64,000 bases of DNA, taken from the NCBI GenBank assembly GCA_003252395.1, contig QKEL01000014.1, forward strand, positions 1-64,000. The letters run 5' to 3'. Position 1 is the first letter of the stretch. Each line of letters starts with the position of its first letter. A model generated the notes under the pieces. It searched no databases and was not told the origin of the DNA. It saw only the letters and a program-made list of their open reading frames with translations. The position numbers and the translations under genes are program-made. Below are positions 1 through 64,000 of this stretch, piece by piece. The stretch comes from Spirochaetales bacterium. GTDB taxonomy: Bacteria > Spirochaetota > Spirochaetia > Treponematales > Treponemataceae.

Positions 1-302
1 AAGACCAGCGATCGGTTCGCCTTTCTGGGGCGGTAAAAACCCTTTCGGATTCCCGATCTCGCTCCCTCGCGATTTCCGCGTCAGGAGCGCTTTATATGAG
101 CCGGTAAAAACCGGAACCATAATTCGAGATGTTTAATTCTTTGGATTACGTTACGAAGCGCAAGAAACTGAATTACAAGCGATCAATCTGTAAGCGATAT
201 CAAAGAACCGCGGCGTTTTCAAGGCAGTGCTTGGTAGCGGCGCGACGTTGTAATATATATCACCAACGCCTCATGAAGGTCAAGTACCGAAAAAGGAAAT
301 CG
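1..302. other. gene-free left flank
   Basis: No reading frame with convincing coding character was seen on either strand, and no tRNA or rRNA was recognised. The short motif CGGTAAAAACC occurs twice (31-41 and 102-112), the second time inside CCGG-taaaaa-CCGG. A small plus-strand frame from 129 runs antisense into the next gene and is not believed. Confidence 0.4.
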
Positions 303-905
303 TTACTTTTTTTCGGAAATCGTATTTTGCCGAAGGATTGCGCCGAAGGTAACCACATAGTCAATGAACGAAATTATGGAAACGATGACAGCGACGCCAT
401 AGAACGCGATATTGATCCAGCGAAAGACCGTTAGGTGGTTTTGAGCGAGAATTCCAAGCCGAACGCCGGATTCAATGGCGAGGGAAATTCCCGCCGCCAC
501 TATATAAAGAACGGTCTTGGTTTTACCGCCTTTACGTGCGCCGATGGCAACGCCCTGCCTGGACGCAAGCATCCGCACGAACATAATGCCCATTTCCCGA
601 TAGAGAATGACCAGGAAAAGCAATGCGGGCAGATACCCCGAGAGCACAAAGGCGAATAAAACGGTCAGGTTTGCCAGGACATCGCCGAAGGGATCGAAGA
701 GTTTCCCGAAGTCCGAAACGAGACCGAGACGGCGGGCATAATACCCGTCGAGGAAATCGGTGAACTCCATAAAAACGAACAGAGGGATCAAGATAAAAAC
801 CGAAGGAACCGAGCCAAAACCGGTCCATAGGGGGATTGAATATATGAGGAAAAAAACCGGCGCCAAAACGATACGCAGGGCGGTAAAAAAGTTGGGCAAT
901 TTCAT
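303..905 (-). CDS. pgsA: CDP-alcohol phosphatidyltransferase, PgsA-like
   Basis: This 200-residue membrane protein carries the full CDP-alcohol phosphotransferase signature: D50, D53-G54, A57-R58, G67, D71 and D75, with the family spacing. Hydrophobic segments surround the motif, as expected for an inner-membrane enzyme that transfers a phosphatidyl group from CDP-diacylglycerol to an alcohol. Length and motif fit phosphatidylglycerophosphate synthase (acceptor glycerol-3-phosphate), but the acceptor cannot be read from the motif. A second family member is divergent 51 bp away. The ATG lies about 7 nt from a -10-like hexamer, so the mRNA may be leaderless. The symbol is a family-level guess; phosphatidylserine or -inositol synthesis is the alternative. 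Confidence 0.75.
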   Translation of the reverse strand: MKLPNFFTALRIVLAPVFFLIYSIPLWTGFGSVPSVFILIPLFVFMEFTDFLDGYYARRLGLVSDFGKLFDPFGDVLANLTVLFAFVLSGYLPALLFLVILYREMGIMFVRMLASRQGVAIGARKGGKTKTVLYIVAAGISLAIESGVRLGILAQNHLTVFRWINIAFYGVAVIVSIISFIDYVVTFGAILRQNTISEKK

Positions 906-911
906 TATTTT

Positions 912-950
912 ACTATCCTATTTGACAAAGGAAGTGTCAAGCTATAGGAT
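912..950. promoter_or_regulatory. interlocked divergent promoters
   Basis: Plus strand: TTGACA (922-927), 17-bp spacer, TAGGAT (945-950), leading to the ATG at 957. Minus strand: TTGACA (940-935), 17-bp spacer, GATAGT (917-912), leading to the ATG at 905. Each -35 lies in the spacer of the other, and the two TTGACA boxes form an inverted repeat with outer arms ATCCTAT/ATAGGAT. Both predicted starts fall on or within a base or two of the start codon. Confidence 0.6.
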
Positions 951-956
951 TTCCTT

Positions 957-1721
957 ATGCAAAAAAGCATCGTTCTGACGATATCGGGTTATACGATCGC
1001 CCAGATCGGTATCATAGCGATACTTTCCTCCCTGGGTTCTACCGGACTGCGGGAATTTTTCGCGTTTACCGCATTTGCCCTTTTTCTGCACGGCGGGCTT
1101 CTCGTTTTCCTTTTACGCTTCAAGCGCTACTTCACCGACCAGCGAACCGGCATGCCCCTCACGAGGATAAATACCGCGAATCTCATTACCCTGCTCAGGA
1201 TCAGCAGCGTGCCGACGGTTGCGTACCTTCTTATGAACACGCATTTTTCGGAAATGAAGATCCTGCTTCCCATCGTATTGGCGCTGGTGTTTTTAACCGA
1301 TAGCTTTGACGGCCAAATCGCCCGCAGAACGAATCAGATAACCAAAATAGGCCAGATGCTCGATTCCATAAGCGATTATAGCCTGCTCGTGGTGATATCC
1401 GTCGTGTATTACCGCAACGAGATTGTCCCCTTATGGTTTTTTGCGCTCATCTTCCTGAGACTCTTCCTGCAAGCCTTCGGAATGCTGGTTTTCCTGATCT
1501 TAAAGCGTCCGGTGGAGACAAAGTCAACCTGGGGCGGAAAAATAGCCATCGCCACGACCATGTCCCTATATGTCGCGGAAATCGTCGGCATGTACCTTCC
1601 GCACCGATTCCGGCCCTTCTTTACCGGGCTTGAATACGCGGCCGGGGGAATCGTGTTCGCGTCTTTTTTCGAGAAGGCGCTCATATTTTTCCGCCACGGG
1701 AAAGCGACGAAAACCCGATAA
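957..1721 (+). CDS. CDP-alcohol phosphatidyltransferase family protein
   Basis: The 254-residue integral membrane protein has the same catalytic signature as its divergent neighbour: D115, D118-G119, A122-R123, G132, D136 and D140. It differs in an extra N-terminal stretch of about 65 residues with two predicted membrane segments before the catalytic domain. Family knowledge says such enzymes join a CDP-linked lipid or alcohol to a second alcohol. Which phospholipid it makes cannot be told. It ends 5 bp before the convergent kinase-like gene, with no clear terminator between them. No Shine-Dalgarno is visible before the ATG. Confidence 0.75.
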   Translation: MQKSIVLTISGYTIAQIGIIAILSSLGSTGLREFFAFTAFALFLHGGLLVFLLRFKRYFTDQRTGMPLTRINTANLITLLRISSVPTVAYLLMNTHFSEMKILLPIVLALVFLTDSFDGQIARRTNQITKIGQMLDSISDYSLLVVISVVYYRNEIVPLWFFALIFLRLFLQAFGMLVFLILKRPVETKSTWGGKIAIATTMSLYVAEIVGMYLPHRFRPFFTGLEYAAGGIVFASFFEKALIFFRHGKATKTR

Positions 1722-1726
1722 ACGCC

Positions 1727-2548
1727 TCAGGGATAGGACTTATAATCCTGAACGATGCTGATTCCGGAAAGAACCTTCTTATCGGGCGACATGGTTCGGG
1801 CCGCCTCGAGAACCCGCTCGATAACCGCCGAGGAATCCGCGACTCCATGTAGGGTAATCTCGGTGGACGTGGCGGTGGCCTCAAGGAAGTGCACGGGTAT
1901 TTGCAGGTCAAACACGATATGGTTCACGATTTTCTGCGCGAGCAAGAGTTCGGCGATCCGTTCCCGCCCGATTCGTTCCTGATTTGAGTCGACCGTAAGG
2001 TTGCAGGTCTCGGCGATGATTTTCGCGGCGGCGACGGGCGTTATCGAATCTGAATTGAGTATCAGATTGTAGCTCGAGGGATCGTCGTGATCGATATTGA
2101 AAAAAGCCTTATGGAAGCCGCGGCGATTACCGTCGCTTTCCTGTATCAATGCCATGGCTTTCTTTTCTGGCCACGAAAATTCGTTCATGAGCCGTTCAAT
2201 CCTGATCGGCAGGGACGCAACGAGCCGAACAGCGATACAGCCTGGAACATCCTTTAGAATCGCGAATCCGCCTCGCCCAATGAAGACGCAATTTCCGTCC
2301 TTGGCGCGCTCATAGACGGCTTCCCGCAGGTAATCAAAGTATTCGTCTCGGTCGCGGGCGAGGGACGCCCAGAAACCGGGCTTTTTCTCATCGTATTTAT
2401 GGAGTTTTTCCTTGGTAATGCCGTGCTTGAGCAAATCCTCTTCCAGCGTGTCGCGATTGATGAAGGTATAGCCGAGCTGTCGGGATAGCTCGGCCGCAAC
2501 CTCGTCTCCCATCGAGGCAATCTGTCTCGAAATCGTGATTATGGCCAT
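1727..2548 (-). CDS. cytidylate kinase-like protein
   Basis: The 273-residue protein opens like the cytidylate-kinase-like P-loop family: a beta strand IITISRQ, then a glycine-poor loop (ASMGDE) where a standard kinase would have GSGG. It continues with INRD, FIGRGG and a lid-like arginine region near residues 125-165. The last 45 residues (from about 225) resemble a BON-type alpha/beta module, an unusual addition. The family name is descriptive: members of this group have not generally been shown to phosphorylate CMP. A ribosome-binding site (GGGAGG) precedes the ATG. The nudix gene is divergent, 98 bp away. Confidence 0.65.
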   Translation of the reverse strand: MAIITISRQIASMGDEVAAELSRQLGYTFINRDTLEEDLLKHGITKEKLHKYDEKKPGFWASLARDRDEYFDYLREAVYERAKDGNCVFIGRGGFAILKDVPGCIAVRLVASLPIRIERLMNEFSWPEKKAMALIQESDGNRRGFHKAFFNIDHDDPSSYNLILNSDSITPVAAAKIIAETCNLTVDSNQERIGRERIAELLLAQKIVNHIVFDLQIPVHFLEATATSTEITLHGVADSSAVIERVLEAARTMSPDKKVLSGISIVQDYKSYP

Positions 2549-2646
2549 ATCGAACCTCCCTTATTTGGTATATCATCTACCTATAGGATAAGACCGAAGC
2601 GTGTATCTGTCAAAAGGCGCGTTACGGGATAGAAGGAGCGCAGTAA

Positions 2647-3210
2647 ATGAAAGAATCGATATCGTGGGAACCGCAACGCAAGAAATCGATCTTTTCGACG
2701 AGGGTCTTCGATATCCATGAAATCACCAGCAAAGCCCCGAACGAAACCGAAGGAACCTATTACGCCCTGCACGCGTCTGATTGGGTGATCGTCGTACCGG
2801 TCCTTGAAGGCGAAGGGGGAGCCAGGGATTTTTTGATGGTAAGACAATGGAGACATGGGGCCGAGGCGGAAAGCGTTGAATTTCCGGGCGGGGTTATTGA
2901 CCGGGGAGAGACGCCGGCCGAGGCCGCGGCACGGGAGCTTCGGGAGGAAACGGGCCATACGGCGGGAAAGCTCGAACGGGTGGCTGCCATTTCCCCGAAC
3001 CCGGCGATCATGGACAATACATGCCACATATTCATCGCCGAAAACCTCGTTCGCACCCACGATACCGACCTGGACGAAGACGAATTTCTCACGGCCCAAC
3101 CCATGTCCGCAGCCGCCGTATTCCAGGGAATGGGACGCCCCCCGTTCATCCACGCGCTTATGGCGGCGGCGCTGTTCGCCTATGTACAAAAAAAAGGGCT
3201 GCCGGTTTAA
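2647..3210 (+). CDS. Nudix hydrolase
   Basis: The complete Nudix box lies at residues 82-103 (G82, E88, R96-E97, E100-E101, G103), the Mg2+ site for hydrolysis of a nucleoside diphosphate linked to another group. Length (187 residues) and the preceding EFPGG stretch are like ADP-ribose pyrophosphatases, but the substrate is not certain. Translation starts at an ATG after AGAAGGAG. The 3' end of the gene overlaps the terminator of the convergent LysM operon. Confidence 0.85.
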   Translation: MKESISWEPQRKKSIFSTRVFDIHEITSKAPNETEGTYYALHASDWVIVVPVLEGEGGARDFLMVRQWRHGAEAESVEFPGGVIDRGETPAEAAARELREETGHTAGKLERVAAISPNPAIMDNTCHIFIAENLVRTHDTDLDEDEFLTAQPMSAAAVFQGMGRPPFIHALMAAALFAYVQKKGLPV

Positions 3211-3220
3211 CCGGCAGCCC
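3188..3220 (-). terminator. rho-independent terminator of the LysM operon
   Basis: A 12-bp perfect inverted repeat (GGGCTGCCGGTT and its complement, 3196-3220) is followed on the minus strand by eight T (3195-3188). It lies 10 bp past the LysM gene stop and covers the end of the convergent Nudix gene. Confidence 0.85.
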
Positions 3221-3230
3221 CATATTCAGG

Positions 3231-3941
3231 TCACTGGGCGACCTGATTCTTGAACGGCTCGTAGGTCCGCTCCGGGTCATAGGTTCCTTCGCGGTATTCG
3301 CCCTTGATGCTCGGGATTACGATATTCTGTCCCGGCACGAGAAGGTTCGGGTTCGAAGGCTGTTTCATCAATTTCTTATTCGCCTCGTACAGTTTCTCCC
3401 ATAAAAGCGGATTGCCGTACACGGCCGGGTTCGCGGCGATATTCCACAGGCAATCCTTGCTCGGATCCCAGGGCTCCACGTGCCAGTTCGCGGGCAGCGG
3501 GATTATTTCCTTCACGACCGACAGCGCGTCGAGGGCAGCCTGGGCGGCGGCCTTTGACTGGGGCCAAGATTCGGAAGCGAAAGCGGCGGCTGAAACGTCG
3601 ATCGAATCGGCGGCGGATTTCACCGCGCCGGGGAAATAAACGTCGGCCTTGATGCCCTTTGCCCAGGCAAGCCGGGTACGCGCGGCGTACAGGGTCTTCT
3701 CCGCGTCGGACTTCGCGATCATGCCCTGGATAAAGGCGGCCGATAGCCGGGCGTTTTCTTCGGCCAGCTTCGCGTACTCCACGGCGCCGGCGTAATCGCC
3801 GTCGTCGTAGGCATTCGCGGCAAGTTCCGTATAGGCCCTGCTTTTCCGCTGGTACTCATTATTGTCGTAGCTGGCGGACGCGATGGGCAGGAAAGACGCG
3901 ACGCACAGCGTGAGTACAAAGAAACAGAGGATTTTTTTCAT
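3231..3941 (-). CDS. exported LysM-domain protein
   Basis: Residues 1-23 form a signal peptide (MKK, hydrophobic core, ASA cleavage site), so the mature 236-residue precursor product is outside the cytoplasm. The middle is alanine-rich and helical, with a motif ADVYFP that also occurs in the lipoprotein encoded just upstream. A LysM-like peptidoglycan-binding domain occupies roughly residues 150-215 (DCLWNIA near its start, LLVPGQNIVIP near its end). The start codon overlaps the end of the lipoprotein gene by 4 bp, so the two are co-translated. The layout resembles treponemal membrane protein B-type envelope proteins. A cell-wall anchoring role is inferred. Confidence 0.75.
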   Translation of the reverse strand: MKKILCFFVLTLCVASFLPIASASYDNNEYQRKSRAYTELAANAYDDGDYAGAVEYAKLAEENARLSAAFIQGMIAKSDAEKTLYAARTRLAWAKGIKADVYFPGAVKSAADSIDVSAAAFASESWPQSKAAAQAALDALSVVKEIIPLPANWHVEPWDPSKDCLWNIAANPAVYGNPLLWEKLYEANKKLMKQPSNPNLLVPGQNIVIPSIKGEYREGTYDPERTYEPFKNQVAQ

Positions 3942-5107
3942 TGCGCTACCTCCCCGGAAGCAGAGTCGTCGATGACATACGGATCTTCGCTAAAGCCTTC
4001 GGCATCATCAGGCAACGGAGCGGTCTCGTCGGCCTGTCGGGCGAGTTCGGAACTTTCGGTTTGGCGATTTTTCGCCGCGGAAATGGCAAGGTCGGCGGCA
4101 TTGCGCCGAAGCGACACTTCCTGATACACGTTGGTAAACGCGACTTCTGCGTCGGAATACGCGTTAAAGGAAGCCTTCCAGTCATTCTCTGCGGTACCGA
4201 ACTTCTCGGCATCGGACGCGAGCATATCCGCCGCCGCGTATTCGTTGGGCATGGAACGCTTGGCCTTTATGGCGTCGCAGAGACTCTTGATCTCGCCAAC
4301 CTTGTTTTGCTTGTCGAGGGCCCATGCCTTGTATCCCGCGTTGCTTACCTTCTTGAGATAGGCCACGCACTCCGACGCCGCTTCGAACGCGGCGGGATCG
4401 GCGGTTCCATAGGACGCGGCGGCTTCCTCGTATTTTTCTCCCGCCTTCGCGTAATCTTCGGAGGAGGAGGCGGTAAAATCATTCCGGATGATGTCGTCGT
4501 TCAGGGCGACGGCCTCCATTCCGAGGATAAGCGTCCGATACCGCATGAGTGCGATTTGCGCCGAGGCGTAGGATTCTTCTTTCGAGCCGGCGTTCAGCGC
4601 GGAAGAGGCAGAATCGAGCGCCTCGTCGGCGAGTGAAAACTGCTCGGGGAAGTATGAATCGGCGCCGAGCTCGATGGCCTTCGCGCGGGCTTCCAGCAAC
4701 TCTGCCTCGAGTTGAACCGAAATCTCGTCGAAGGACGCGTTGATCAGCGCGTTGTACTTTTCGATGGCGTCTTTAAAGGCGGCTTCGGAAGCGTCGTAAT
4801 CTTTTCCGTAAGCGTCGAGTCCGGCGTTACGGGAGGATTCGGCTTCGCCCCAGCCCTCGGGCTTATAGGTATTCACGCCATATTTCATGCCCTTCTCTCG
4901 AAGCGCTTCGCATTCGTCTCGAAGGGAGGTTAGTGCCTCGTCTACCGGCTTTCCGGGTTCGACGCTGGGCTCCACCGCGGGCTGTACGGCAGGTTCAACC
5001 GCCGGTTCCGCTTCCGGCGCGGCGGGAGGGGCGCTTTTACAGGCGGCGAGCAGGACTACGGCGATAAGGGCCATACCCGCGACTATTCGCATTTTTTTTT
5101 GATTCAT
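3938..5107 (-). CDS. lipoprotein with four helical repeats
   Basis: The precursor has a lipobox VLLAAC (lipidated Cys23), followed by a Pro/Ala/Glu/Val-rich linker to about residue 53, then an alpha-helical body. Four diverged repeats of 45-80 residues can be seen, two opening NTYKPE and DSYFPE; the second matches ADVYFP in the downstream LysM protein. The last 40 residues are acidic. It is probably anchored in a membrane lipid leaflet and spans part of the periplasm, working with the LysM protein. No enzymatic motif is present. A close family is likely restricted to spirochaetes, an inference not tested here. Confidence 0.7.
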   Translation of the reverse strand: MNQKKMRIVAGMALIAVVLLAACKSAPPAAPEAEPAVEPAVQPAVEPSVEPGKPVDEALTSLRDECEALREKGMKYGVNTYKPEGWGEAESSRNAGLDAYGKDYDASEAAFKDAIEKYNALINASFDEISVQLEAELLEARAKAIELGADSYFPEQFSLADEALDSASSALNAGSKEESYASAQIALMRYRTLILGMEAVALNDDIIRNDFTASSSEDYAKAGEKYEEAAASYGTADPAAFEAASECVAYLKKVSNAGYKAWALDKQNKVGEIKSLCDAIKAKRSMPNEYAAADMLASDAEKFGTAENDWKASFNAYSDAEVAFTNVYQEVSLRRNAADLAISAAKNRQTESSELARQADETAPLPDDAEGFSEDPYVIDDSASGEVAQ

Positions 5108-5175
5108 CGGTACCTCCGGATTTCAGAGTTCAGGGTACACCGTAACGGTTTTTAATACAAGGAATTTTTGTCCTA

Positions 5176-5184
5176 TGGTATACT
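5176..5184 (+). promoter_or_regulatory. extended -10 promoter of the PC4-like gene
   Basis: TG-G-TATACT is an extended -10 element 28 bp before the ATG of the next gene. No good -35 hexamer is seen, which is common for extended -10 promoters. Confidence 0.45.
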
Positions 5185-5211
5185 GGGAGAAGAAAATCAG
5201 CGGGAGGCGGT

Positions 5212-5436
5212 ATGGCAGACGACTTCAGTTTTGAAATAATGGAGAAATTCGGAATCCTGTCCGAGGGCAAGGGCGGATGGACCGTCGAATTGACCGCCGT
5301 TTCATGGGGCGGACGACCGCCGAAATACGACATTCGCAGTTGGTCGCCGGACCATCAGAAAATGGGAAAGGGAATCACCTTGAGTACCGAGGAGCTCAAG
5401 GCCCTCAAGAAGATTCTCGAGGGCATGAGCCTGTAG
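5212..5436 (+). CDS. small PC4/YdbC-type ssDNA-binding protein
   Basis: The 74-residue protein matches the bacterial YdbC/PC4 coactivator fold: an N-terminal stretch FEIMEKFGIL, then WTVELTAVSWGG, KYDIRSW and a C-terminal helix GITLSTEELKALKKIL. Proteins of this fold bind single-stranded DNA as dimers. A strong ribosome-binding site (GGGAGG) lies 4 bp before the ATG. It stands alone, convergent with rnhA 4 bp downstream. What it does in the cell is unknown; a role in transcription or repair is inferred from the fold. Confidence 0.75.
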   Translation: MADDFSFEIMEKFGILSEGKGGWTVELTAVSWGGRPPKYDIRSWSPDHQKMGKGITLSTEELKALKKILEGMSL

Positions 5437-5440
5437 CTTT

Positions 5441-5971
5441 CTATCGGTGCTTCGCTATTTCCTCTTGGGTCAGGCGATCGCACACTTCGTTATAGTGGAT
5501 GCCGGCATGGCCCTTCACCCAAACCCATCGTGGCTTGATCGCCGCGGCGAGGGAATCGAGGCGCATCCAAAGGTCCTGGTTTTTCACGGGCTGCTTTGAG
5601 GCGGTCCGCCAGCCATTCCGTTTCCAGCCGTTGATCCACTCGGATATACCCTTTTGCACGTATTGGGAATCGGTGTACACCGCCACGGGCCGGGTCGCCC
5701 ACGCGGGCGTATTCGATACGAGGGAGAGCGCCTCGATCACGGCGATCAATTCCATGCGATTATTGGTGGTTGCCTTCTCGCCGCCGGAGCGGATTACCTC
5801 TCGGTCGAGGCCCGGCTTCATGGACTGCGCGAGGGCCGAAAGGGAGGAGGTAGAGGCAGGATCGGCGACGCGGCCGCCCTCGATAGACTCGTCCACGATA
5901 ATGCAACCCCAGCCTCCCGGGCCGGGATTGCCCGAACAGCCGCCGTCGGAAAAAACGATCAGTTCATTCAT
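5441..5971 (-). CDS. rnhA: ribonuclease HI
   Basis: Degrades the RNA strand of RNA:DNA hybrids. The four acidic catalytic residues are present as D9 (FSDGGCSGNPG), E74 (NRMEL), D101 (YTDSQYV) and D165, together with H155 (KGHAG). At 176 residues it is some 20 residues longer than E. coli RNase HI. The extra length is an insertion between about residues 27 and 68, before the E74 helix. The start codon overlaps the stop of the DAHP synthase gene by 4 bp, so it is the last gene of an operon of three. Confidence 0.92.
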   Translation of the reverse strand: MNELIVFSDGGCSGNPGPGGWGCIIVDESIEGGRVADPASTSSLSALAQSMKPGLDREVIRSGGEKATTNNRMELIAVIEALSLVSNTPAWATRPVAVYTDSQYVQKGISEWINGWKRNGWRTASKQPVKNQDLWMRLDSLAAAIKPRWVWVKGHAGIHYNEVCDRLTQEEIAKHR

Positions 5972-7134
5972 GCCTTCGCCGCCCCGTTAGCCTTTCCCTT
6001 ATGGTCGCCCTGAAGCGGCAGGGGTTTCGCCGAACCGGTCGCGTCCACGGGCACGTCGCCCGCGGTGAAGAAGCGCTCGCCGAGGAGTTTATAGGCTTCC
6101 GCGAGGGCGCTTGCCGTCATGTCCCACCCAAGGCAGGGATCGGTGATGGACACCCCGTACTTCAGGTCGTCCGGATCGGCGGTAATCGGTTGGGAACCGG
6201 TTTCGAGATAACTTTCGATCATGCAGCCGCAGAGGGGAGAAAGGGGATTATCGGCGTCGTTTCGCAGGCGAATCGTCTCGAGAAGCACGCCTATCTGGTT
6301 TTCGGGCATTTTCTGGGAATTCCCGTGAGAGCAGTCCACCATGATGGAAGGGCGGATACCCGCCTTCTTCAGCAAGGCGATGGCGGAGGTCACCGAGTCG
6401 CGGTCGTAGTTCGTGCCGTGCTTGCCGCCCCGCAGAATCAGGTGGCTATCCGGGTTCCCGAGGGTCTGCATGATGCAGGAACTGCCCGCCCGGGTAATGC
6501 CGATGAAGGAATGGGACTGGCGGGAGGACACGATGGCGTTCACCGCGATTTGCACGTCGCCGTCGGTGGCATTCTTAAAGCCGACGGGCATGGAAAGGCC
6601 GGAGGCCATTTCGCGATGGGTTTGGCTTTCGGTGGTTCGGGCGCCGATGGAAGCCCAGCTAACGAGGTCGGAGGTATACTGGGGCACGATGGGATCGAGC
6701 ATCTCGGAACCCGTCGGAAGGCCGAGCGCGTTCACCTTGACGAGAAAGTCGCGCGCCATATGGAGGCCGCGCGAAATGTCCGCGGTGCCGTCGAGCCCGG
6801 GGTCGACGATGAGGCCGCGCCAGCCGACGGTGGTTCGCGGCTTTTCAAAGTAGACGCGCATGACGATGCACATGCGGTCGGCGTACTTTTCCCGCAGCTC
6901 CACGAGCCGACGCGCGTATTCGAGCCCGCCCGCCGGGTCGTGAATGGAACAGGGGCCGACGATGACGAGGAAACGGTCGTCCTCGCGGCGAAGTATTTTT
7001 TGCACTTCCTCGCGTCCCTTCAGGACCGTTTCTGCCGCCTGCGGGGTAGCGGGATAGGCTTTCGCAATGTCCTCGGGGGAGATGAGGGCCTTGGTCGCGA
7101 GAATCCTCACGTCCCGTATCTTGTTGTCGTTCAT
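5968..7134 (-). CDS. aroG: 3-deoxy-7-phosphoheptulonate synthase (class I)
   Basis: First enzyme of the shikimate pathway: condenses phosphoenolpyruvate with erythrose-4-phosphate. The 388-residue sequence has class I AroF/G/H hallmarks: VGPCSIHDP near residue 60, the PEP-binding KPRTTVGWRG, SIGARTTESQ, RGGKHGTNYD and DCSHGNS. Which allosteric class (Phe, Tyr or Trp) cannot be decided, so the symbol means the family only. It lies 32 bp after the Gfo/Idh gene and overlaps rnhA. The last 25 residues are Lys/Gly/Ala-rich and probably disordered. Confidence 0.9.
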   Translation of the reverse strand: MNDNKIRDVRILATKALISPEDIAKAYPATPQAAETVLKGREEVQKILRREDDRFLVIVGPCSIHDPAGGLEYARRLVELREKYADRMCIVMRVYFEKPRTTVGWRGLIVDPGLDGTADISRGLHMARDFLVKVNALGLPTGSEMLDPIVPQYTSDLVSWASIGARTTESQTHREMASGLSMPVGFKNATDGDVQIAVNAIVSSRQSHSFIGITRAGSSCIMQTLGNPDSHLILRGGKHGTNYDRDSVTSAIALLKKAGIRPSIMVDCSHGNSQKMPENQIGVLLETIRLRNDADNPLSPLCGCMIESYLETGSQPITADPDDLKYGVSITDPCLGWDMTASALAEAYKLLGERFFTAGDVPVDATGSAKPLPLQGDHKGKANGAAKA

Positions 7135-7166
7135 GGGTTATCGCTTATCCTTCGTTGGGTAATGTG

Positions 7167-8156
7167 TCAGACGGCAGCGGCTCTGAGGGCGTCCATCAGT
7201 TCCATCACCATAATGGAATCGGCCCATGTTTGTATAGCGCTTTCCGTCTTCCCCGCGGCCAGGCACGACTCCACTTCCCGGATCTCGTATTCGTAGCCGT
7301 TGCAGTCGAAGGGCGCCGAATGGGTCTCTCGCGCGATGCCCTCGGCGTCGAACCAGGTAACCTGCTGGGCCATCCAGAAATAAGGGAGCGCTATGGAGCC
7401 CTTGTCGCCCACGATGACGGCAGACCGGAGCGCCTCAAGGCCGGAGAGCGCGATCGAGCACGACAGGTCCATCTCCACCCCGCCGGGATAGGAGAAGAGA
7501 AATTTATCGTATACGTCGACTCCGGTATCCAGCCGCTTCATATAGGACGAAAAGGATTCCGGCGGGCGTTTCCCGGCGAACATGAGCGCGCACGTGATGG
7601 GGTATATGCCCACGTCCAGTATGGCGCCGCCGCCGAGGCGGGGATCGTAGAGGCGGCTCGCGGGGTCGTAGGGAGCGTCGAGGCAAAAGTCCGCGCGAAG
7701 GAATTTCATTTTTCCGATACGTCCCGCGTTCACCCACTCGAGGGCCTTGAGGAACGAGGGATTGAACTTCGTCCACATCGCCTCCATAAAAAAGCGCTTT
7801 TCGGCGCGCGCGGTTTGGATGACGGGATAGAAATCTTTGGCCTGAACGCTCACCGGCTTTTCGCAGAGCACGGCCTTGCCGGCCTTGAGGGCGGCGATGG
7901 ACAGTTCGGCATGCAGGTTGTGCGGGGTCGCTATATAGACCGCGTCTATCCCCGGATCGGCGAAAAGCGCCTCGTAGGAGCCGTAAGACGCCGGAATGCC
8001 CCACTCGGAGGCGAAGGCGGCGGCCTTGGAGGAATCCCGGGACGCCACGGCGGAAAGGACCGATTTCCCCGAACGTTTCGATTCGAATGCGCAGGCTTCT
8101 GCGAATTTTCGCGCGATTCCGCCCGTCGCGACGATGCCCCAGCGTACCGTACCCAT
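7167..8156 (-). CDS. Gfo/Idh/MocA family oxidoreductase
   Basis: NAD(P)-dependent oxidoreductase of 329 residues. The N-terminal Rossmann fold has WGIVATGGIARKFA, YIATPHNLHAE and the family signature CEKPVS with the catalytic-site lysine near residue 100. The C-terminal alpha/beta domain contains GGGAILDVGIYP. Such enzymes act on sugars, inositols, biliverdin or dihydrodiols; the substrate is not evident. It is the first gene of an operon with aroG and rnhA. A GGGGGTG ribosome-binding site precedes the ATG. It is divergent from groL. Confidence 0.85.
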   Translation of the reverse strand: MGTVRWGIVATGGIARKFAEACAFESKRSGKSVLSAVASRDSSKAAAFASEWGIPASYGSYEALFADPGIDAVYIATPHNLHAELSIAALKAGKAVLCEKPVSVQAKDFYPVIQTARAEKRFFMEAMWTKFNPSFLKALEWVNAGRIGKMKFLRADFCLDAPYDPASRLYDPRLGGGAILDVGIYPITCALMFAGKRPPESFSSYMKRLDTGVDVYDKFLFSYPGGVEMDLSCSIALSGLEALRSAVIVGDKGSIALPYFWMAQQVTWFDAEGIARETHSAPFDCNGYEYEIREVESCLAAGKTESAIQTWADSIMVMELMDALRAAAV

Positions 8157-8272
8157 GAAACACCCCCTTATATTCTAAAAAGATTCCATTGCCGATTACG
8201 TTCTTTTTCGCTATTTTATACTGTAGCTCCCGATGAAGAAAGGGGCTATTCCTCACATTATTTCATTAATTA

Positions 8273-9971
<1,699 letters not shown>

Positions 9972-10002
9972 AAAAAGGTACAAAACCAGCCTGAAAGCTG
10001 TA

Positions 10003-10030
10003 GGGTCGCCCCGTCGGGGCGGCCCTTTTT
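10003..10030 (+). terminator. groL rho-independent terminator, copy 1
   Basis: GGGTCGCCCC-gtc-GGGGCGGCCC with one G-U pair, followed by TTTTT, 32 bp after the groL stop codon. Confidence 0.85.
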
Positions 10031-10056
10031 CGTTTAACGGCAGCCATTCCGCCGGA

Positions 10057-10563
10057 GGCGGAACGCCGTCGCTCGTACCGTCAGGGACGGGCTTTCAATC
10101 CATTCCGCTCGGCGCCAGAAAATGCGACCGAAGGGCGTATTTTCTGATAGGGTGGCATGGGCGGAATGGACGGGATGTACTAAAAAAAGGTACAAAACCA
10201 GCCTGAAAGCTGTAGGGTCGCCCCGTCGGGGCGGCCCTTTTTCGTTTAACGGCAGCCATTCCGCCGGAGGCGGAACGCCGTCGCCCGTACCGTCGGGGAC
10301 GGGCTTTCAATCCATTCCGCTCGGCGCCAGAAAATGCGACCGAAGGGCGTATTTTCTGATAGGGTGGCACGCCGCCTGTGAGTTCCCGTTGCGGGAACGA
10401 GCATACAATCACATTCCAATCGGCGCCTGGAACACGGGACCGAAGGTCACGTGTTCCAGATGGGCGGAACGCCGGCAGTGAGTTCCCGATCAGGGAACGA
10501 ACATACAATCATATTCCGCTCGGCGCCTGAAACCCGTAACCGCAGGGCACGGGTTTCTGATAG
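10057..10563. repeat. array of four variable-stem hairpin modules
   Basis: Modules begin at 10057, 10269, 10363 and 10463, each opening GGYGGMACGCCG. Each holds a hairpin A, then a conserved middle (CAATC, ATTCC, TCGGCGCC), then a hairpin B and GATAGG or similar. Stem sequences differ between modules while pairing is kept. Hairpin A: GCCCGT/ACGGGC in module 2, GTTCCCG/CGGGAAC in module 3, GTTCCC/GGGAAC in module 4. Hairpin B: AGAAAAT/ATTTTCT, TGGAACACG/CGTGTTCCA and GAAACCCGT/ACGGGTTTC, with a common CC-loop-GG tip. No reading frame accounts for it. Confidence 0.75.
10215..10242 (+). terminator. groL terminator, copy 2
   Basis: Exact second copy of the groL terminator, carried by the 212-bp duplication. 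Confidence 0.8.
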
Positions 10564-10568
10564 GACGG

Positions 10569-10627
10569 GATGTACTAAAAACTTCGTTTTTAGTACATCT
10601 TGGAGTTTCACCAAGAGTGAAACTCCA
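10569..10627. repeat. paired perfect hairpins after the groL array
   Basis: GATGTACTAAAAAC-TTC-GTTTTTAGTACATC (14 bp) is followed after one base by TGGAGTTTCAC-CAAGA-GTGAAACTCCA (11 bp). The left arm repeats the end of groL including its stop codon, a third partial copy of the gene terminus. Confidence 0.8.
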
Positions 10628-10660
10628 CGGTGTTTGCCGCAAGGTTGCCAATTAATCTGC

Positions 10661-10688
10661 AAGGTTGCCCGGAAGGGCAACCTTTTTT
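10661..10688 (+). terminator. strong rho-independent terminator
   Basis: AAGGTTGCCC-ggaa-GGGCAACCTT followed by further T residues. It closes the groL region before the convergent HD-GYP gene and may be the original outer terminator. Confidence 0.8.
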
Positions 10689-10745
10689 CGTTTAAAGGCC
10701 ACCCAGCGTGCCTGGGGTAAGACGAAGAAGGCGGAACGGCGGGGC

Positions 10746-12368
10746 TTATCCGCGGTAACGGGACGCTATCTCGTTGAATTCGGCATGGATATCCAGGAAC
10801 AATTCCACGAGTTCGGGGTCAAAGTGGGATCCGCTTCCCTGTTCGATGATATGGATCACTTCGTCGTGGGGAATCGGGGCCTTGTAGGGACGCTCCGAGA
10901 TACACGCGTCGTACACGTCGGCCACGGCCATGATACGCGCGCTCATGGGAATGGCGGGACCGGAAAGGCCGTGGGGGTAGCCCGAGCCGTCCCAGCGCTC
11001 ATGGTGGAACTCCGCGATTTCGCAGGCGTAATCGAGAAAGGGGTCTTCCGGCGCGTACTCGCGGGTGCGCTTAATGGCATCGCTGCCGAAAAGGACGTGG
11101 CGGCGCATGGTCATTTCCTCCTCGGGCGTGAGGCGGCCGGGTTTGAGAAGGATGCTGTCCGGAATGGCGATTTTTCCGATGTCATGGAGGGGCGCCGAAC
11201 GCCATATTAACTCCCGCGCCTCCGCGGAGTAGCCGACCCGTTCGCCGATACGTTCTACCATGGCCTTCACGTACAATTTCGTGCGTTGAATGTGGGCCCC
11301 GGTATCGGAATCGCGGTATTCGGAAAGGATTGCCATGCTGTTGATGGTCGCGTCGCGCATGGCCGAAAGGTCCTTCAATTGCCTTCGCAGCGTTCTTTCC
11401 ATCGCCTCCCGCTCGGTCAGGTCCTGAAAGACCGTTATATAGAGGTTCCCCAAAACGCGCATGGCGATATCGACATGGCGGGTCTCTCCGTCGGAACGGG
11501 CAACGAGGTAGAGGCGGTTTGGTGTGGATCCGTCGCCTTCCTTCGCGGCGACGACATCGGCGTTCCAGAGGGCTTCCGCCTTCCCGCGATACTCGGCGTC
11601 GGGATAGGCTTTTCTTTTCCAGTCGCCTATTTGGGGAATGTCTTCCAGGCGATACCCAAAGGTTTCGGTAAACCGCCGATTAACGTACCGAACGCGGCCG
11701 GAGGAGTCGACGATTCCGACGGGTATCGGAATGAAGTCAAGCGTATCCCGGTAATGCCGTTCGTTCGTTTTGAGTTCCACGATCCGCCGCTGATTGTTGA
11801 GCGCGTAGGACAATATTTTCCCCGCCAACACGGTCGCGAGGGGATAGAGAACGAGAATGGAAGGCCCCAGCGTTCGCAGGGTGGGCATAACGCGTTCCCT
11901 GGGAAGTAAAAAGAGGAGCAGCACCATAAAAACGTGAACGATGAGACCGAAGGCGTAGAGAGACAGGGATTCCGGCGGGCGGGACTCGGCGCGGCTTTTT
12001 CTCCCGAACGCCAAGCCTACCGCGGAAGACATGAGAATTACGGAAACCCCCATGAGCATGCCGTCGCCCCCCAGGTAAACGCGGAGGGCGAGCGGGGGAA
12101 GAACGGAGATCGCCGCGGCCAGAGGGCCGAAAAAGAGTGACGCGAGGCTTATCATGACGGAGCGGCCGTCAAATATGAGCCCGTTGCCGAGGTTCATGGG
12201 CTTGAGCATGCCGATAACCGCGGCAAGCGCGAAAAGGAAGCCTTGCAGGACCCGCGATAACCGCGGGGTACTGCCAAAACGGTCATGGATAAAGCCGGAA
12301 ACCACCGAGAGGGAGACGAGAAGCGACAGATTGAGTATGAGATCGAGATAGATCATCGTGCTTTTCAT
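10746..12368 (-). CDS. membrane-bound PAS/HD-GYP phosphodiesterase
   Basis: Residues 1-200 contain about six hydrophobic segments of the 5TM-5TMR-LYT sensor type. A PAS domain follows (about 215-325), then an HD-GYP domain to the C-terminus. The latter has HDIGK and the HHERWDGSGYP signature, so it should hydrolyse cyclic di-GMP in response to a membrane or cytoplasmic signal. The ATG used gives 540 residues. A TTG 27 bp upstream would add nine residues. Neither has a good ribosome-binding site, so the start is uncertain. The gene is convergent with the groL repeat region. Confidence 0.88.
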   Translation of the reverse strand: MKSTMIYLDLILNLSLLVSLSVVSGFIHDRFGSTPRLSRVLQGFLFALAAVIGMLKPMNLGNGLIFDGRSVMISLASLFFGPLAAAISVLPPLALRVYLGGDGMLMGVSVILMSSAVGLAFGRKSRAESRPPESLSLYAFGLIVHVFMVLLLFLLPRERVMPTLRTLGPSILVLYPLATVLAGKILSYALNNQRRIVELKTNERHYRDTLDFIPIPVGIVDSSGRVRYVNRRFTETFGYRLEDIPQIGDWKRKAYPDAEYRGKAEALWNADVVAAKEGDGSTPNRLYLVARSDGETRHVDIAMRVLGNLYITVFQDLTEREAMERTLRRQLKDLSAMRDATINSMAILSEYRDSDTGAHIQRTKLYVKAMVERIGERVGYSAEARELIWRSAPLHDIGKIAIPDSILLKPGRLTPEEEMTMRRHVLFGSDAIKRTREYAPEDPFLDYACEIAEFHHERWDGSGYPHGLSGPAIPMSARIMAVADVYDACISERPYKAPIPHDEVIHIIEQGSGSHFDPELVELFLDIHAEFNEIASRYRG

Positions 12369-12469
12369 AGTAATGAAGGGGAGAGCCGGGCTCAAGACCC
12401 TGAGCAGGGAAAGAGCCGGTTACCGCCGATAAACCGCTTTCCCGCGGGAACGCGCGCAAGGGGCAATCG

Positions 12470-12502
12470 GCGCCCGCCCTCCCGCGATGGGACGGCGGGC
12501 GC
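12470..12502 (-). other. hairpin after the SPFH gene
   Basis: GCGCCCGCC/GGCGGGCGC, 9 bp perfect, with a 15-nt loop that can pair CCC with GGG. It lies 10 bp past the SPFH stop. There is no T tract, so it may stabilise or pause rather than terminate. Confidence 0.5.
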
Positions 12503-12511
12503 AAGAAGGCG

Positions 12512-13435
12512 CTATTTCTTGAGGTATTTCGAGATGTCGATCGCGGTGGACGAGCCGGAGACTTCCGGGAAGACGGTGTAGCCCTTTTCCGCGGCGGCGT
12601 TGATGTATTTGATTAACGCCTTCTGCATGTCGATCTCGATCCAGGTCCTTTCGTACGTCACGAGCTCGGATTTCGCCTTGAACGCGGCAAGTTGGTCCTT
12701 CGCGGCCTCCGCGGCCATTTTCTGGATCATCCGATTGTCGATTTGCCGCTGGATTTCGGGGTTGTCGAATTGAATGCCCCCGATGATGCCCAGTTCCGTG
12801 ATCTCCACGCCGTATCCGGAAACGTATTTTTCGTTCAGTTTGTCCTTGAGCCGTTTCGTGATTTCGGATTTCTTCGTCGTAATTTCCTCGTCTTTATACG
12901 TGGAAATCGTCTCGCTGACGAGGGAACTCAGGGTCGTGAAAATCGTGTTATCGCCGAAGGTGGCGAGGTCGGGATCCTTGCCTTTCCAATAAAGGTATTT
13001 TTCGGGGGCCGTCACGTTATACGTAATATTAAAGCCGATCATTAACCCGGTAGACCCGGCGGATTCGGTCGCGAAGCCCGGTTTGTCGCCCTTTTGCGTA
13101 TACGCCACGTTCCCGGCGGCGTCGGCGTTCACCACGCTGTACCAGGTCCGCGATATCGGCGTTCGTTTGGTCTTATACAGCGTATAGGCCGGCACTTTAT
13201 ACGACCTGATTAGGCCCAGTTTTATCCGCTTATAGGGAATCGTGATGGTTTTCCCCGAGACCAGGGAATCTTTGTACATGGCGTACGAATTATCCTTGGC
13301 CTGTTGCGTGGTGTCGCCGTCTACGGGAACCAGTATGGCCCACTCGTCGGGCTCGATGACCTCCAGCTTATAGCCGGAACAGGCGCTAAATACCAACGCG
13401 AGAAGTACGGTCGCGAGAAGTACGCTTTTTTTCAT
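12512..13435 (-). CDS. SPFH/Band 7-domain lipoprotein
   Basis: A lipobox (VFSAC, Cys19) follows a short signal sequence, so the 307-residue protein is expected to be lipid-anchored outside the cytoplasm. The body is prohibitin-like: IEPDEWAILVPVDG at the start, a beta-rich core with VNADAAG and LMIGFNITYNV, and the helical arm QRQIDNRMIQKMAAEAAKDQ near residues 225-250. SPFH proteins are usually membrane-anchored by a helix, so a lipoprotein version is less common. A small membrane protein gene is 4 bp upstream. Function is unknown; membrane scaffolding is an inference. Confidence 0.75.
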   Translation of the reverse strand: MKKSVLLATVLLALVFSACSGYKLEVIEPDEWAILVPVDGDTTQQAKDNSYAMYKDSLVSGKTITIPYKRIKLGLIRSYKVPAYTLYKTKRTPISRTWYSVVNADAAGNVAYTQKGDKPGFATESAGSTGLMIGFNITYNVTAPEKYLYWKGKDPDLATFGDNTIFTTLSSLVSETISTYKDEEITTKKSEITKRLKDKLNEKYVSGYGVEITELGIIGGIQFDNPEIQRQIDNRMIQKMAAEAAKDQLAAFKAKSELVTYERTWIEIDMQKALIKYINAAAEKGYTVFPEVSGSSTAIDISKYLKK

Positions 13436-13439
13436 GGGG

Positions 13440-13706
13440 TTATTCCTTTCCTTTTTTATACGTGATGACGCTTACGACGCAAAAGGCCACAAGGGCAACG
13501 CAGCAAAGCGCGAAAATCCCGTTGGCCAGGGTAAAATAGGCATTCATGGCCGTTGGTGCCGTATTCGAGTTCGTCAATTGATCCTCAACCAACGAATTGG
13601 TCAGGGGCCGCAAGACCACGTATAGTACCGTTTCGTATACGGTAGTCGCGAGGATAAACCCGATAACCGCGGCGATAAGCCGCGCGATTAATCGCTTGAG
13701 TGACAT
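13440..13706 (-). CDS. small two-helix membrane protein
   Basis: 88 residues with two clear membrane segments (about 6-28 and 53-78) and a Lys-rich C-terminus. The start MSLKRLIARL is chosen because AAAGGAG lies upstream at good spacing; an ATG 30 bp earlier lacks this. It is the first gene of a pair with the SPFH lipoprotein, 4 bp apart, so a partner role at the membrane is likely. I do not recognise the family. Confidence 0.65.
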   Translation of the reverse strand: MSLKRLIARLIAAVIGFILATTVYETVLYVVLRPLTNSLVEDQLTNSNTAPTAMNAYFTLANGIFALCCVALVAFCVVSVITYKKGKE

Positions 13707-13824
13707 GAAAAGCTCCTTTGGAAGCTCAGTATACACCCGGGCAAGGGTAAATCCTACGGACGCTCAGGTTACGGGCGGGCCGAAGGGTCGATTCGAAGGA
13801 TTCGAAGGCGCAGAAAACGTTGTT

Positions 13825-13998
13825 CGTGGAGTGTGCGCTGACTGTTTCCCGCCATGGAGAAAATCGCGTCGCGCTCAGCTGCCGTGGAGTGTGCGCTGAC
13901 TGTTTCCCGCCGTGGAGAAAATCGCGCAGCGTTCAACTACCGTGGAGTGTGCGCTGACTGTTTCCCGCCGTGGAGAAAATCGCGTCGCGATTTTCTCC
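13825..13998. repeat. 58-bp tandem repeat, three copies
   Basis: Copies start at 13825, 13883 and 13941, each opening CGTGGAGTGTGCGCTGACTG and containing CGTGGAGAAAATCGCG. The third copy runs on into the reverse complement of that segment, making a hairpin. The unit is not a multiple of three and no protein is suggested. Confidence 0.9.
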
Positions 13999-14024
13999 CA
14001 GCTCAAGGGCTTTAGCCCTTGAGC
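13972..14024. repeat. paired perfect hairpins
   Basis: GGAGAAAATCGCG-t-CGCGATTTTCTCC (13 bp) is followed after CA by GCTCAAGGGCT-tt-AGCCCTTGAGC (11 bp). Same two-hairpin layout as at 10569-10627 and 60505-60553, with unrelated stem sequences. Confidence 0.8.
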
Positions 14025-14186
14025 CAGGTTAGCGGGCGCAGTGGTACCCCGCAGCGCGATCCGGCGCAGCCGGCGGTTTGGCGGAGCCGAACCGAGCGCG
14101 AGGAGTACAAACGAAGCACGCGCCCGGTCCGTTCCCGCGCACGCGGAAACGGACAGGGAACCCCCAAAGAGATAATCGGGGAAAGA
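14025..14186. repeat. further hairpins in a gene-free gap
   Basis: CCGGC-gca-GCCGG (14061-14073) is joined directly to CGGTTTGGC-gga-GCCGAACCG (14074-14094), both flanked by AGCGCG. GTCCGTTCCCGCG/CGCGGAAACGGAC with one mismatch lies at 14127-14154. No gene was seen between 13707 and 14186; the repeats fill most of that gap. Confidence 0.65.
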
Positions 14187-15311
14187 TTAACCCAGGGCGG
14201 CGGCGGTTTCCTTGAGCTGTTTGCGGATTTCGAGCTTTTGGGGGCATTTTTCCTCGCATTCGCCGCATTCCACGCACGCGCTCGCCTTTTCGCCCTTCAT
14301 CCAGTCGACGGCGCCGATCATGCGGTACTGTTCTTTGGCGTAGTCGGTGAGGCCGTAGACGCGGTGGTAGTTCATGATTTGGAAGTTGAGGGGAATGTTG
14401 ACCCCGGCCGGGCAGGGCATGCAGTAGTTACAGCCGGTGCAGTACAGGCCTTCGAGTTTTTTGTTTTCGGCCATGGCGGCGTTTACGCGCTCGATTTCCG
14501 TAGGCGAGAGGGGCGATTCCTTCGAGGCGATTTCGGCGTTTTCGGCGACCATGGCCTCGGTGCCCATGCCGGAGAGGGCGCAGTCCACCGCGGGGTTGGA
14601 GAGCACGAAGCGAAGGGCGATCTGCGGGCTCGATTTGACCTTGCCGGGAAGGAGGTCGGCGATGGCCGCGGAGGCGTACCCGAGTCGCCCGCCGCCGACC
14701 GGTCCCATGATAACCGTGCCGAGGCCCTTTTCGTGGGCGTAGGCTAAGGAAGCCTCGTTGGAGCGGTCCATGAGGTTGTACTGCATGAGGACGGTCTCGA
14801 AGTAGCCCGAATCGATGATGGGGAGCATGTTTTCGGCCTTGTCGTGGAAGGAAAAGGATATGTGGCGGATAAGGCCTTCTTCCTTCGCGCGGAGGGCGGC
14901 TTCCATGGGGCCGCCGGGTACGTCGATCTTGGTGCGGAAGGCCTCGAGGGAGATGCCCCACATGTGGTAAAAGTCGATGCGGTCGGTGTCGAGCTTGGAG
15001 AGGGACGATTCCAGCCGCTTTCGCCAGTCCTCGCCGGAGTCGTTTTCGATGGGGTTTTTCGTGGAGAGGTAGACCTTGTCGCGGCACCCCTTGAGGGCCT
15101 TGCCGACGATGATTTCGCTTTCCCGGTCGCAGTAGTAGGGCGCGGTGTCGATATAGTTCACCCCGAGCTCGAAGGCTTTATGGATGATGCGGACGCTCTC
15201 GTCGTGGTCGAACGCGGTTTTGCCGTTGAGCTCGAGCGTGGGGAGCCTCATGGCGCCGAAGCCGAGGGCGGAGATTTTAACGCCCGTTTTGCCGAATTCC
15301 CTGTATTTCAT
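14187..15311 (-). CDS. aldo/keto reductase with C-terminal 4Fe-4S domain
   Basis: The 374-residue protein begins as a TIM-barrel aldo/keto reductase (FGKTGVKISALGFGAMRLP, then NYIDTAPYY and YLSTKNP). It ends in a bacterial ferredoxin-type domain with cysteine clusters CTGCNYCMPCPAG and CVECGECEEKCPQ. Such fused forms couple NAD(P)H-dependent carbonyl chemistry to iron-sulphur electron transfer; the substrate is unknown. The ATG at 15311 is preferred because GGAGG lies six bases upstream. The ATG three bases earlier is also possible. Confidence 0.88.
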   Translation of the reverse strand: MKYREFGKTGVKISALGFGAMRLPTLELNGKTAFDHDESVRIIHKAFELGVNYIDTAPYYCDRESEIIVGKALKGCRDKVYLSTKNPIENDSGEDWRKRLESSLSKLDTDRIDFYHMWGISLEAFRTKIDVPGGPMEAALRAKEEGLIRHISFSFHDKAENMLPIIDSGYFETVLMQYNLMDRSNEASLAYAHEKGLGTVIMGPVGGGRLGYASAAIADLLPGKVKSSPQIALRFVLSNPAVDCALSGMGTEAMVAENAEIASKESPLSPTEIERVNAAMAENKKLEGLYCTGCNYCMPCPAGVNIPLNFQIMNYHRVYGLTDYAKEQYRMIGAVDWMKGEKASACVECGECEEKCPQKLEIRKQLKETAAALG

Positions 15312-15338
15312 CATGTGCCTCCTTACGCGATGGAAAAC

Positions 15339-15435
15339 GCGGGGCCCTGCGCGGATGGTCGCGAATACGCGCGGTGACGCGGGGCCCTGCGCGATCAAGC
15401 CCGGTCATGCGCGATTGAGCCCGGTCTTGCCCGAT
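15339..15435. repeat. short imperfect direct repeats
   Basis: CGCGGGGCCCTGCGCG occurs at 15339-15354 and 15379-15394. A second motif, GCGCGAT-N2-AGCCCGGTC, follows twice. They lie directly upstream of the aldo/keto reductase start. The remaining sequence up to 15566 shows nothing else. Confidence 0.6.
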
Positions 15436-15566
15436 TAATTTGTTGCATTATACCACAAATTGCCGATGCGGGGTACCCTTCGGGAGCATGGATTTCTGGG
15501 CAGGCGAGGCTTTTTTCGCGGCGCGGGAAAAGGGCCCCGACTTCGATTATAGTTCAAGGAAAGAAC

Positions 15567-16373
15567 ATGAAAACGCGGAAAATTACGGAAAAGGGACAAA
15601 GGCGCATCGCCCTCCTCGGCATCCTGTTTCTCGGCCTCGGCGGCGCGCGATTGGGCGCCCAGCAGATTCCCTTCGCGGTCGGGGAATGGCCGCCTTATAC
15701 CGGTAGTAGGCTCGAGAACGGGGGAATGGCGACGGAGCTCGTCGCCGCGGCCGCTCGGGCGGCGGATATGCAAGCGATTATTTCGTTCGTGCCCTGGAGA
15801 AGGGCGGAAGCGACCGTCGCCGCGGGGCGTTCCTTCGCGACCTTTCCCTATCAAATAACCGGCGAACGGGAAGAACGGTATCTCTTTTCAGATATTATCT
15901 TTACCTCGAATTTCATCGTGGCCTACCGAACCGGCGCGTTGCCGGAACGCGGCTCTGGGTATAGGAGGCCGGAAGACTTTCAGGGGCTCCTCGTGGGGGT
16001 GGTTGCCGGAACGGACGCCGTTACGCAGCCCCTCGCCCGGGCGGGGGTAACGGTGATAGAAGTGCAGGACCCCATGCAACTGGTCAAAATGCTGGAAGCG
16101 GGCCGGCTTGACTTCGCGATCGACGACGAGCTGGTCTTCGCCCGCGCCCTGACGGAAGCGGCGGCGCGGGGCATCTCGACCCTCCCCGAACCCTTCGGGA
16201 ATCGGTGCGAGTTCCGGCTCATGGTTTCCCGTGAATACCCGGGAGCGGAAGCGCTCCTGGAACGGTTTAACCGCGGCCTATCGGCGATTCGGGGATCGGG
16301 CGAAGCCGCGGCGATCGCCGGGAAATACGGAACCGAGGGCTCCCCCGCCCCGCACGACGGCCGTCGCTTTTAG
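15567..16373 (+). CDS. periplasmic solute-binding protein, family 3-like
   Basis: A signal peptide with a basic N-region and ALLGILFLGLGG core ends near ARLGAQQ, without a lipobox. The mature part has the two-lobed amino-acid-binding type: FAVGEWPPYTG at the start, MATELVAAAAR, SFVPWRRAEATVAAG, and LVGVVAGTDA after the hinge. No permease or ATPase gene is next to it, so it may serve a distant transporter or act as a sensor. 268 residues. It is convergent with the GH1 gene, 14 bp apart. AAGGAAAG precedes the ATG. Confidence 0.75.
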   Translation: MKTRKITEKGQRRIALLGILFLGLGGARLGAQQIPFAVGEWPPYTGSRLENGGMATELVAAAARAADMQAIISFVPWRRAEATVAAGRSFATFPYQITGEREERYLFSDIIFTSNFIVAYRTGALPERGSGYRRPEDFQGLLVGVVAGTDAVTQPLARAGVTVIEVQDPMQLVKMLEAGRLDFAIDDELVFARALTEAAARGISTLPEPFGNRCEFRLMVSREYPGAEALLERFNRGLSAIRGSGEAAAIAGKYGTEGSPAPHDGRRF

Positions 16374-16387
16374 GAAGCGTGAACCGG

Positions 16388-17755
16388 TCAGTCCCGGTGC
16401 AGCCGCTCCCCGTTCGATTCGATAACCTCGCGGTACCAATGGCCGGAATCCTTCACGGTGCGCTTTTGGGTTTGGTAGTCCACGTGAACGAGCCCGAAGC
16501 GCTCGGAATAGCCGTGGCTCCACTCGAAGTTGTCCATGAGGCTCCAGTGGAAGTACGCCGCCAGCTCCGCGCCGTCGGCGGCGGCCTTTTCGTATTCCAG
16601 TAGATACCGCTTCGTAAAGTCGATCCGGGCCGCGTCGTGCACCTTGCCGTCAGTGTGCACCCAATCGGTATTCGAGAGCCCGTTTTCGGTGATCACGATG
16701 GGCTTACCGTACCGTTCATAGAGGAATCGGGGGGCCCAGCGGAGGGTTTCGGGCTCCACGTTCCACTTAATGGCGGTTTTCGGCTGGCCTACGGCCTCTT
16801 TCACGCGCGATGGCATGCCGTTTTCGTCCACGCCGATCCGGACGCCGGAATAAAGATTGATGCCGAAGAAATCCAGGGGCCGGGAGATGAGCGCCATATC
16901 CCCTTCCCAGCCGGCAGGAAGGTCTTTTTCGATTACGGGCAAGAGGTCATCGGCGTAGCGGCCGAGGAACACGGGGTCGGTAAAGAGGGTGAGGGTCCAA
17001 TGCAGGGGCTTTGCGGGAGAGGCGCCGAAGAAGGCCAGCTTCGCCGCGGCGATATTTTCGGCCGTATGCCGGTCGGGAACCATCGCCTGGGTCGTGGGCA
17101 CGTACCCGATCTTAAACCGGTTCCCGCCGACGGCACGAAGCGCGTCCACCGCCTTGCCGTGGGCCACGAGGCTGTTGTGCACCGACTTCACGAAATCGGC
17201 CTGGGAGAGCTTCCAGCCGGGCGCCTGCACGCCGTCTACCGTGCCGAGCCCGAGAAAGCACTGGGGCTCGTTGAAGGTCATCCAATGGTTCACCCGGTCG
17301 CCGAGGGCGCCGACCACCGCGTGCGTATAGGCGGCGAAGGCGTCCGCGATATCGGGGTTCATCCACCCGCCCTTGAGCTGAAGCGCTTCGGGAAGGTCCC
17401 AGTGGTAGAGCGTAAGCCAGGGCTCGATTCCCGCCTCCAAAAGGTTGTCCACCAACCGGGAATAAAAATCGAGGCCCTTGGGGTTAACCGCGCCGGTGCC
17501 GCCGGGAATGATTCGGGGCCAGGCCACCGAGAACCGGTACGCCTGCAGGCCCAGCTCCTTCATGAGTTTCACGTCCTCGGGCATTCGATGGTAATGGTCG
17601 CAGGCCACGAGCCCCGAATCGCCGTTAAATACCTTGCCGGGCCACTCGGTGTAGGCGTCCCAAACGGAACGGGACTTGCCGTCTTCGTTCGCCGCGCCCT
17701 CTATCTGATACGACGCCGTCGCGGCGCCCCATACGAAATCTTTTGGAAAAGCCAT
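16388..17755 (-). CDS. GH1 beta-glucosidase
   Basis: Hydrolyses beta-glycosides by the retaining mechanism. The 455-residue sequence has family 1 landmarks: FVWGAATASYQIEG at the N-terminus, the acid/base glutamate in TFNEP near residue 165, the nucleophile in ITENG near residue 355, and HWSLMDNFEW near residue 400. There is no signal peptide, so it is cytoplasmic. Whether it prefers plain or 6-phosphorylated sugars is unclear, and no PTS gene is nearby. It is a single gene. Confidence 0.93.
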   Translation of the reverse strand: MAFPKDFVWGAATASYQIEGAANEDGKSRSVWDAYTEWPGKVFNGDSGLVACDHYHRMPEDVKLMKELGLQAYRFSVAWPRIIPGGTGAVNPKGLDFYSRLVDNLLEAGIEPWLTLYHWDLPEALQLKGGWMNPDIADAFAAYTHAVVGALGDRVNHWMTFNEPQCFLGLGTVDGVQAPGWKLSQADFVKSVHNSLVAHGKAVDALRAVGGNRFKIGYVPTTQAMVPDRHTAENIAAAKLAFFGASPAKPLHWTLTLFTDPVFLGRYADDLLPVIEKDLPAGWEGDMALISRPLDFFGINLYSGVRIGVDENGMPSRVKEAVGQPKTAIKWNVEPETLRWAPRFLYERYGKPIVITENGLSNTDWVHTDGKVHDAARIDFTKRYLLEYEKAAADGAELAAYFHWSLMDNFEWSHGYSERFGLVHVDYQTQKRTVKDSGHWYREVIESNGERLHRD

Positions 17756-17900
17756 ACCTACCCTCTCCTCGGTGCTGATACAGCAAAGTGTAGCGAATGG
17801 AAAAGAAAAAGTGAAGAGGTAAACATATTATTATGTGATTTTATCAACAATTATAATGGCCTCGACAGATCACGGCTTTTCAGGATACCCTAGAACCGCC

Positions 17901-20438
17901 ATGTTTTCGCGCATCAAACGTCTATTTTCAAAAAACAGGGAAACGGAGCGGGACCCCGACGATACGATAACGGAACTCTGGACCGCCGACTTCCGAAAAC
18001 CCGCCCAAGCCCGTTTTGTCCCGGAAACGGGCGATGCCTACGCGAGCGCGCTCACCCCCGCCGGACTCCGTTTGAATCTCCAAAAGCGCCAAATTTTCGC
18101 CTGGACCGTCAATCCGCTCTATCGATACCGCAATTTCATAGCCGAGGCCACGGTGGCTTTCGAGAATGACGCAGAAGGCGCGAAGGGCGCGGGGCCGGGC
18201 GAAACGCCCTCGAATAACGGCCGCAGCGGCGGCGAGCGCGCGGGCTCGTGCGCGGCGGGCCTCCTGTTCCGATACCTCAATGAATCCACGTTTTACAGCC
18301 TCCTTATCTCGGACCGCGGGCTCCTCCGCCTCGACGCCGTGGTGAACGGCACTCCCCTGCCCGTCCTGGGCTGGACCGAGACCGGCGGATCCCCGCACGC
18401 GGTCGCGCCGGCGGCACGAAAGCTGCGGCTGATCGCGCGGGACACGAGCTTTACCCTGATCGTCGACGACGCGTGGGTGGCCGAATGCCACGACGACACG
18501 ATTCAGGCCGCGGGAAGGATCGCCTTCGCCGGCCAAAACTGGGGCATGCGCGAGGCCGCGTCGCCCCTGCTTTCCGCCCTGACCCTCGACACGAGGCCGT
18601 TCGAGATAGAGACCGTCCATACCCGTTGGGCCCGGCTTATCCCCATTCCGGCCGAAGCCCGGGTAAACCTGGCGAAAACCCTGTATTCCATGGGCAAATA
18701 CGTGCCGGCGATACTGGAACTCAAGCGGGCGCGGAAAGCGGGCGCCCCGGACGCGGAACAGCATCTCTTGGCCGCCCAGGCGTATTTGGCCCAACAGCTC
18801 TTCCCCGAGGCGGAGGAGGAATCGCGCGCGGCCCTCGCCCTCGAGGGCGGGAACCTGAGCGCGGCGGCGGAACTGGGCGGGATTCTCTACCTTCAAAACC
18901 GATTCCCCGAGCTGGAAACCCTTCTCGGATCACTGGAGAGATCGGGGATCGAACGTTCGCCGTTTCTTTCCAATCTGGAAGGCCACCTGCGCCATTGGCG
19001 GGGAGAAAGCGAAGCCGCCGCCCAAGCGTACGAGCGTGCGGCGGCCTTAACCCCGGACCAAGGCATATTCCGCCGCAACGCCGGCGCGGAGTGGAAGGAC
19101 TGCGGGCAGACCGACCGCGCGGTGGAAGCCTGGCTCGGGGCGGGGAACGCATTCCTTGGGGACAACGCCTACGACGACCTGGGGGAGCTTCTCGCTTCCT
19201 TGAGGGAATTGGCGCCCAAGGACCCGCGGGTACTCGCCCTCGAGGGGAAATTCGAGTACGGACGCGGCAATCATGACCAGGCCGCGAAAGCGCTGGATAA
19301 GGCCATAAAGGCCGGCTCCGGGGATTCGGGGGTTTGGTATCTGCACGGCATGCTCCTCTCGGAACGGGGCAAGACCGCCAAGGCGATCGAGGCGTTCCGA
19401 AAGGCCGTTGAACGGGAGCCTGAATACGGGCCCTACCGCTTCCGCCTGGCGGAAACCCTCTTCTTCGCGGGCCTTCCCTGCGACGAGGAAATGGACGGGG
19501 CGTTCGAGACGGGAGCGGAGAACGGGTGGGTACACAATCTCGCCGCCCTTCGCGCCCTGAGCCGCGACGATCTGGGTTCGGCTTCGGCACACGCGGCCGA
19601 GGCGCTCCGGCTTCTCCCGGAAGAACGGGACGTGATCGTGAATTACGCCGAGGTGGAACGGCGGTTCGGCCGGCTCGACGCGGCCCTTTCCCTGTTCGAC
19701 CAAAACGACGCCGCCTTTCTCCGCGCCGGGGCCAATCTCCTGGTGGAGGACCGCCGCCACGAGGAAGCGGACGAATGGTACCGCCGCGCGCAAAAGCGCA
19801 CGCCCTACGATCCAGAATTGCTCGCGGATCGGGCGGCGAATTGCATAGAGCTGAATTACCTGAACGAGGCGGACGATCTTTTGGGCCGGGCCCTGGATTA
19901 CGCCAGCTCGCCGAGGCTATATAAGCTCATTAGCTATCTCGCCTCCCGAAAGGGGGAGTTTACGCGATGCGAGGTGGCCCTGCAGCAGGGACTGTCGGAA
20001 TTTCCGGAAGACCCCGACCTCCTGTACGAGCTGAGCGCGGTGTATCTCGCCACGAACCGCCCCGCCAAGGCGGAGGAAGTGCGCGCCCGCCTTGAGGCGG
20101 TAGACTCGGGGGAACGGATTCGGGCCCTCGAGGAGGAAATACTCGAGAAAAGCACCGTATCCTTCGGCTGTTCGGCCTGCGGGCGCCGATGGCGGGTGCC
20201 CAAGGACTTGCCCCCCCAAGGGTCGCTCCACCTGACCGCGCAACCCCCCGACGATCTGCCCGCCGGAACCTGCCCCCAATGCAAGACCGTGCTCTGCATC
20301 GGCTGCGGCAAGGAAACCCTCGGCGAGGACGGCCGGTTCCGGTGCCGCTCCTGCGGCGTTCCCCTCAAGCTTATCGACAACAACATCATCTGGATACTGA
20401 ACCAGTGGCAGGCGAACGCGCCCGCGGAAGGCGAATAG
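17901..20438 (+). CDS. large TPR protein with C-terminal zinc ribbons
   Basis: 845 residues from the ATG used. The first 240 residues form a beta-rich domain (LLFRYLNESTFYSLLISD, LRLIARDTSFTLIVDDAWV) that looks like a concanavalin-type fold. About ten TPR-like helical repeats follow (about 250-740). The C-terminus has CSACGRRW, CPQCKTVLCIGCG and CRSCG, probably two zinc ribbons. No signal peptide or membrane segment, so cytoplasmic. Start is uncertain: in-frame starts at 17835 and 17856 exist, but a TATAAT at 17849-17854 would place transcription after them. Function is unknown; a scaffold is inferred. Confidence 0.7.
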   Translation: MFSRIKRLFSKNRETERDPDDTITELWTADFRKPAQARFVPETGDAYASALTPAGLRLNLQKRQIFAWTVNPLYRYRNFIAEATVAFENDAEGAKGAGPGETPSNNGRSGGERAGSCAAGLLFRYLNESTFYSLLISDRGLLRLDAVVNGTPLPVLGWTETGGSPHAVAPAARKLRLIARDTSFTLIVDDAWVAECHDDTIQAAGRIAFAGQNWGMREAASPLLSALTLDTRPFEIETVHTRWARLIPIPAEARVNLAKTLYSMGKYVPAILELKRARKAGAPDAEQHLLAAQAYLAQQLFPEAEEESRAALALEGGNLSAAAELGGILYLQNRFPELETLLGSLERSGIERSPFLSNLEGHLRHWRGESEAAAQAYERAAALTPDQGIFRRNAGAEWKDCGQTDRAVEAWLGAGNAFLGDNAYDDLGELLASLRELAPKDPRVLALEGKFEYGRGNHDQAAKALDKAIKAGSGDSGVWYLHGMLLSERGKTAKAIEAFRKAVEREPEYGPYRFRLAETLFFAGLPCDEEMDGAFETGAENGWVHNLAALRALSRDDLGSASAHAAEALRLLPEERDVIVNYAEVERRFGRLDAALSLFDQNDAAFLRAGANLLVEDRRHEEADEWYRRAQKRTPYDPELLADRAANCIELNYLNEADDLLGRALDYASSPRLYKLISYLASRKGEFTRCEVALQQGLSEFPEDPDLLYELSAVYLATNRPAKAEEVRARLEAVDSGERIRALEEEILEKSTVSFGCSACGRRWRVPKDLPPQGSLHLTAQPPDDLPAGTCPQCKTVLCIGCGKETLGEDGRFRCRSCGVPLKLIDNNIIWILNQWQANAPAEGE

Positions 20439-20453
20439 CGCCTTAACGCGCCC

Positions 20454-21845
20454 TTATTCTGCCGAAAGCTGCCACGCCATATCGAGCTGGTCACGGGCGT
20501 TTTCGAGCGCCTCGGCGGCCTTCGCGAGCTGGTATTCGGCGGAAAGCAGTTTTTCCGTCGCGCTGTCCAGCGCCGCCTGCGCCGCCTCGCCCCGCTCCAA
20601 AAGAAGCCGCGTTTCGGTTTCCGAAAGCCGGGCCGATTCCACGAACCGCTGCGCGTTCTCGTAATTCCGCCGCGCCATGGCGAGGGCCGAGGCCTGGTTC
20701 GCGTAGGCGGTCCTCACGTTCCGCTCGGTCGTCTCGAACGACCGCCTCTGGATCGCGAGTGACTCGTCGGCGCTCGATTTGGTCTTTTGGAAGAATACGT
20801 CCGGCGAAACGCTGATCTTTGCCGAAACGCTCCAATTTTTCCCGTCGTCTATGGAAGTACCGATCGAGAGGTCCGGTAGGGAGACCGCCGAGGCGGTTCC
20901 CTCGGTTTGCGACCGCAGGGAGAGCCGCGCGAGGCGAATATCCGCGGATCGCGCGTACCAGGCGTCCGCGTCGGCGAGGATTCGCTCCACGGAAGGGTCA
21001 AGGGCCTCCAATTCCGCGTCGGCGGCGATGTCGAGGCCGGTTCGGAGGTTCAGGTTCTGTACGGCAGTCGCGAGATTGTTCTCGGCGGCGTCCAGTTCGC
21101 CCTGGGCGTCCATCAGGTCCGAATAGGCGCTGATCTCGTCGGATTTACGTTCCTTGCCGAGCTCCACGAGATACTGGATTTTGGAAAGGGCGTTTTGGGC
21201 CGTGGTCACGGCGGCGGCGCGGGCCGCGTACTCCGCCTTCGCCGTGAGGACCGCCCGGTATTCCCGGCGAACCGAGAGCATGGACTGGCGCACGGCGCTT
21301 TCGGATTGGATGACGGCCTTTTGCCAGGCGGCTTCCGCCTGCGAGTCGGCCTTGGCGAAGGGAGAAAGCGAGAGGGACAGGCTCGCCCCGTTCGTTTCGA
21401 GGTCGGTGGTGCCCGAAAGGGCGACCGTAAGCCACTTCGCCATGGGAACCGACAGGCTCGCGGTTACCGATTTCGCGATATCCGACGGGGAAGCGCCGCC
21501 GGGCGCGGGGGCGGATTCGGTTCCCGCGGAGCCCTTCGCGGAAGCGGAGAGCGAGAGGCTTGAACCGTAGGGCGCGGCCGCCTTCGCGAGGCTATTCCGG
21601 GCGATGACGAGGTTGCTTCTCGCGTCGGCCAGGGATGAGTCGTTTTCCAGGGCGGCGTTCATCGCGTCGGCCAGGGTTACGGGGTGAACGGCGGCCGGGA
21701 AAAACAGCGCCAGGGCAGCCAAGGAAGCGAAGGCGAGGGCGCGCAGGGCGCCGAAGCCGGCGGTTTCGTCGGTCAGGCGGGTACGGGACCTTCCCTTACC
21801 CGCCGCGCGGCCGATCGTGATGCGAACGAGAGTGCGTGTTGCCAT
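20454..21845 (-). CDS. TolC-family outer membrane efflux protein
   Basis: The last gene of the efflux operon. After an unusually long basic N-terminus (about 33 residues) comes a hydrophobic signal (ALAFASLAALALFFPAA), then the TolC pattern of two alanine-rich coiled-coil halves separated by beta strands (SLSLSASAKG, LSIGTSIDDG). 463 residues. TolC trimers form the outer-membrane channel of tripartite pumps. It follows the second permease by about 90 bp. The long N-region may mean that the true start lies further in. Confidence 0.85.
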   Translation of the reverse strand: MATRTLVRITIGRAAGKGRSRTRLTDETAGFGALRALAFASLAALALFFPAAVHPVTLADAMNAALENDSSLADARSNLVIARNSLAKAAAPYGSSLSLSASAKGSAGTESAPAPGGASPSDIAKSVTASLSVPMAKWLTVALSGTTDLETNGASLSLSLSPFAKADSQAEAAWQKAVIQSESAVRQSMLSVRREYRAVLTAKAEYAARAAAVTTAQNALSKIQYLVELGKERKSDEISAYSDLMDAQGELDAAENNLATAVQNLNLRTGLDIAADAELEALDPSVERILADADAWYARSADIRLARLSLRSQTEGTASAVSLPDLSIGTSIDDGKNWSVSAKISVSPDVFFQKTKSSADESLAIQRRSFETTERNVRTAYANQASALAMARRNYENAQRFVESARLSETETRLLLERGEAAQAALDSATEKLLSAEYQLAKAAEALENARDQLDMAWQLSAE

Positions 21846-21933
21846 AATGGGTTCCTTATCCGAGAAGCGGGCGGGGCTCCATGGGCGCGCCGAGGCTGCC
21901 CCGCCGAGGCCGAATTCCGGCCGGGCTCGTTTT

Positions 21934-23262
21934 CTATTCCTTCAAGCCCTCGACGATCGATGAGCCGGCGGCGCGGGCCGCGGGCAATAGACTAAAGAGG
22001 AAGGCGAGAACTAGGGCCGCCACGGGCGCCAATACGGTGCGGAACTCGAAGAGGCGCGAGGTAAGGTCGCCGGAACTGATGCCCAGGGCATCGAGATACG
22101 GCACGAGGATTTCCCTCATGGGCAGGGAAAGGGCCGTGGCGAGGGCGAGCCCGATAAGGCCGCCAGCGCCGGCAAGCGCCATGCTGCGCCCCGAAAGCTC
22201 GACCGTTCCCTGGTAGACCGTCATGCCCAGGGCGCGCTTCAGGGCGATTTCCTTCGCCCGGTCCGCGGCGTCCACGAGGAGGCCCGAAACGATGCCGAAC
22301 GCGGCGATGATCAGGATCAGCACGCCGAGGCCGGAAGTGACCAGAGACAGGTCGTTCAGCGACTGCCTCGCCTTATCGATGGTGGATATCCCGGGGCTAT
22401 TCGGGGACCCTTCCCACGCGGCGAGCTTCACCTGGCCGCCGGTCAATTCGTCGAGCCGGGCGCGAATGGCGGACTCGACGTTCGCCACGGTGGTGCCGCT
22501 GACCCGGGCGACGAACATGCGCACCGGCATGGCGAAGTTCATGCCGCTCGGCAGGAGCGAGGTATAGGGCATGAGATAATCCTCGATCCCGAAATTCTCC
22601 GCCTCGAAGCGGGTCGGGTCCTCGTACACGCCGATGACGACGTAATTGCTCCAGGGAGACACGCGCCGCGCCGCGTTGGCCCCCGAACCGCCGGCGATAT
22701 CGCGGGTGAACATGCGGAAGCCGTTGTCCACCGCGACGGTCTGCCCCAGCGCGGCCTCGGCCCCGCCAAAGAGCGCCTTCGCCGCCCGGGCCGAGAGTAC
22801 CAGCACCTTGTCGCGGTTTTTCACGTTATCGGCCGAGAGAAAGGTTCCCGACGCCAGGGTAAGGCCCATCACGTCGTCGTACGCGTCGTCCGTCCCCAGC
22901 ACGCCCGAGGGCTTCCAGTACTGGTTGTTCACCTGTATCTGGTCCATGGGCATGGTATTCACGATCGAGACGGCCTTCACGCCCCGGATATCGGAGGCGA
23001 TGGTCTCGCGGTAGGAGGCGTCGAACTGAAAGGGCATTGTCCAGTCTAGGTCCCCGTCGGCGCCGATTTCCGCGTTGGCTATCACGATGCGCTTTTCCGC
23101 GCCGCCCGTGGTTTCCCGGACGAGCCGGTCAAGGCGCGCGGTGGTTTGCATGGACAGGGCGAGGGCGCCCGTTCCTATGCCGGTGGTCAGTATGAGAAGA
23201 AGATTGCGCACCGGATGCGTCATGACCACCCGATACCATCTCCAGAACATTCGCTTTACCAT
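21934..23262 (-). CDS. ABC transporter permease, FtsX/MacB type (second)
   Basis: 442 residues: one N-terminal membrane segment (LLLILTTGIGTGALALSMQ), a large periplasmic MacB-like domain, then three C-terminal membrane segments with the FtsX signature KEIALKRALGM. It has no ATPase domain of its own. With the permease encoded 10 bp upstream it likely forms a heterodimer driven by the shared ATPase. The gene order adaptor, ATPase, permease, permease, TolC indicates export across both membranes. Confidence 0.87.
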   Translation of the reverse strand: MVKRMFWRWYRVVMTHPVRNLLLILTTGIGTGALALSMQTTARLDRLVRETTGGAEKRIVIANAEIGADGDLDWTMPFQFDASYRETIASDIRGVKAVSIVNTMPMDQIQVNNQYWKPSGVLGTDDAYDDVMGLTLASGTFLSADNVKNRDKVLVLSARAAKALFGGAEAALGQTVAVDNGFRMFTRDIAGGSGANAARRVSPWSNYVVIGVYEDPTRFEAENFGIEDYLMPYTSLLPSGMNFAMPVRMFVARVSGTTVANVESAIRARLDELTGGQVKLAAWEGSPNSPGISTIDKARQSLNDLSLVTSGLGVLILIIAAFGIVSGLLVDAADRAKEIALKRALGMTVYQGTVELSGRSMALAGAGGLIGLALATALSLPMREILVPYLDALGISSGDLTSRLFEFRTVLAPVAALVLAFLFSLLPAARAAGSSIVEGLKE

Positions 23263-23272
23263 ATAAGTCCCC

Positions 23273-24802
23273 TTATTCCGAGCGCAGGGCGTCGGTAATC
23301 ACGAGCCGGGATCCCGAACGGGCGGGAATCGCGGCGAACAGAAGCGAGACCAGGAGCGCCCCGAAACCGACGGCCGCCAGGACCGGGAGGTTCACCGAAA
23401 CGGGGATGCTCTGACCCGAGGAATTGTTTTCCAGCATGCGGCCGAGAACGCCGACCACGAACGGCGATACCGCGAGGCCTAAAACCGCGCCCGACGAGCC
23501 GATCACCGCGGCCTCGACCATGATTTGTCCGAACACCCGCATATTCCACGCGCCTATGGCCCGCATGATCGCGATGGGGCGTCTCCGCCGAACGACCCGG
23601 CTCGTCATCAGGTTGAAGAGGTTAATCGCGGCGGTAAGCGCGCTAGCGGCGGCGAGGATCGCCATAAGGCTCAGGATTCGCTCCCGCTTGGTCACTTCGG
23701 CCCGGAAGGCGTCCAGGTTGGCCTCGGCGATGACCGCTCCCTCGCCGTACTTCGCGTCGAAAAACCGTTCCAGCTCGATCGCCGCCCGCGCGGGGTCGCC
23801 GGTGACGGGGACGGAAAAACTCAATTCGCGGAAGCGGGACCGGCGCGCGGCGCCGAAGCGAAGCTCCATCGTGGGAACGAACACCATATCGTTAAAGGAC
23901 ACGTTCCGTCCGGAACTGTTCCACGGGTCGTCGGCGAGCACGCCGACTATCGTGTAGGACTGGTTGTTCAGGATGAGCTTCATGCCCACGAGTTTGGCGG
24001 GATCGCTCACGCTCGCGTATAGCTTATTCGCGACGCTCGAGCCGAGCACCGCCCCGTTGGCCGCGGAACCGGTGGCGGAGTCGGAGAGCACGTCGCCGTA
24101 CTGGGCGGTAAGGCGATACGCCTGAAAAAAGCCGCCTGAAACCATGGCGCCGGGGATTTCTTCCATCGTGGGCTTTTCCAGCGAGGCGTCTATCTCTTGC
24201 CGCTGCTCCTGCATCGGCGGGAGCATCTCGCCGTCGGGAGGCGCCATATCCCCCTCGGGAGGCGCCATATCGCCGCCGGGAACTCCTGAGTCGGCAGCGC
24301 CGGAATTTGCCCCCGAAGCAGAGCCGCTCGCTGAGCCGCTCGCAGTGCCGGCGGCGGCGCCTCCCGACGCGCCGGCGGTCCGGGCCGTGGCGACCATCAT
24401 CGGCCCGCCGAAGCCGCCCGGCCCGCCGAAGCCGCCCGACTGGGAGCTGCTGGCGGCGGTGTTGAAGCTGCGGAATTCCGCCTGGTAATAACCGTCCACG
24501 TTGTCGTTCTCCGCGATGGCCTGCGCGGCGTCGTCGGCGGTAAATTCGATATTCTCGATCTCCGTCGAGCCGATGAGGACCGCGGCCTCGTCGCCCTGGC
24601 TTCTCGTGCGGGTCGCCTGACGGACGGTCACCTGGCGGGCCTGGGGCGAGCTGGAGAATTCGTCGAAGTACTTTCGGTAGCTGGAAACCAGGGAAAGCGT
24701 TCCGGCCAGGGTCGCCACGCCGAGCGCGATTCCCGCAAGGGCCAGCGCCGACTCAAGTTTACGCGAGCGGATATACCGCGCGCTTAAGGAAAGGGCGTTC
24801 AT
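23273..24802 (-). CDS. ABC transporter permease, FtsX/MacB type (first)
   Basis: 509 residues with the same layout as the next gene: N-terminal membrane segment (LALAGIALGVATLAGTLSLV), MacB-like periplasmic domain, three C-terminal segments following RRRRPIAIMRAIGAW. The periplasmic domain carries a low-complexity insertion at about residues 117-200, rich in Gly, Ala and Ser and then Pro/Met/Glu (GDMAPPEGDMAPPDGEM). That insertion is probably exposed and disordered. The gene is 10 bp after the ATPase gene. Confidence 0.87.
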   Translation of the reverse strand: MNALSLSARYIRSRKLESALALAGIALGVATLAGTLSLVSSYRKYFDEFSSSPQARQVTVRQATRTRSQGDEAAVLIGSTEIENIEFTADDAAQAIAENDNVDGYYQAEFRSFNTAASSSQSGGFGGPGGFGGPMMVATARTAGASGGAAAGTASGSASGSASGANSGAADSGVPGGDMAPPEGDMAPPDGEMLPPMQEQRQEIDASLEKPTMEEIPGAMVSGGFFQAYRLTAQYGDVLSDSATGSAANGAVLGSSVANKLYASVSDPAKLVGMKLILNNQSYTIVGVLADDPWNSSGRNVSFNDMVFVPTMELRFGAARRSRFRELSFSVPVTGDPARAAIELERFFDAKYGEGAVIAEANLDAFRAEVTKRERILSLMAILAAASALTAAINLFNLMTSRVVRRRRPIAIMRAIGAWNMRVFGQIMVEAAVIGSSGAVLGLAVSPFVVGVLGRMLENNSSGQSIPVSVNLPVLAAVGFGALLVSLLFAAIPARSGSRLVITDALRSE

Positions 24803-24812
24803 CGCTTCCCCC

Positions 24813-25490
24813 TTAGCCGAGAATGCGGCCGTCGGCGAGGCGCAGGCGCCGCGAGCCCAACTTGCCGAGATTGTCGTCGTGGGTGACCATGATGATGGTC
24901 ATGCCCTCCGCGTTCAGGTCACGAATGATGTCCATGATCTGCCGGCCCGTTTCCGAGGGAAGGTTTCCCGTCGGCTCGTCGGCGAACAGAAAGCCGGGGT
25001 CGTTGGCGAGGGCCCGGGCGATGGCGACGCGCTGCTGCTCGCCGCCGGACATGGCGCGGGGATGGTGGGTCAGGCGGTGACCGAGGCCGACCTTTTCCAA
25101 AAGCTCGCCGGCGCGCTCGCTCCGCTGTTTCGCGGGTATCCCCGCGTAGGTCATGGGGAGCTCCACGTTTTCAAGCGCGTTCAGCTCGGGCAACAGGTGG
25201 AAGCTTTGAAAGACGAACCCGAAAAAACGGTTCCGGACCCGGGCGAGTTCCTTGTCGGAGAGGCCCATAACGTCCTGTCCCTCCAGCGAGAATTTCCCCT
25301 CGCTCGGCAAGTCCAATAGCCCGAGTATCTGCAGGAGGGTCGACTTTCCCGAGCCCGACGGGCCCATTATCGTCACGAATTCGCCCCGGGCGATATCGAG
25401 GTCCACGTCGCGCAGGCCCCACACGCGCTCGGAACCCTCGGCGTTGGCCGACTTATCCCAATACTTACTTATGCCTTCTAAATGGATCAT
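24813..25490 (-). CDS. ABC transporter ATPase, MacB/LolD type
   Basis: 225 residues with Walker [10 protein letters not shown] near residue 40, signature [15 protein letters not shown], Walker [12 protein letters not shown] and the switch histidine in MVTHD. The GNL stretch after Walker B is typical of the MacB/LolD/FtsE branch, which powers mechanotransmission instead of transport through the membrane. It lies between the adaptor and permease genes of the same operon. Confidence 0.92.
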
Positions 25491-25505
25491 GATCGTGTTT
25501 CTCCC

Positions 25506-26804
25506 TTATTTCGCCAGATTTATGCGGGCCAGGTGTATGAATTCCTGGTACGCCGAGGTTATTACGCGGTCGCCCTCCTTCAAACCGGAGAGAACCTGTA
25601 TGGCGTTGCCGTCGGTGACGCCGAAGGCCGCCGTCTTCTTTTCGGCCGTATCCCCGTCAATGACGTACGCCGCCGAGTAGTTTCCGCTCGACAGATAGGG
25701 GCCGCGCGGCAGGGTCAGCGCGTTTTGGATCACCCCTACCTCGATCTCCGCGGAAACGGATCCGCCCACGATCGCGTTGGAGGGAACCTCGGCAAAGTCC
25801 GATACCACGCGGACCGTCGAGGTCGACGAAGACGAGGAGGAGGTCGCGGAGCTCGAGATCGACGTGACCTTACCCGCGCTTACGGTGTCGCCTATGGTGA
25901 TGGCCACCGGGTTCCCCACCCGAACCTCGCCGATCCGGTTTTCAGCCACGTCTATCCCGACCTGGAGATCGGAGGGATTCGCTATGACGGCAACGGCGGA
26001 ATACGCGGAAACGCGGTCGCCAACCGCGACGGAAAGGGTATACACCCTGCCGTCCATTCCGCTCCGGACGGTACAGGCGGCGATGGACGCCTTGAGGTCG
26101 GCAATGGTCTTTTGCTTTTGCTCCACCGTGCTCGCCCTGTTCGATAGATCGATGTCGTGCTGGGCCTTCGACTGCTCCTGCGCAAGGCGGGCGAGGTCGA
26201 GGGAATCGCTCGCGTCCGCGACGTTGTTTTTCGCGACGGTCAGCTCGCTCTGGGAGGCGATGCCCCGGTCGAAAAGCCCCTGGGTCTGCTCCAGCGTATC
26301 CTTGGCGGTTTGCAGGTTCCGCTCCGCGGTCTTAATCGCGATATCCTGCTGCCGGGTCGTAAAGCCGAACTGCGTATCGGTCATGGTCGCGGCCCGGAGA
26401 ATCTCGTCGAGGGCGGCCTGGGCCACCACGAGCTGCCAATCGAGGTCCGCGGTAACGAGTTGGGCGATAGCCTGACCCTTTTTCACCGAATCTCCCTCGC
26501 TTACGTACACGGCCGAGACCTGCGAGGTTTCGGGGGAGAGCAGGGTTTCCTTGTCCCGCAGCTCGACGGTGCCGGTGGAGGATACGGCGTTGCGGATCGT
26601 CGCTACGGTAACCGGCGCCTCGTTCCACAGCTTCAGCGTAAAGGCCTCGCCCGATTCTTTAGGCGCGATCAGCCAGACCAAGGCGGCGACGGCCGCGCCG
26701 ACGGCGATTATCGCCAGAGGCAAAAGGGCCTTTCCTTTTTTCCGTCCGCCCGAGGAGGGGGCGGCCTTGCGGTCAGAATCGAAAATCAACTGGGTATTCG
26801 GCAT
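25506..26804 (-). CDS. periplasmic adaptor, MacA/HlyD family
   Basis: 432 residues: an uncleaved N-terminal membrane anchor (LLPLAIIAVGAAVAALVWLI), a beta-barrel/lipoyl half (VSEGDSVKKGQAIAQL), a coiled-coil hairpin rich in Gln/Ala/Asp (about 150-260), the returning lipoyl half (GMDGRVYTLSVAVGDRV) and a C-terminal barrel. Adaptors bridge the inner-membrane ABC complex and TolC. First gene of the five-gene efflux operon, divergent from the kinase/regulator pair. AAGGAGA precedes the ATG. Confidence 0.88.
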   Translation of the reverse strand: MPNTQLIFDSDRKAAPSSGGRKKGKALLPLAIIAVGAAVAALVWLIAPKESGEAFTLKLWNEAPVTVATIRNAVSSTGTVELRDKETLLSPETSQVSAVYVSEGDSVKKGQAIAQLVTADLDWQLVVAQAALDEILRAATMTDTQFGFTTRQQDIAIKTAERNLQTAKDTLEQTQGLFDRGIASQSELTVAKNNVADASDSLDLARLAQEQSKAQHDIDLSNRASTVEQKQKTIADLKASIAACTVRSGMDGRVYTLSVAVGDRVSAYSAVAVIANPSDLQVGIDVAENRIGEVRVGNPVAITIGDTVSAGKVTSISSSATSSSSSSTSTVRVVSDFAEVPSNAIVGGSVSAEIEVGVIQNALTLPRGPYLSSGNYSAAYVIDGDTAEKKTAAFGVTDGNAIQVLSGLKEGDRVITSAYQEFIHLARINLAK

Positions 26805-26860
26805 TTCATTCTCCTTACCAATTCCTAACCTAAGGATAGGGCAACGGAAAAAAAGGAGTG

Positions 26861-26930
26861 TTACAGGCTTGTAAAATGGGGGTCGGGAAAGCCCCCGTAT
26901 TGTTACAGGCGCGTAAAAATGCGGTAGTAT
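26861..26930. promoter_or_regulatory. two TTAC-N6-GTAA operators and kinase promoter
   Basis: TTACAGGCTTGTAA (26861-26874) and TTACAGGCGCGTAA (26903-26916) are spaced 42 bp start to start, about four helix turns, in the gap between the efflux operon and the two-component genes. The second overlaps a -35-like GTTACA (26902-26907) that is 17 bp from TAGTAT (26925-26930), pointing to a start close to the GTG of the kinase. The adjacent OmpR-type regulator is the natural candidate to bind both. Confidence 0.6.
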
Positions 26931-26936
26931 TAAGGC

Positions 26937-28700
26937 GTGAGAAGAAATGTGCCTTTTTTATGGATAATCATCGGGATCACGATACCGGCGCTGGGCATGC
27001 TCGCGTGGAACCAGTTCAACTGGCTGGAAGAGCTCCAGGTGCGCGATAAGGCGAGGATAGAGGCCCGCATGATAGACGGGGCCCAAAGCCTCTCCAAGCG
27101 CATTAAGGAAGAGCTCTACTATTTGCCCTCGGTGTTCCGCATTCGCGTTTCCGACCCCAAGGCAGTGGACTCCGTGATCGGCGAGCGGATGGATTTTTGG
27201 AATTACTATTCCGCCGAGCCGGCCCTCCTTTCCGAGTTGTATTTTATGGGCGGCTCCGACGGGGACGCGAAAAAATGGAACGGCGCCTCGTTCGTCCCCG
27301 CTGCCCTTCCCGAGGCGTTTTATTTCCCCGATGGCGACTCTGACCAACGGGCCTTCTTCAATGCCCGAATCGTCGATTCGCCCATGGAAACCTTCCTCCT
27401 ATTGCCCGTGGACGTCGGCACCCGAAAGAACGCCCTCATCCTCTGCGGCCTGGACAAAAAGGTTTTGCTTACGCGGGTTATCCCCTCCCTCGCCGAGGAA
27501 ACGCTGGGAGGCGCCGAGGCCTACGCCTTCCGGGTACTCGATTCTCAGACGGGCGAAATTCTATGGACCTCCCGCGGGAAAGCGAATGACCCGGTATTCG
27601 CCCGCGTGGACTTGGACGTTCCCCTGTTCGGGCAGTTTGAGCTGCCCTCGTTCGAGCAGGGGCCTTCCTTTCGGCTCCAGCGGATCGACGGCGACTACAT
27701 CCAGGTATTCTCGATCGTCAAACAGCGCGTGAAAATCGACGAATCGATACCGCCCGGCGACGTGCCGCCCCAATTATTCCGGAATATCCGGCTGCAAATC
27801 GCCAACCGCGACGCTTCACTCGCCGCCCTGTCCCGCCGCGCCACCGTTCAGAACGCCGTATTGAGTTTCGGCGTGGTACTGCTCCTGGTGGCCGTCATGA
27901 TCGTCCTCGTTGAGGCGAACCGTCGGTCAATTCGCCTGGCGAAAAGCCAGCAAGAGTTTATCGCCACCGTGACCCACGAACTGAAAACCCCGCTGGCCGT
28001 TATCTCCTCGGCCGCGCAAAACCTGACCGACGGGCTTATTCGGGACCAGCGGAAGGCGGAGCAGTACGGCACGATGATACGCAAGGAAGCGGTCCGACTC
28101 GGCGCCTCGATCGAGCATTTCCTCCTTTATTCGAACACCAATTCCGTTACCCGCACGAAGCCGGAGCGCATAACCGTCGCCGACCTGATCCAATCGGCCC
28201 TTCGCTTTACCGAGGAGGAACGGCAATTGAACGGGTTCAGGACGGAGGTGAGCCTTCCCAAGGAAGATATCTGGGTGGAGGGCGACAGGATCGCCCTGGA
28301 ATCGGTATTCCGCAACCTCGCGCAGAACGTGTTACGCCACGCGGGCGAGGGCAAATACATGGGGATAATCGTGTCCGCCCCGGAAGCGAAAGCGAGGCGA
28401 AAACGCGGCGAAACCGTTACCGTCAAGGTGCGGGACAAGGGGCCCGGAATATCGCAAAAGGAAAAAAAGGCTATTTTTGAGCCGTTTGTACGCGGCCGGT
28501 ACGCGGTTAACAACCAGATCCCGGGAAACGGAATCGGTTTAAACCTCGTCAGGCGAATCGTAACCCTCCACGGGGGCGCGATAGCCGTGGAAAGCAAGCC
28601 GAACGCCGGGAGCACGTTCATCGTCACCCTCCCCGCGGCGAAAACGGATGCGTCCGCGCAAACCGGCGGGGAATCGCACGCCTTCGGCGAAGGAGAATGA
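26937..28700 (+). CDS. sensor histidine kinase
   Basis: 587 residues: N-terminal membrane segment (about 7-24), a large periplasmic sensor region to about 300, a second segment (305-325), then a kinase core without an obvious HAMP domain. The H-box has H347 in FIATVTHELKTPLAV; the N-box (VFRNLAQNVLRHA), G1 (RDKGPGIS), F (FEPF) and G2 (GNGIGLNLV) are all present. It starts with GTG and has only AAGG a base away, so a leaderless or poorly translated mRNA is possible. The response regulator follows with 1 bp between stop and start. Confidence 0.9.
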   Translation: MRRNVPFLWIIIGITIPALGMLAWNQFNWLEELQVRDKARIEARMIDGAQSLSKRIKEELYYLPSVFRIRVSDPKAVDSVIGERMDFWNYYSAEPALLSELYFMGGSDGDAKKWNGASFVPAALPEAFYFPDGDSDQRAFFNARIVDSPMETFLLLPVDVGTRKNALILCGLDKKVLLTRVIPSLAEETLGGAEAYAFRVLDSQTGEILWTSRGKANDPVFARVDLDVPLFGQFELPSFEQGPSFRLQRIDGDYIQVFSIVKQRVKIDESIPPGDVPPQLFRNIRLQIANRDASLAALSRRATVQNAVLSFGVVLLLVAVMIVLVEANRRSIRLAKSQQEFIATVTHELKTPLAVISSAAQNLTDGLIRDQRKAEQYGTMIRKEAVRLGASIEHFLLYSNTNSVTRTKPERITVADLIQSALRFTEEERQLNGFRTEVSLPKEDIWVEGDRIALESVFRNLAQNVLRHAGEGKYMGIIVSAPEAKARRKRGETVTVKVRDKGPGISQKEKKAIFEPFVRGRYAVNNQIPGNGIGLNLVRRIVTLHGGAIAVESKPNAGSTFIVTLPAAKTDASAQTGGESHAFGEGE

Positions 28701-28701
28701 T

Positions 28702-29403
28702 ATGGGCGCGAAGATACTGATGATCGAGGATGAGGCGGGCATTATTCTCACGGTGGGCGACCGGCTTGCGGCCGAGGGCTTCGATTTCGAATCCTGCCCC
28801 GACGGGATCGCCGGCGAGGCGATCGCGCGAAACGGAAACCATGACCTGATACTGCTGGACGTCATGCTTCCCGGAAAAGACGGGTTCGCCGTTTGCGAGT
28901 CCCTGCGGGCCGCGGGAGTCACCAAGCCGATTCTGATGCTCACCGCGCGGGGGCAGGTTTCCGACCGGGTCACGGGCCTCAGGCTCGGAGCGGACGATTA
29001 CCTCGGAAAGCCCTTCGACATGGCCGAGCTGATAGCCCGCATTCAGGCCTTGCTCCGCCGCGCCGAGGCGTCGGCCCATGCCTACGACACCGGCGCGGAA
29101 CGCGTAAACGGGGACCTCGTCATCGATTTAAAGCGCGGCTACATCTCCCTGAAAGGGGTCGAATCCGCCCTTTCCGCCCAGGAAATCAAGCTGCTGGATT
29201 ACCTGTACCGCCACGCGGACGCCATCGTGTCGCGGGAGGAGCTATTGAATACCGTTTGGGGATACGATTCGGAGATTACCACGAGGACCATCGACGTGCA
29301 CGTGGCGCGACTGAGGCAAAAGCTCGGCGACGTCAAGGACGTTTCCCGCTACATTCACACCGTCCGCGGCATCGGATACAAGTTTACGCCCCCGAGGAGC
29401 TGA
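28702..29403 (+). CDS. OmpR/PhoB-type response regulator
   Basis: 233 residues. Receiver domain with acidic E9/D10, phosphoacceptor D53 (LLDVMLPGKDG), T81 and K103 (LGKPFD), then a winged-helix DNA-binding domain ending VRGIGYKF. The ATG is preceded by AAGGAGAATG overlapping the end of the kinase gene. It probably controls the divergent efflux operon and its own operon through the TTAC-N6-GTAA sites. The last 20 bp overlap the convergent aat gene. Confidence 0.93.
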   Translation: MGAKILMIEDEAGIILTVGDRLAAEGFDFESCPDGIAGEAIARNGNHDLILLDVMLPGKDGFAVCESLRAAGVTKPILMLTARGQVSDRVTGLRLGADDYLGKPFDMAELIARIQALLRRAEASAHAYDTGAERVNGDLVIDLKRGYISLKGVESALSAQEIKLLDYLYRHADAIVSREELLNTVWGYDSEITTRTIDVHVARLRQKLGDVKDVSRYIHTVRGIGYKFTPPRS

Positions 29404-30139
29404 GCAAATCGGGGCGCCACAGGCCGCGGGTAAGGGTCGAATCGGCCAATAGCGCGCTCAGTTTTCGAAGGTACGCGGTGCGCGAAATATTCGTCCCGCC
29501 GAAACGCGCCATATTATCGGTGTATACCTGCGAGTCGATCATTTTCCCGCCGAGGTCGCCGAAGAAACGCGTAGCGAACGTAACGAAGGCGATTTTCGCC
29601 GCGTCGGGTACCCGGGTGAACATGGATTCGCCGAAAAACACCGGCCCCAGGCGCACGCCGTAAAGGCCTCCCACCAAATCGCCGCCTATCCAGGCTTCCA
29701 CCGAGTGGGCCACCCCTTCCCGATGCAGCTCCGCGTAAGCGGCGATCATATCGTCGGTTATCCACGTCCCGTCCTGGCCGGGTCGGGCGACGGCGGAGCA
29801 GTATCGAATAACGCGGTCGAAGGACGTATCGGTTTTCACGGTCACCGGGGAAGCCTTCATGGTGCGGCCCAAACGCGAGGGGATATGGAAGGTTTCCGGC
29901 AAAATCACGAAGCGCGGGTCGGGAGACTGCCAATATAGGGGATCTTCCTCGTTGAACCAGGGAAATATCCCCTGGGTATAGGCGGAAACGAGCATGCCCG
30001 GGGAAAGGTTCCCTCCCACGGCCACTACCGTTCCCTGCGTCTCCTCGGGATCGGGAAATTCGAATCGATCGTCTATGTCCAGGTACGGAAAGTCGGGGTC
30101 GCACCGGCTTTCCGCGTCGTATTCCCTACAGCGGCGCAC
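29384..30139 (-). CDS. aat: leucyl/phenylalanyl-tRNA-protein transferase
   Basis: Transfers Leu or Phe from aminoacyl-tRNA to the N-terminus of proteins that begin with Lys or Arg, marking them for ClpS/ClpAP. The 251-residue sequence has the family landmarks: VVAVGGNLSPGMLVSAYTQG, FPWF, PDPRFVI, HSVEAW, GGLYGV and FGESMF. It lies 9 bp after clpA in the same direction, so the N-degron pathway genes form one operon. Its 3' end overlaps the response regulator gene by 20 bp. Confidence 0.93.
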   Translation of the reverse strand: MRRCREYDAESRCDPDFPYLDIDDRFEFPDPEETQGTVVAVGGNLSPGMLVSAYTQGIFPWFNEEDPLYWQSPDPRFVILPETFHIPSRLGRTMKASPVTVKTDTSFDRVIRYCSAVARPGQDGTWITDDMIAAYAELHREGVAHSVEAWIGGDLVGGLYGVRLGPVFFGESMFTRVPDAAKIAFVTFATRFFGDLGGKMIDSQVYTDNMARFGGTNISRTAYLRKLSALLADSTLTRGLWRPDLLSSSGA

Positions 30140-30148
30140 GGGCGCTCC

Positions 30149-32692
30149 TTACGCGACGGGAGAGACGCGGACGGTCTCGGTTCCGTTTTCGATCACGGCT
30201 TCGCAGCGGGCGGTACCTCCCGAAGACAGGTCTCCGAATAGCACCATATCGACCAAGGGCGTGGTAATCAGGTCTTCCACGAGCCGGGCCACGTTTCGGG
30301 CGCCGAACTCCGGCGAATACCCCAACCGGGCGATGAGCGCCACCGCCTCGGGCGTTGTCGCGAGCGAAACGCCTTTTTCCGACAGGCGGTCCCGTACCGC
30401 ATGGAGCTCCTTCCGAACGATGGATTCCATAACCTCGGCCGAAAGGTGGTTGAACCGGACTACCGCGTCCAATCGGTTGCGGAATTCCGGCGTAAAGGTC
30501 CGGTCCACTGCCTCGTTCACGGCCTCGTCGGAAATTTCGCGGCCGCCGAAGCCGATCATGGGCTTCCCGATGTCACGGGCGCCCGCGTTGCTCGTCATGA
30601 TGAGTATCACGTTCCGGAAATCGGCCTTTCGGCCCTGATTGTCCGTGAGCGTCGCGTAATCCATGATCTGGAGCAGGATATTGAAAATATCGGGATGGGC
30701 CTTCTCGATTTCGTCTAAAAGGACGACGGCGTGGGGCGTTTTCCGAACGGCGTCGGTCAAAAGGCCGCCCTCCTCGAACCCGACATAGCCGGGCGGGGAA
30801 CCGATGAGGCGGCTTACCGTGTGCTTTTCCTGGTATTCGCTCATGTCAAACCGGTGCATGGCCACCCCGAGTTCGCCGGCAAGGGTGCGGGCGAGCTCGG
30901 TTTTTCCCACGCCGGTGGGGCCCACGAAGAGGAAATTGGCCACGGGCTTACCCGGGGCGCGGAACCCCGCGCGGGAACGCTTGACCGCCTTGGATACCGC
31001 CTTGATCGCGGCGTCCTGGCCGAATATCGCGCCGGAAAGAACGGACTCAAGCTCGCGTAGCCGCTCCGTTTCGTTGGTGGTAACCGTACGCTCGGGGATA
31101 CGAGCGATCTTCGCGACAACGGTCTCGACGAGCGCGCGGTCGATTACGGGGACTATTCGCTCGGGAGTTGCCGCGCCTTCGCCGACTGCCGCCGCGCCTT
31201 CGCCGTTTATCGCGTCGCCTCCCGTTACGGCGCGCTCCGAATCGATCGGCCTGGGTCCGGCGAGAATGCGGGCCTTGGCTCCCGCCTCGTCGATTATATC
31301 TATGGCCTTATCGGGCAACCGCCGCTCGGTAATGTACTGGTCGGAAAGCGTCACCGCCTGTTCTATGGCCTCGTCGGTATAGGTTACCGCGTGAAAGTCC
31401 TCGTAACGGCGCTTGAGACCGTGAAGTATGGCGATAGTATCGGTCACCGAGGGCTCCACGATATCTATCTTCTGGAACCGCCGCGAGAGGGCATGGTCCT
31501 TCTCGAAATACTTATTGTACTCCTCGTACGTGGTCGAGCCGATGCAGCGGATCTTTCCCGAGGTGAGCATGGGCTTGAGAAGGTTCGAGGCGTCCAGGGT
31601 CCCGCCGCCCGAGGAGCCGGCGCCGACCAGGGTATGTATTTCGTCGATGAAAAGGATGGCCTTTTTCTTCTTGAGCAGCTCCTCGGTTACCCGCTTGATC
31701 CGCTCCTCGAAGTCGCCCCTGAATTTCGTTCCCGCGACGAGGGCCCCCATGTCCAGGCTGTACACCTCGTATCCCGAAAGGAGCTCCGGCACGTCGCCCG
31801 AGGCGATTCTCTGCGCGAGCCCTTCGGTAATCGCGGTTTTGCCCACCCCCGCGTCGCCCACGTGGATGGGATTGTTTTTCATGCGCCTGCACAGCACCTG
31901 AACGGTGCGCTCGATTTCCTCGGCCCGGCCGATCAGGGGCTCCAGGGTCCCGGCCCGAGCCAGGGCCGTAAGCTCCACGGCGTACCGCTCCAGAAAGCTC
32001 TTCTTTCCCTGCTTTTGCTTGCCCTGATCGCCAAACGCGGCGTCTGCCGGCCCCTGTTCGGCCTGCGAGGGGTTTTCTTCCCCGTCGGGCCCGCTTTCCC
32101 CCGCGCCGTCGGCGGCGCCGCGCGGCACTCCGTCCGAACGGCCCGGGTTGAATAGGCCGCCGGGAAAGAGTTCCCCGGAGGGGATCCCGTCGGGGTTCGA
32201 ATCGAAAAGGCCGTCGTCGGTCCCGATTTCCGCGTCCATGCCTTCCGGGTATTTTTCGTCCTCGTTAATGCCCCCGTGGCTGATCACCTCCAGGAGCATG
32301 AGCCTATCCAGCCCGCCGCGCCTCAGGTAATAGGAGCTGTAGTTGCGGTCCTCGTCGAGAAGGCTCACCAATATATCGCTCAGCTCCAAAACGGGCTTTT
32401 CCGCGCTCTCGCAGTGAATCACCGCGCGCTGAAACACGTTTTGAAAACCGACGGTCTGCAGGGGCTCGCGGCTCGTCATGACGGGCATGTTTTTCCGGAG
32501 ATACTCGTCCACGCTGTCGTGGATATACGCGATGTCCGCGCCGCAAAGGGCGAGCATTTTCAGGGCGGGCGGATGGTCGAGCGCCGCGAGCAAAACGTGC
32601 TCGGGGGTCACGTATTCGTGGCCCCGGGTTCTCGCGTCGGTCCAGGCCTGGTCAAGCACCTTTTGCACGGCGCCGCTTATCTTGATTTTCAC
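30149..32692 (-). CDS. clpA: ClpA unfoldase (ClpAP subunit)
   Basis: Hexameric AAA+ unfoldase that feeds substrates to ClpP. 847 residues from a GTG start that overlaps the clpS stop (GTGA); GGAGA is upstream. N-domain to about 140, then an acidic Gly/Pro/Asp-rich linker (142-230) much longer than usual, then AAA1 with Walker A GDAGVGKT (279-286) and AAA2 with GPTGVGKT. The ClpP-docking loop motif IGFGG follows KPM in AAA2. A second insertion rich in Gly/Glu/Ala follows GPRPIDSERAV, at the end of AAA1. No clpP is in the window. Confidence 0.93.
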   Translation of the reverse strand: MKIKISGAVQKVLDQAWTDARTRGHEYVTPEHVLLAALDHPPALKMLALCGADIAYIHDSVDEYLRKNMPVMTSREPLQTVGFQNVFQRAVIHCESAEKPVLELSDILVSLLDEDRNYSSYYLRRGGLDRLMLLEVISHGGINEDEKYPEGMDAEIGTDDGLFDSNPDGIPSGELFPGGLFNPGRSDGVPRGAADGAGESGPDGEENPSQAEQGPADAAFGDQGKQKQGKKSFLERYAVELTALARAGTLEPLIGRAEEIERTVQVLCRRMKNNPIHVGDAGVGKTAITEGLAQRIASGDVPELLSGYEVYSLDMGALVAGTKFRGDFEERIKRVTEELLKKKKAILFIDEIHTLVGAGSSGGGTLDASNLLKPMLTSGKIRCIGSTTYEEYNKYFEKDHALSRRFQKIDIVEPSVTDTIAILHGLKRRYEDFHAVTYTDEAIEQAVTLSDQYITERRLPDKAIDIIDEAGAKARILAGPRPIDSERAVTGGDAINGEGAAAVGEGAATPERIVPVIDRALVETVVAKIARIPERTVTTNETERLRELESVLSGAIFGQDAAIKAVSKAVKRSRAGFRAPGKPVANFLFVGPTGVGKTELARTLAGELGVAMHRFDMSEYQEKHTVSRLIGSPPGYVGFEEGGLLTDAVRKTPHAVVLLDEIEKAHPDIFNILLQIMDYATLTDNQGRKADFRNVILIMTSNAGARDIGKPMIGFGGREISDEAVNEAVDRTFTPEFRNRLDAVVRFNHLSAEVMESIVRKELHAVRDRLSEKGVSLATTPEAVALIARLGYSPEFGARNVARLVEDLITTPLVDMVLFGDLSSGGTARCEAVIENGTETVRVSPVA

Positions 32693-32994
32693 TGGTTCTC
32701 CATTACGCACCGAAGGGGATACCCGTTTGAGCGGGCCGCCTCGTGCACCTGAACGCAACGGGTCGCCGCGATGTCGTAGGTATACGACCCCACCACGCCC
32801 CGTCCCTTTTTATGAACGTCTTCCATTATTCTCCAGGCGTCTTCCTGACTCTTGTGGAATACCGCGATGAGCACGGCTATCACGAATTCCTTGCTCGTGA
32901 AGTCGTCGTTGAGGAGTATGACCCGAAAATGCTCGGGTTCTCGCAAGTCTTCGGATAGGCCGGTCTTGCTTTCGGTTCCGTTCATGAATTCCAT
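32689..32994 (-). CDS. clpS: ATP-dependent Clp protease adaptor ClpS
   Basis: Binds N-terminal Leu, Phe, Tyr or Trp of substrates and delivers them to ClpA. 101 residues with the ClpS signature: FRVILLNDDFTSKEFV, HKSQEDA, VHKKGRGVVG and YTYDIAATR. First gene of clpS-clpA-aat; its stop overlaps the clpA start by 4 bp. The first ATG of the frame is taken; an ATG 9 bp later is nearly as good. Confidence 0.95.
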   Translation of the reverse strand: MEFMNGTESKTGLSEDLREPEHFRVILLNDDFTSKEFVIAVLIAVFHKSQEDAWRIMEDVHKKGRGVVGSYTYDIAATRCVQVHEAARSNGYPLRCVMENQ

Positions 32995-33079
32995 ACGCTA
33001 TAAAAATACTGCAAATCCGGCGGGGAAACAACAGCAATACGCCTTGCGCGAAGCGGTCCCGGCGTGTCATTATAGAACC

Positions 33080-33862
33080 ATGAAATCGGTGGTATCCTGG
33101 AACGTGAACGGCATCCGCGCCGTGGAAAAGAAGGGCTTTTTGGAGTGGCTTTCCCGGGAAATTCCCGACGTGCTTTGCCTGCAGGAAACCAAGGCGCACC
33201 GGGGGCAGGTAACGCCCGAACTGGCCGATCCGGTGGTCTCCGGGGTGCGGTACCGGTCGTGGTGGAGTTCCGCGAAAAAGGCCGGTTACTCCGGCACCGC
33301 GATATACAGCCGCGTCGAGCCGGAAGACGTGCGCGTCCTCGGGGTAAGCGAGTTTGACGACGAAGGCCGGGTCATAATCGCGCGGTTTCCCGAAGCCGAC
33401 GTCATCTCCGCCTATTTTCCCAATTCCCAAGAAGCCGGCGCCCGCCTCGGCTATAAGCTGGCCTTCAACGCGGCGATTCGCGAGGAGTGCGACCGCATAG
33501 TCGCCTCGGGCAGGAACGTGATCCTCTGCGGGGACTACAACGTCGCCCACAAACCGATTGACCTCGCGAATCCCAAAAGCAACGAAAAGAACCCGGGGTA
33601 CCTGCCCGAAGAGCGCGCCTGGATGGACAGCTTCATAGACTCAGGCTACGTGGATACGTTCCGCGCCTTCTGTTCCGAGCCCCAGCAGTATACCTGGTGG
33701 AGCTACCGGTTCAAGGCCCGGGAAAAGAACGTGGGGTGGCGGATAGACTACGCCTGCGTGAACCCCGGCTTTATGGACCGCGTCGCTTCCTCTACCATAC
33801 TCTCGGACGTCATGGGCTCCGATCATTGCCCCGTCAAGATTACCTATGCGGATCAAGTATAA
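33080..33862 (+). CDS. xth: exodeoxyribonuclease III
   Basis: AP endonuclease/3'-5' exonuclease of base-excision repair. 260 residues with family motifs SWNVNGIRA, LCLQETKA, GYSGTAIYSR, CGDYNVAH, WRIDYACV and the catalytic histidine in GSDHCPV. The start MKSVVSWNVNGIRA fits the family; the reading frame is open further upstream but runs antisense to clpS. No ribosome-binding site is seen. It overlaps the rhomboid gene by 17 bp. Confidence 0.93.
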   Translation: MKSVVSWNVNGIRAVEKKGFLEWLSREIPDVLCLQETKAHRGQVTPELADPVVSGVRYRSWWSSAKKAGYSGTAIYSRVEPEDVRVLGVSEFDDEGRVIIARFPEADVISAYFPNSQEAGARLGYKLAFNAAIREECDRIVASGRNVILCGDYNVAHKPIDLANPKSNEKNPGYLPEERAWMDSFIDSGYVDTFRAFCSEPQQYTWWSYRFKAREKNVGWRIDYACVNPGFMDRVASSTILSDVMGSDHCPVKITYADQV

Positions 33863-34706
33863 CGCCCCGACCACCCTCACCTACGCCTTCCTCTGCTCGC
33901 TCGTGGTTTTCCTCGACGGTTCGGCCCTTCACGGGCTTACGCGGGCCTTTTTCACCGTTCCCGACGCCGTCAGTTTCGACCTCCTGAATCCCCTGGACTA
34001 CCTTCGGTTATTCACCCACATCGCGGGCCACGCGGATTGGAACCACCTGATCAACAACTTCGCCTACATATTGCTTCTAGGGCCGATGCTCGAGGAAACC
34101 TACGGGTCACTGACCATGGCCCTCATGATCGTGGTAACCGGTTTCGTGACGGGAGTGCTCAACGCCTGCTTTTTTCCCCACCCGCTCCTGGGAGCCTCGG
34201 GCGTGGTCTTCATGATGATACTGCTCGCCTCCTTCACAAACCACGGGAAGGACGACGTGCCCCTCACGTTCATCCTCATCGTTATCCTGTATCTCGGCAA
34301 GGAAATCCTCAACGCCTTCAAGGGCGACGATATATCCCAATTCGCCCACCTCGCGGGCGGATTGTGCGGTAGCCTCTTTGGCTTCTTCCAGCCTCCCGCT
34401 CGGGCTTCCGAGCGGGCAAAGGCCGCCGCGAAAAAGCCGCCCGTCGGGCCGGACGCCGATTACCGAACGCTTCGGCCCGGAAACGCGAAAACCCAATCCC
34501 TTGCCCCGCCGCGGGCGGCGGAGGCCAACGGCGCAAAAATTAAGGCGCGCCCGAGCGTTGACGCCCGCCCCCATCCCTCGCGGCAGCCGAGAAGCAAGGC
34601 GCTGCCCCAAGACGAAACGCCGCAGGGAAAGGGAAAGGCAAGTACCGCGGGAACCCGAAAACGCGCGCCCAAAGACGGCGCCAACGTGGCCCTGAAAAAA
34701 GGCTGA
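33846..34706 (+). CDS. rhomboid-family intramembrane serine protease
   Basis: Cleaves transmembrane helices of other proteins. The nucleophile is S118 in GASG and the general base H168 in FAHLAGG, with HADWNHLINN as the N-terminal helix motif. About six membrane segments end near residue 185. A basic, Pro/Ala/Lys-rich tail of about 100 residues follows (190-286), unlikely to be folded. Target proteins are unknown. It is translationally coupled to xth by a 17-bp overlap. Confidence 0.85.
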   Translation: MRIKYNAPTTLTYAFLCSLVVFLDGSALHGLTRAFFTVPDAVSFDLLNPLDYLRLFTHIAGHADWNHLINNFAYILLLGPMLEETYGSLTMALMIVVTGFVTGVLNACFFPHPLLGASGVVFMMILLASFTNHGKDDVPLTFILIVILYLGKEILNAFKGDDISQFAHLAGGLCGSLFGFFQPPARASERAKAAAKKPPVGPDADYRTLRPGNAKTQSLAPPRAAEANGAKIKARPSVDARPHPSRQPRSKALPQDETPQGKGKASTAGTRKRAPKDGANVALKKG

Positions 34707-34788
34707 CCTGCCGGCGGCGGGTTGAATATACCGCCCGCGACCCGAGCGACCCGAGCGACCCGCTCGAACCGAGTAAACCGCGCGGTAA

Positions 34789-34817
34789 TTGAAAGCCCTC
34801 TCCCGTTCTGTTATATT
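34789..34817 (+). promoter_or_regulatory. prfA promoter
   Basis: TTGAAA (34789-34794), 17-bp spacer, TATATT (34812-34817), with the ATG of prfA 17 bp further on. The remaining gap from 34707 holds only short GACCCGAGC-like repeats. Confidence 0.7.
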
Positions 34818-34834
34818 TTCCCGTAAGGAAACCG

Positions 34835-35905
34835 ATGCACGATAGATTACAACGGCTCAAGGCCCGCTTTATGGAGCTGGAAACGGAAATACAGAATCCC
34901 GACCTCGTCCGCGACCCAGCGCGCTACAAGGACACCATGCGCGAGCATGCATACCTGTCTAACCTCATGGAAGAATACGGAAACTACGTAAAGATAGAAG
35001 AAGGCATACGGGAGACGCGCGCCCTTGCCCAGGAAACCGACGATCACGACCTAAGGGAAATGGCGAAGGAAGAGCTACGGGAACTTGAGCTTGCGCTCCC
35101 GGCCAGCGAGGAACGGCTTAAATTCCTCCTCATACCCCCCGACCCCATGGAAGAAAAAAACATAATCATGGAAATTCGGGGCGGAACGGGGGGCGAGGAG
35201 GCGGCGCTCTTCGCGGCTGACCTTTACCGCATGTACGTCCGCTACGCCGAAACGAAGGGATGGAAATACGAAGTGCTCTCCTCAAACGAGACCGGCCTCG
35301 GCGGATACAAGGAAATCACCTTTTCCATTTCGGGGAAATACGTGTACGGAAGCCTCCGGTACGAATCGGGCGTTCACCGGGTACAGCGCGTCCCCGCGAC
35401 CGAGGCGTCCGGCAGGATCCACACCAGCGCCGTAACGGTCGCCGTTCTTCCCGAGGCCGAAGAGACCGAGATAACCATTCGCCAGGAAGACCTCAGGATA
35501 GACGTAATGCGCGCGGGCGGCCCGGGCGGGCAGTGCGTCAATACCACCGATTCGGCGGTACGGCTCACCCACTTGCCCACCGGCCTCGTGGTCATATGTC
35601 AGGACGAAAAAAGCCAGATAAAAAACAAGGCCAAGGCCATGCGCGTCCTCCGCACGCGGCTTTTCGAGCTGGAAGAAGACAAAAAGAACGCGGAACGCGC
35701 CGCGAACCGGAAGAGCCAGGTCGGATCGGGAGACCGCTCCGAGCGCATACGCACGTATAATTTCCCGCAGAACCGTCTCACGGACCACCGAATCAACCTC
35801 ACCCTCTACAAGCTGGATCTCGTCATGCAGGGCGACATAGGGGAACTCGTCGAAGCCCTGGCAATGTCCGCCCGCGAAGAACAGCTAAAAGCCCAAGCGG
35901 GCTGA
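34835..35905 (+). CDS. prfA: peptide chain release factor 1
   Basis: Recognises UAA and UAG and triggers peptide release. 356 residues with the codon-reading tripeptide PAT in [14 protein letters not shown] and the catalytic GGQ in GGPGGQCVN near residue 230, so it is RF1 and not RF2. AAGGAAA precedes the ATG. First gene of prfA-prmC-rel, with the enzyme that methylates its GGQ glutamine encoded next. Confidence 0.96.
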
Positions 35906-35916
35906 ACGGCCGCGCC

Positions 35917-36810
35917 ATGACCGTCCTTGAAGCCCGCGCCCGCGCCGTTGAACGCCTTACGCGGGCCGACGCGAGCGGGTCCGTCCGCCTTGGCACCCCC
36001 GGACTCGACGCAGACCTGCTCCTCTGTCACCGGTTGGGCGTCTCGCGATCGTACCTACTGGCCCACCGAGAGACCGAACTCGGCGACGCGGAAAGCGCCT
36101 TTTTGGCCGACGTGGACCGTCGCGCCGGCGGAATTCCGGTCGCCTATCTCGTGGGCAGCAAGGAATTCTGGGGCTTGCCCTTCTCGGTATCGCCCGCCGT
36201 CCTCATCCCCAAACCGGATACCGAAACACTCGTCGAGCTTGCCGTAACGCGCCTCGCCGAACGCGACGGGGACCGCGCCCCTTCCGCGCCGCCCCGGGTT
36301 CTGGACGCGTGCACCGGGTCCGGCTGCGTGGCCGTATCGATCGCCCATTCCCGCAAAGACGCGCTGCTTACCGCCACCGATATTTCCGGCGAGGCCCTTG
36401 CCGTGGCGCGGCTCAACGCGGACGCGCTCGTGGGAACAAACCGCGTAACCTTCATTCAGGGCGATCTGTGGGACGGTTTGCCGTCGATCGCCGGCGGATG
36501 GGACTTAATCGTCAGCAACCCGCCGTACGTCCCGACGGAAACCGTCGAAACGCTCCTTTCGGACGGCAGGGGAGAACCGCGCATCGCGCTGGACGGCGGG
36601 GCGGACGGCCTTGACCTGGTGCGTCAATTGGCCGGAGCGGCCCGTTTGGCCTTGGCCCCGAACGGTATACTCCTCGTAGAAACGGGCGAATACAATGCCG
36701 CCGAGGCTGCGGCGTACTTTGAACGCCTCGGGTATTGCGATATAGTCGTGCACAGGGACCTTGAGGGACAGGATCGCGTCGTGGAAGGGAGAAAGAACGA
36801 TGACCGGTAA
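35917..36810 (+). CDS. prmC: release factor glutamine methyltransferase
   Basis: Uses S-adenosylmethionine to N5-methylate the GGQ glutamine of release factors. 297 residues: N-terminal helical substrate domain (LLCHRLGVSRSYLLAH), then a Rossmann fold with the SAM motif VLDACTGSGCVAVSIA and the catalytic NPPY in IVSNPPYVP. It lies 11 bp after prfA and overlaps rel by 11 bp. Confidence 0.95.
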   Translation: MTVLEARARAVERLTRADASGSVRLGTPGLDADLLLCHRLGVSRSYLLAHRETELGDAESAFLADVDRRAGGIPVAYLVGSKEFWGLPFSVSPAVLIPKPDTETLVELAVTRLAERDGDRAPSAPPRVLDACTGSGCVAVSIAHSRKDALLTATDISGEALAVARLNADALVGTNRVTFIQGDLWDGLPSIAGGWDLIVSNPPYVPTETVETLLSDGRGEPRIALDGGADGLDLVRQLAGAARLALAPNGILLVETGEYNAAEAAAYFERLGYCDIVVHRDLEGQDRVVEGRKNDDR

Positions 36811-38581
36811 AATCGACGAGCTTTTTTCCGCTTTTCCCTGGTACACGGACGGGGAACGGAACCTTGTCGCCTCCGCGTGGGAATTCATGCAAGAGCGCAA
36901 GGGAGATACCCTCAGGCGCGACGGAGAACCCTTCCTCGAGCATCCCCTGCGGGTCGCGAAGATACTCGCCGAGCTGAACCTAGACGCGGAAAGCCTCGCC
37001 TGCGCGCTCCTTCACGGGACCATGGAAGAACTGGGCCTAAGCGAGGACGAGCTCACGGAACGCTTCGGAAAAACCGTGGCCGCCCTCGTCAGCGGTACAT
37101 CGAAGGTATCGGCCCTCAAGACCGGAAAGAAAACCCTGCACGGCGCCGAATCGGTTCGCCGCATGTTTTTCGCCATGATCGCGGATTTACGCATCATACT
37201 CATCCGGCTCGCCGACCGCCTTGACCGGATGCGGCACCTAAAGGGATACCCGGAAGAAACCCAGCGTTCCATAGCGCAGGAAACCATCGATATTTGGGCC
37301 CCGCTCGCGAATCGGCTCGGTATCTCCTCCATTAAGGACGAACTGGAAGACTTAAGCCTAAAGTACATCAATCGCGAGGTTTTCGACCATATCAAGTCCA
37401 TCGTCGCGTCCAAAAAGGGGGAACGCGCCGGTTACCTCGAGCAGGCCGAGGCGGAAATTCGCAAAGCGGCCTCCTCCGCGGGCATACGGATCAGCGTAAA
37501 GTCACGGGCAAAGCACTTTTGGTCTATTTATCAAAAGATGAAGAAGCGCAATAAGGCCGCGGACGAGCTTTACGACCTGCTCGCGATGCGGGTGCTGTGC
37601 GATACGCCGAACGAATGCTACGCGGTGCTCGGTCTCGTGCACACGGTTTGGAAGCCCCTGGAAGGGCGATTCAAGGACTATATCGCCATGCCGAAGGCAA
37701 ACGGCTACCAAAGCCTCCATACCACCGTCATGTGCTACGGGGGGCAACCCCTGGAAATCCAGATTCGGACCCATGAAATGCACCGGGTAGCCGAAAACGG
37801 CATCGCGAGCCATTGGCTGTACAAGAAGGGAACCAACCGCGACAGCGTCAGCGTGGACGGACTATCGGTAATCAATAGCCTCAGGGAAGCCTCCGCCGAC
37901 CAGTATACCGACGAGGAATTCCTCGCGAACATCAGGTCGGAGATTTTAGGCGACTCGATCTACGTTTTCACGCCCCGCGGCGACGTCATCGAACTGCCCG
38001 CCGGTTCCACGGCAATCGATTTCGCCTACGCGATACATACCGCGGTAGGCGAGAAAATCGTGGGCGCGAAGGCCGACGGCGCGATAATCCCCCTATCGCA
38101 GGCCCTTAAAAACACCCAGGTGGTCGAGGTAATTACCCATCCCCAAGCGCACCCCACCGCGAACCAATACAATAACGTCCACACGGCCAAGGCTCGGCAA
38201 AAGATCCGGGCCTGGTTGCAGGAGAACGAGCCGCAAAGCGGTTTCGAGAAAAAAGAGGCGCACGATACCGAAAAGACCGTTGCCCATACCGGATTCGCCC
38301 ATCATAAAGGCAATAGCCCGCAAGAAGACGCCGCGGAACGGGCCTTCGACGCGGCGGTCCTGAAAATCCGCGTGGGAGACACCACCAATTTCCTCATCAA
38401 ATTCGCGGCCTGCTGCACGCCGTCTCCCCCCGACCCGATCATTGGCTATGTCTCCCGGGGCCGCGGCATAATTATCCACCGGCAAGGGTGCCCGAATCTC
38501 GCGCGGATACCCGAAATCGACCGCCGAAGCATACCGGTCGAATGGGAAATACCGCCTGAGGAAAAGAAGCGAAAGAAATAA
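36800..38581 (+). CDS. rel: RelA/SpoT-type (p)ppGpp synthetase
   Basis: 593 residues; start MTGKIDELF after AAGGGAG. The HD hydrolase domain has H48, H72 and D139 at the spacing of known Rel enzymes, but the residue after H72 is G73 where the metal-binding Asp belongs (LLHG instead of LLHD), so hydrolysis should be weak or absent. The synthetase looks intact: RFKD (289-292), NGYQSLHT and E318 in EIQIRT. A TGS domain (about 398-455) and a Cys-containing region (CCTPSPPDP, CPNL) follow. No C-terminal ACT domain; the protein is about 140 residues shorter than typical Rel. Confidence 0.88.
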   Translation: MTGKIDELFSAFPWYTDGERNLVASAWEFMQERKGDTLRRDGEPFLEHPLRVAKILAELNLDAESLACALLHGTMEELGLSEDELTERFGKTVAALVSGTSKVSALKTGKKTLHGAESVRRMFFAMIADLRIILIRLADRLDRMRHLKGYPEETQRSIAQETIDIWAPLANRLGISSIKDELEDLSLKYINREVFDHIKSIVASKKGERAGYLEQAEAEIRKAASSAGIRISVKSRAKHFWSIYQKMKKRNKAADELYDLLAMRVLCDTPNECYAVLGLVHTVWKPLEGRFKDYIAMPKANGYQSLHTTVMCYGGQPLEIQIRTHEMHRVAENGIASHWLYKKGTNRDSVSVDGLSVINSLREASADQYTDEEFLANIRSEILGDSIYVFTPRGDVIELPAGSTAIDFAYAIHTAVGEKIVGAKADGAIIPLSQALKNTQVVEVITHPQAHPTANQYNNVHTAKARQKIRAWLQENEPQSGFEKKEAHDTEKTVAHTGFAHHKGNSPQEDAAERAFDAAVLKIRVGDTTNFLIKFAACCTPSPPDPIIGYVSRGRGIIIHRQGCPNLARIPEIDRRSIPVEWEIPPEEKKRKK

Positions 38582-38625
38582 AAAAGCCCGGAGGCGGTTG
38601 ACCTCAGGCCACCTGCCTACGGGCT
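38578..38625 (-). terminator. terminator of the CBS gene
   Basis: AGCCCG/CGGGCT with further pairs AGGC/GCCT (38585-38625), followed on the minus strand by a T-rich run. It lies 28 bp past the CBS gene stop and begins inside the end of rel. Confidence 0.75.
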
Positions 38626-38653
38626 CTCGCTCTTCCCCCGCCCCGCTTCGGGA

Positions 38654-39292
38654 CTACCGAATATCCTCGATCTTGATCGCGTACGGCTGTACCGCAGCCA
38701 GGAGGGTATCCCGCGAAACGTTCGCTACCTTTACGATGCACATGCGGTTCGTCACGTCCTCCCCGTCGCTTATCGCGAGTGCGATAATGTCCCCGCCGCA
38801 TTTCGTGATGGCCTGGGTCAGGTTTTGCAGCTCGCCCCGTTTCTCGGGAACCAATACCGTCAGCCGAACGCCTTCCTGCCTGGCGCCGAATAGCTCAATG
38901 AAAATCCTGAATATATCGCCGTCGGTTATTATCCCGACCAAAACCTCGCCCCGCATTACCGGGAGGGCGCTGATATTGTTATCGTCCATGATCCTCGCGG
39001 CTTCCTCGATAACCGTGTCTTCCTCGACGGTTATCACCTTCCGCTCCATGACTTTCTCCACCTTCAGCTTCGAGAGCAAATAACCCATTTCATAGATATC
39101 GAGGGTCGTCGCCACCGACGGGCTTGCGTTCACCAAATCCCATTCCGTGACTATGCCCACCAGGCGGTTTTCACGGTCCAGCACGGGCAATCTCCCGACC
39201 TTTTCCTTTCTGATCAAAGCGCGGGCATCCGGAACGGACATGTCCGGGTGCACATAAAGCGGGTTTCGGGTCATCACGTCGGCTACGATCAT
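38654..39292 (-). CDS. CBS-pair protein with C-terminal ACT-like domain
   Basis: 212 residues: two CBS motifs (about 1-60, with VADVMTRNP, and 75-135, with VEKVMERKV), each ending in a GI-T-x-D-type turn (GIVTEWDL, GIITDGDI), then an ACT-like region from about 143. CBS pairs bind adenine nucleotides and ACT domains bind small ligands, so it is a sensor of metabolic state. The layout resembles AcuB-like proteins. AGGAGG precedes the ATG. Its leader contains a 43-bp tandem duplication. Confidence 0.82.
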   Translation of the reverse strand: MIVADVMTRNPLYVHPDMSVPDARALIRKEKVGRLPVLDRENRLVGIVTEWDLVNASPSVATTLDIYEMGYLLSKLKVEKVMERKVITVEEDTVIEEAARIMDDNNISALPVMRGEVLVGIITDGDIFRIFIELFGARQEGVRLTVLVPEKRGELQNLTQAITKCGGDIIALAISDGEDVTNRMCIVKVANVSRDTLLAAVQPYAIKIEDIR

Positions 39293-39304
39293 GTAAGGTT
39301 CCTC

Positions 39305-39390
39305 CTAGAAACTGCGCCAATCAATGATTGGCTTGTTGGTTCAATGCCTAGAAACTGCGCCAATCAATGATTGGCTTGTTGGTTCAATGC
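39305..39390 (-). repeat. 43-bp perfect tandem duplication in the CBS leader
   Basis: Copies at 39305-39347 and 39348-39390 are identical. Each contains the palindrome GCCAATCA-a-TGATTGGC (39316-39332 and 39359-39375). The inner copy ends in the ribosome-binding site of the CBS gene. A TATAAT on the minus strand (39420-39415) may be the promoter, with no good -35. Confidence 0.85.
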
Positions 39391-39445
39391 CGGTAAAAAT
39401 CACTGGATACCCAAATTATAATACAGGTTTCGATCCCACGCCGAG

Positions 39446-39478
39446 AAAAAAAAACGCTCCCCTTCAATCGGGAAGCGC
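39446..39478 (-). terminator. terminator of the liv operon
   Basis: CGCTCCCC/GGGAAGCG (39455-39477; one G-U pair in the RNA), followed on the minus strand by nine T. It lies 60 bp past the livF stop. Confidence 0.85.
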
Positions 39479-39538
39479 TCTTGAAAAAAACGCGACACAG
39501 GGGTGATATCGCCCCACGTTAAAATAGGCCGCCTTCGC

Positions 39539-40252
39539 TTAAATACCGAGATAGGCCTTCCGGACTTCCTCGTTTGCGAGGAGGTTTTCCGCGGAATCCT
39601 CGATCTTGATCCTGCCGTTCTGGAGGACATAGCCCTTATGCGCGATTTTCAACGCCATATGCGCGTTTTGCTCTACGAGGAAAATCGTCGTTTTGCGTTC
39701 CGCGTTGATCATCTTGATTATCTCGAAGATATGCTGCACGAAAATCGGCGCGAGGCCTAAAGAAGGCTCATCGAGCAAAAGAACGCGCGGCCGCTGCATC
39801 AAAGCCCTGGAGATCGCGAGCATTTGCTGCTCCCCCCCGGACAGGGTTCCTCCGGCCTGATGCCTCCGTTCCGCGAGTCGGGGGAAAAGGGTGAACACCT
39901 CTTCCATGTCGGCCTTGATTCCCGCCTTGTCCTTGCGCAGGAACGCGCCCATATCAAGATTCTCCGTTACCGTGAGCTGAGGGAAAATCCTCCGGCCTTC
40001 CGGTACCTGCGCGATGCCCAACTCAACGATGCTGTTCGGGTTAAGCCGGGTAATGTCCTGGCCGTCCAGGTACACCGCCCCCCCCCGTACGGGGGTAATT
40101 CCGCATATAGACATTAACGTGGTCGTCTTGCCGGCGCCGTTAGCGCCGATAAGCGTCACGATCTCGCCTTCCTCCACGCTTAGCGAAATCTCGCGAAGCG
40201 CCTGTATATTGCCGTAGTACGTGCTGATTTTATCGACTTTCAGTATCGCCAT
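39539..40252 (-). CDS. livF: branched-chain amino-acid ABC transporter ATPase LivF
   Basis: 237 residues with Walker A GANGAGKTT, signature LSGGEQQMLAISRAL and Walker B VLLLDEPSLGL. The Q-loop and the GLAP stretch after Walker B are typical of LivF. One of two ATPases that power uptake of Leu, Ile and Val (or related amides) through LivHM. Last gene of livJHMGF, 1 bp after livG. Confidence 0.93.
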   Translation of the reverse strand: MAILKVDKISTYYGNIQALREISLSVEEGEIVTLIGANGAGKTTTLMSICGITPVRGGAVYLDGQDITRLNPNSIVELGIAQVPEGRRIFPQLTVTENLDMGAFLRKDKAGIKADMEEVFTLFPRLAERRHQAGGTLSGGEQQMLAISRALMQRPRVLLLDEPSLGLAPIFVQHIFEIIKMINAERKTTIFLVEQNAHMALKIAHKGYVLQNGRIKIEDSAENLLANEEVRKAYLGI

Positions 40253-40253
40253 C

Positions 40254-41042
40254 TCATTCTCCCAGATATGCCTTGATAACTTCCGGATTACCCTTTATGT
40301 CCGCGGGGTTTCCCTCGGCGATCATGCGACCGTAGTCGAGCACGTAAATCCGCTCCGAAACGTTCATGACGAGGCTCATGTCGTGTTCGATCAAGAGTAT
40401 GGAAACCCCTTCCTGCCCGTTGATCATATGGAGGGTTTCCTCGAGTTCCTTGGTTTCGTGCGGGTTCATTCCCGCCGCGGGTTCGTCCAAGAGAAGCAAA
40501 AAGGGCTCGGTGGCGAGCGCGCGGGCTATTTCGAGTCGTCGCTGGGCCCCGTAGGGCAAATTCCGCGCCGCCTCGTTCACGAATTCGTGAAGGTTCATCT
40601 TCCGAAGGATTTCATAACTGTCGGCGATTACCTTGCGCTCTTCCTCGCGGGTCCCCGAATCCCGTAATATGGATCGGAATACGCCTGCCTTCAGGGAGTT
40701 ATGGCGGGCAAGCATCACGTTTTCGAGCACGCTCATGTTCCCGAACAGGCGAATGTTCTGGAACGTGCGGGCCAAACCCTTTCGGTTAATCACGTTGGGC
40801 TTTTGGCCCTGTATCCGTTCCGGCCTATTCCCGTCACGGTTGATCGTCACCGTGCCCGAGGTGGGCTTATACACGCCGGTAATGCAGTTAAAAATCGTCG
40901 TCTTACCCGCCCCGTTCGGCCCGATAAGGGCGGTAATTTCGCCGCGGCGAACCTGCATGCTCGCGGAGTCTATGGCGCGCAAGCCCCCGAAAACCATGGA
41001 AAGGGCGTCGAGCGAAAGTATTACGTTCTCGTCCATGCTCAT
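40254..41042 (-). CDS. livG: branched-chain amino-acid ABC transporter ATPase LivG
   Basis: 262 residues; the start MSMDENVIL overlaps the livM stop by 4 bp (ATGA) and GGGGAGG is 7 bp upstream; a second ATG two codons on is the alternative. Walker A GPNGAGKTT, Walker B LLLLDEPAAGMNP and the MNPHET stretch are as in LivG. The signature motif is degenerate (LPYGAQRRLEIARAL instead of LSGGQ), which is normal for this family. Confidence 0.93.
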   Translation of the reverse strand: MSMDENVILSLDALSMVFGGLRAIDSASMQVRRGEITALIGPNGAGKTTIFNCITGVYKPTSGTVTINRDGNRPERIQGQKPNVINRKGLARTFQNIRLFGNMSVLENVMLARHNSLKAGVFRSILRDSGTREEERKVIADSYEILRKMNLHEFVNEAARNLPYGAQRRLEIARALATEPFLLLLDEPAAGMNPHETKELEETLHMINGQEGVSILLIEHDMSLVMNVSERIYVLDYGRMIAEGNPADIKGNPEVIKAYLGE

Positions 41043-42325
41043 TTCGAGGCCTCCCCTTCGCCTTTTTCTGCCGCAGCAAAAGTGTATTTCTTTCTGTTTC
41101 TCGGGATAAGGCCGTCGGGCTTGAAAATGATGATGACGATCATCGCCACGCCGTAGATCAGCATGCGATACTGGGCGAGAGCGCGGAAATACTCCGGCAG
41201 GAGCTTTAAGAGGAGCGCGCCGGCTATAACGCCCGGTATTGATCCCGTACCGCCGATAACCACCGCCATGAGGATGATGATCGATTCCCAAAGGGTGAAG
41301 CTGTCGGGGTTGATGAACGTGGTTTGCGCGGCGAGCACGACGCCCGCGATACCGGCCCAAAAGGCGCCGAGGGCGAAGGTGATCAGCTTGTTGCGGACAA
41401 GATCGATGCCCATGGCCTCGCAGGCGATTTCGTCTTCCCGCATGGCTTCCAGCGCGCGGCCGACCCGCGAATCCTCAATGCGGCGAACCACGAAAACGGT
41501 CAAAATGACCAATACCAAGACAATGTAATAGATATAGGTCGCCGCGTCGGCGGGGTGCAGTTTCAGCCCAAAGAACCACGGTCGGGGAATGAGGCTTATT
41601 CCCGAGGCGCCGCCGGTCAAGTCGCCGGAGTTTTGCAGGAACATGCGCAAGATCTCGCCGAACGCCAGGGTAATGATCGCCAGATAATCGCCTCGCAACC
41701 GCAATACGGGCAGGCTCAGGAGAATGCCGAAAAGGGTGGCGAGAATTCCCGCAAGGGGAAGGGCTATCCAAAAGAGCCATCCGGTATGGATATTAGCCGC
41801 GGCGAACGCCGGCCCTGCGTATTTCCATAGGAGACCGTAGGTATAAGCGCCCACGGCGAAAAAGGCGGCATAGCCCAGGTTTAAAAGGCCTCCCAACCCG
41901 ACCACGATATTCAGCCCGAGGGCCAATATAACGTATATGAGGGCGGTAATCATGATGTTGGTATGATACATGCCGAAGGCCCAGGGATATACCACGACCG
42001 CCGCAATGGCCACGAGAAGGCTCGCGTATTTAACCCGGGACTGACCGAAGACCGGCGCCAACCGGGCTTTAAGCTTTCCGACAACGGTTTCGGATGCGTC
42101 GCGCGACGAGCGGCTATCGTTCCATTCCAGGGCCCGCTTCCAGACGAAAGAGAGCACGAAGGAAACCACGGCGACGATCGGCAACGCGAGCCACCGAAAT
42201 TTAACGGTCGCGGCGCCGCCGGTAACGGATACCTTCATTACGGTTAAGGGGAAGAGCAGGAACGCGAACCAAAGCGTAACCCGAAGGGTATCCAAAAGTT
42301 CAGGGACTAATTTCTTGCGCGACAT
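41039..42325 (-). CDS. livM: branched-chain amino-acid ABC transporter permease LivM
   Basis: 428 residues with about ten membrane segments. It carries the LivM/H motif EDEIACEAMGIDL near the cytoplasmic coupling helix and VGLGGLLNLGYAAFFAVGAY. It is about 100 residues longer than many LivM proteins because of an extra N-terminal part with two segments and a charged loop. Lies 4 bp after livH and overlaps livG. Confidence 0.9.
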   Translation of the reverse strand: MSRKKLVPELLDTLRVTLWFAFLLFPLTVMKVSVTGGAATVKFRWLALPIVAVVSFVLSFVWKRALEWNDSRSSRDASETVVGKLKARLAPVFGQSRVKYASLLVAIAAVVVYPWAFGMYHTNIMITALIYVILALGLNIVVGLGGLLNLGYAAFFAVGAYTYGLLWKYAGPAFAAANIHTGWLFWIALPLAGILATLFGILLSLPVLRLRGDYLAIITLAFGEILRMFLQNSGDLTGGASGISLIPRPWFFGLKLHPADAATYIYYIVLVLVILTVFVVRRIEDSRVGRALEAMREDEIACEAMGIDLVRNKLITFALGAFWAGIAGVVLAAQTTFINPDSFTLWESIIILMAVVIGGTGSIPGVIAGALLLKLLPEYFRALAQYRMLIYGVAMIVIIIFKPDGLIPRNRKKYTFAAAEKGEGEASK

Positions 42326-42329
42326 CGTG

Positions 42330-43232
42330 TTACACCTTCTGTTTTTGGTTTTTGCCGAGGATGCCCGCCGGCTTCAGAACGAGGATAAGGATAAGTATGA
42401 CGAAGGCAAAGGCGTCTTCATAATCGCTCGAGATATATCCCGTTCCGAGACTCTCGGTCCAGCCGAGAATAAAGCTGCCCAGCACCGCGCCGGGAATGCT
42501 GCCGATTCCGCCGAGAACGGCGGCGACGAAGGCCTTAATTCCCGCGATAAACCCGATATAATAGTTGATTTGCCCCATATATGAGCAAATGAGAACGCCG
42601 CCAACCGCCGCCAGGGCGGAACCGATGATGAAGGTCGAGGAAATTACCTGATTGACGTTAACGCCGAGGAGCAAAGCCATGTCCTTATCCTGGGCGGTAG
42701 CGCGCATCGCCTTGCCGATCTTCGTAAACTTTATAATCCCGATAAGGATAACCATAATGATCGCGGTGGTAACCAATATGATAAACTGCGTCGAGTTCAC
42801 GTATTCCCGCACGGGCTCGAGAAAGGTAAGCTCGGGCAGGTATGAGGGAAACGACAGGTATTTTTCGGTTTGAACGAGAAGCACGAAATTCTGGAGAATC
42901 ATCGAGATACCGATAGCGCTAATAAGGGCCGAAAGACGGGGTTTATTCCGAAGCGGTTTATAGGCAATCCGCTCGATAGTCACGCCGAGGGCGGAAGAAA
43001 TTACGATGGCCGCGAGAACGGAAAGAATGAGAACGCCGTATACGGGTACTCCCAACGTGTACAGAAAGCCCCCGATTATCAGGGCTGTGAATCCGCCGAT
43101 CATGTATACTTCGCCGTGGGCGAAGTTAATCAGCTGGACAATACCGTACACCATGGTGTATCCGAGCGCGATGAGGGCATAAATGCTGCCCTTAGCCGTT
43201 CCGCTGAGAAACAGCTTCAGAAAATAATCCAT
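42330..43232 (-). CDS. livH: branched-chain amino-acid ABC transporter permease LivH
   Basis: 300 residues, about eight membrane segments, with LIALGYTMVYGIVQLINFAHGE near the N-terminus and the coupling motif AMRATAQDKDMALLLGVN. Forms the membrane channel with LivM. It lies 140 bp after livJ; that gap holds two hairpins that may lower expression relative to the binding protein. Confidence 0.92.
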   Translation of the reverse strand: MDYFLKLFLSGTAKGSIYALIALGYTMVYGIVQLINFAHGEVYMIGGFTALIIGGFLYTLGVPVYGVLILSVLAAIVISSALGVTIERIAYKPLRNKPRLSALISAIGISMILQNFVLLVQTEKYLSFPSYLPELTFLEPVREYVNSTQFIILVTTAIIMVILIGIIKFTKIGKAMRATAQDKDMALLLGVNVNQVISSTFIIGSALAAVGGVLICSYMGQINYYIGFIAGIKAFVAAVLGGIGSIPGAVLGSFILGWTESLGTGYISSDYEDAFAFVILILILVLKPAGILGKNQKQKV

Positions 43233-43263
43233 GAAAGATATCCTTACGGGGTATAAACGCCAC

Positions 43264-43356
43264 GAAAGGGCAAAGCCTCCTGAAGGAAGGCCCGGCCCTT
43301 TCTTGGGTAACGCATAGAACGCGCGGTTCTTTGCGCGAAGCGTCGGAACCCGACGC
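43264..43356 (-). other. intercistronic hairpins between livJ and livH
   Basis: GCGTCGG-gtt-CCGACGC (43340-43356) and GAAAGGGC/GCCCTTTC enclosing a 23-nt arm with further pairing (43264-43302). Neither has a T tract. Such elements often protect the upstream mRNA or thin out transcription of the downstream genes. Confidence 0.55.
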
Positions 43357-43372
43357 CTGTGTCATATTTCTG

Positions 43373-44494
43373 TTACTTCAGCTCCACGTACTTGCCGTTC
43401 TGCACCTGGAACACGGAGAAACCGAAACCGATAACGTCGCCTTTCGCGTCAAAGCTGATCTTGCCGAGGGAAGTATCGACGAATTCGCTGCGCAGCGCCT
43501 TGGAGATCGCCTCGTAGTCGGTAGACTTTGACTTCTCGAGGGCGTTCACGATCGCAAGGGTAGCCGCATAGGCTTCCTTGAAGAAGGCGCCCGGCTCTTC
43601 GCCGTACTTGGCCTTGTGTCCTTCGATCGCCTTCACGGCTATGGGCAAGCTGGAGGTGTCCATGGGCCCGGTGGCATACACGCCTTCGGCGTACTTACCC
43701 GCGACCTCGATGAAGGTATTGTCCTTCACGCCGTCGTCGGAAATGAAGGGAATGTTGATTCCCTTGTCGCGCATTTGCTGGACGAGCTTGGAGGCTTCGG
43801 GGTGATAACCGCCCCACACCACGCCGTCGGGAGCGGCGTTGCCGATCTTGTTCACGACGGCGGAATAGTCGGGAGCTCCGGGATTCACGCCCTCGAAAAG
43901 GACTACCTTGAGACCCGCTTCCTCGGCGAACTGCTTCACGAGATCCGCAAAGCCCTTGCCGTAATCTCCCTTATCGTGCAGCACTGCGAGGGAATTCAGC
44001 TTAAGCGTGTCCTTGATAAAGGTAACGGCAAGCTTGGCCTGGGCATCGTCCGGCGCGATGGTCCGGAAGAAGTTCGGGTATTCTCCGGATTGGGTGAGCG
44101 GCGGGTTCGTTGCGGAGGGTGAAATGCAAACGACGTTGGAATCTTTATAGATTCCGAGGGCGCTCTTGGTCGCGCCGGAGCAAATATGGCCGATAACCGC
44201 CACGACGCCGTCGCTGACGAGTTTGGAAGCGGCATTGGTCGCCAATTCGGGCTTGCACTGGTCGTCGGCGATAACGAGCTCAACCTTGCGGCCGTTGATG
44301 CCGCCTTTGGCATTCACCTCGTCGATAACCAGGTTCGCGGCGTTAACGGTCGGTAAACCGTAAGACGCGAGGTCACCTGAATGGGCACCGGCAACGCCAA
44401 TCTTAATAACTCCGGCGTCTTTCTTCGCGCAACCGGTAACGAACGCGGCGAGCGCAAGAGCCGAAACAGCCATCGCAACATGACGTAATTTCAT
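43373..44494 (-). CDS. livJ: branched-chain amino-acid-binding lipoprotein LivJ
   Basis: 373 residues. A lipobox (AAFVTGC, Cys22) follows the signal sequence, so it is a lipid-anchored extracytoplasmic receptor. The body is the Leu/Ile/Val-binding type: IKIGVAGAHSGDLASYG, NAANLVIDEVNAKGGING, VIGHICSGAT, and YGKGFADLVKQFAEEAG. First gene of the operon, with its own promoter. Ligand could also be an amide or urea; the symbol follows gene order. Confidence 0.9.
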   Translation of the reverse strand: MKLRHVAMAVSALALAAFVTGCAKKDAGVIKIGVAGAHSGDLASYGLPTVNAANLVIDEVNAKGGINGRKVELVIADDQCKPELATNAASKLVSDGVVAVIGHICSGATKSALGIYKDSNVVCISPSATNPPLTQSGEYPNFFRTIAPDDAQAKLAVTFIKDTLKLNSLAVLHDKGDYGKGFADLVKQFAEEAGLKVVLFEGVNPGAPDYSAVVNKIGNAAPDGVVWGGYHPEASKLVQQMRDKGINIPFISDDGVKDNTFIEVAGKYAEGVYATGPMDTSSLPIAVKAIEGHKAKYGEEPGAFFKEAYAATLAIVNALEKSKSTDYEAISKALRSEFVDTSLGKISFDAKGDVIGFGFSVFQVQNGKYVELK

Positions 44495-44545
44495 AAATAA
44501 ACTCCTCCTAAAAAAGACATGACAGACCGTCAGTACACGTACAGT

Positions 44546-44574
44546 ATTTTATGGCCAGAATACCTTCCTGTCTA
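44546..44574 (-). promoter_or_regulatory. livJ promoter
   Basis: TAGACA (44574-44569), 17-bp spacer, TAAAAT (44551-44546) on the minus strand, one mismatch in each hexamer. Transcription should start about 45 nt before the livJ ATG. Confidence 0.7.
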
Positions 44575-44617
44575 CACGGGAACGGTATATTTATGCATTA
44601 GAACCGAATAAAACACC

Positions 44618-44649
44618 AAAAAAAAGACCGATCCAATTATGGATCGGTC
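44618..44649 (-). terminator. terminator at the end of the ribosomal protein block
   Basis: GACCGATCC-aattat-GGATCGGTC followed on the minus strand by eight T, 26 bp past the stop of the small zinc-ribbon gene. It ends the long alpha-operon transcript before livJ. Confidence 0.9.
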
Positions 44650-44675
44650 CCTTCCTTGGGTAGCAAGTATGAGCC

Positions 44676-44852
44676 TTAGACGGCTTTACCGTTCTTTATG
44701 GCAGCCTTGCAAACCTTGCAGATCTTCACTTTCGCGCCAGCCACTTCCTGCTCGTAGAGAACCTTAATATTCTCTTTCTTGCAGACGGGGCATACGCCGC
44801 GACCGTGATTCTTTTCCGCGCGAATACCTTTTCCGCGATGTGCTTTAGACAT
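44676..44852 (-). CDS. small zinc-ribbon protein after rplQ
   Basis: 58 residues, starting MSKAHRGKGIRAEKNHGRG. Two CxxC pairs (CPVC at 21-24 and CKVC at 45-48) make a probable zinc ribbon, and the rest is strongly basic, as in ribosome-associated proteins. It lies 3 bp after rplQ, has the same direction and shares the final terminator, so it is co-expressed with ribosomal proteins. GGAGGAATAAGCC precedes the ATG. I do not recognise a named family; it is too short for most automatic gene calls. Confidence 0.75.
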   Translation of the reverse strand: MSKAHRGKGIRAEKNHGRGVCPVCKKENIKVLYEQEVAGAKVKICKVCKAAIKNGKAV

Positions 44853-44855
44853 GGC

Positions 44856-45455
44856 TTATTCCTCCGTAGCCGCTTCGGCAGCGGGCTTAGCCTTGGGCGC
44901 TGCGGCTTTCTTCGCGGCAGGCTTTTTGGCGGCGGGTTTCTTGGCCTCGCCTTCGGCGGCGGGCTTAGCCGCGGACGCAGTGGCTTTCTTCGCGGCAGGC
45001 TTCTTCGCGGCGGGTTTTTTAGCCTCGGCCTCGGAGGGAGCCGCCTTCTCGGCAGCGGGTTTCTTCGCCTTCTTGTCGGCCTTTTCCTCGGTCTCGAGCT
45101 TGTAGTCAACGAGTTCGAGGATCGCGACCTCGGCGGCGTCGCCCTCGCGGAAACCGAGTTTCAGAACGCGGGTATATCCGCCGGCGCGGTCTTTCATGCG
45201 GGGACCGATATCGGTAAAAAGCTTCGCGAGAATCGCGGGATCGGCGATAAACCGCGCGACCTGTCGGCGGTTATGGACGGTGTCGACCTTGGCGCGGGTA
45301 ATGAGCTTCTCGGCGGTGCGTCGGACTTCCAGCGCCTTGGGCTGCGTAGTGGTTACCCGTTCGAACTTGAACAGGGAGGTCACCATGTTGCGATGCATTG
45401 CGCGGCGGTGAGAAGCGTTGCGCGAAAGCGGATTAAAGCCATTCTTATGCTTCAT
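44856..45455 (-). CDS. rplQ: ribosomal protein L17 with Lys/Ala/Pro tail
   Basis: 50S protein near the exit tunnel. Residues 1-118 are standard L17 ([47 protein letters not shown]). Residues 120-199 are an extension made of repeated [13 protein letters not shown]-like units, like the tail of histone H1. The ATG lies inside the end of rpoA (11-bp overlap). Tail function is unknown; RNA or DNA binding by charge is inferred. Confidence 0.95.
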
Positions 45456-46500
45456 CTGTTTCTTCCTTCTGCTTGGGCAACTTGATCGAATTCTTGAGAT
45501 GACTGTAATCGGTCATGCCAAGTCCAAGATTCCACTCAAGAAGCTTTTCCCGGATTTCCTGGAGGCTCTTCTTGCCGAAGTTTCGCGTTTTAGCGATGTC
45601 TTCCTCGGTTTTCTTGGTCAATTCGCCAATTGTCCTAATATTTGCGTTTTTCAGACAGTTCGACGAGCGAACGGAAAGCTCAAGTTCCTCGACGGGGGTA
45701 TTGAGGAGCTGGCGAACCCGCTCGTCTTCCTCGTCGTAGTCTTCATCCTTCCCGATCTCGTTCTCGTTGAAGTTGACGAAAATCGAGAAGTGGTCCTTCG
45801 CGATCTTCGCCGCCTCGGCGAGGGCATTCTCGGGGGAAATGGTACCATCGGTCCAAATCTCGAGAATGAGCTTGTCATAGTCGTTCCGCTGACCGACCCG
45901 GGTAGGCTCGATCGCGTACTTGACCTTGGTTACCGGGCCGAATATCGCGTCCATCGGGATGGTCCCGACGATCTCGATATAGCGCTCGTTGACTTCGGCG
46001 GGCACGTAACCGCGGCCAAAATCGACTTGTACTTCGAATTCGACGCGGCCGCCTTCCATCATGGTGAAAATGTGGAACGGTTTGCTCAGTATTTCGAGCT
46101 GGGTGTCGCGGGCGAACATGTCGCTCGTAACGGTAACCGGACCCTTAAACTCAAAAAGGAAGGTATCCTGCTCAACGTCGTCAGGAAGCCGCAAACGAAT
46201 CTGTTTCAGATTATTTAGGACTTCCAGGGTATCTTCTACCACGTTCGGAATCGTCTCAAACTCGCTGGAAATCCCATGCGGTACGCCGTCGGCGTCATAG
46301 GACGTAATCTTCACGGCCGTGATCGCGTAGCCCTGAATGGACGACAAGAGCACGCGGCGGAGAGTATTTCCTACCGTGGTTCCAAAACCGGTTTCGAAGG
46401 GAGAAGCCACAAATTTTCCGTAGTCGGATGTCGATTCATCGTGCTCGAAGGTGAGTCCCTTCGGCTTTTTGAATCCCTTAAGCAGATTTTTGCGGGCCAT
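45445..46500 (-). CDS. rpoA: RNA polymerase alpha subunit
   Basis: 351 residues: N-terminal assembly domain ([30 protein letters not shown]), a flexible acidic linker ([11 protein letters not shown]), and a C-terminal domain with [20 protein letters not shown] for UP-element and activator contact. Follows rpsD by 11 bp and overlaps rplQ. Confidence 0.98.
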
Positions 46501-46511
46501 TCGAACTCCTC

Positions 46512-47147
46512 TTACTTAGAATAGAGCTCGACGACGAGCTGTTCTTTGATGTCGGCGAGGTCGGTCACGTCGGCGCGGCGCGGAACGGAAACGAAGGTTC
46601 CCTTCAGAGCGTCGGCGTCGAGGGTAATCCAAGAGGCCACTCCGGACTTCGAGACTTCCTTGAGAGCGTCCTTGATTACGTTGAGTTTCTTGCTCGCTTC
46701 CTTGATTTCAACGGTGTCGCCGGCCTTCACGATATAACTCGCGATATTGACGGGCTTGCCGTTTACAAGAACGTGACCGTGCTGCACGACCTGACGGGCC
46801 TGGTTGCGATTCACGGCGAAGTGCATGCGGAACACGACATTGTCGAGCCTGCGCTCCAGAAGTCCGACGAGGTTGTCGCCGGTTACGCCGGGCATGCGAA
46901 TCGCGCGGTCAAAGAAGATGCGGAACTGCTTTTCAAGCATACCGTAGGTTCTTTTAAGCTTCTGCTTCTCGCGAAGCTGGGTTCCATAATCGCTCCGCTT
47001 TCCGGTGCGGGCCTTGGGGTCCTTACCGGGCATGGCGCGTTTCTTGTTGATGGGGCACTTGTCGGTCTTGCAGCGGTCACCCTTGAGGAAGAGTTTTTTC
47101 TGCTCCGCTCGGCAAAGCCGGCAAAGGGGTCCTGTGTATCTAGCCAT
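46512..47147 (-). CDS. rpsD: ribosomal protein S4
   Basis: 30S assembly protein, 211 residues. It is the zinc-binding form, with CRLC and CKTDKC cysteines in the first 31 residues. The S4 RNA-binding domain follows ([30 protein letters not shown]). In many bacteria S4 represses this operon. Located between rpsK and rpoA. Confidence 0.97.
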
Positions 47148-47161
47148 ATATCGCTCCTCTC

Positions 47162-47542
47162 TCAGATGCGCCGGGTCTTGCGGGGCCGGCAGCCATTGTG
47201 CGGGATCGGGGTCACGTCGCTGATCGACTTGACTTTCAGTCCGAGCGCGCCGAGAGAACGAACGGCGGATTCACGGCCAACGCCGGGTCCCTTGACGAAT
47301 ACATGCACTTCGCGAAGGCCATAGGTAAGGGCCTTCTGTACCGCGGTTTCGGCCACGGTCTGTGCGGCGAAGGGCGTTGATTTTTTCGCGCCGTTAAATC
47401 CAAGACCGCCGGAGGAAGCCCAGGAGAGGGCGTTTCCGCGGAGATCAGTAATGGTAACGATCGTATTGTTGAACGTCGCCTGGATGTATACGTTACCCTC
47501 GTAAACGCTCTTTTTTTCTTTCCGTTTCTTTACGGTTGCCAC
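47162..47542 (-). CDS. rpsK: ribosomal protein S11
   Basis: 126 residues; platform protein of the 30S subunit. [33 protein letters not shown] and the C-terminal [18 protein letters not shown] identify it. Member of the alpha operon, 24 bp after rpsM. Confidence 0.98.
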
Positions 47543-47566
47543 GTTATAAGTCCTCCAACCTGAAGA

Positions 47567-47932
47567 TTACTTCTTCTTGCCGGCAACGGTCTTTTTCTTA
47601 CCCTTGCGCGTGCGAGAATTTGTCCTCGTCCGCTGTCCGCGAACGGGGAGGCCCTTTCTGTGCCGGAGGCCACGGTAACAGCCGATATCCATCAGGCGTT
47701 TGATGTTCAAACCAATCTCGGTTCTCAGGCGTCCCTCGACCTTGTATTCGGCCTCGATGATGTTTCGGAGCTCTCCGAGTTCGTCCTGATTGAGATCGTT
47801 CATCATGCGCATGGGATCGATCTTCGCCTTCTCGCAAATCTTATCTGCGGATGTGCGTCCGATTCCATAGATGTAAGTCAACGCTATGTTGACGTGCTTG
47901 TTAGGGAGGTCGACTCCCGCTAAACGAGCCAT
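47567..47932 (-). CDS. rpsM: ribosomal protein S13
   Basis: 121 residues; head protein of the 30S subunit that contacts P-site tRNA. Landmarks: [51 protein letters not shown] and a Lys-rich C-terminus. Lies 12 bp after rpmJ. Confidence 0.98.
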
Positions 47933-47944
47933 TCTATTCCTCCA

Positions 47945-48058
47945 TCAGCCCTGGCGCTGCTTGTGCTTGGGATTGATGCAGATGATCCTGACGATTCCCC
48001 GCCGGCGGATAACCTTGCACTTATCGCATATGGGCTTAACGCTAGTTCTAACCTTCAT
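47945..48058 (-). CDS. rpmJ: ribosomal protein L36
   Basis: 37 residues, too short for most gene lists: [20 protein letters not shown] at the start and [10 protein letters not shown] at the end. C11, C14, C27 and H32 form the zinc site of the standard L36. First gene of the alpha operon, with its own promoter; infA, which often precedes it, is absent. Confidence 0.95.
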
Positions 48059-48072
48059 AATAAACCCCTTGT

Positions 48073-48113
48073 CGTGAAAGGCGCATTATACGCCTTTCAC
48101 GAATCTTTTTCTA
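48073..48113 (-). promoter_or_regulatory. alpha-operon promoter with inverted repeat around the -10
   Basis: TAGAAA (48113-48108, overlapping the secY stop), 17-bp spacer, TATAAT (48090-48085). The -10 lies in the 7-nt centre of an 11-bp perfect inverted repeat, CGTGAAAGGCG/CGCCTTTCACG (48073-48083 and 48091-48101). No T tract follows it on the minus strand. Confidence 0.6.
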
Positions 48114-49427
48114 CAGGTTCCTGGACCTGATCTTGCCTTTTTTCACCAGCCCTTCATGATGATGCATTTTGAGCTGGGCCTCGATCTGGCTCATGGTGTC
48201 GAGATCGACGCCGACCAGAATCAAAAGGGAGGTACCGCCCATCAGAAGCGCTATCGTCTGGGGAAACCCGAAAAGGCTTTGTATGATCGTCGGTAATACC
48301 GCGATCAGTGCGAGATACAGCGAACCGGGCAGAATCAGCCGATTCAGGATGCGCTGCATGTATTCTTCGGTCTTATCGGTGCGGATACCGGGTATCGAGC
48401 CGCCGTTTTCCCGGATCTGCCTTGCGATTTCCGTGGGGTTCAGGGTTACCTGTGTATAGAAATACGCGAAGAAGATAATAAGAAGAACGTAAAACACGTT
48501 ATACCAGATGCCGTGGGGCCTCAGGAACGTCGCGACACTGTTGAGCCACTTAACGTTCGGACCGATGCTCGAGGCTACCTGAAGCGGGAAGGTCAGGAAC
48601 GAGGAAGCGAAGATTACCGGTATAACGCCGGACGGGTTGATCTTGAACGGTATATACGTGTTCTGACCCCCATACATCTTTCTTCCGACCACCCGCTTAG
48701 CGTAATGAACCGGTATCTTGCGCTGTCCCTGCTGTTCGTACACCACGAGGGCGATAACGGCAGCGAACATTACGAACGCCACGATGACGAATACGGGGTT
48801 AAGTTCCCCGCTTTGAACGAGCTTGATCAACTCCCAGATCGCCTGAGGGAGGCGCGCCACGATACCGGCGAAAATCAGCATGGAAATGCCGTTTCCGATA
48901 CCGCGAGCGGTGATCTGTTCGCCGAGCCAGACGGTTACCATGGTTCCGGTCGTCACGGTGAGCATCGCGATGAGCGAGTACGCAACCTTATCGATCACGA
49001 TGGCGCCCGGAATGCTCTGGGCGTATACCGTTACCGCGTACGACTGAATGAGCGCCACGCCGATGGTGGCGACCCTGGTCCACATTTGGATTTTCCGCCG
49101 CCCGCCGTCCTCTTCCGCGATCCTTTTCAGGCTCGGGAAGATGATGAGCGCGAGCTGCATCAGGATCTGGGTGGAGATATACGGCATAACGCCAAGCATG
49201 AACACGGAGAAATTCGAGAACGCGCCGCCCGCGAAGAAGTCCATGTAATCCACGAACGCGTTGCCCTGAATCTGCGACTTGAAGTAAACCGTAAGGGCAT
49301 GCGGATCGATGCCGGGAATTATCAGCACCGAACCAAGGCGATACACAGCGAGAATTATGACAGTAAAGAAGATCCGTTCGCGGAGCTCCTTGATTCTGAA
49401 CATATTTACGAATGCATTGTTAGCCAT
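48111..49427 (-). CDS. secY: protein translocase subunit SecY
   Basis: 438 residues with ten membrane segments; the channel for Sec-dependent export and membrane insertion. LGSVLIIPGIDPHAL follows the first helix; GGQNTYIPFKINPSGVIPVIFASS and a Lys/Arg-rich C-terminal tail are typical. Lies 19 bp after rplO, the last gene of the spc part. Confidence 0.98.
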   Translation of the reverse strand: MANNAFVNMFRIKELRERIFFTVIILAVYRLGSVLIIPGIDPHALTVYFKSQIQGNAFVDYMDFFAGGAFSNFSVFMLGVMPYISTQILMQLALIIFPSLKRIAEEDGGRRKIQMWTRVATIGVALIQSYAVTVYAQSIPGAIVIDKVAYSLIAMLTVTTGTMVTVWLGEQITARGIGNGISMLIFAGIVARLPQAIWELIKLVQSGELNPVFVIVAFVMFAAVIALVVYEQQGQRKIPVHYAKRVVGRKMYGGQNTYIPFKINPSGVIPVIFASSFLTFPLQVASSIGPNVKWLNSVATFLRPHGIWYNVFYVLLIIFFAYFYTQVTLNPTEIARQIRENGGSIPGIRTDKTEEYMQRILNRLILPGSLYLALIAVLPTIIQSLFGFPQTIALLMGGTSLLILVGVDLDTMSQIEAQLKMHHHEGLVKKGKIRSRNL

Positions 49428-49446
49428 GTTTCTTCACCCGCCCCGG

Positions 49447-49899
49447 TTACTCAGCCGCCAGAACTACGGTCCCGCCGGCCTTTTCGATCTTCTCCTTCGC
49501 AGAAGCAGAAACCTTGTCCACGTCGACGGTAATCTTCTTGGTGATCTCACCGTCTCCGAGCACCTTAACGAGCGCGGAGGTCTTCTTGAGCATACCCTTC
49601 ATGACAAGGGACTCGCGATTGACCGTCTCGCCGTCGGCAAAACGGGTTTCGATTTCCCTGAGGTTAAACACCTCGTAGTCCTTGCGGAAAGGATAGTTCG
49701 AAAACCCGCGCTTCGCGATGCGGCGGTACAGCGGCATCTGGCCGCCCTCGAAACCCACGTACACCTTGCCGCCGGAACGGGACTGCTGTCCCTTGTTACC
49801 GCGGCCGGCGGTGGTTCCGCGTCCGGAGGACGAACCGCGACCGACGATGCGCTTTTTCTTATTCGCCCCTTCGGGGGCTGTGAGCATGAAATCAGACAT
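49447..49899 (-). CDS. rplO: ribosomal protein L15
   Basis: 150 residues. The Gly/Arg-rich N-terminal arm (RIVGRGSSSGRGTTAGRGNK) reaches into the 23S rRNA core; GFEGGQMPLYRRIAKRGF follows. The start overlaps the rpmD stop by 1 bp. Confidence 0.97.
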   Translation of the reverse strand: MSDFMLTAPEGANKKKRIVGRGSSSGRGTTAGRGNKGQQSRSGGKVYVGFEGGQMPLYRRIAKRGFSNYPFRKDYEVFNLREIETRFADGETVNRESLVMKGMLKKTSALVKVLGDGEITKKITVDVDKVSASAKEKIEKAGGTVVLAAE

Positions 49900-50084
49900 T
49901 AGTTGATCTCCTTCACTTCGACGAGGTGCTTAACGGCGGCGACCATGCCGAGAATCGGCGCGGTCGCTTCCTGCTCCACCGTCGAATTGAGCTTCTTCAG
50001 GCCGAGAGAGCGAACGGTCGCGACGACCGCGGGCTTCTGGCTGATGGTGCTGCGGACGAGCTTAATGGAAATTTTCTTCGCCAT
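49899..50084 (-). CDS. rpmD: ribosomal protein L30
   Basis: 61 residues: [20 protein letters not shown], then [20 protein letters not shown], the standard small L30. Lies 3 bp after rpsE. Confidence 0.96.
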
Positions 50085-50087
50085 TTT

Positions 50088-50600
50088 TTACCCCCACAGA
50101 TCTTTCAGGGTTTTACCCCGGTTCTTCGCGATAACGCGCGCGTCCATCATCTGCTTAATGGCCTCGAAGGTAGCGCGCACCACGTTAACCTGGCTGGAAG
50201 CCCCGAGGGACTTCGAAAGCACGTCGGTGGCTCCCGCGGCCTCAAGAACCGCGCGGACGGGGCCGCCGGCAATGATTCCGGTACCGGGAGCCGCGGGCCT
50301 GAGGAGAACCGACGAGCTCTTGAAGTCGGCGGTAATCTCATGCGGGATGGTCCCGTTCTTGAGGGGAACGTTTACCAGGTTCCGTTTGGCCTTGTCGATA
50401 CTCTTGCGGATCGCCTCGGTGACGTCATTCGCCTTTCCGAAGCCGAATCCGACGCGTCCCTTCTGGTCGCCCACGACGGTGAGCGCGGAAAAGGAGAAAC
50501 GGCGTCCGCCCTTCACGACCTTCGCGGTTCGGTTGAGCTTCACGAGCTTCTCGACGAATTCCTTCGGCTCTCTTTCCCTGTTGTAATCTTTGTGTTCCAT
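50088..50600 (-). CDS. rpsE: ribosomal protein S5
   Basis: 170 residues; 30S protein involved in decoding accuracy and mRNA entry. [20 protein letters not shown] and [20 protein letters not shown] are the S5 motifs. 8 bp after rplR. Confidence 0.97.
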
Positions 50601-50608
50601 AGCCTCTC

Positions 50609-50971
50609 CTAGAACTCGATCCCGGATGACCGGGCTCCGTCGGCGATCGCCTTTACCACTCCGTGGTAGAGATAGCCATTCCGGTCGAACACTATAGAAG
50701 TAATGTTCTTTTCCTTCAGGCGGCGACCGATTTCTTCACCGACCTTAGTCGCGCCGGCGATATTCGCCTTGAGCGCGGAAAGGTCCTTCTCGAGAGTGGA
50801 GACCGAAGCGAGGGTTGCGCCTTCGTCATCGTTAATGACCTGCACGAACAGATTGCTATTGCTGCGGGTAACGGTCATGCGGGGACGGGCGGCGGTACCA
50901 TACACGCGCTTGCGGATATGTACCTTCCTCTTGAGTCTCTTCCTGGCTTTGTCGTCTAGTTTCTTGAACAT
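50609..50971 (-). CDS. rplR: ribosomal protein L18
   Basis: 120 residues; binds 5S rRNA. Basic N-terminus, then [20 protein letters not shown] and [20 protein letters not shown]. 12 bp after rplF. Confidence 0.97.
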
Positions 50972-50983
50972 ATAGCCTAACCC

Positions 50984-51523
50984 TTATTTAACGCCGGACT
51001 TACCGACTTTCCGCTTGATGACTTCGGTCTCGTAACGAATACCCTTGCCCTTGTAAGGCTCGGGTCCACGAAGCTTGCGTACCTCGGCGGCGAACTCGCC
51101 GACCTGGTCCTTGCGGATACCGGTGATCGTGATCTTGCCCTGGGCGTCGGCGGTAACCTTAAGCCCCTCGGGAATGCCGGCGATAAAGTCGGTGGAATAC
51201 CCGAGATTGAGCACGAGCAGGTTTCCTTGAACCTCGGCGCGGTAACCGACGCCGTTGATCACGAGAACCTTGGTGAAACCGGCGCTCACGCCGACGACCA
51301 TGTTGTTGATAAGATTGCGATAAAGGCCATGCTTGGCCTTTACCGGCTTCGTGTCGTCCTTGCGGGTCACGATGGCCTGATTGCCGTCAATCTTGATCGT
51401 CACCGAGTCGTCGATCCCCTGGGAAAGCTTTCCCTTGGGACCTTCAACCTGGACGGTATCACCGCTGACGGTAAGCTTGACTCCCGCGGGAATGGCGACG
51501 GGAAGTTTTCCGATTCTGGACAT
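50984..51523 (-). CDS. rplF: ribosomal protein L6
   Basis: 179 residues with two homologous halves; sits near the GTPase centre. [17 protein letters not shown] at the start and the L6 signature [15 protein letters not shown] near the end. 13 bp after rpsH. Confidence 0.97.
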
Positions 51524-51536
51524 AATCCCCCCCCAC

Positions 51537-51935
51537 TTACCACACGGTGCAGATGAGCTCGCCGCCCACCTGCTTCTCCTGGGCCTTCTTACCGGTGGTA
51601 ACGCCCAGGGAAGTTGAAACGATCAAGGTGCCGTACCCGTTATAAACACGGGGAAGGTCCTTGTAACCGGCGTACACGCGGCGACCGGGGGTGGAGACTT
51701 TCTCCAAACCGTGAATCACCGACGAGTTCGCGTCGTCGTACTTAAGGAAGACGCGGATGGAATTGGAACCATCCTGACTTACCTTCTTGAAATTCTTGAT
51801 ATAGCCTTCGGTCTTCAGGATCTTCACGATCTCAAGCTTGAGCTTGGAGGCGGGAATGTCCACCTTTTCGTGGCGGGCCATTGCCGCATTCCGGACCTTG
51901 GTTAGCATATCTGCTACGGGATCTGAAACGCTCAT
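51537..51935 (-). CDS. rpsH: ribosomal protein S8
   Basis: 132 residues; binds the central domain of 16S r[23 protein letters not shown] and the C-terminal [20 protein letters not shown] are standard. 15 bp after rpsN. Confidence 0.97.
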
Positions 51936-51950
51936 ATTCTCTCCTCCCTA

Positions 51951-52136
51951 CTACCAGCTCGACTTAGTGACGCCTGGAATCAGGCCTTCGCTAGCTAACT
52001 TCCGGAAACAGACGCGGCACATCTGGTATTTCCGGAGATATCCACGGGGCCGACCGCACACCCTGCACCGGTTATATTTCCGGGTAGAATACTTCGGGGT
52101 GGCATTGGCCTTGTTAATCATCGCAGTTGTTGCCAT
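51951..52136 (-). CDS. rpsN: ribosomal protein S14, zinc type
   Basis: 61 residues from [20 protein letters not shown], chosen because GAGGAG lies upstream; an in-frame start 30 bp earlier would run into rplE. Four cysteines (CRVC and CRVC) make the zinc-binding short form of S14. 7 bp after rplE. Confidence 0.96.
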
Positions 52137-52143
52137 GAACTCC

Positions 52144-52695
52144 TCACTTCCTGAAGGGCATGCCAAATTTGGCGAGAAGCGCCTTGGCTTCAGCGTCGGT
52201 CTTGGCGGTGGTAACCACGTTGATGTTCAAACCGGCGATTCGTTCGATCTTGTCGAAGTCGATCTCCGGGAAAATGATCTGCTCGGTGATTCCCAAAGAA
52301 TAGTTTCCGTTACCGTCGAACCCGTTCGGGTTGATTCCGCGGAAATCCTTAACGCGCGGCAGGGCCACGTTCACGAAACGGTCGAGGAATTCGTACATCC
52401 TCGCGCCGCGGAGCGTAACCATAACGCCGATCTCATTGCCCTCGCGAAGCTTGAAGTTCGCAATGCTCTTTCTGGCCTTGGTTTTTACAGCTTTCTGTCC
52501 CGTGATAAGTCCCAGGTCGGTAGCTGCGGCGTCAAGGAGTTTCTTGTTCGAGAGGGCTTCGCCGATACCCATGCTGAGCACGATCTTGCTAAGCTTGGGG
52601 GTCTGCATGACAGACTTATAGCCGAACTCTTTGAAGAGCTCGCCGGCGATTTTTTCCACATAGACTTTCTTAAGCCGAGGTACGTAATTACTCAT
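52144..52695 (-). CDS. rplE: ribosomal protein L5
   Basis: 183 residues; binds 5S rRNA and contacts P-site t[23 protein letters not shown] at the start, [20 protein letters not shown] and [18 protein letters not shown]-like end. The ATG overlaps the rplX stop (TGATG), so the two are coupled. Confidence 0.97.
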
Positions 52696-53009
52696 CACAG
52701 TGCTTCCCCACACTTGCGGCAGACGCGAATTTTCTTGTCGCCGTCAATTTTGTAGCCGATCCTGGTCGGTCCGCACTTCTTGCAGACGATCATGACGTTG
52801 GAAACGTGAATCGGCGCCTCGATCTCGACGATTCCGCCGCGATCCTGCTGGGAGCGCTTCTTCATCGCTTTTTTCACGAGGTTAGCGCCGCCTACGATAA
52901 CGCGGTCCTTGTCGCGGATTACGCGAACGACGGCACCGCGCTTACCTTTGTCCTTACCGGCGATGATCTCGACCGTATCGTCCTTTCGGATCTTGAATTT
53001 CTTATCCAT
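52695..53009 (-). CDS. rplX: ribosomal protein L24
   Basis: 104 residues; early 50S assembly protein. The KOW motif lies in [20 protein letters not shown]; the C-terminal half has two CxxC pairs (CKKC, CRKC), a feature of the zinc-containing form. 12 bp after rplN. Confidence 0.97.
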
Positions 53010-53021
53010 CTTTCAATCTCC

Positions 53022-53390
53022 TTACAGAACTTCCGGCGCGAGGGACACGATCTTCATGTAATCCATATCACGAAGCTCGCGGGCCACAGGTCCGAAAATG
53101 CGCTTTCCCTTGGGGTTCTTATTCGCGTCGATAATAACGCAGGCGTTATCGTCGAAACGGATATACGTACCGTCAGGGCGGCGATATTCCTTGGAAATGC
53201 GGACCACGACGGCCTTTTCCACGGAACCTTTCTTGATGGTAGACGTCGGCAGCGCGTCCTTGACGGCCACGACGATAACGTCGCCGATGCTGGCATAGCG
53301 GCGGTGTGAGCCGCCGATTACCTTGATGCATTCCACGAGCTTGGCACCCGAGTTGTCGGCAACGTTCAATCTTGTTTGCATTTGAATCAT
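53022..53390 (-). CDS. rplN: ribosomal protein L14
   Basis: 122 residues from [20 protein letters not shown], the family start; GAGCAAC lies upstream and the longer frame would run back into rps[21 protein letters not shown] is the L14 signature. 13 bp after rpsQ. Confidence 0.97.
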
Positions 53391-53403
53391 GTGTTGCTCC
53401 TCG

Positions 53404-53676
53404 TTACTTCGCCCGTTCGACGATTTCCAAAAGCCGCCAGCACTTGTCTTTGCTGATCGGCCGGGCTTCACCGATGCGAACGGTATCGCCGATGTGGGCG
53501 TCGTTCAGCTCGTCGTGAGCCTTGTACTTCTTACTGCGAGACACGTACTTCTTGTACAGTGGGTGAAGTTTTTTGGTATTGACCTGTACGACGATGGTTT
53601 TATCCATCTTGTCGCTGGTCACGATACCAACAAACTCGCGGTTCCCGCTTTTCTTCGCGATTACTTTCTCTTCCAC
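53404..53676 (-). CDS. rpsQ: ribosomal protein S17
   Basis: 90 residues; OB-fold protein of 16S r[23 protein letters not shown] and [20 protein letters not shown] match the family. 14 bp after rpmC. Confidence 0.97.
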
Positions 53677-53690
53677 GGGCCTGCTCCTCG

Positions 53691-53894
53691 TTAATTACCC
53701 TTCCCCGCCAGCTCTTGCTGACGGATGAGCGTGTTCAGCGTCGCGATTTGGCGACGGATGATCCGCTTTTGGAGGGGGTTGTCGACATGTCCGACCACCA
53801 TCTGGAACCGAAGGTCCATGTACTGGCGATTGAGTTCGTTGCGTTTCGCGACCAGTTCGGCGAAAGACATGCTCTTGATTTCGTTCTTCTTCAT
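53691..53894 (-). CDS. rpmC: ribosomal protein L29
   Basis: 67 residues, two helices; exit-tunnel protein that helps dock SRP and trigger factor. [20 protein letters not shown] and [14 protein letters not shown] are typical. 12 bp after rplP. Confidence 0.96.
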
Positions 53895-53906
53895 GTTTCG
53901 CCTCCC

Positions 53907-54326
53907 TTAGTTTTCGTTCTTGCGAACGGCGAATTTGGTCTTGAACGGCAGCTTGCTGCCGGCAAGGTGCATCGCCTCGGACGCGAGGGTTTCCTCGACG
54001 CCGGCGAGCTCGAAAAGGATCGTGCCCGGCTTGATCACCGATACCCAGTATTCAGGGGCGCCCTTTCCCTTACCCATGCGGGTTTCCGCGGGTTTCTTGG
54101 TGTAGGGCTTATCGGGGAACACGCGAACCCAAAGCTTTCCGGTTCTCTTGATCTTGCGGTTCAAGGCAACGCGGGCCGCTTCGAGCTGACGGTTGGTCAG
54201 CCAGAAGGGTTCGAGGGATACCAGGGCAAACTGACCGAAGTCGATGTTGTTGCCACGGGTAGCTTCGCCGTTGATCCGGCCCCGCTGTACCTTTCTATGC
54301 TTAATTCTCTTAGGGCTGAGTGCCAT
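53907..54326 (-). CDS. rplP: ribosomal protein L16
   Basis: 139 residues; helps position A-site t[23 protein letters not shown] at the start and the signature [20 protein letters not shown]. 3 bp after rpsC. Confidence 0.97.
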
Positions 54327-54329
54327 GAT

Positions 54330-55082
54330 TTAGCTCCTTCCCGCGGGCGCGCGATCGTGGCGTTCGGAACGCTCGCCGCGCTCACCGCGCTCGGGTCTGT
54401 CCCGGCGCTGCTTCTTGAGGAGCGCGCCTGCGTCCTCTTTCTGCTCGTGACCGTACATCATCCCGTTGTAAATCCACACCTTAACGCCAATGGCGCCGTA
54501 GGTGGTGTGCGCTTCGGAGAAACCGTAGTCGATGTCCGCGCGGAGCGTGTGGAGAGGAACGCGTCCTTCCTTGTGCTCTTCGGTACGGGACATTTCCGCG
54601 CCGCCGAGACGTCCGGAAACGCGAATCTTCACGCCCTGGGCGCCGGCCTTCATGGCCGCGGAAGAAGCCTGCTTAAGGGCCTTGCGGAAGGAACCGCGAT
54701 TCATCAGCTGACGGGCCACGTTCTGCGAAACGAGAGAGGCGTTGATCTCGGAGCGCTTGATCTCCTTGATCTTGATCTGAACCTTCTTGGTGAAGGACTT
54801 CTGGATCTGAATGCCGATCTGCTCGATGTTGGCGCCCTTGACTCCGATGATCACGCCGGGCCGCGCGGTGTGGATCACGATAGTGACCCGCTGCGGGTGG
54901 CGGACGATCTCGATCTCGGCGATATCAGCGTTCTTGCACTCGGGCAAGTTCTGAACCATCTTGCGAATCTTCAGGTCTTCGTGGAGCAGTTCTGCGTATT
55001 CGCGGGGATCCGCGTACCAGCGCGAGCTCCAGGTCTTGTTGATCCCAAGCCTGAGACCGATTGGATTAACTTTCTGTCCCAC
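54330..55082 (-). CDS. rpsC: ribosomal protein S3
   Basis: 250 residues from a GTG start, giving the standard [22 protein letters not shown] lies upstream in the end of rplV and one base separates stop and start. KH domain around [15 protein letters not shown], with a charged C-terminal tail ([18 protein letters not shown]) longer than usual and probably disordered. S3 lines the mRNA entry site. Confidence 0.95.
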
Positions 55083-55083
55083 G

Positions 55084-55440
55084 TTATTCCCCCGCCTTTT
55101 CGTCAACGATGACGGTGATATGACACATCCGCTTCAGGAGCTGATCGGCGCGTCCGCGTCCGCGAGGCCAGAGCCTCTTAAGACGGGGACCCTCATCGAT
55201 TCGGATCTCCTTGACGAAAAGCATGTCCTCGTCCAGTTTTTTGTTCAGGTCGAGCGCGTTGGACGCGGCCGACTTCATGGTCTTAGTCAGGAGACGCGCG
55301 CCCTTTTGGGGCATGTTCTCGAGAATAGCCATTGCCTCGGTATACGGCTTCAGCTTGATCACGTTAGCCACGGGGCGAACCTTCGTGGGGGACGCAATGA
55401 GGAATTTCGAAGTGGCTATATATCCGCTTTTTTCAGCCAT
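55084..55440 (-). CDS. rplV: ribosomal protein L22
   Basis: 118 residues; its hairpin lines the exit tunnel. The ATG giving [20 protein letters not shown] is preferred because AGGTGG sits 5 bp before it; the ATG 9 bp upstream is too close. [20 protein letters not shown] is the C-terminal signature. Confidence 0.96.
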
Positions 55441-55452
55441 TACATCCACCTA

Positions 55453-55734
55453 TTATTTCTTTGCTGCCTTCTTGTCGGATCCAGCGTGTCCCCGGAAAAG
55501 CCGGGTGGGCGCGAATTCGCCAAGCTTATGGCCAACGAGATTTTCGGTGACGTACACCGGAACCCAAGTTTTGCCATTGTAGACAGAGATGGTATTTCCT
55601 ACCATTTCAGGGATAATAGTCGAGCAGCGGGAATAGGACTTAATCATCTTCCTGTCGCTCGCCTTGTTCATCTCGATTACTTTCTTGTAAAGGCTCTTCT
55701 CGATGAAGGGCCCTTTCTTAACAGACCTTGACAT
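55453..55734 (-). CDS. rpsS: ribosomal protein S19
   Basis: 93 residues; head of the 30S subunit near the A site. [19 protein letters not shown] and [20 protein letters not shown] identify it. 14 bp after rplB. Confidence 0.98.
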
Positions 55735-55748
55735 TTACCGTCCCCCTG

Positions 55749-56570
55749 TTACTTGCGTCTCGAGACAATAAACTTGCTCGAAACCTTCCGTTTATTCCGG
55801 GTCTTGTAGCCACGGCACGGCTGTCCCCAGGGAGTAACGGGGTTACGTCCTTTACCACGGCCTTCACCACCGCCGAGGGGGTGATCGACCGGGTTCATGG
55901 ACATACCGCGAACCGTCGGGCGAATACCCTTCCAGCGAGAGCGACCGGCCTTACCAAGGCTGGTATTCATGTGGTCTTCGTTGCCGACCACGCCGATGGT
56001 GGCGTAGCAGCGTTTGTGCACCATGCGCATTTCGCCCGAGGGAAGCTTGACGGTGACGTACTCGCCGTCCTTCGCCGCGATCATGGCGCTCGCGCCGGCG
56101 GAACGGACCATCTGTCCGCCCTTGCCGATGGTGAGCTCGATGTTGTGAACCGTAAAGCCGACCGGGATCACCTCGAGAGGCAGCGCGTTGGCGACCTCGA
56201 GCGCGGCGTTCTCGCCGCTCATGATCTTCTGTCCGACCTGAAGCCCCTTGGGGGCGAGAATGTAGCGCTTTTCGCCGTCGGCATAAAACACGAGGGCAAT
56301 GTTGGCGCTGCGATTCGGATCGTATTCGATGGTCTTTACGGTACCGGGAATGCCGAACTTGTTTCGCTTGAAGTCAATGTCGCGATACTTCTGCTTGTGG
56401 CCGCCGCCCTGATGGCGAACGGCGATCCGTCCGCCGGCACCGCGGCCGCCGTGGGACTTCTTGCCGCTGGTCAAGCTCTTCTCGGGCTTGTCGGCGGTCA
56501 GTTCGTCCTTAAGCAGGTCAACACGTGTTCTGGTTCCCGGCGTGTAAGGCTTGTATTGTTTAAGAGCCAT
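55749..56570 (-). CDS. rplB: ribosomal protein L2
   Basis: 273 residues; needed for subunit joining and peptidyl transferase structure. [20 protein letters not shown] and the signature region [20 protein letters not shown] are clear. 34 bp after rplW. Confidence 0.98.
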
Positions 56571-56604
56571 TTGGTTTCCCCTTAATTAACGCGGAATCGA
56601 GGCG

Positions 56605-56889
56605 TTACACGCCCTCGAACACCTTGATAGTCTCGCCGGGAGCGAGCCGTACGACGGCTTTCTTCCAGCTGGAAGTCCGGCCGGGACGACCGCGGACCCT
56701 TTTGATCTTTCCGTCCACGTTGCAGACCGTGCAATCCACGACTTTCACGTCGAAGAGCTTACGGACCGCTTCCTTGATCTCGATCTTGGTCGCGGCGGGA
56801 TCTACCTTAAATACGTATTTCCCCTGCTCGCGAAGGTCGTTCGACTTCTCGGAAAGAACCGGCGCAATGAGGATATTCTCGTAATTCAT
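56605..56889 (-). CDS. rplW: ribosomal protein L23
   Basis: 94 residues; exit-tunnel docking site for trigger factor and SRP. ILIAPVLSEKSNDLREQGKY and VFKVDPAATKIEIKEAVRKL are typical. Overlaps rplD by 1 bp. Confidence 0.97.
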   Translation of the reverse strand: MNYENILIAPVLSEKSNDLREQGKYVFKVDPAATKIEIKEAVRKLFDVKVVDCTVCNVDGKIKRVRGRPGRTSSWKKAVVRLAPGETIKVFEGV

Positions 56890-57527
56890 TACTCAGCCCC
56901 CTCTTCGGTGCCGTAAAAACCGGCGAGATTCTTTGCCGCGGATTCGAGAATGAGCACTTTCCGTCCATAGAAAAGGTCATGGGCGCGAAGCCGGTTAAAG
57001 GAAAGGAACGAGAGGGTCGGAATATTGCGTCCGGCCTGCTTGATCGCGGCGTCGTCGTCCTTGAGGATGATGACGGTGCGTTCGCCCTTGGAGAAATTCG
57101 AGAGGATCTTCACGAGATCCTTCGTCTTGCCGCTGGCTACGGAGAAATCCTCCACAACGGTAAGCCGTTCGTCCTGAGCCTTGAGGCTGAGGATCGATTT
57201 CATCGCGAGGCGCTTTACCTTCTTGGGCAAAGAGTAACTATAATCGCGCGGACGGGGACCGAATATAATACCGCCGCCAACCGCGACCGGCGACTTCTTG
57301 TCACCGCGGCGGGCACGGCCGGTTCCCTTCTGCTTGTACGGCTTGGCGTTGGAGCCGTGCACTTCGGCACGGGTTTTGGTACAAGCGGTTCCGACGCGCA
57401 GATTAGCTAATTCATTGTTGATGGCGTAGTAGATCACGTCTTCGTTGACCGGAAGGCCAAATACGTTATCATCGAGATTGATTGTCCTCAGTTCCTTGCC
57501 ATCGACCGAATAGACTTTCTTTTCCAT
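56889..57527 (-). CDS. rplD: ribosomal protein L4
   Basis: 212 residues; tunnel constriction protein and, in gamma-proteobacteria, repressor of the S10 operon. [20 protein letters not shown] and [20 protein letters not shown] are the L4 signature. 15 bp after rplC. Confidence 0.97.
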
Positions 57528-57542
57528 CGTCTTCTCCTGTCG

Positions 57543-58169
57543 TTAGATCTCTTTCTTGACTGCGGACTTGATGATCAGCGTACAGTCCTTGTGACCGGGT
57601 ACGGATCCGCGAACCATCACTACCTTCAGCTCAGGATCGATTTTCTGGATCTTGAGATTCTGCACGGTCACGCGCTCGCGACCCATGCGTCCGGGCATCT
57701 TGACATTCTTGAAAGTATGTCCGGGTGTGGTGCTCATGCCGGTACCGCCCGGCTCGCGATGGAACTTGGAACCATGGGACGCGCGTCCGCCATGGAAACC
57801 CCAGCGCTTCATGACACCCTGGAATCCCTTGCCCTTGGAAGTCGCCGTGACGTCGAGGTAACGAATGTCCTCGAGAATCTCGACTCCAACCTGATCACCT
57901 ACGGTCACCTCGCGGTCGAAACCGCGGAATTCCTTGAGATGCCGCTTCGGGGCGATACCTTCGGGAAACTGCCCAGCGTACGGCTTGCTGGCGCGGCTAG
58001 CCTTGAGATCTTCAAGGCCGAGCACGACGGCTTCGTAACCGAACGTTTCCTCGTCTTTTTTGGACACTACCGTGTTGGGCTCGACGTGGATCACGGTTAC
58101 CGGTATGAGGTTTCCGCTTTCGTCAAAGACCTGGGTCATGCCCACTTTCTTCGCTATCAGACCTATCAT
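57543..58169 (-). CDS. rplC: ribosomal protein L3
   Basis: 208 residues; its loop reaches the peptidyl transferase centre. MIGLIAKKVGMTQVFDESGN at the start, then KRWGFHGGRASHGSKFHREP and GTGMSTTPGHTFKNVKMPGR. 57 bp after rpsJ. Confidence 0.98.
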   Translation of the reverse strand: MIGLIAKKVGMTQVFDESGNLIPVTVIHVEPNTVVSKKDEETFGYEAVVLGLEDLKASRASKPYAGQFPEGIAPKRHLKEFRGFDREVTVGDQVGVEILEDIRYLDVTATSKGKGFQGVMKRWGFHGGRASHGSKFHREPGGTGMSTTPGHTFKNVKMPGRMGRERVTVQNLKIQKIDPELKVVMVRGSVPGHKDCTLIIKSAVKKEI

Positions 58170-58226
58170 TCTGATCTACTCCTTAGGTACGTTATCCCCT
58201 GATCCGGGGGACCGTCTACCAAAAAA

Positions 58227-58535
58227 TTACTGCTTGATCTCTACGTCGACGCCAGCGGGGAGCTCGAGCTTCATCAGCGAGTCCATTACCTCGGCGGAGG
58301 GCTCGATGATGTCAATAAGCCGCTTGTGCGTGCGCATCTCGAACTGCTCGCGGGATTTCTTGTTAACGTGGGGCGAGCGGAGAACCGTAACCTTGTTGAT
58401 CCTGGTCGGCAGCGGGATGGGTCCCGATACCTTGGCGCCGGCTTTCTGGACAGTCTGTACGATTGCCTTCGAGCTCTGGTCGATCAACTCAACATCGAAT
58501 CCGCGAAGTCTTACGCGAATTTTTTCCTTAGCCAT
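58227..58535 (-). CDS. rpsJ: ribosomal protein S10
   Basis: 102 residues from [20 protein letters not shown], preceded by TGGAGGAAAA; the open frame extends further but without support. S10 also serves as NusE in antitermination. First ribosomal protein gene after tuf. Confidence 0.97.
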
Positions 58536-58556
58536 TTTTCCTCCAGACAAAACGGC

Positions 58557-58616
58557 GGAAGGCGCAAAACGCGCGCCTTCCGTCAAGCCGAGCCGGGCCG
58601 TTCCATAAGGAACGGC
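58557..58616 (-). other. two hairpins between tuf and rpsJ
   Basis: GGAAGGCGC/GCGCCTTCC (58557-58581) and GCCGTTCC-ataa-GGAACGGC (58597-58616), 9 and 8 bp perfect. No T run follows directly; transcription probably reads through, with the hairpins acting as processing or attenuation sites. Confidence 0.55.
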
Positions 58617-58648
58617 TTTGGGCTTCGGCCGGCCGCTCTGTTCAATAA

Positions 58649-59836
58649 TTACTCGACGATCTCAGTTACCTGACCGGAAGCGACAGTGCGTCCACCTTCG
58701 CGAACGGCGAGCTTGAGTCCCTTCTGCATGGCGATGGGGTGAATGAGTTCGCCAATGATCTTGGTGTTGTCACCGGGCTTAACCATGTCGACGCCGGCCG
58801 GAAGGGTAATGGTTCCGGTGATGTCGGTGGTGCGGAAGTAGAACTGGGGGCGATAGCCGGAGAAGAACGGGCTGTGGCGTCCACCTTCGTCCTTGGAAAG
58901 AACGTAGATCTGGGCCTCGAACTTGGTGTGCGGGGTGATCGAACCGGGCTTGGCGAGAACCTGACCGCGTTCAACGGACTTCTTCTCAACGCCGCGGAGG
59001 AGGAGACCAACGTTGTCACCGGCCATACCGCTGTCAAGGAGCTTGTTGAACATTTCGATACCGGTAACGACCGTCTTGGTGGTCGGGCGGATACCGACGA
59101 TCTCGATTTCCTCGTTGAGGTTGATCACGCCGCTCTCGATACGACCGGTAACGACGGTACCGCGACCGGAAATGGTGAAGATGTCCTCGATCGGCATAAG
59201 GAAGGGCTTGTCGGAAGCGCGCTCGGGATCCTTAAAGTAGGTATCCATGGTATCGAGGAGCTCCTGGATGCAGGCGGTATCCTCGGGACCAGCGCCGTCG
59301 GCCATGGCCTTAAACGCGGAACCCTTGATGATGGGGGTATCGCGGGGGAACTGATAGGATTCGAGAACGTCGCGAACCTCTTCCTCTACGAGCTCGAGCA
59401 GGTCGGGATCGTCGAGAAGGTCAACCTTGTTCAGGAAGACGATGATCGAGGGAACGCCTACCTGGCGGGCAAGCAGAATGTGCTCGCGGGTCTGGGGCAT
59501 AACGGAATCGGGCGCGGAAACGACGAGAACCGCACCGTCCATCTGGGCGGCGCCGGTAATCATGTTCTTGATATAGTCGGCGTGTCCGGGGCAGTCGATG
59601 TGCGCGTAGTGGCGCTTCTGGGACTGGTACTCCATGTGACGGGTATTGATGGTAATACCACGGGCCTTCTCTTCGGGCGCGTTGTCGATTTCGTCATACT
59701 TGAGCGCCTTGTCGCCGAATTTCTTCGCGCAGTACATGGTGATAGCGGCGGAAAGGGTGGTCTTACCATGGTCAACGTGACCGATGGTACCAACGTTCAT
59801 GTGGGGTTTAGTTCGTTCGAACTTTTCCTTTGCCAT
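58649..59836 (-). CDS. tuf: elongation factor Tu
   Basis: Carries aminoacyl-tRNA to the ribosome. 395 residues from [31 protein letters not shown] precedes the ATG. G1 GHVDHGKT, G3 DCPGH and G4 NKVD are intact. It lies between rpsG and rpsJ, but fusA, normally between rpsG and tuf, is missing. It has its own promoter and a leader of about 480 nt. Confidence 0.98.
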
Positions 59837-60317
59837 TTGATCCTCCTGAAAGATTATAGGCAAGCATTAAAATATTTCCCGCATTATAAGTAAACCCTTA
59901 GCCGTTAGACTAAATGGTTAATACCCGAACGCGTATGCACAGAAACCAATGTAGTGTCGAGGAAAATGATCAGACGGGAGCCCGCAATGCGGACCGTAAG
60001 TAGACGCACCGCTCATAGGTTTTCGAGCGGTTTTGCCGGTACCACCTGATCATCACCAACGATTTCGCATCGATGACTGGTTTGGTATCCAGATGAGGAC
60101 CCGCGGCTTGCGGGTTACGGGCCAGCGCGCAATACGCGCCCGATCCATATCACCCCTGATACCAACTGTCGTATATATCAAGCGTCAACGACGCGTGATG
60201 TCGTACCAAGGGCTGCGCAATTCCTGCGGGAGACCGGTTACCGGCCTCGGGCTTTACGGTTGCGCCCTGGACTCTCAAAGAACACCGAAGCATCTCGCGA
60301 ACGCGGACACTTCAAGG
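59837..60317 (-). ncRNA. long structured 5' leader of tuf
   Basis: No protein is encoded in this stretch. Two domains have the same plan, an 8-bp closing helix around two hairpins. Domain 1: TTGGTATC/GATACCAA (60082-60089 with 60158-60165) encloses ACCCGC/GCGGGT (60099-60115) and GCGCG/CGCGC (60125-60139). Domain 2: ATGATCAG/CTGATCAT (59966-59973 with 60046-60053) encloses ACCGCTC/GAGCGGT (60008-60031) and ACGG-CCGC/GCGG-CCGT (59974-59997). A less certain third domain has GCGCAA/TTGCGC (60215-60265). Two TATAAT-like sequences near the gene could be additional promoters. Confidence 0.5.
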
Positions 60318-60323
60318 TACTCT

Positions 60324-60352
60324 TTTATACCGGCTCACAGGAAAAGAGTCAA
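60324..60352 (-). promoter_or_regulatory. tuf promoter
   Basis: TTGACT (60352-60347), 17-bp spacer, TATAAA (60329-60324) on the minus strand, close to the sigma-70 consensus. It lies just beyond the rpsG terminator, so tuf and the S10 genes form a new transcription unit. Confidence 0.8.
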
Positions 60353-60384
60353 GGGTAAAGACGCAAAAGAGACCCGAATAATGA

Positions 60385-60411
60385 AAAAACCTCCCTTTTG
60401 GGGAGGTTTTT
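60385..60411 (-). terminator. rpsL-rpsG terminator
   Basis: AAAAACCTCCC/GGGAGGTTTTT with a 5-nt loop and T runs on both sides, so it can stop transcription from either strand. It separates rpsG from the tuf promoter. Confidence 0.85.
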
Positions 60412-60456
60412 CGCGGAATTCCGCACCAAGAAGGGCTAGTGCGCGCCATTCGTCCG

Positions 60457-60553
60457 TGGAGAAATCCCTTTGGGATTCCTCCAAGACGAAACATACTAGG
60501 CCGGTGAAGAAATGGCGCAGCCATTTCTTCAAGCTGAGCGCAAAGCGCTCAGC
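60457..60553. repeat. three consecutive hairpins after rpsG
   Basis: TGGAGAAATCCC-ttt-GGGATTCCTCCA (60457-60483, one mismatch), TGAAGAAATGGC-gca-GCCATTTCTTCA (60505-60531) and GCTGAGCGC-aaa-GCGCTCAGC (60533-60553). The first two start like the 13.8-kb repeats (TGGAGAAA). They lie 2 bp past the rpsG stop. Confidence 0.8.
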
Positions 60554-60554
60554 C

Positions 60555-61025
60555 CTACCACCGGTAGTGGGCGAATGCCTTGTTGGCGTCTGCCATCTTG
60601 TGGGTATCTTCCTTCTTCTTGAAGGCGGTACCGGTGCTATTGAAAGCGTCCACAAGTTCGGCCGCCAGGCGTTCGGCCATTTCGTGACCGGAGCGGGAAC
60701 GGGCGGCGTTGATTACCCAGCGCATGCCCAGGGCCTCGCGGCGGCTTTCGCGGATTTCGATAGGAACCTGATAGGTCGCGCCACCGACGCGGCGGCTCTT
60801 TACTTCCACCATCGGCTTTACGTTATCGAGGGCCTTAAGGAACACCTCGAGGGGCTCCTTGTCGGTCTTTTCCTTAATCTTGTCCATGGCATCGTAAATA
60901 ATGCGCACGCTGGTTGCCTTTTTTCCGTCGAGCATCATGCGGCTGACGAATTTGGAAACCACGACGCTGTGATACTTCGGATCCGGCGCGATGGGCCGAT
61001 CAATGGTCTTATTCTTTCTTCCCAT
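60555..61025 (-). CDS. rpsG: ribosomal protein S7
   Basis: 156 residues; nucleates assembly of the 30S head. [40 protein letters not shown] and a Trp-terminated C-terminus (KAFAHYRW) fit the family. 12 bp after rpsL. Confidence 0.98.
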
Positions 61026-61037
61026 TTTACCGTCTCC

Positions 61038-61412
61038 TTACGCTTTCGGGCGCTTGGCGCCGTACTTGGACCGTCCGCGCTTGCGGTCGGCGACTCCGAG
61101 GGTATCCTTGGTTCCGCGGATGATATGGTAGCGAACACCAGGAAGGTCCTTAACACGACCGCCGCGGATGAGCACGACGGAGTGTTCCTGCAGGTTGTGA
61201 CCGATACCGGGGATGTACGCGGTGACCTCGATTCCGTTGGAAAGGCGCACGCGCGCGACCTTCCGGAGAGCCGAGTTCGGTTTCTTCGGGGTAACGGTCA
61301 TGACGCGGGTGCAAACCCCGCGTCGCTGGGGGCAGGACTGAAGCGCCGGGCTTTTCGTCCGGTTGGCGACGGTCTTGCGACCCTGCTTTATAAGTTGGTT
61401 TATTGTAGGCAT
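61038..61412 (-). CDS. rpsL: ribosomal protein S12
   Basis: 124 residues; decoding-centre protein and site of streptomycin resistance. [40 protein letters not shown] and [20 protein letters not shown] are standard. At the main resistance positions the lysines are wild type ([15 protein letters not shown]). It starts a transcription unit downstream of rpoC. Confidence 0.98.
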
Positions 61413-61466
61413 TAGCCTTTTCTCCTATTCTGATCCGGTCAGCACCCCGGATAAAATTCGATGAAA

Positions 61467-61504
61467 GCGGGACCATCATACCGGGATCCCGCAACCTCTG
61501 TCAA
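61467..61504 (-). promoter_or_regulatory. rpsL promoter overlapping the rpoC stop
   Basis: TTGACA (61504-61499; its TGA is the rpoC stop codon), 18-bp spacer, TATGAT (61480-61475). The -10 lies inside the loop of an inverted repeat GCGGGA/TCCCGC (61467-61472 and 61487-61492). Start of transcription is about 56 nt before rpsL. Confidence 0.75.
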
Positions 61505-64000
61505 TCGTTGTCGTCGGCCTCGAAGTCCGAATCGTCTTCGATGGTCTCCATTTCCTTCTCGAGCTTGCGGCGCTCGAGGATCTCGTTCATCTGGATATCC
61601 AGGTCCGCGTTCTCCTTGTCGAAGAGCTTTACGTTCCTGTACTGCCTGATTCCGGTTCCCGCGGGGATCAGGTGACCGATGATGACGTTTTCCTTCAGGC
61701 CGCGGAGGCTGTCGGAAACGCCGGCGATGGCCGCGTTGGTCAACACCCTCGTAGTCTCCTGGAAGGACGCCGCAGAGATGAAGGAATCGATATTGAGCGA
61801 TGCCTTGGTAATACCCTGGAACATCGGCCGCGCGATTGCGGGCTGACCGCCTTCTCCCATCACCCGGTTGTTCTCCTCGTGGAACTTGTACTTGTCCACC
61901 TGTTGGCCGAAGATGAAGCGGGTATCGCCGACGGCCACGATCTCGACCTTGCGGAGCATCTGGCGCACGATGACGCCGATGTGCTTGTCGTTGATCGATA
62001 CGCCCTGGAGGCGGTACACCTGCTGGATTTCGTCCATGAGGTAGTTCTGAAGCGCGTTTTCTCCGGACACCGCGAGGATATCGTGGGGGTTCTTCGCTCC
62101 GTCGCACAGTTCCTCTCCCGCCTCGACGGTATCGCCGTCGCGGACGAGAAGGCGCTTGCTCATCGGGACAAGGTGCTTGAACTCCTTTCCGTATTGATCG
62201 CGCACCACGAGGACGCGCTTTCCTTTCAGGATACCCTTGAAGGAAACGGTACCGGAGATCTGGGCGAGAACGGTGGGCGACTTGGGCTTGCGAGCCTCGA
62301 AAAGCTCGGAAACGCGGGGAAGACCACCGGTGATATCCTTGGTTTTCGCGCTCTCTTTCAGCATCTTGGCCATGGTCGTACCGGCCTTAATCGCCTGCTT
62401 GTCTTCCACGAGGAGGTACGCGCCTCCCGGGAGGTAATAAGAACCGATCGTATTACCGGATTCGTCGGTAATGTGGATGCGGGGCTGCTTCGTATCGAGC
62501 TGGAATTCGTTGATGCGCTTCTCGATCTTGCCGGTTTCCTCGTCGAGTTCCTCGCTGAGGGTAGAACCGGGGATGATCTCCTCGTAGTGCACGTAACCGT
62601 TGTATTCCGCGATTATCGGCTCGGAGAAGGGGTCGAACGTCGCGATAGTCTGGTTCGCGGCCACGAAATCGCCGGCCTTGATAACCATCTCGGAACCGTT
62701 CCTGATCTCGAGCTTTTGATCCTGGCTTACGAGGTAAATCTTTCCGGAGCGGAGCGCCACGTACGCGATATCGGAAGCGAGGGTTTCCTTGCCCTTATGG
62801 GAGAACAGCGCCACGTCTTTGGTGACCCGCTGGCCGTCCTCCACGAGCACCTTGTCGGAAGACTCGAGGGCATACTCGTGAAGCACCTTGTTGACCGTGA
62901 GGAATCCCTTACGGGTAAAGAGCCAGTTGCCGTTGTCGAGCACGACGTGGGTACCGGCGATATCCTTCACGATAACGGGATACTTGAGCAGGATGCGGTT
63001 TTCTTCGCTGATCTTCGTAGCCGTACCGCCAACGTGGAATGTACGCATGGTAAGCTGGGTACCGGGCTGCCCGATGGACTGGGCCGCGATAATGCCGACC
63101 GCCTCGCCGATCTCGATGACCTTGTTGTGGGCGAGGTTGCGTCCGTAGCACTTTACGCACACGCCGTGCTTGCTTTCGCAGGTGAGCACGGTGCGCAGCT
63201 TTACGGACTCCACGCCCGCCTCGTCGATCTCAGCGGCCTTCTCGTCGGTGATGTATTCGTTCACGTCGATGAGTATGTCGCCGGTGATGGGATGCGTTAC
63301 GCGCTCGAGGGTATAGCGGCCCACGATGCGGTCGCGCAGCGATTCGAGAACCTCGTCGCCTTCCTTGATCGCCGCGTACTCTATGCCGTTGATCGTCCCG
63401 CAGTCTTCCTCGTTAACCACCACGTCCTGGGCGATATCGACCAGGCGGCGGGTAAGGTAACCGGCGTCGGCGGTCTTAAGGGCCGTATCGGAAAGGCCCT
63501 TGCGCGCGCCGTTGGTGGAGATGAAGAACTCGATAACCGTGAGGCCCTCTTTGAAGTTCGACCGGATCGGAAGCTCGATGATGTCGCCGTTCGGCTTCGC
63601 CATAAGGCCGCGCATACCCGCCAGCTGACGGATCTGGTTGCGGCTACCGCGCGCGCCGGAGGTGGCCATCATGTAGATGGTGTTGAAACCGTCTTTGTCC
63701 CCTTCCAGGGTCTTCATCATGATATTGGTCAGGTCTTCGTTCGTCTTTGACCACACCTCGACGACGCGGTTGTAACGCTCGTCCAGGGTGATGTGACCCT
63801 GCTGGTACTGCTTCTGGATCGCCTCGACTTCCTTGTTGGCCTTGTCGATCATTTCGCTCTTCTCGGGCGGAATGAGGATATCGTCCATGGAAAGGGTGGC
63901 GCCGAAGAAGGTCGCGTACTTGTAGCCGGTGGCCTTGAGCTTGTCGAGCATCTGCACGGTGAGCCAGGGGCCCGATTCCTTGTGCACGCCCTCGATGAGC
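61501..64000 (-). CDS. rpoC: RNA polymerase beta' subunit, C-terminal part (partial)
   Basis: About 830 residues of the C-terminal part are present; the 5' end lies beyond the window edge. The bridge-helix and trigger-loop region is visible ([24 protein letters not shown], here split as [12 protein letters not shown] and [30 protein letters not shown] is likewise clear), as is the zinc-binding [17 protein letters not shown]. The C-terminus reaches [15 protein letters not shown] and ends in an acidic tail ([12 protein letters not shown]). The frame is open to the window edge. Confidence 0.98.

What the first reader, a model, noticed from the sequence alone, without database searches (positions are those of the whole stretch)
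10057..10563. Repeat modules whose hairpin stems vary while pairing is kept
Seen: four modules with conserved linkers (GGCGGAACGCCG, CAATC, ATTCC, TCGGCGCC) but different hairpin stems, for example AGAAAAT/ATTTTCT, TGGAACACG/CGTGTTCCA and GAAACCCGT/ACGGGTTTC at the same position. Compensatory change of whole stems with fixed linkers is the mark of selection on structure. It does not fit CRISPR (repeats too long, no cas genes) or a protein-coding repeat. Inference: a mobile or expanding structured element, BIME-like in plan, or a set of small RNAs with variable stems.
Basis: partly seen in the sequence, partly recalled or inferred. Interest (0 to 1): 0.7.

Follow-up and report, generated by a model that had tools for sequence, protein, structure and literature searches.

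The report
Spirochaete gene-tail double-hairpin repeats
Behind the groEL gene of a spirochaete lies a small array of DNA modules that fold into two hairpins; relatives of these modules sit behind tRNA and other genes in related spirochaetes, sometimes flanked by a forward and a backward copy of the host gene's own end, which looks like an undescribed family of short structured repeats.

Summary
In detail: four modules 3' of groEL, each hairpin H1 - conserved linker - hairpin H2. Two are copies of one 212-bp duplication carrying the groEL tail and terminator, so three are independent. H2 covaries (5 of 14 pairs changed on both sides). The linker pattern matches nothing else in this genome, but relatives occur in other spirochaetes of the order. 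Among matches to one exact linker form in a named collection of 84,980 species, strong H1+H2 was seen in 6 of 7 spirochaete and 0 of 23 other matches. In 8 of 31 loci the element is followed by a copy of the upstream gene's 3' end, and several show the layout gene tail - terminator - antisense tail - element - tail, at groEL here and in another family and at tRNA genes. A TD-2-like element abuts the array. No RAYT is linked; no protein partner was found. Best reading: an undescribed family of short palindromic elements that expand at gene 3' ends; mobility is inferred, and tandem duplication alone is not excluded. 'Structured expanding element, BIME-like in plan' is partly supported; RAYT and small-RNA roles are not shown.

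The parts
8298..9971 (+). groEL (Cpn60), host gene whose 3' end is duplicated
   Evidence: ORF; Pfam PF00118 E=1.5e-81
9922..9971 (+). groEL tail T, original copy (9922-9939 is the sense partner of the antisense copies; 9938-9971 is repeated downstream)
10002..10026 (+). terminator-like hairpin behind groEL, first copy
10041..10061 (+). X1: antisense copy of the groEL tail (21 nt at 90%; arm of 18 nt with one mismatch)
   Evidence: inverted repeat I2
10071..10092 (+). M1 hairpin H1
10096..10116 (+). M1 conserved linker CAATCCATTCCGCTCGGCGCC
10117..10145 (+). M1 hairpin H2 (GAA loop)
10150..10183 (+). second copy of the groEL tail, right of M1
   Evidence: D1; 10150-10183, 100%
10214..10238 (+). 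terminator-like hairpin, second copy
10253..10273 (+). X2: second antisense groEL-tail copy
   Evidence: I3
10283..10357 (+). M2: H1 10283-10304, linker 10308-10328, H2 10329-10357; copy of M1
10382..10458 (+). M3: H1 10382-10398, linker 10406-10427, H2 10428-10458
10482..10558 (+). M4: H1 10482-10498, linker 10506-10527, H2 10528-10558 (GCA loop)
10563..10581 (+). third copy of the groEL 3' end GGACGGGATGTACTAAAAA, right of M4
   Evidence: (D5)
10568..10658 (-). TD-2-like element (RF03162, 35.2 bits, below gathering 48.7); the only match at E<=0.1 in this genome among the 76 of 111 candidates scored
10661..10684 (+). terminator-like hairpin downstream of the TD-2-like element

Best explanation
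The modules belong to an undescribed family of short (about 70-100 bp) structured interspersed repeats of the Treponema-containing order: hairpin H1 with a variable stem, a conserved unpaired linker (about CAATCCATTCCnnTCGGCnn), and hairpin H2 with a variable stem, often an internal G.A mismatch and a GNA-type loop. At roughly a quarter to a third of the loci seen they have settled and expanded behind the 3' ends of genes (tRNAs, groEL), in the layout gene tail - terminator - antisense tail copy - element - tail copy. Shown: the structure, its covariation, the spirochaete restriction of the one linker form tested, and the recurrent layout at unrelated genes. Inferred: they are non-autonomous mobile or copy-number-expanding palindromes; an unknown enzyme or the replication machinery acts on the hairpins; the antisense arm arises by fold-back synthesis near the terminator hairpin; the copy of tail plus terminator keeps the host gene end working. 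In this window one insertion at groEL was amplified in tandem next to a TD-2-like element.
For: H2 covariation in the window and in 17 rows from nine other genomes (3 of 7 pairs changed on both sides, covariation score 0.189 against a shuffled mean of 0.067). H1: 18 hand-anchored elements, 14 different 5' arms, 99% of inner pairs formed against a mean of 56% (maximum 73%) when 3' arms are dealt anew (the arms were picked as hairpins, which favours pairing). Spirochaete restriction: summed H1+H2 score >=28 (threshold set after seeing the scores) in 6 of 7 spirochaete matches and 0 of 23 others. Direct copy (>=14 nt) of the right flank found upstream in 10 of 31 loci against 6 of 862 cross-locus pairs; by my reading it is a gene or tRNA 3' end in 8 of the 10. 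Inverted arms upstream, score >=15, in 6 of 29 loci against 0 of 143 control windows; >=13 in 8 of 29 against 3 of 143. Same layout at groEL of another family, tRNA-Gly, tRNA-Lys and tRNA-Thr.
Against: No transposase, recombinase or RAYT among the neighbours scanned (9 in the window; 10 of 38 listed ORFs at other loci). No further copy in this genome by the linker pattern, so no dispersal is seen in this species. No occupied/unoccupied pair of an otherwise identical site was found; at groEL in the genus I read 8 of 11 relatives and only G003 keeps half a module. In one search, 23 of 31 loci show no gene-tail copy. Exact inverted matches between left and right flanks are only modestly enriched (>=12 nt in 5 of 31 against 7 of 862, >=14 nt in 1 of 31 against 3 of 862; score >=10 in 7 of 25 against 18 of 600). 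At score >=9 one search shows little (12 of 29 against 49 of 143). Tandem duplication alone could explain the arrays. H2 of the shorter elements is weak: over all 17 elements it was reached by <=10 of 200 shuffles in 8; one internal pair fails in 16 of 17 rows and another in 7 of 17.
Confidence: 0.57

Rival explanations
1. A structured RNA working at mRNA or tRNA-precursor 3' ends (3'-end stabiliser, processing signal or small RNA); the conserved unpaired linker between two hairpins is a protein- or RNA-binding site.
For: A conserved single-stranded linker flanked by covarying stems is the usual look of a functional RNA; 11 of 18 H1 loops begin with G and end with A; elements often sit behind genes.
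Against: M1 and M2 lie after a terminator-like hairpin, as do, read by eye, the elements at G106 groEL, G047 tRNA-Lys and G044 tRNA-Thr and the second G048 array. No promoter-like site in 9900-10760. No Rfam match at gathering score to the modules, only sub-threshold ones.
Confidence: 0.2
2. No mobility: replication slippage and fold-back synthesis at terminator hairpins amplify whatever lies behind a gene; the 'family' is an old intergenic hairpin inherited vertically at a few loci.
For: Repeated units include gene tail and terminator (212-bp duplication; G048 arrays; the last unit of the second G048 array lacks a tail copy, as tandem duplication would leave it).
Against: The same linker and hairpins occur behind unrelated genes (groEL, tRNA-Gly, tRNA-Lys, tRNA-Thr) and inside other repeats in several families of the order.
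Confidence: 0.18
3. REP/BIME propagated by a RAYT.
For: Palindromic, extragenic, tandem; one Y1-like protein in the genome.
Against: The Y1 gene is on another contig, flanked by GGGTCAGACCC/GGGTCTGACCC palindromes, without modules in the stretch read.
Confidence: 0.03
4. Relics of integrative elements: the tail copies are attachment-site repeats and the modules are folded recombination sites, attC-like.
For: The tRNA 3'-end direct repeat (26 nt at tRNA-Gly) resembles attachment-site repeats of integrative elements (recalled).
Against: No recombinase among the neighbours scanned; no attC consensus noticed by eye (recalled consensus, no tool test).
Confidence: 0.02

Closest known systems
TD-2 RNA (Rfam RF03162, clan CL00124)
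   Same: Multi-hairpin element found in Treponema relatives, variable stems, placed directly at gene 3' ends (stop codon of an open frame of >=100 codons within -5..+15 of the outer hairpin in 12 of 26 loci on one side, 0 of 26 on the other; my tally); a TD-2-like element abuts the array.
   Different: Different linkers and hairpin order; no TD-2 match to M1-M4 themselves; copies of the gene end are not general in TD-2 loci (direct >=10 nt in 3 of 26 against 8 of 650).
REP/BIME elements with RAYT (enterobacteria; recalled)
   Same: Extragenic palindromes near terminators, tandem arrays.
   Different: Two unequal hairpins joined by a conserved unpaired linker; stems vary between copies; no linked RAYT.
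tRNA-targeting integrative elements (recalled)
   Same: Direct repeat of the tRNA 3' end on the far side of the insert.
   Different: Units of only about 66-212 bp in the arrays read, no integrase seen, plus an antisense tail copy.

Membership tests
TD-2 RNA (RF03162) | M1-M4 match the family model | tested here: not met
   at E<=10 the TD-2 hits are 10568-10658 (-) and 10568-10642 (+) only, none on M1-M4
TD-2 RNA (RF03162) | stretch 10568-10658 reaches gathering score 48.7 | tested here: not met
   35.2 bits, E=0.0022
REP/BIME with RAYT | linked RAYT (Y1 transposase) flanked by the same palindromes | tested here: not met
REP/BIME with RAYT | many dispersed extragenic copies in the genome | tested here: not met
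   linker pattern: 4 matches in this genome, all in the array; more diverged copies could be missed
CRISPR array | identical short repeats, unique spacers, cas genes | tested here: not met
   Pfam scan of 9 proteins between 3938 and 16373 shows no Cas protein
Known Rfam family | any gathering-threshold match in the window | tested here: not met
   0 matches
Mobile element with target-site duplication | direct repeat of the target flanking the element | tested here: inconclusive
   10 of 31 loci against 6 of 862 control pairs; tandem duplication not excluded
Mobile element with target-site duplication | unoccupied versus occupied allele at one site | tested here: inconclusive
   groEL 3' ends of 8 of 11 genus relatives read; too diverged to define an unoccupied site
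Structured RNA | covarying stems with conserved unpaired nucleotides | tested here: met
Structured RNA | transcription | not testable with these tools
   no expression data

The most novel reading that the evidence does not exclude
A class of tiny spirochaete elements finds or makes its insertion site by matching: a copy carries an antisense copy of the 3' end of the gene behind which it sits, like a guide or target-derived terminal repeat, next to a conserved two-hairpin scaffold, and leaves a regenerated sense tail and terminator. The arm is host-derived, so it differs from gene to gene while the scaffold stays the same: a target-matching integration principle without a precedent known to me.
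Probability: 0.17. Interest if true: 0.82.

Novelty: new variant of a known kind. Interest (0 to 1): 0.5.

Why it matters
If right, it adds a family of interspersed structured repeats to the spirochaetes, for which I recall few. The sense-plus-antisense copies of the host gene's tail at unrelated genes are an unusual footprint that makes the origin of gene-end hairpins directly testable. It also suggests that the Rfam TD-2 model is drawn on the strand opposite to its upstream gene, which matters for anyone looking for its function.

Tried and rejected
RAYT linkage: one Y1 match in this genome, on another contig, flanked by unrelated palindromes; rejected. In G048 three TD-2 matches lie within about 8 kb of Y1 genes, but the two Y1 genes read there are flanked by other palindromes; dropped.

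More copies in this genome: DNA search with the array (one search scored only 12 of 28 candidates here), short linker with up to 2 mismatches (350 matches against 175 in the reversed control; of the three perfect matches outside the array I read L002 and L003 as coding sequence, and L004 lacks the CAATC part) and the gapped linker pattern gave no further module.

RNAalifold on the mixed alignment A2 gave no consensus pairs, because stem lengths differ; alignments A3 and A4 were not used for counts. I therefore counted H2 on an equal-length subset, which leaves out elements with other H2 lengths (the window's own among them), and H1 by hand-anchoring on the loop. The H1 loop rule is not universal (11 of 18 begin G and end A). 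In one search, 16 elements were listed; over the 15 with arms long enough H1 was 97% own against 48-49% cross-paired and H2 83-86% own against 50-52% cross-paired.

Gene-end copies in TD-2 loci were tested and not found to be general (direct >=10 nt in 3 of 26 against 8 of 650; inverted in 2 of 26 against 9 of 650). One search used a faulty pattern (6 elements) and is replaced. labels its two sides wrongly for hits on the minus strand; the 12-of-26 and 0-of-26 tallies are my re-reading of that output, with 4 of 30 loci left out as truncated. In one search the 0 in the reversed control overstates specificity: of 31 contexts printed I judged 16 to be elements by eye and 15 not, many of these apparently coding. 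The spirochaete records carry, at most of the matches, the same sequences as some G genomes, so the two searches are not independent. Viral contigs: 8 stretches, none with a summed hairpin score of 28. A covariance model was not built. Literature: (search listings only) showed nothing on this element; the paper I recall as the source of TD-2 is not held; of PMC7160235 I saw passages only (0 occurrences of TD-1 and TD-2).

Full report
What is there. Just 3' of groEL (8298-9971; Cpn60) and before a convergent HD-domain gene (10746-12395, minus strand), positions 10041-10558 hold four modules. Each has a hairpin H1, a conserved linker CAATC..ATTCC..TCGGCGCC and a second, longer hairpin H2. M1 and M2 belong to a 212-bp tandem duplication (9938-10149 / 10150-10361, 99%) that also carries the groEL tail and terminator; the 100-nt stretches 10330-10429 and 10430-10529, which run from M2 to M4, are 76% alike. 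The groEL 3' end GGACGGGATGTACTAAAAA recurs a third time at 10563-10581 and overlaps a TD-2-like element at 10568-10658 (minus strand; Rfam RF03162, 35.2 bits against a gathering score of 48.7, E=0.0022). That is the only TD-2 match in this genome at E<=0.1 among the 76 of 111 candidates scored.

Is it structure? On the four rows, H2 forms 88.9% of 54 cells in register; the six slid versions reach at most 51.9%. Five of 14 pairs change on both sides (M1 and M2 are near copies, so this rests on three sequences). Single-strand folds of the modules have z from -2.3 to -2.7 on the plus strand and -1.2 to -4.0 on the minus strand, so the strand is not decided. No Rfam family matches at gathering score in the whole window.

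Relatives. A DNA search over 59 genomes found half a module at the same place in a sister species (G003) and hits in another family, which led to linker searches. CAATCCATTCC followed by GCGACGC matched in 8 of 291 genomes and marked elements in f4 and f5 genomes; other matches are coding or unclear. The gapped pattern AATCN{1,2}ATTCCNNTCGGC matched 35 places in 27 of 194 genomes, with 0 in the reversed control; in this genome it matches exactly the four modules. Of 31 contexts printed I judged 16 to be true elements and 15 not. In the named collection of 84,980 species, CAATCCATTCCNNTCGGCAA occurs in 29 stretches (30 matches). Seven matches lie in 6 spirochaete records, among them Treponema sp. 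UBA12037 and SZUA-426. Summed H1+H2 score reached 28 in 6 of these 7 and in 0 of the other 23 matches.

Covariation beyond the window. In 17 equal-length rows from nine other genomes (G038, G044, G047, G048, G091, G106, G108, G117, G176; five of them give two or three rows), 3 of 7 H2 pairs change on both sides, covariation score 0.189 against a shuffled mean of 0.067 and slid values up to 0.092. Pairing is 78.2%, because one internal position is unpaired in 16 of 17 rows and another in 7 of 17. For H1, 18 hand-anchored elements (the window's M2-M4 included) have 14 different 5' arms yet 99% of inner pairs form; dealing the 3' arms anew gives a mean of 56% and a maximum of 73%. By shuffling of each flank, H1 was reached by <=10 of 200 shuffles in 15 of 17 elements and H2 in 8 of 17.

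Where they sit. A layout recurs: gene tail (T) - terminator - antisense tail (X) - element (E) - T. Window: the groEL tail 9922-9939 and its antisense copy within 10041-10061 (18 nt, one mismatch), terminator-like hairpin 10002-10026 between. G106, another family: a groEL tail (read by its likeness to the window's groEL), terminator, antisense tail (17-nt arm, one mismatch), element, then a 71-nt exact copy of tail and terminator. G048: two arrays of four units behind two tRNA-Gly genes, with a 26-nt tRNA-end copy and 12-13-nt antisense matches; the last unit of the second array lacks the tail copy. G044 tRNA-Thr: 26-nt antisense arm with one mismatch and a 61-nt tail copy. The arm is also seen at G038 tRNA-Thr and tRNA-Gly, G047 tRNA-Lys and, with a tRNA-like tail that ARAGORN does not call, at G044 C11.

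Over all loci: a direct copy (>=14 nt) of the right flank lies upstream in 10 of 31 against 6 of 862 cross-locus pairs; in 8 of the 10 I read it as a gene or tRNA 3' end, in 2 as a repeat within the element cluster. Inverted arms upstream of the element have score >=15 in 6 of 29 against 0 of 143 windows and >=13 in 8 of 29 against 3 of 143; at >=9 there is little difference (12 of 29 against 49 of 143). This scan misses the two G048 tRNA-Gly arrays, whose arm abuts the element, and one counted arm (G048 tRNA-Met) is not a gene tail that I can recognise. Exact inverted matches between left and right flanks are only modestly enriched. Most loci of genus g23, several of them beside ACCACGGAG-type repeats, show neither copy. 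Several loci come from one genome, so counts of loci are not counts of independent events.

groEL ends in the genus. Of 11 relatives matched the groEL end was printed for 8 (not for G002, G004, G011). In G005, G006 and G007, and less clearly G010, the groEL stop codon lies in a hairpin followed by a GAGAAA...TTTCTC hairpin, and in G005-G007 by a second copy of the groEL end; G001, G003 and G009 lack this and G008 is unclear (my reading). So gene-end copying is not confined to the CAATC family.

How it may work. Shown: structure, covariation, restriction of the linker form tested, layout. Inferred: an unknown factor, or replication itself, acts on the hairpins; the antisense arm could come from fold-back synthesis near the terminator; the duplicated tail plus terminator would keep the host gene end working. 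I found no transposase or recombinase among 9 window proteins and 10 of 38 ORFs listed at other loci. The one Y1 match of this genome is elsewhere, with other palindromes.

Verdict. Real, structured, and not found described in six literature searches, in the passages of one paper or in Rfam at gathering score; closest in habit to TD-2 and to REP-type repeats. Whether it moves, or is only amplified in place, remains open.

Noticed in passing
L113-L142 (TD-2 loci of relatives): TD-2 elements start right at the stop codon of an upstream gene on one side (12 of 26 loci, 0 of 26 on the other, my tally); the Rfam model is drawn on the strand opposite to that gene.
   Followed up: partly
window 13825-13998: 58-nt unit repeated three times (90%), the last copy ending in a fold-back GGAGAAAATCGCG/CGCGATTTTCTCC.
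   Followed up: no
window 39304-39389: Exact 43-nt tandem duplication containing CCAATCAATGATTGG.
   Followed up: no
window 44873-45028: 78-nt repeat (86%) that looks like a Lys/Ala-rich coding repeat on the minus strand (not translated).
   Followed up: no
L105, L109, L093, L103 (genus g23): Elements preceded by ACCACGGAGACACGGAG-like sequence, in L109, L093 and L105 followed by a sequence like its inverse (L109, L093 and L105 judged by eye).
   Followed up: no
L082 10880-11000: Another hairpin-rich repeat close to tRNA-Arg (11101-11176), with pieces resembling the tRNA end in both orientations.
   Followed up: no
genome G056: 28 Y1-transposase matches in one 2.3-Mb genome of the order; the next highest of the 59 genomes searched has 6.
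   Followed up: no
genus groEL 3' ends, L160, L161, L163: groEL stop codon buried in a hairpin whose 3' arm follows the codon change (TAT/ATA versus TAC/GTA), followed by a second copy of the groEL end.
   Followed up: partly
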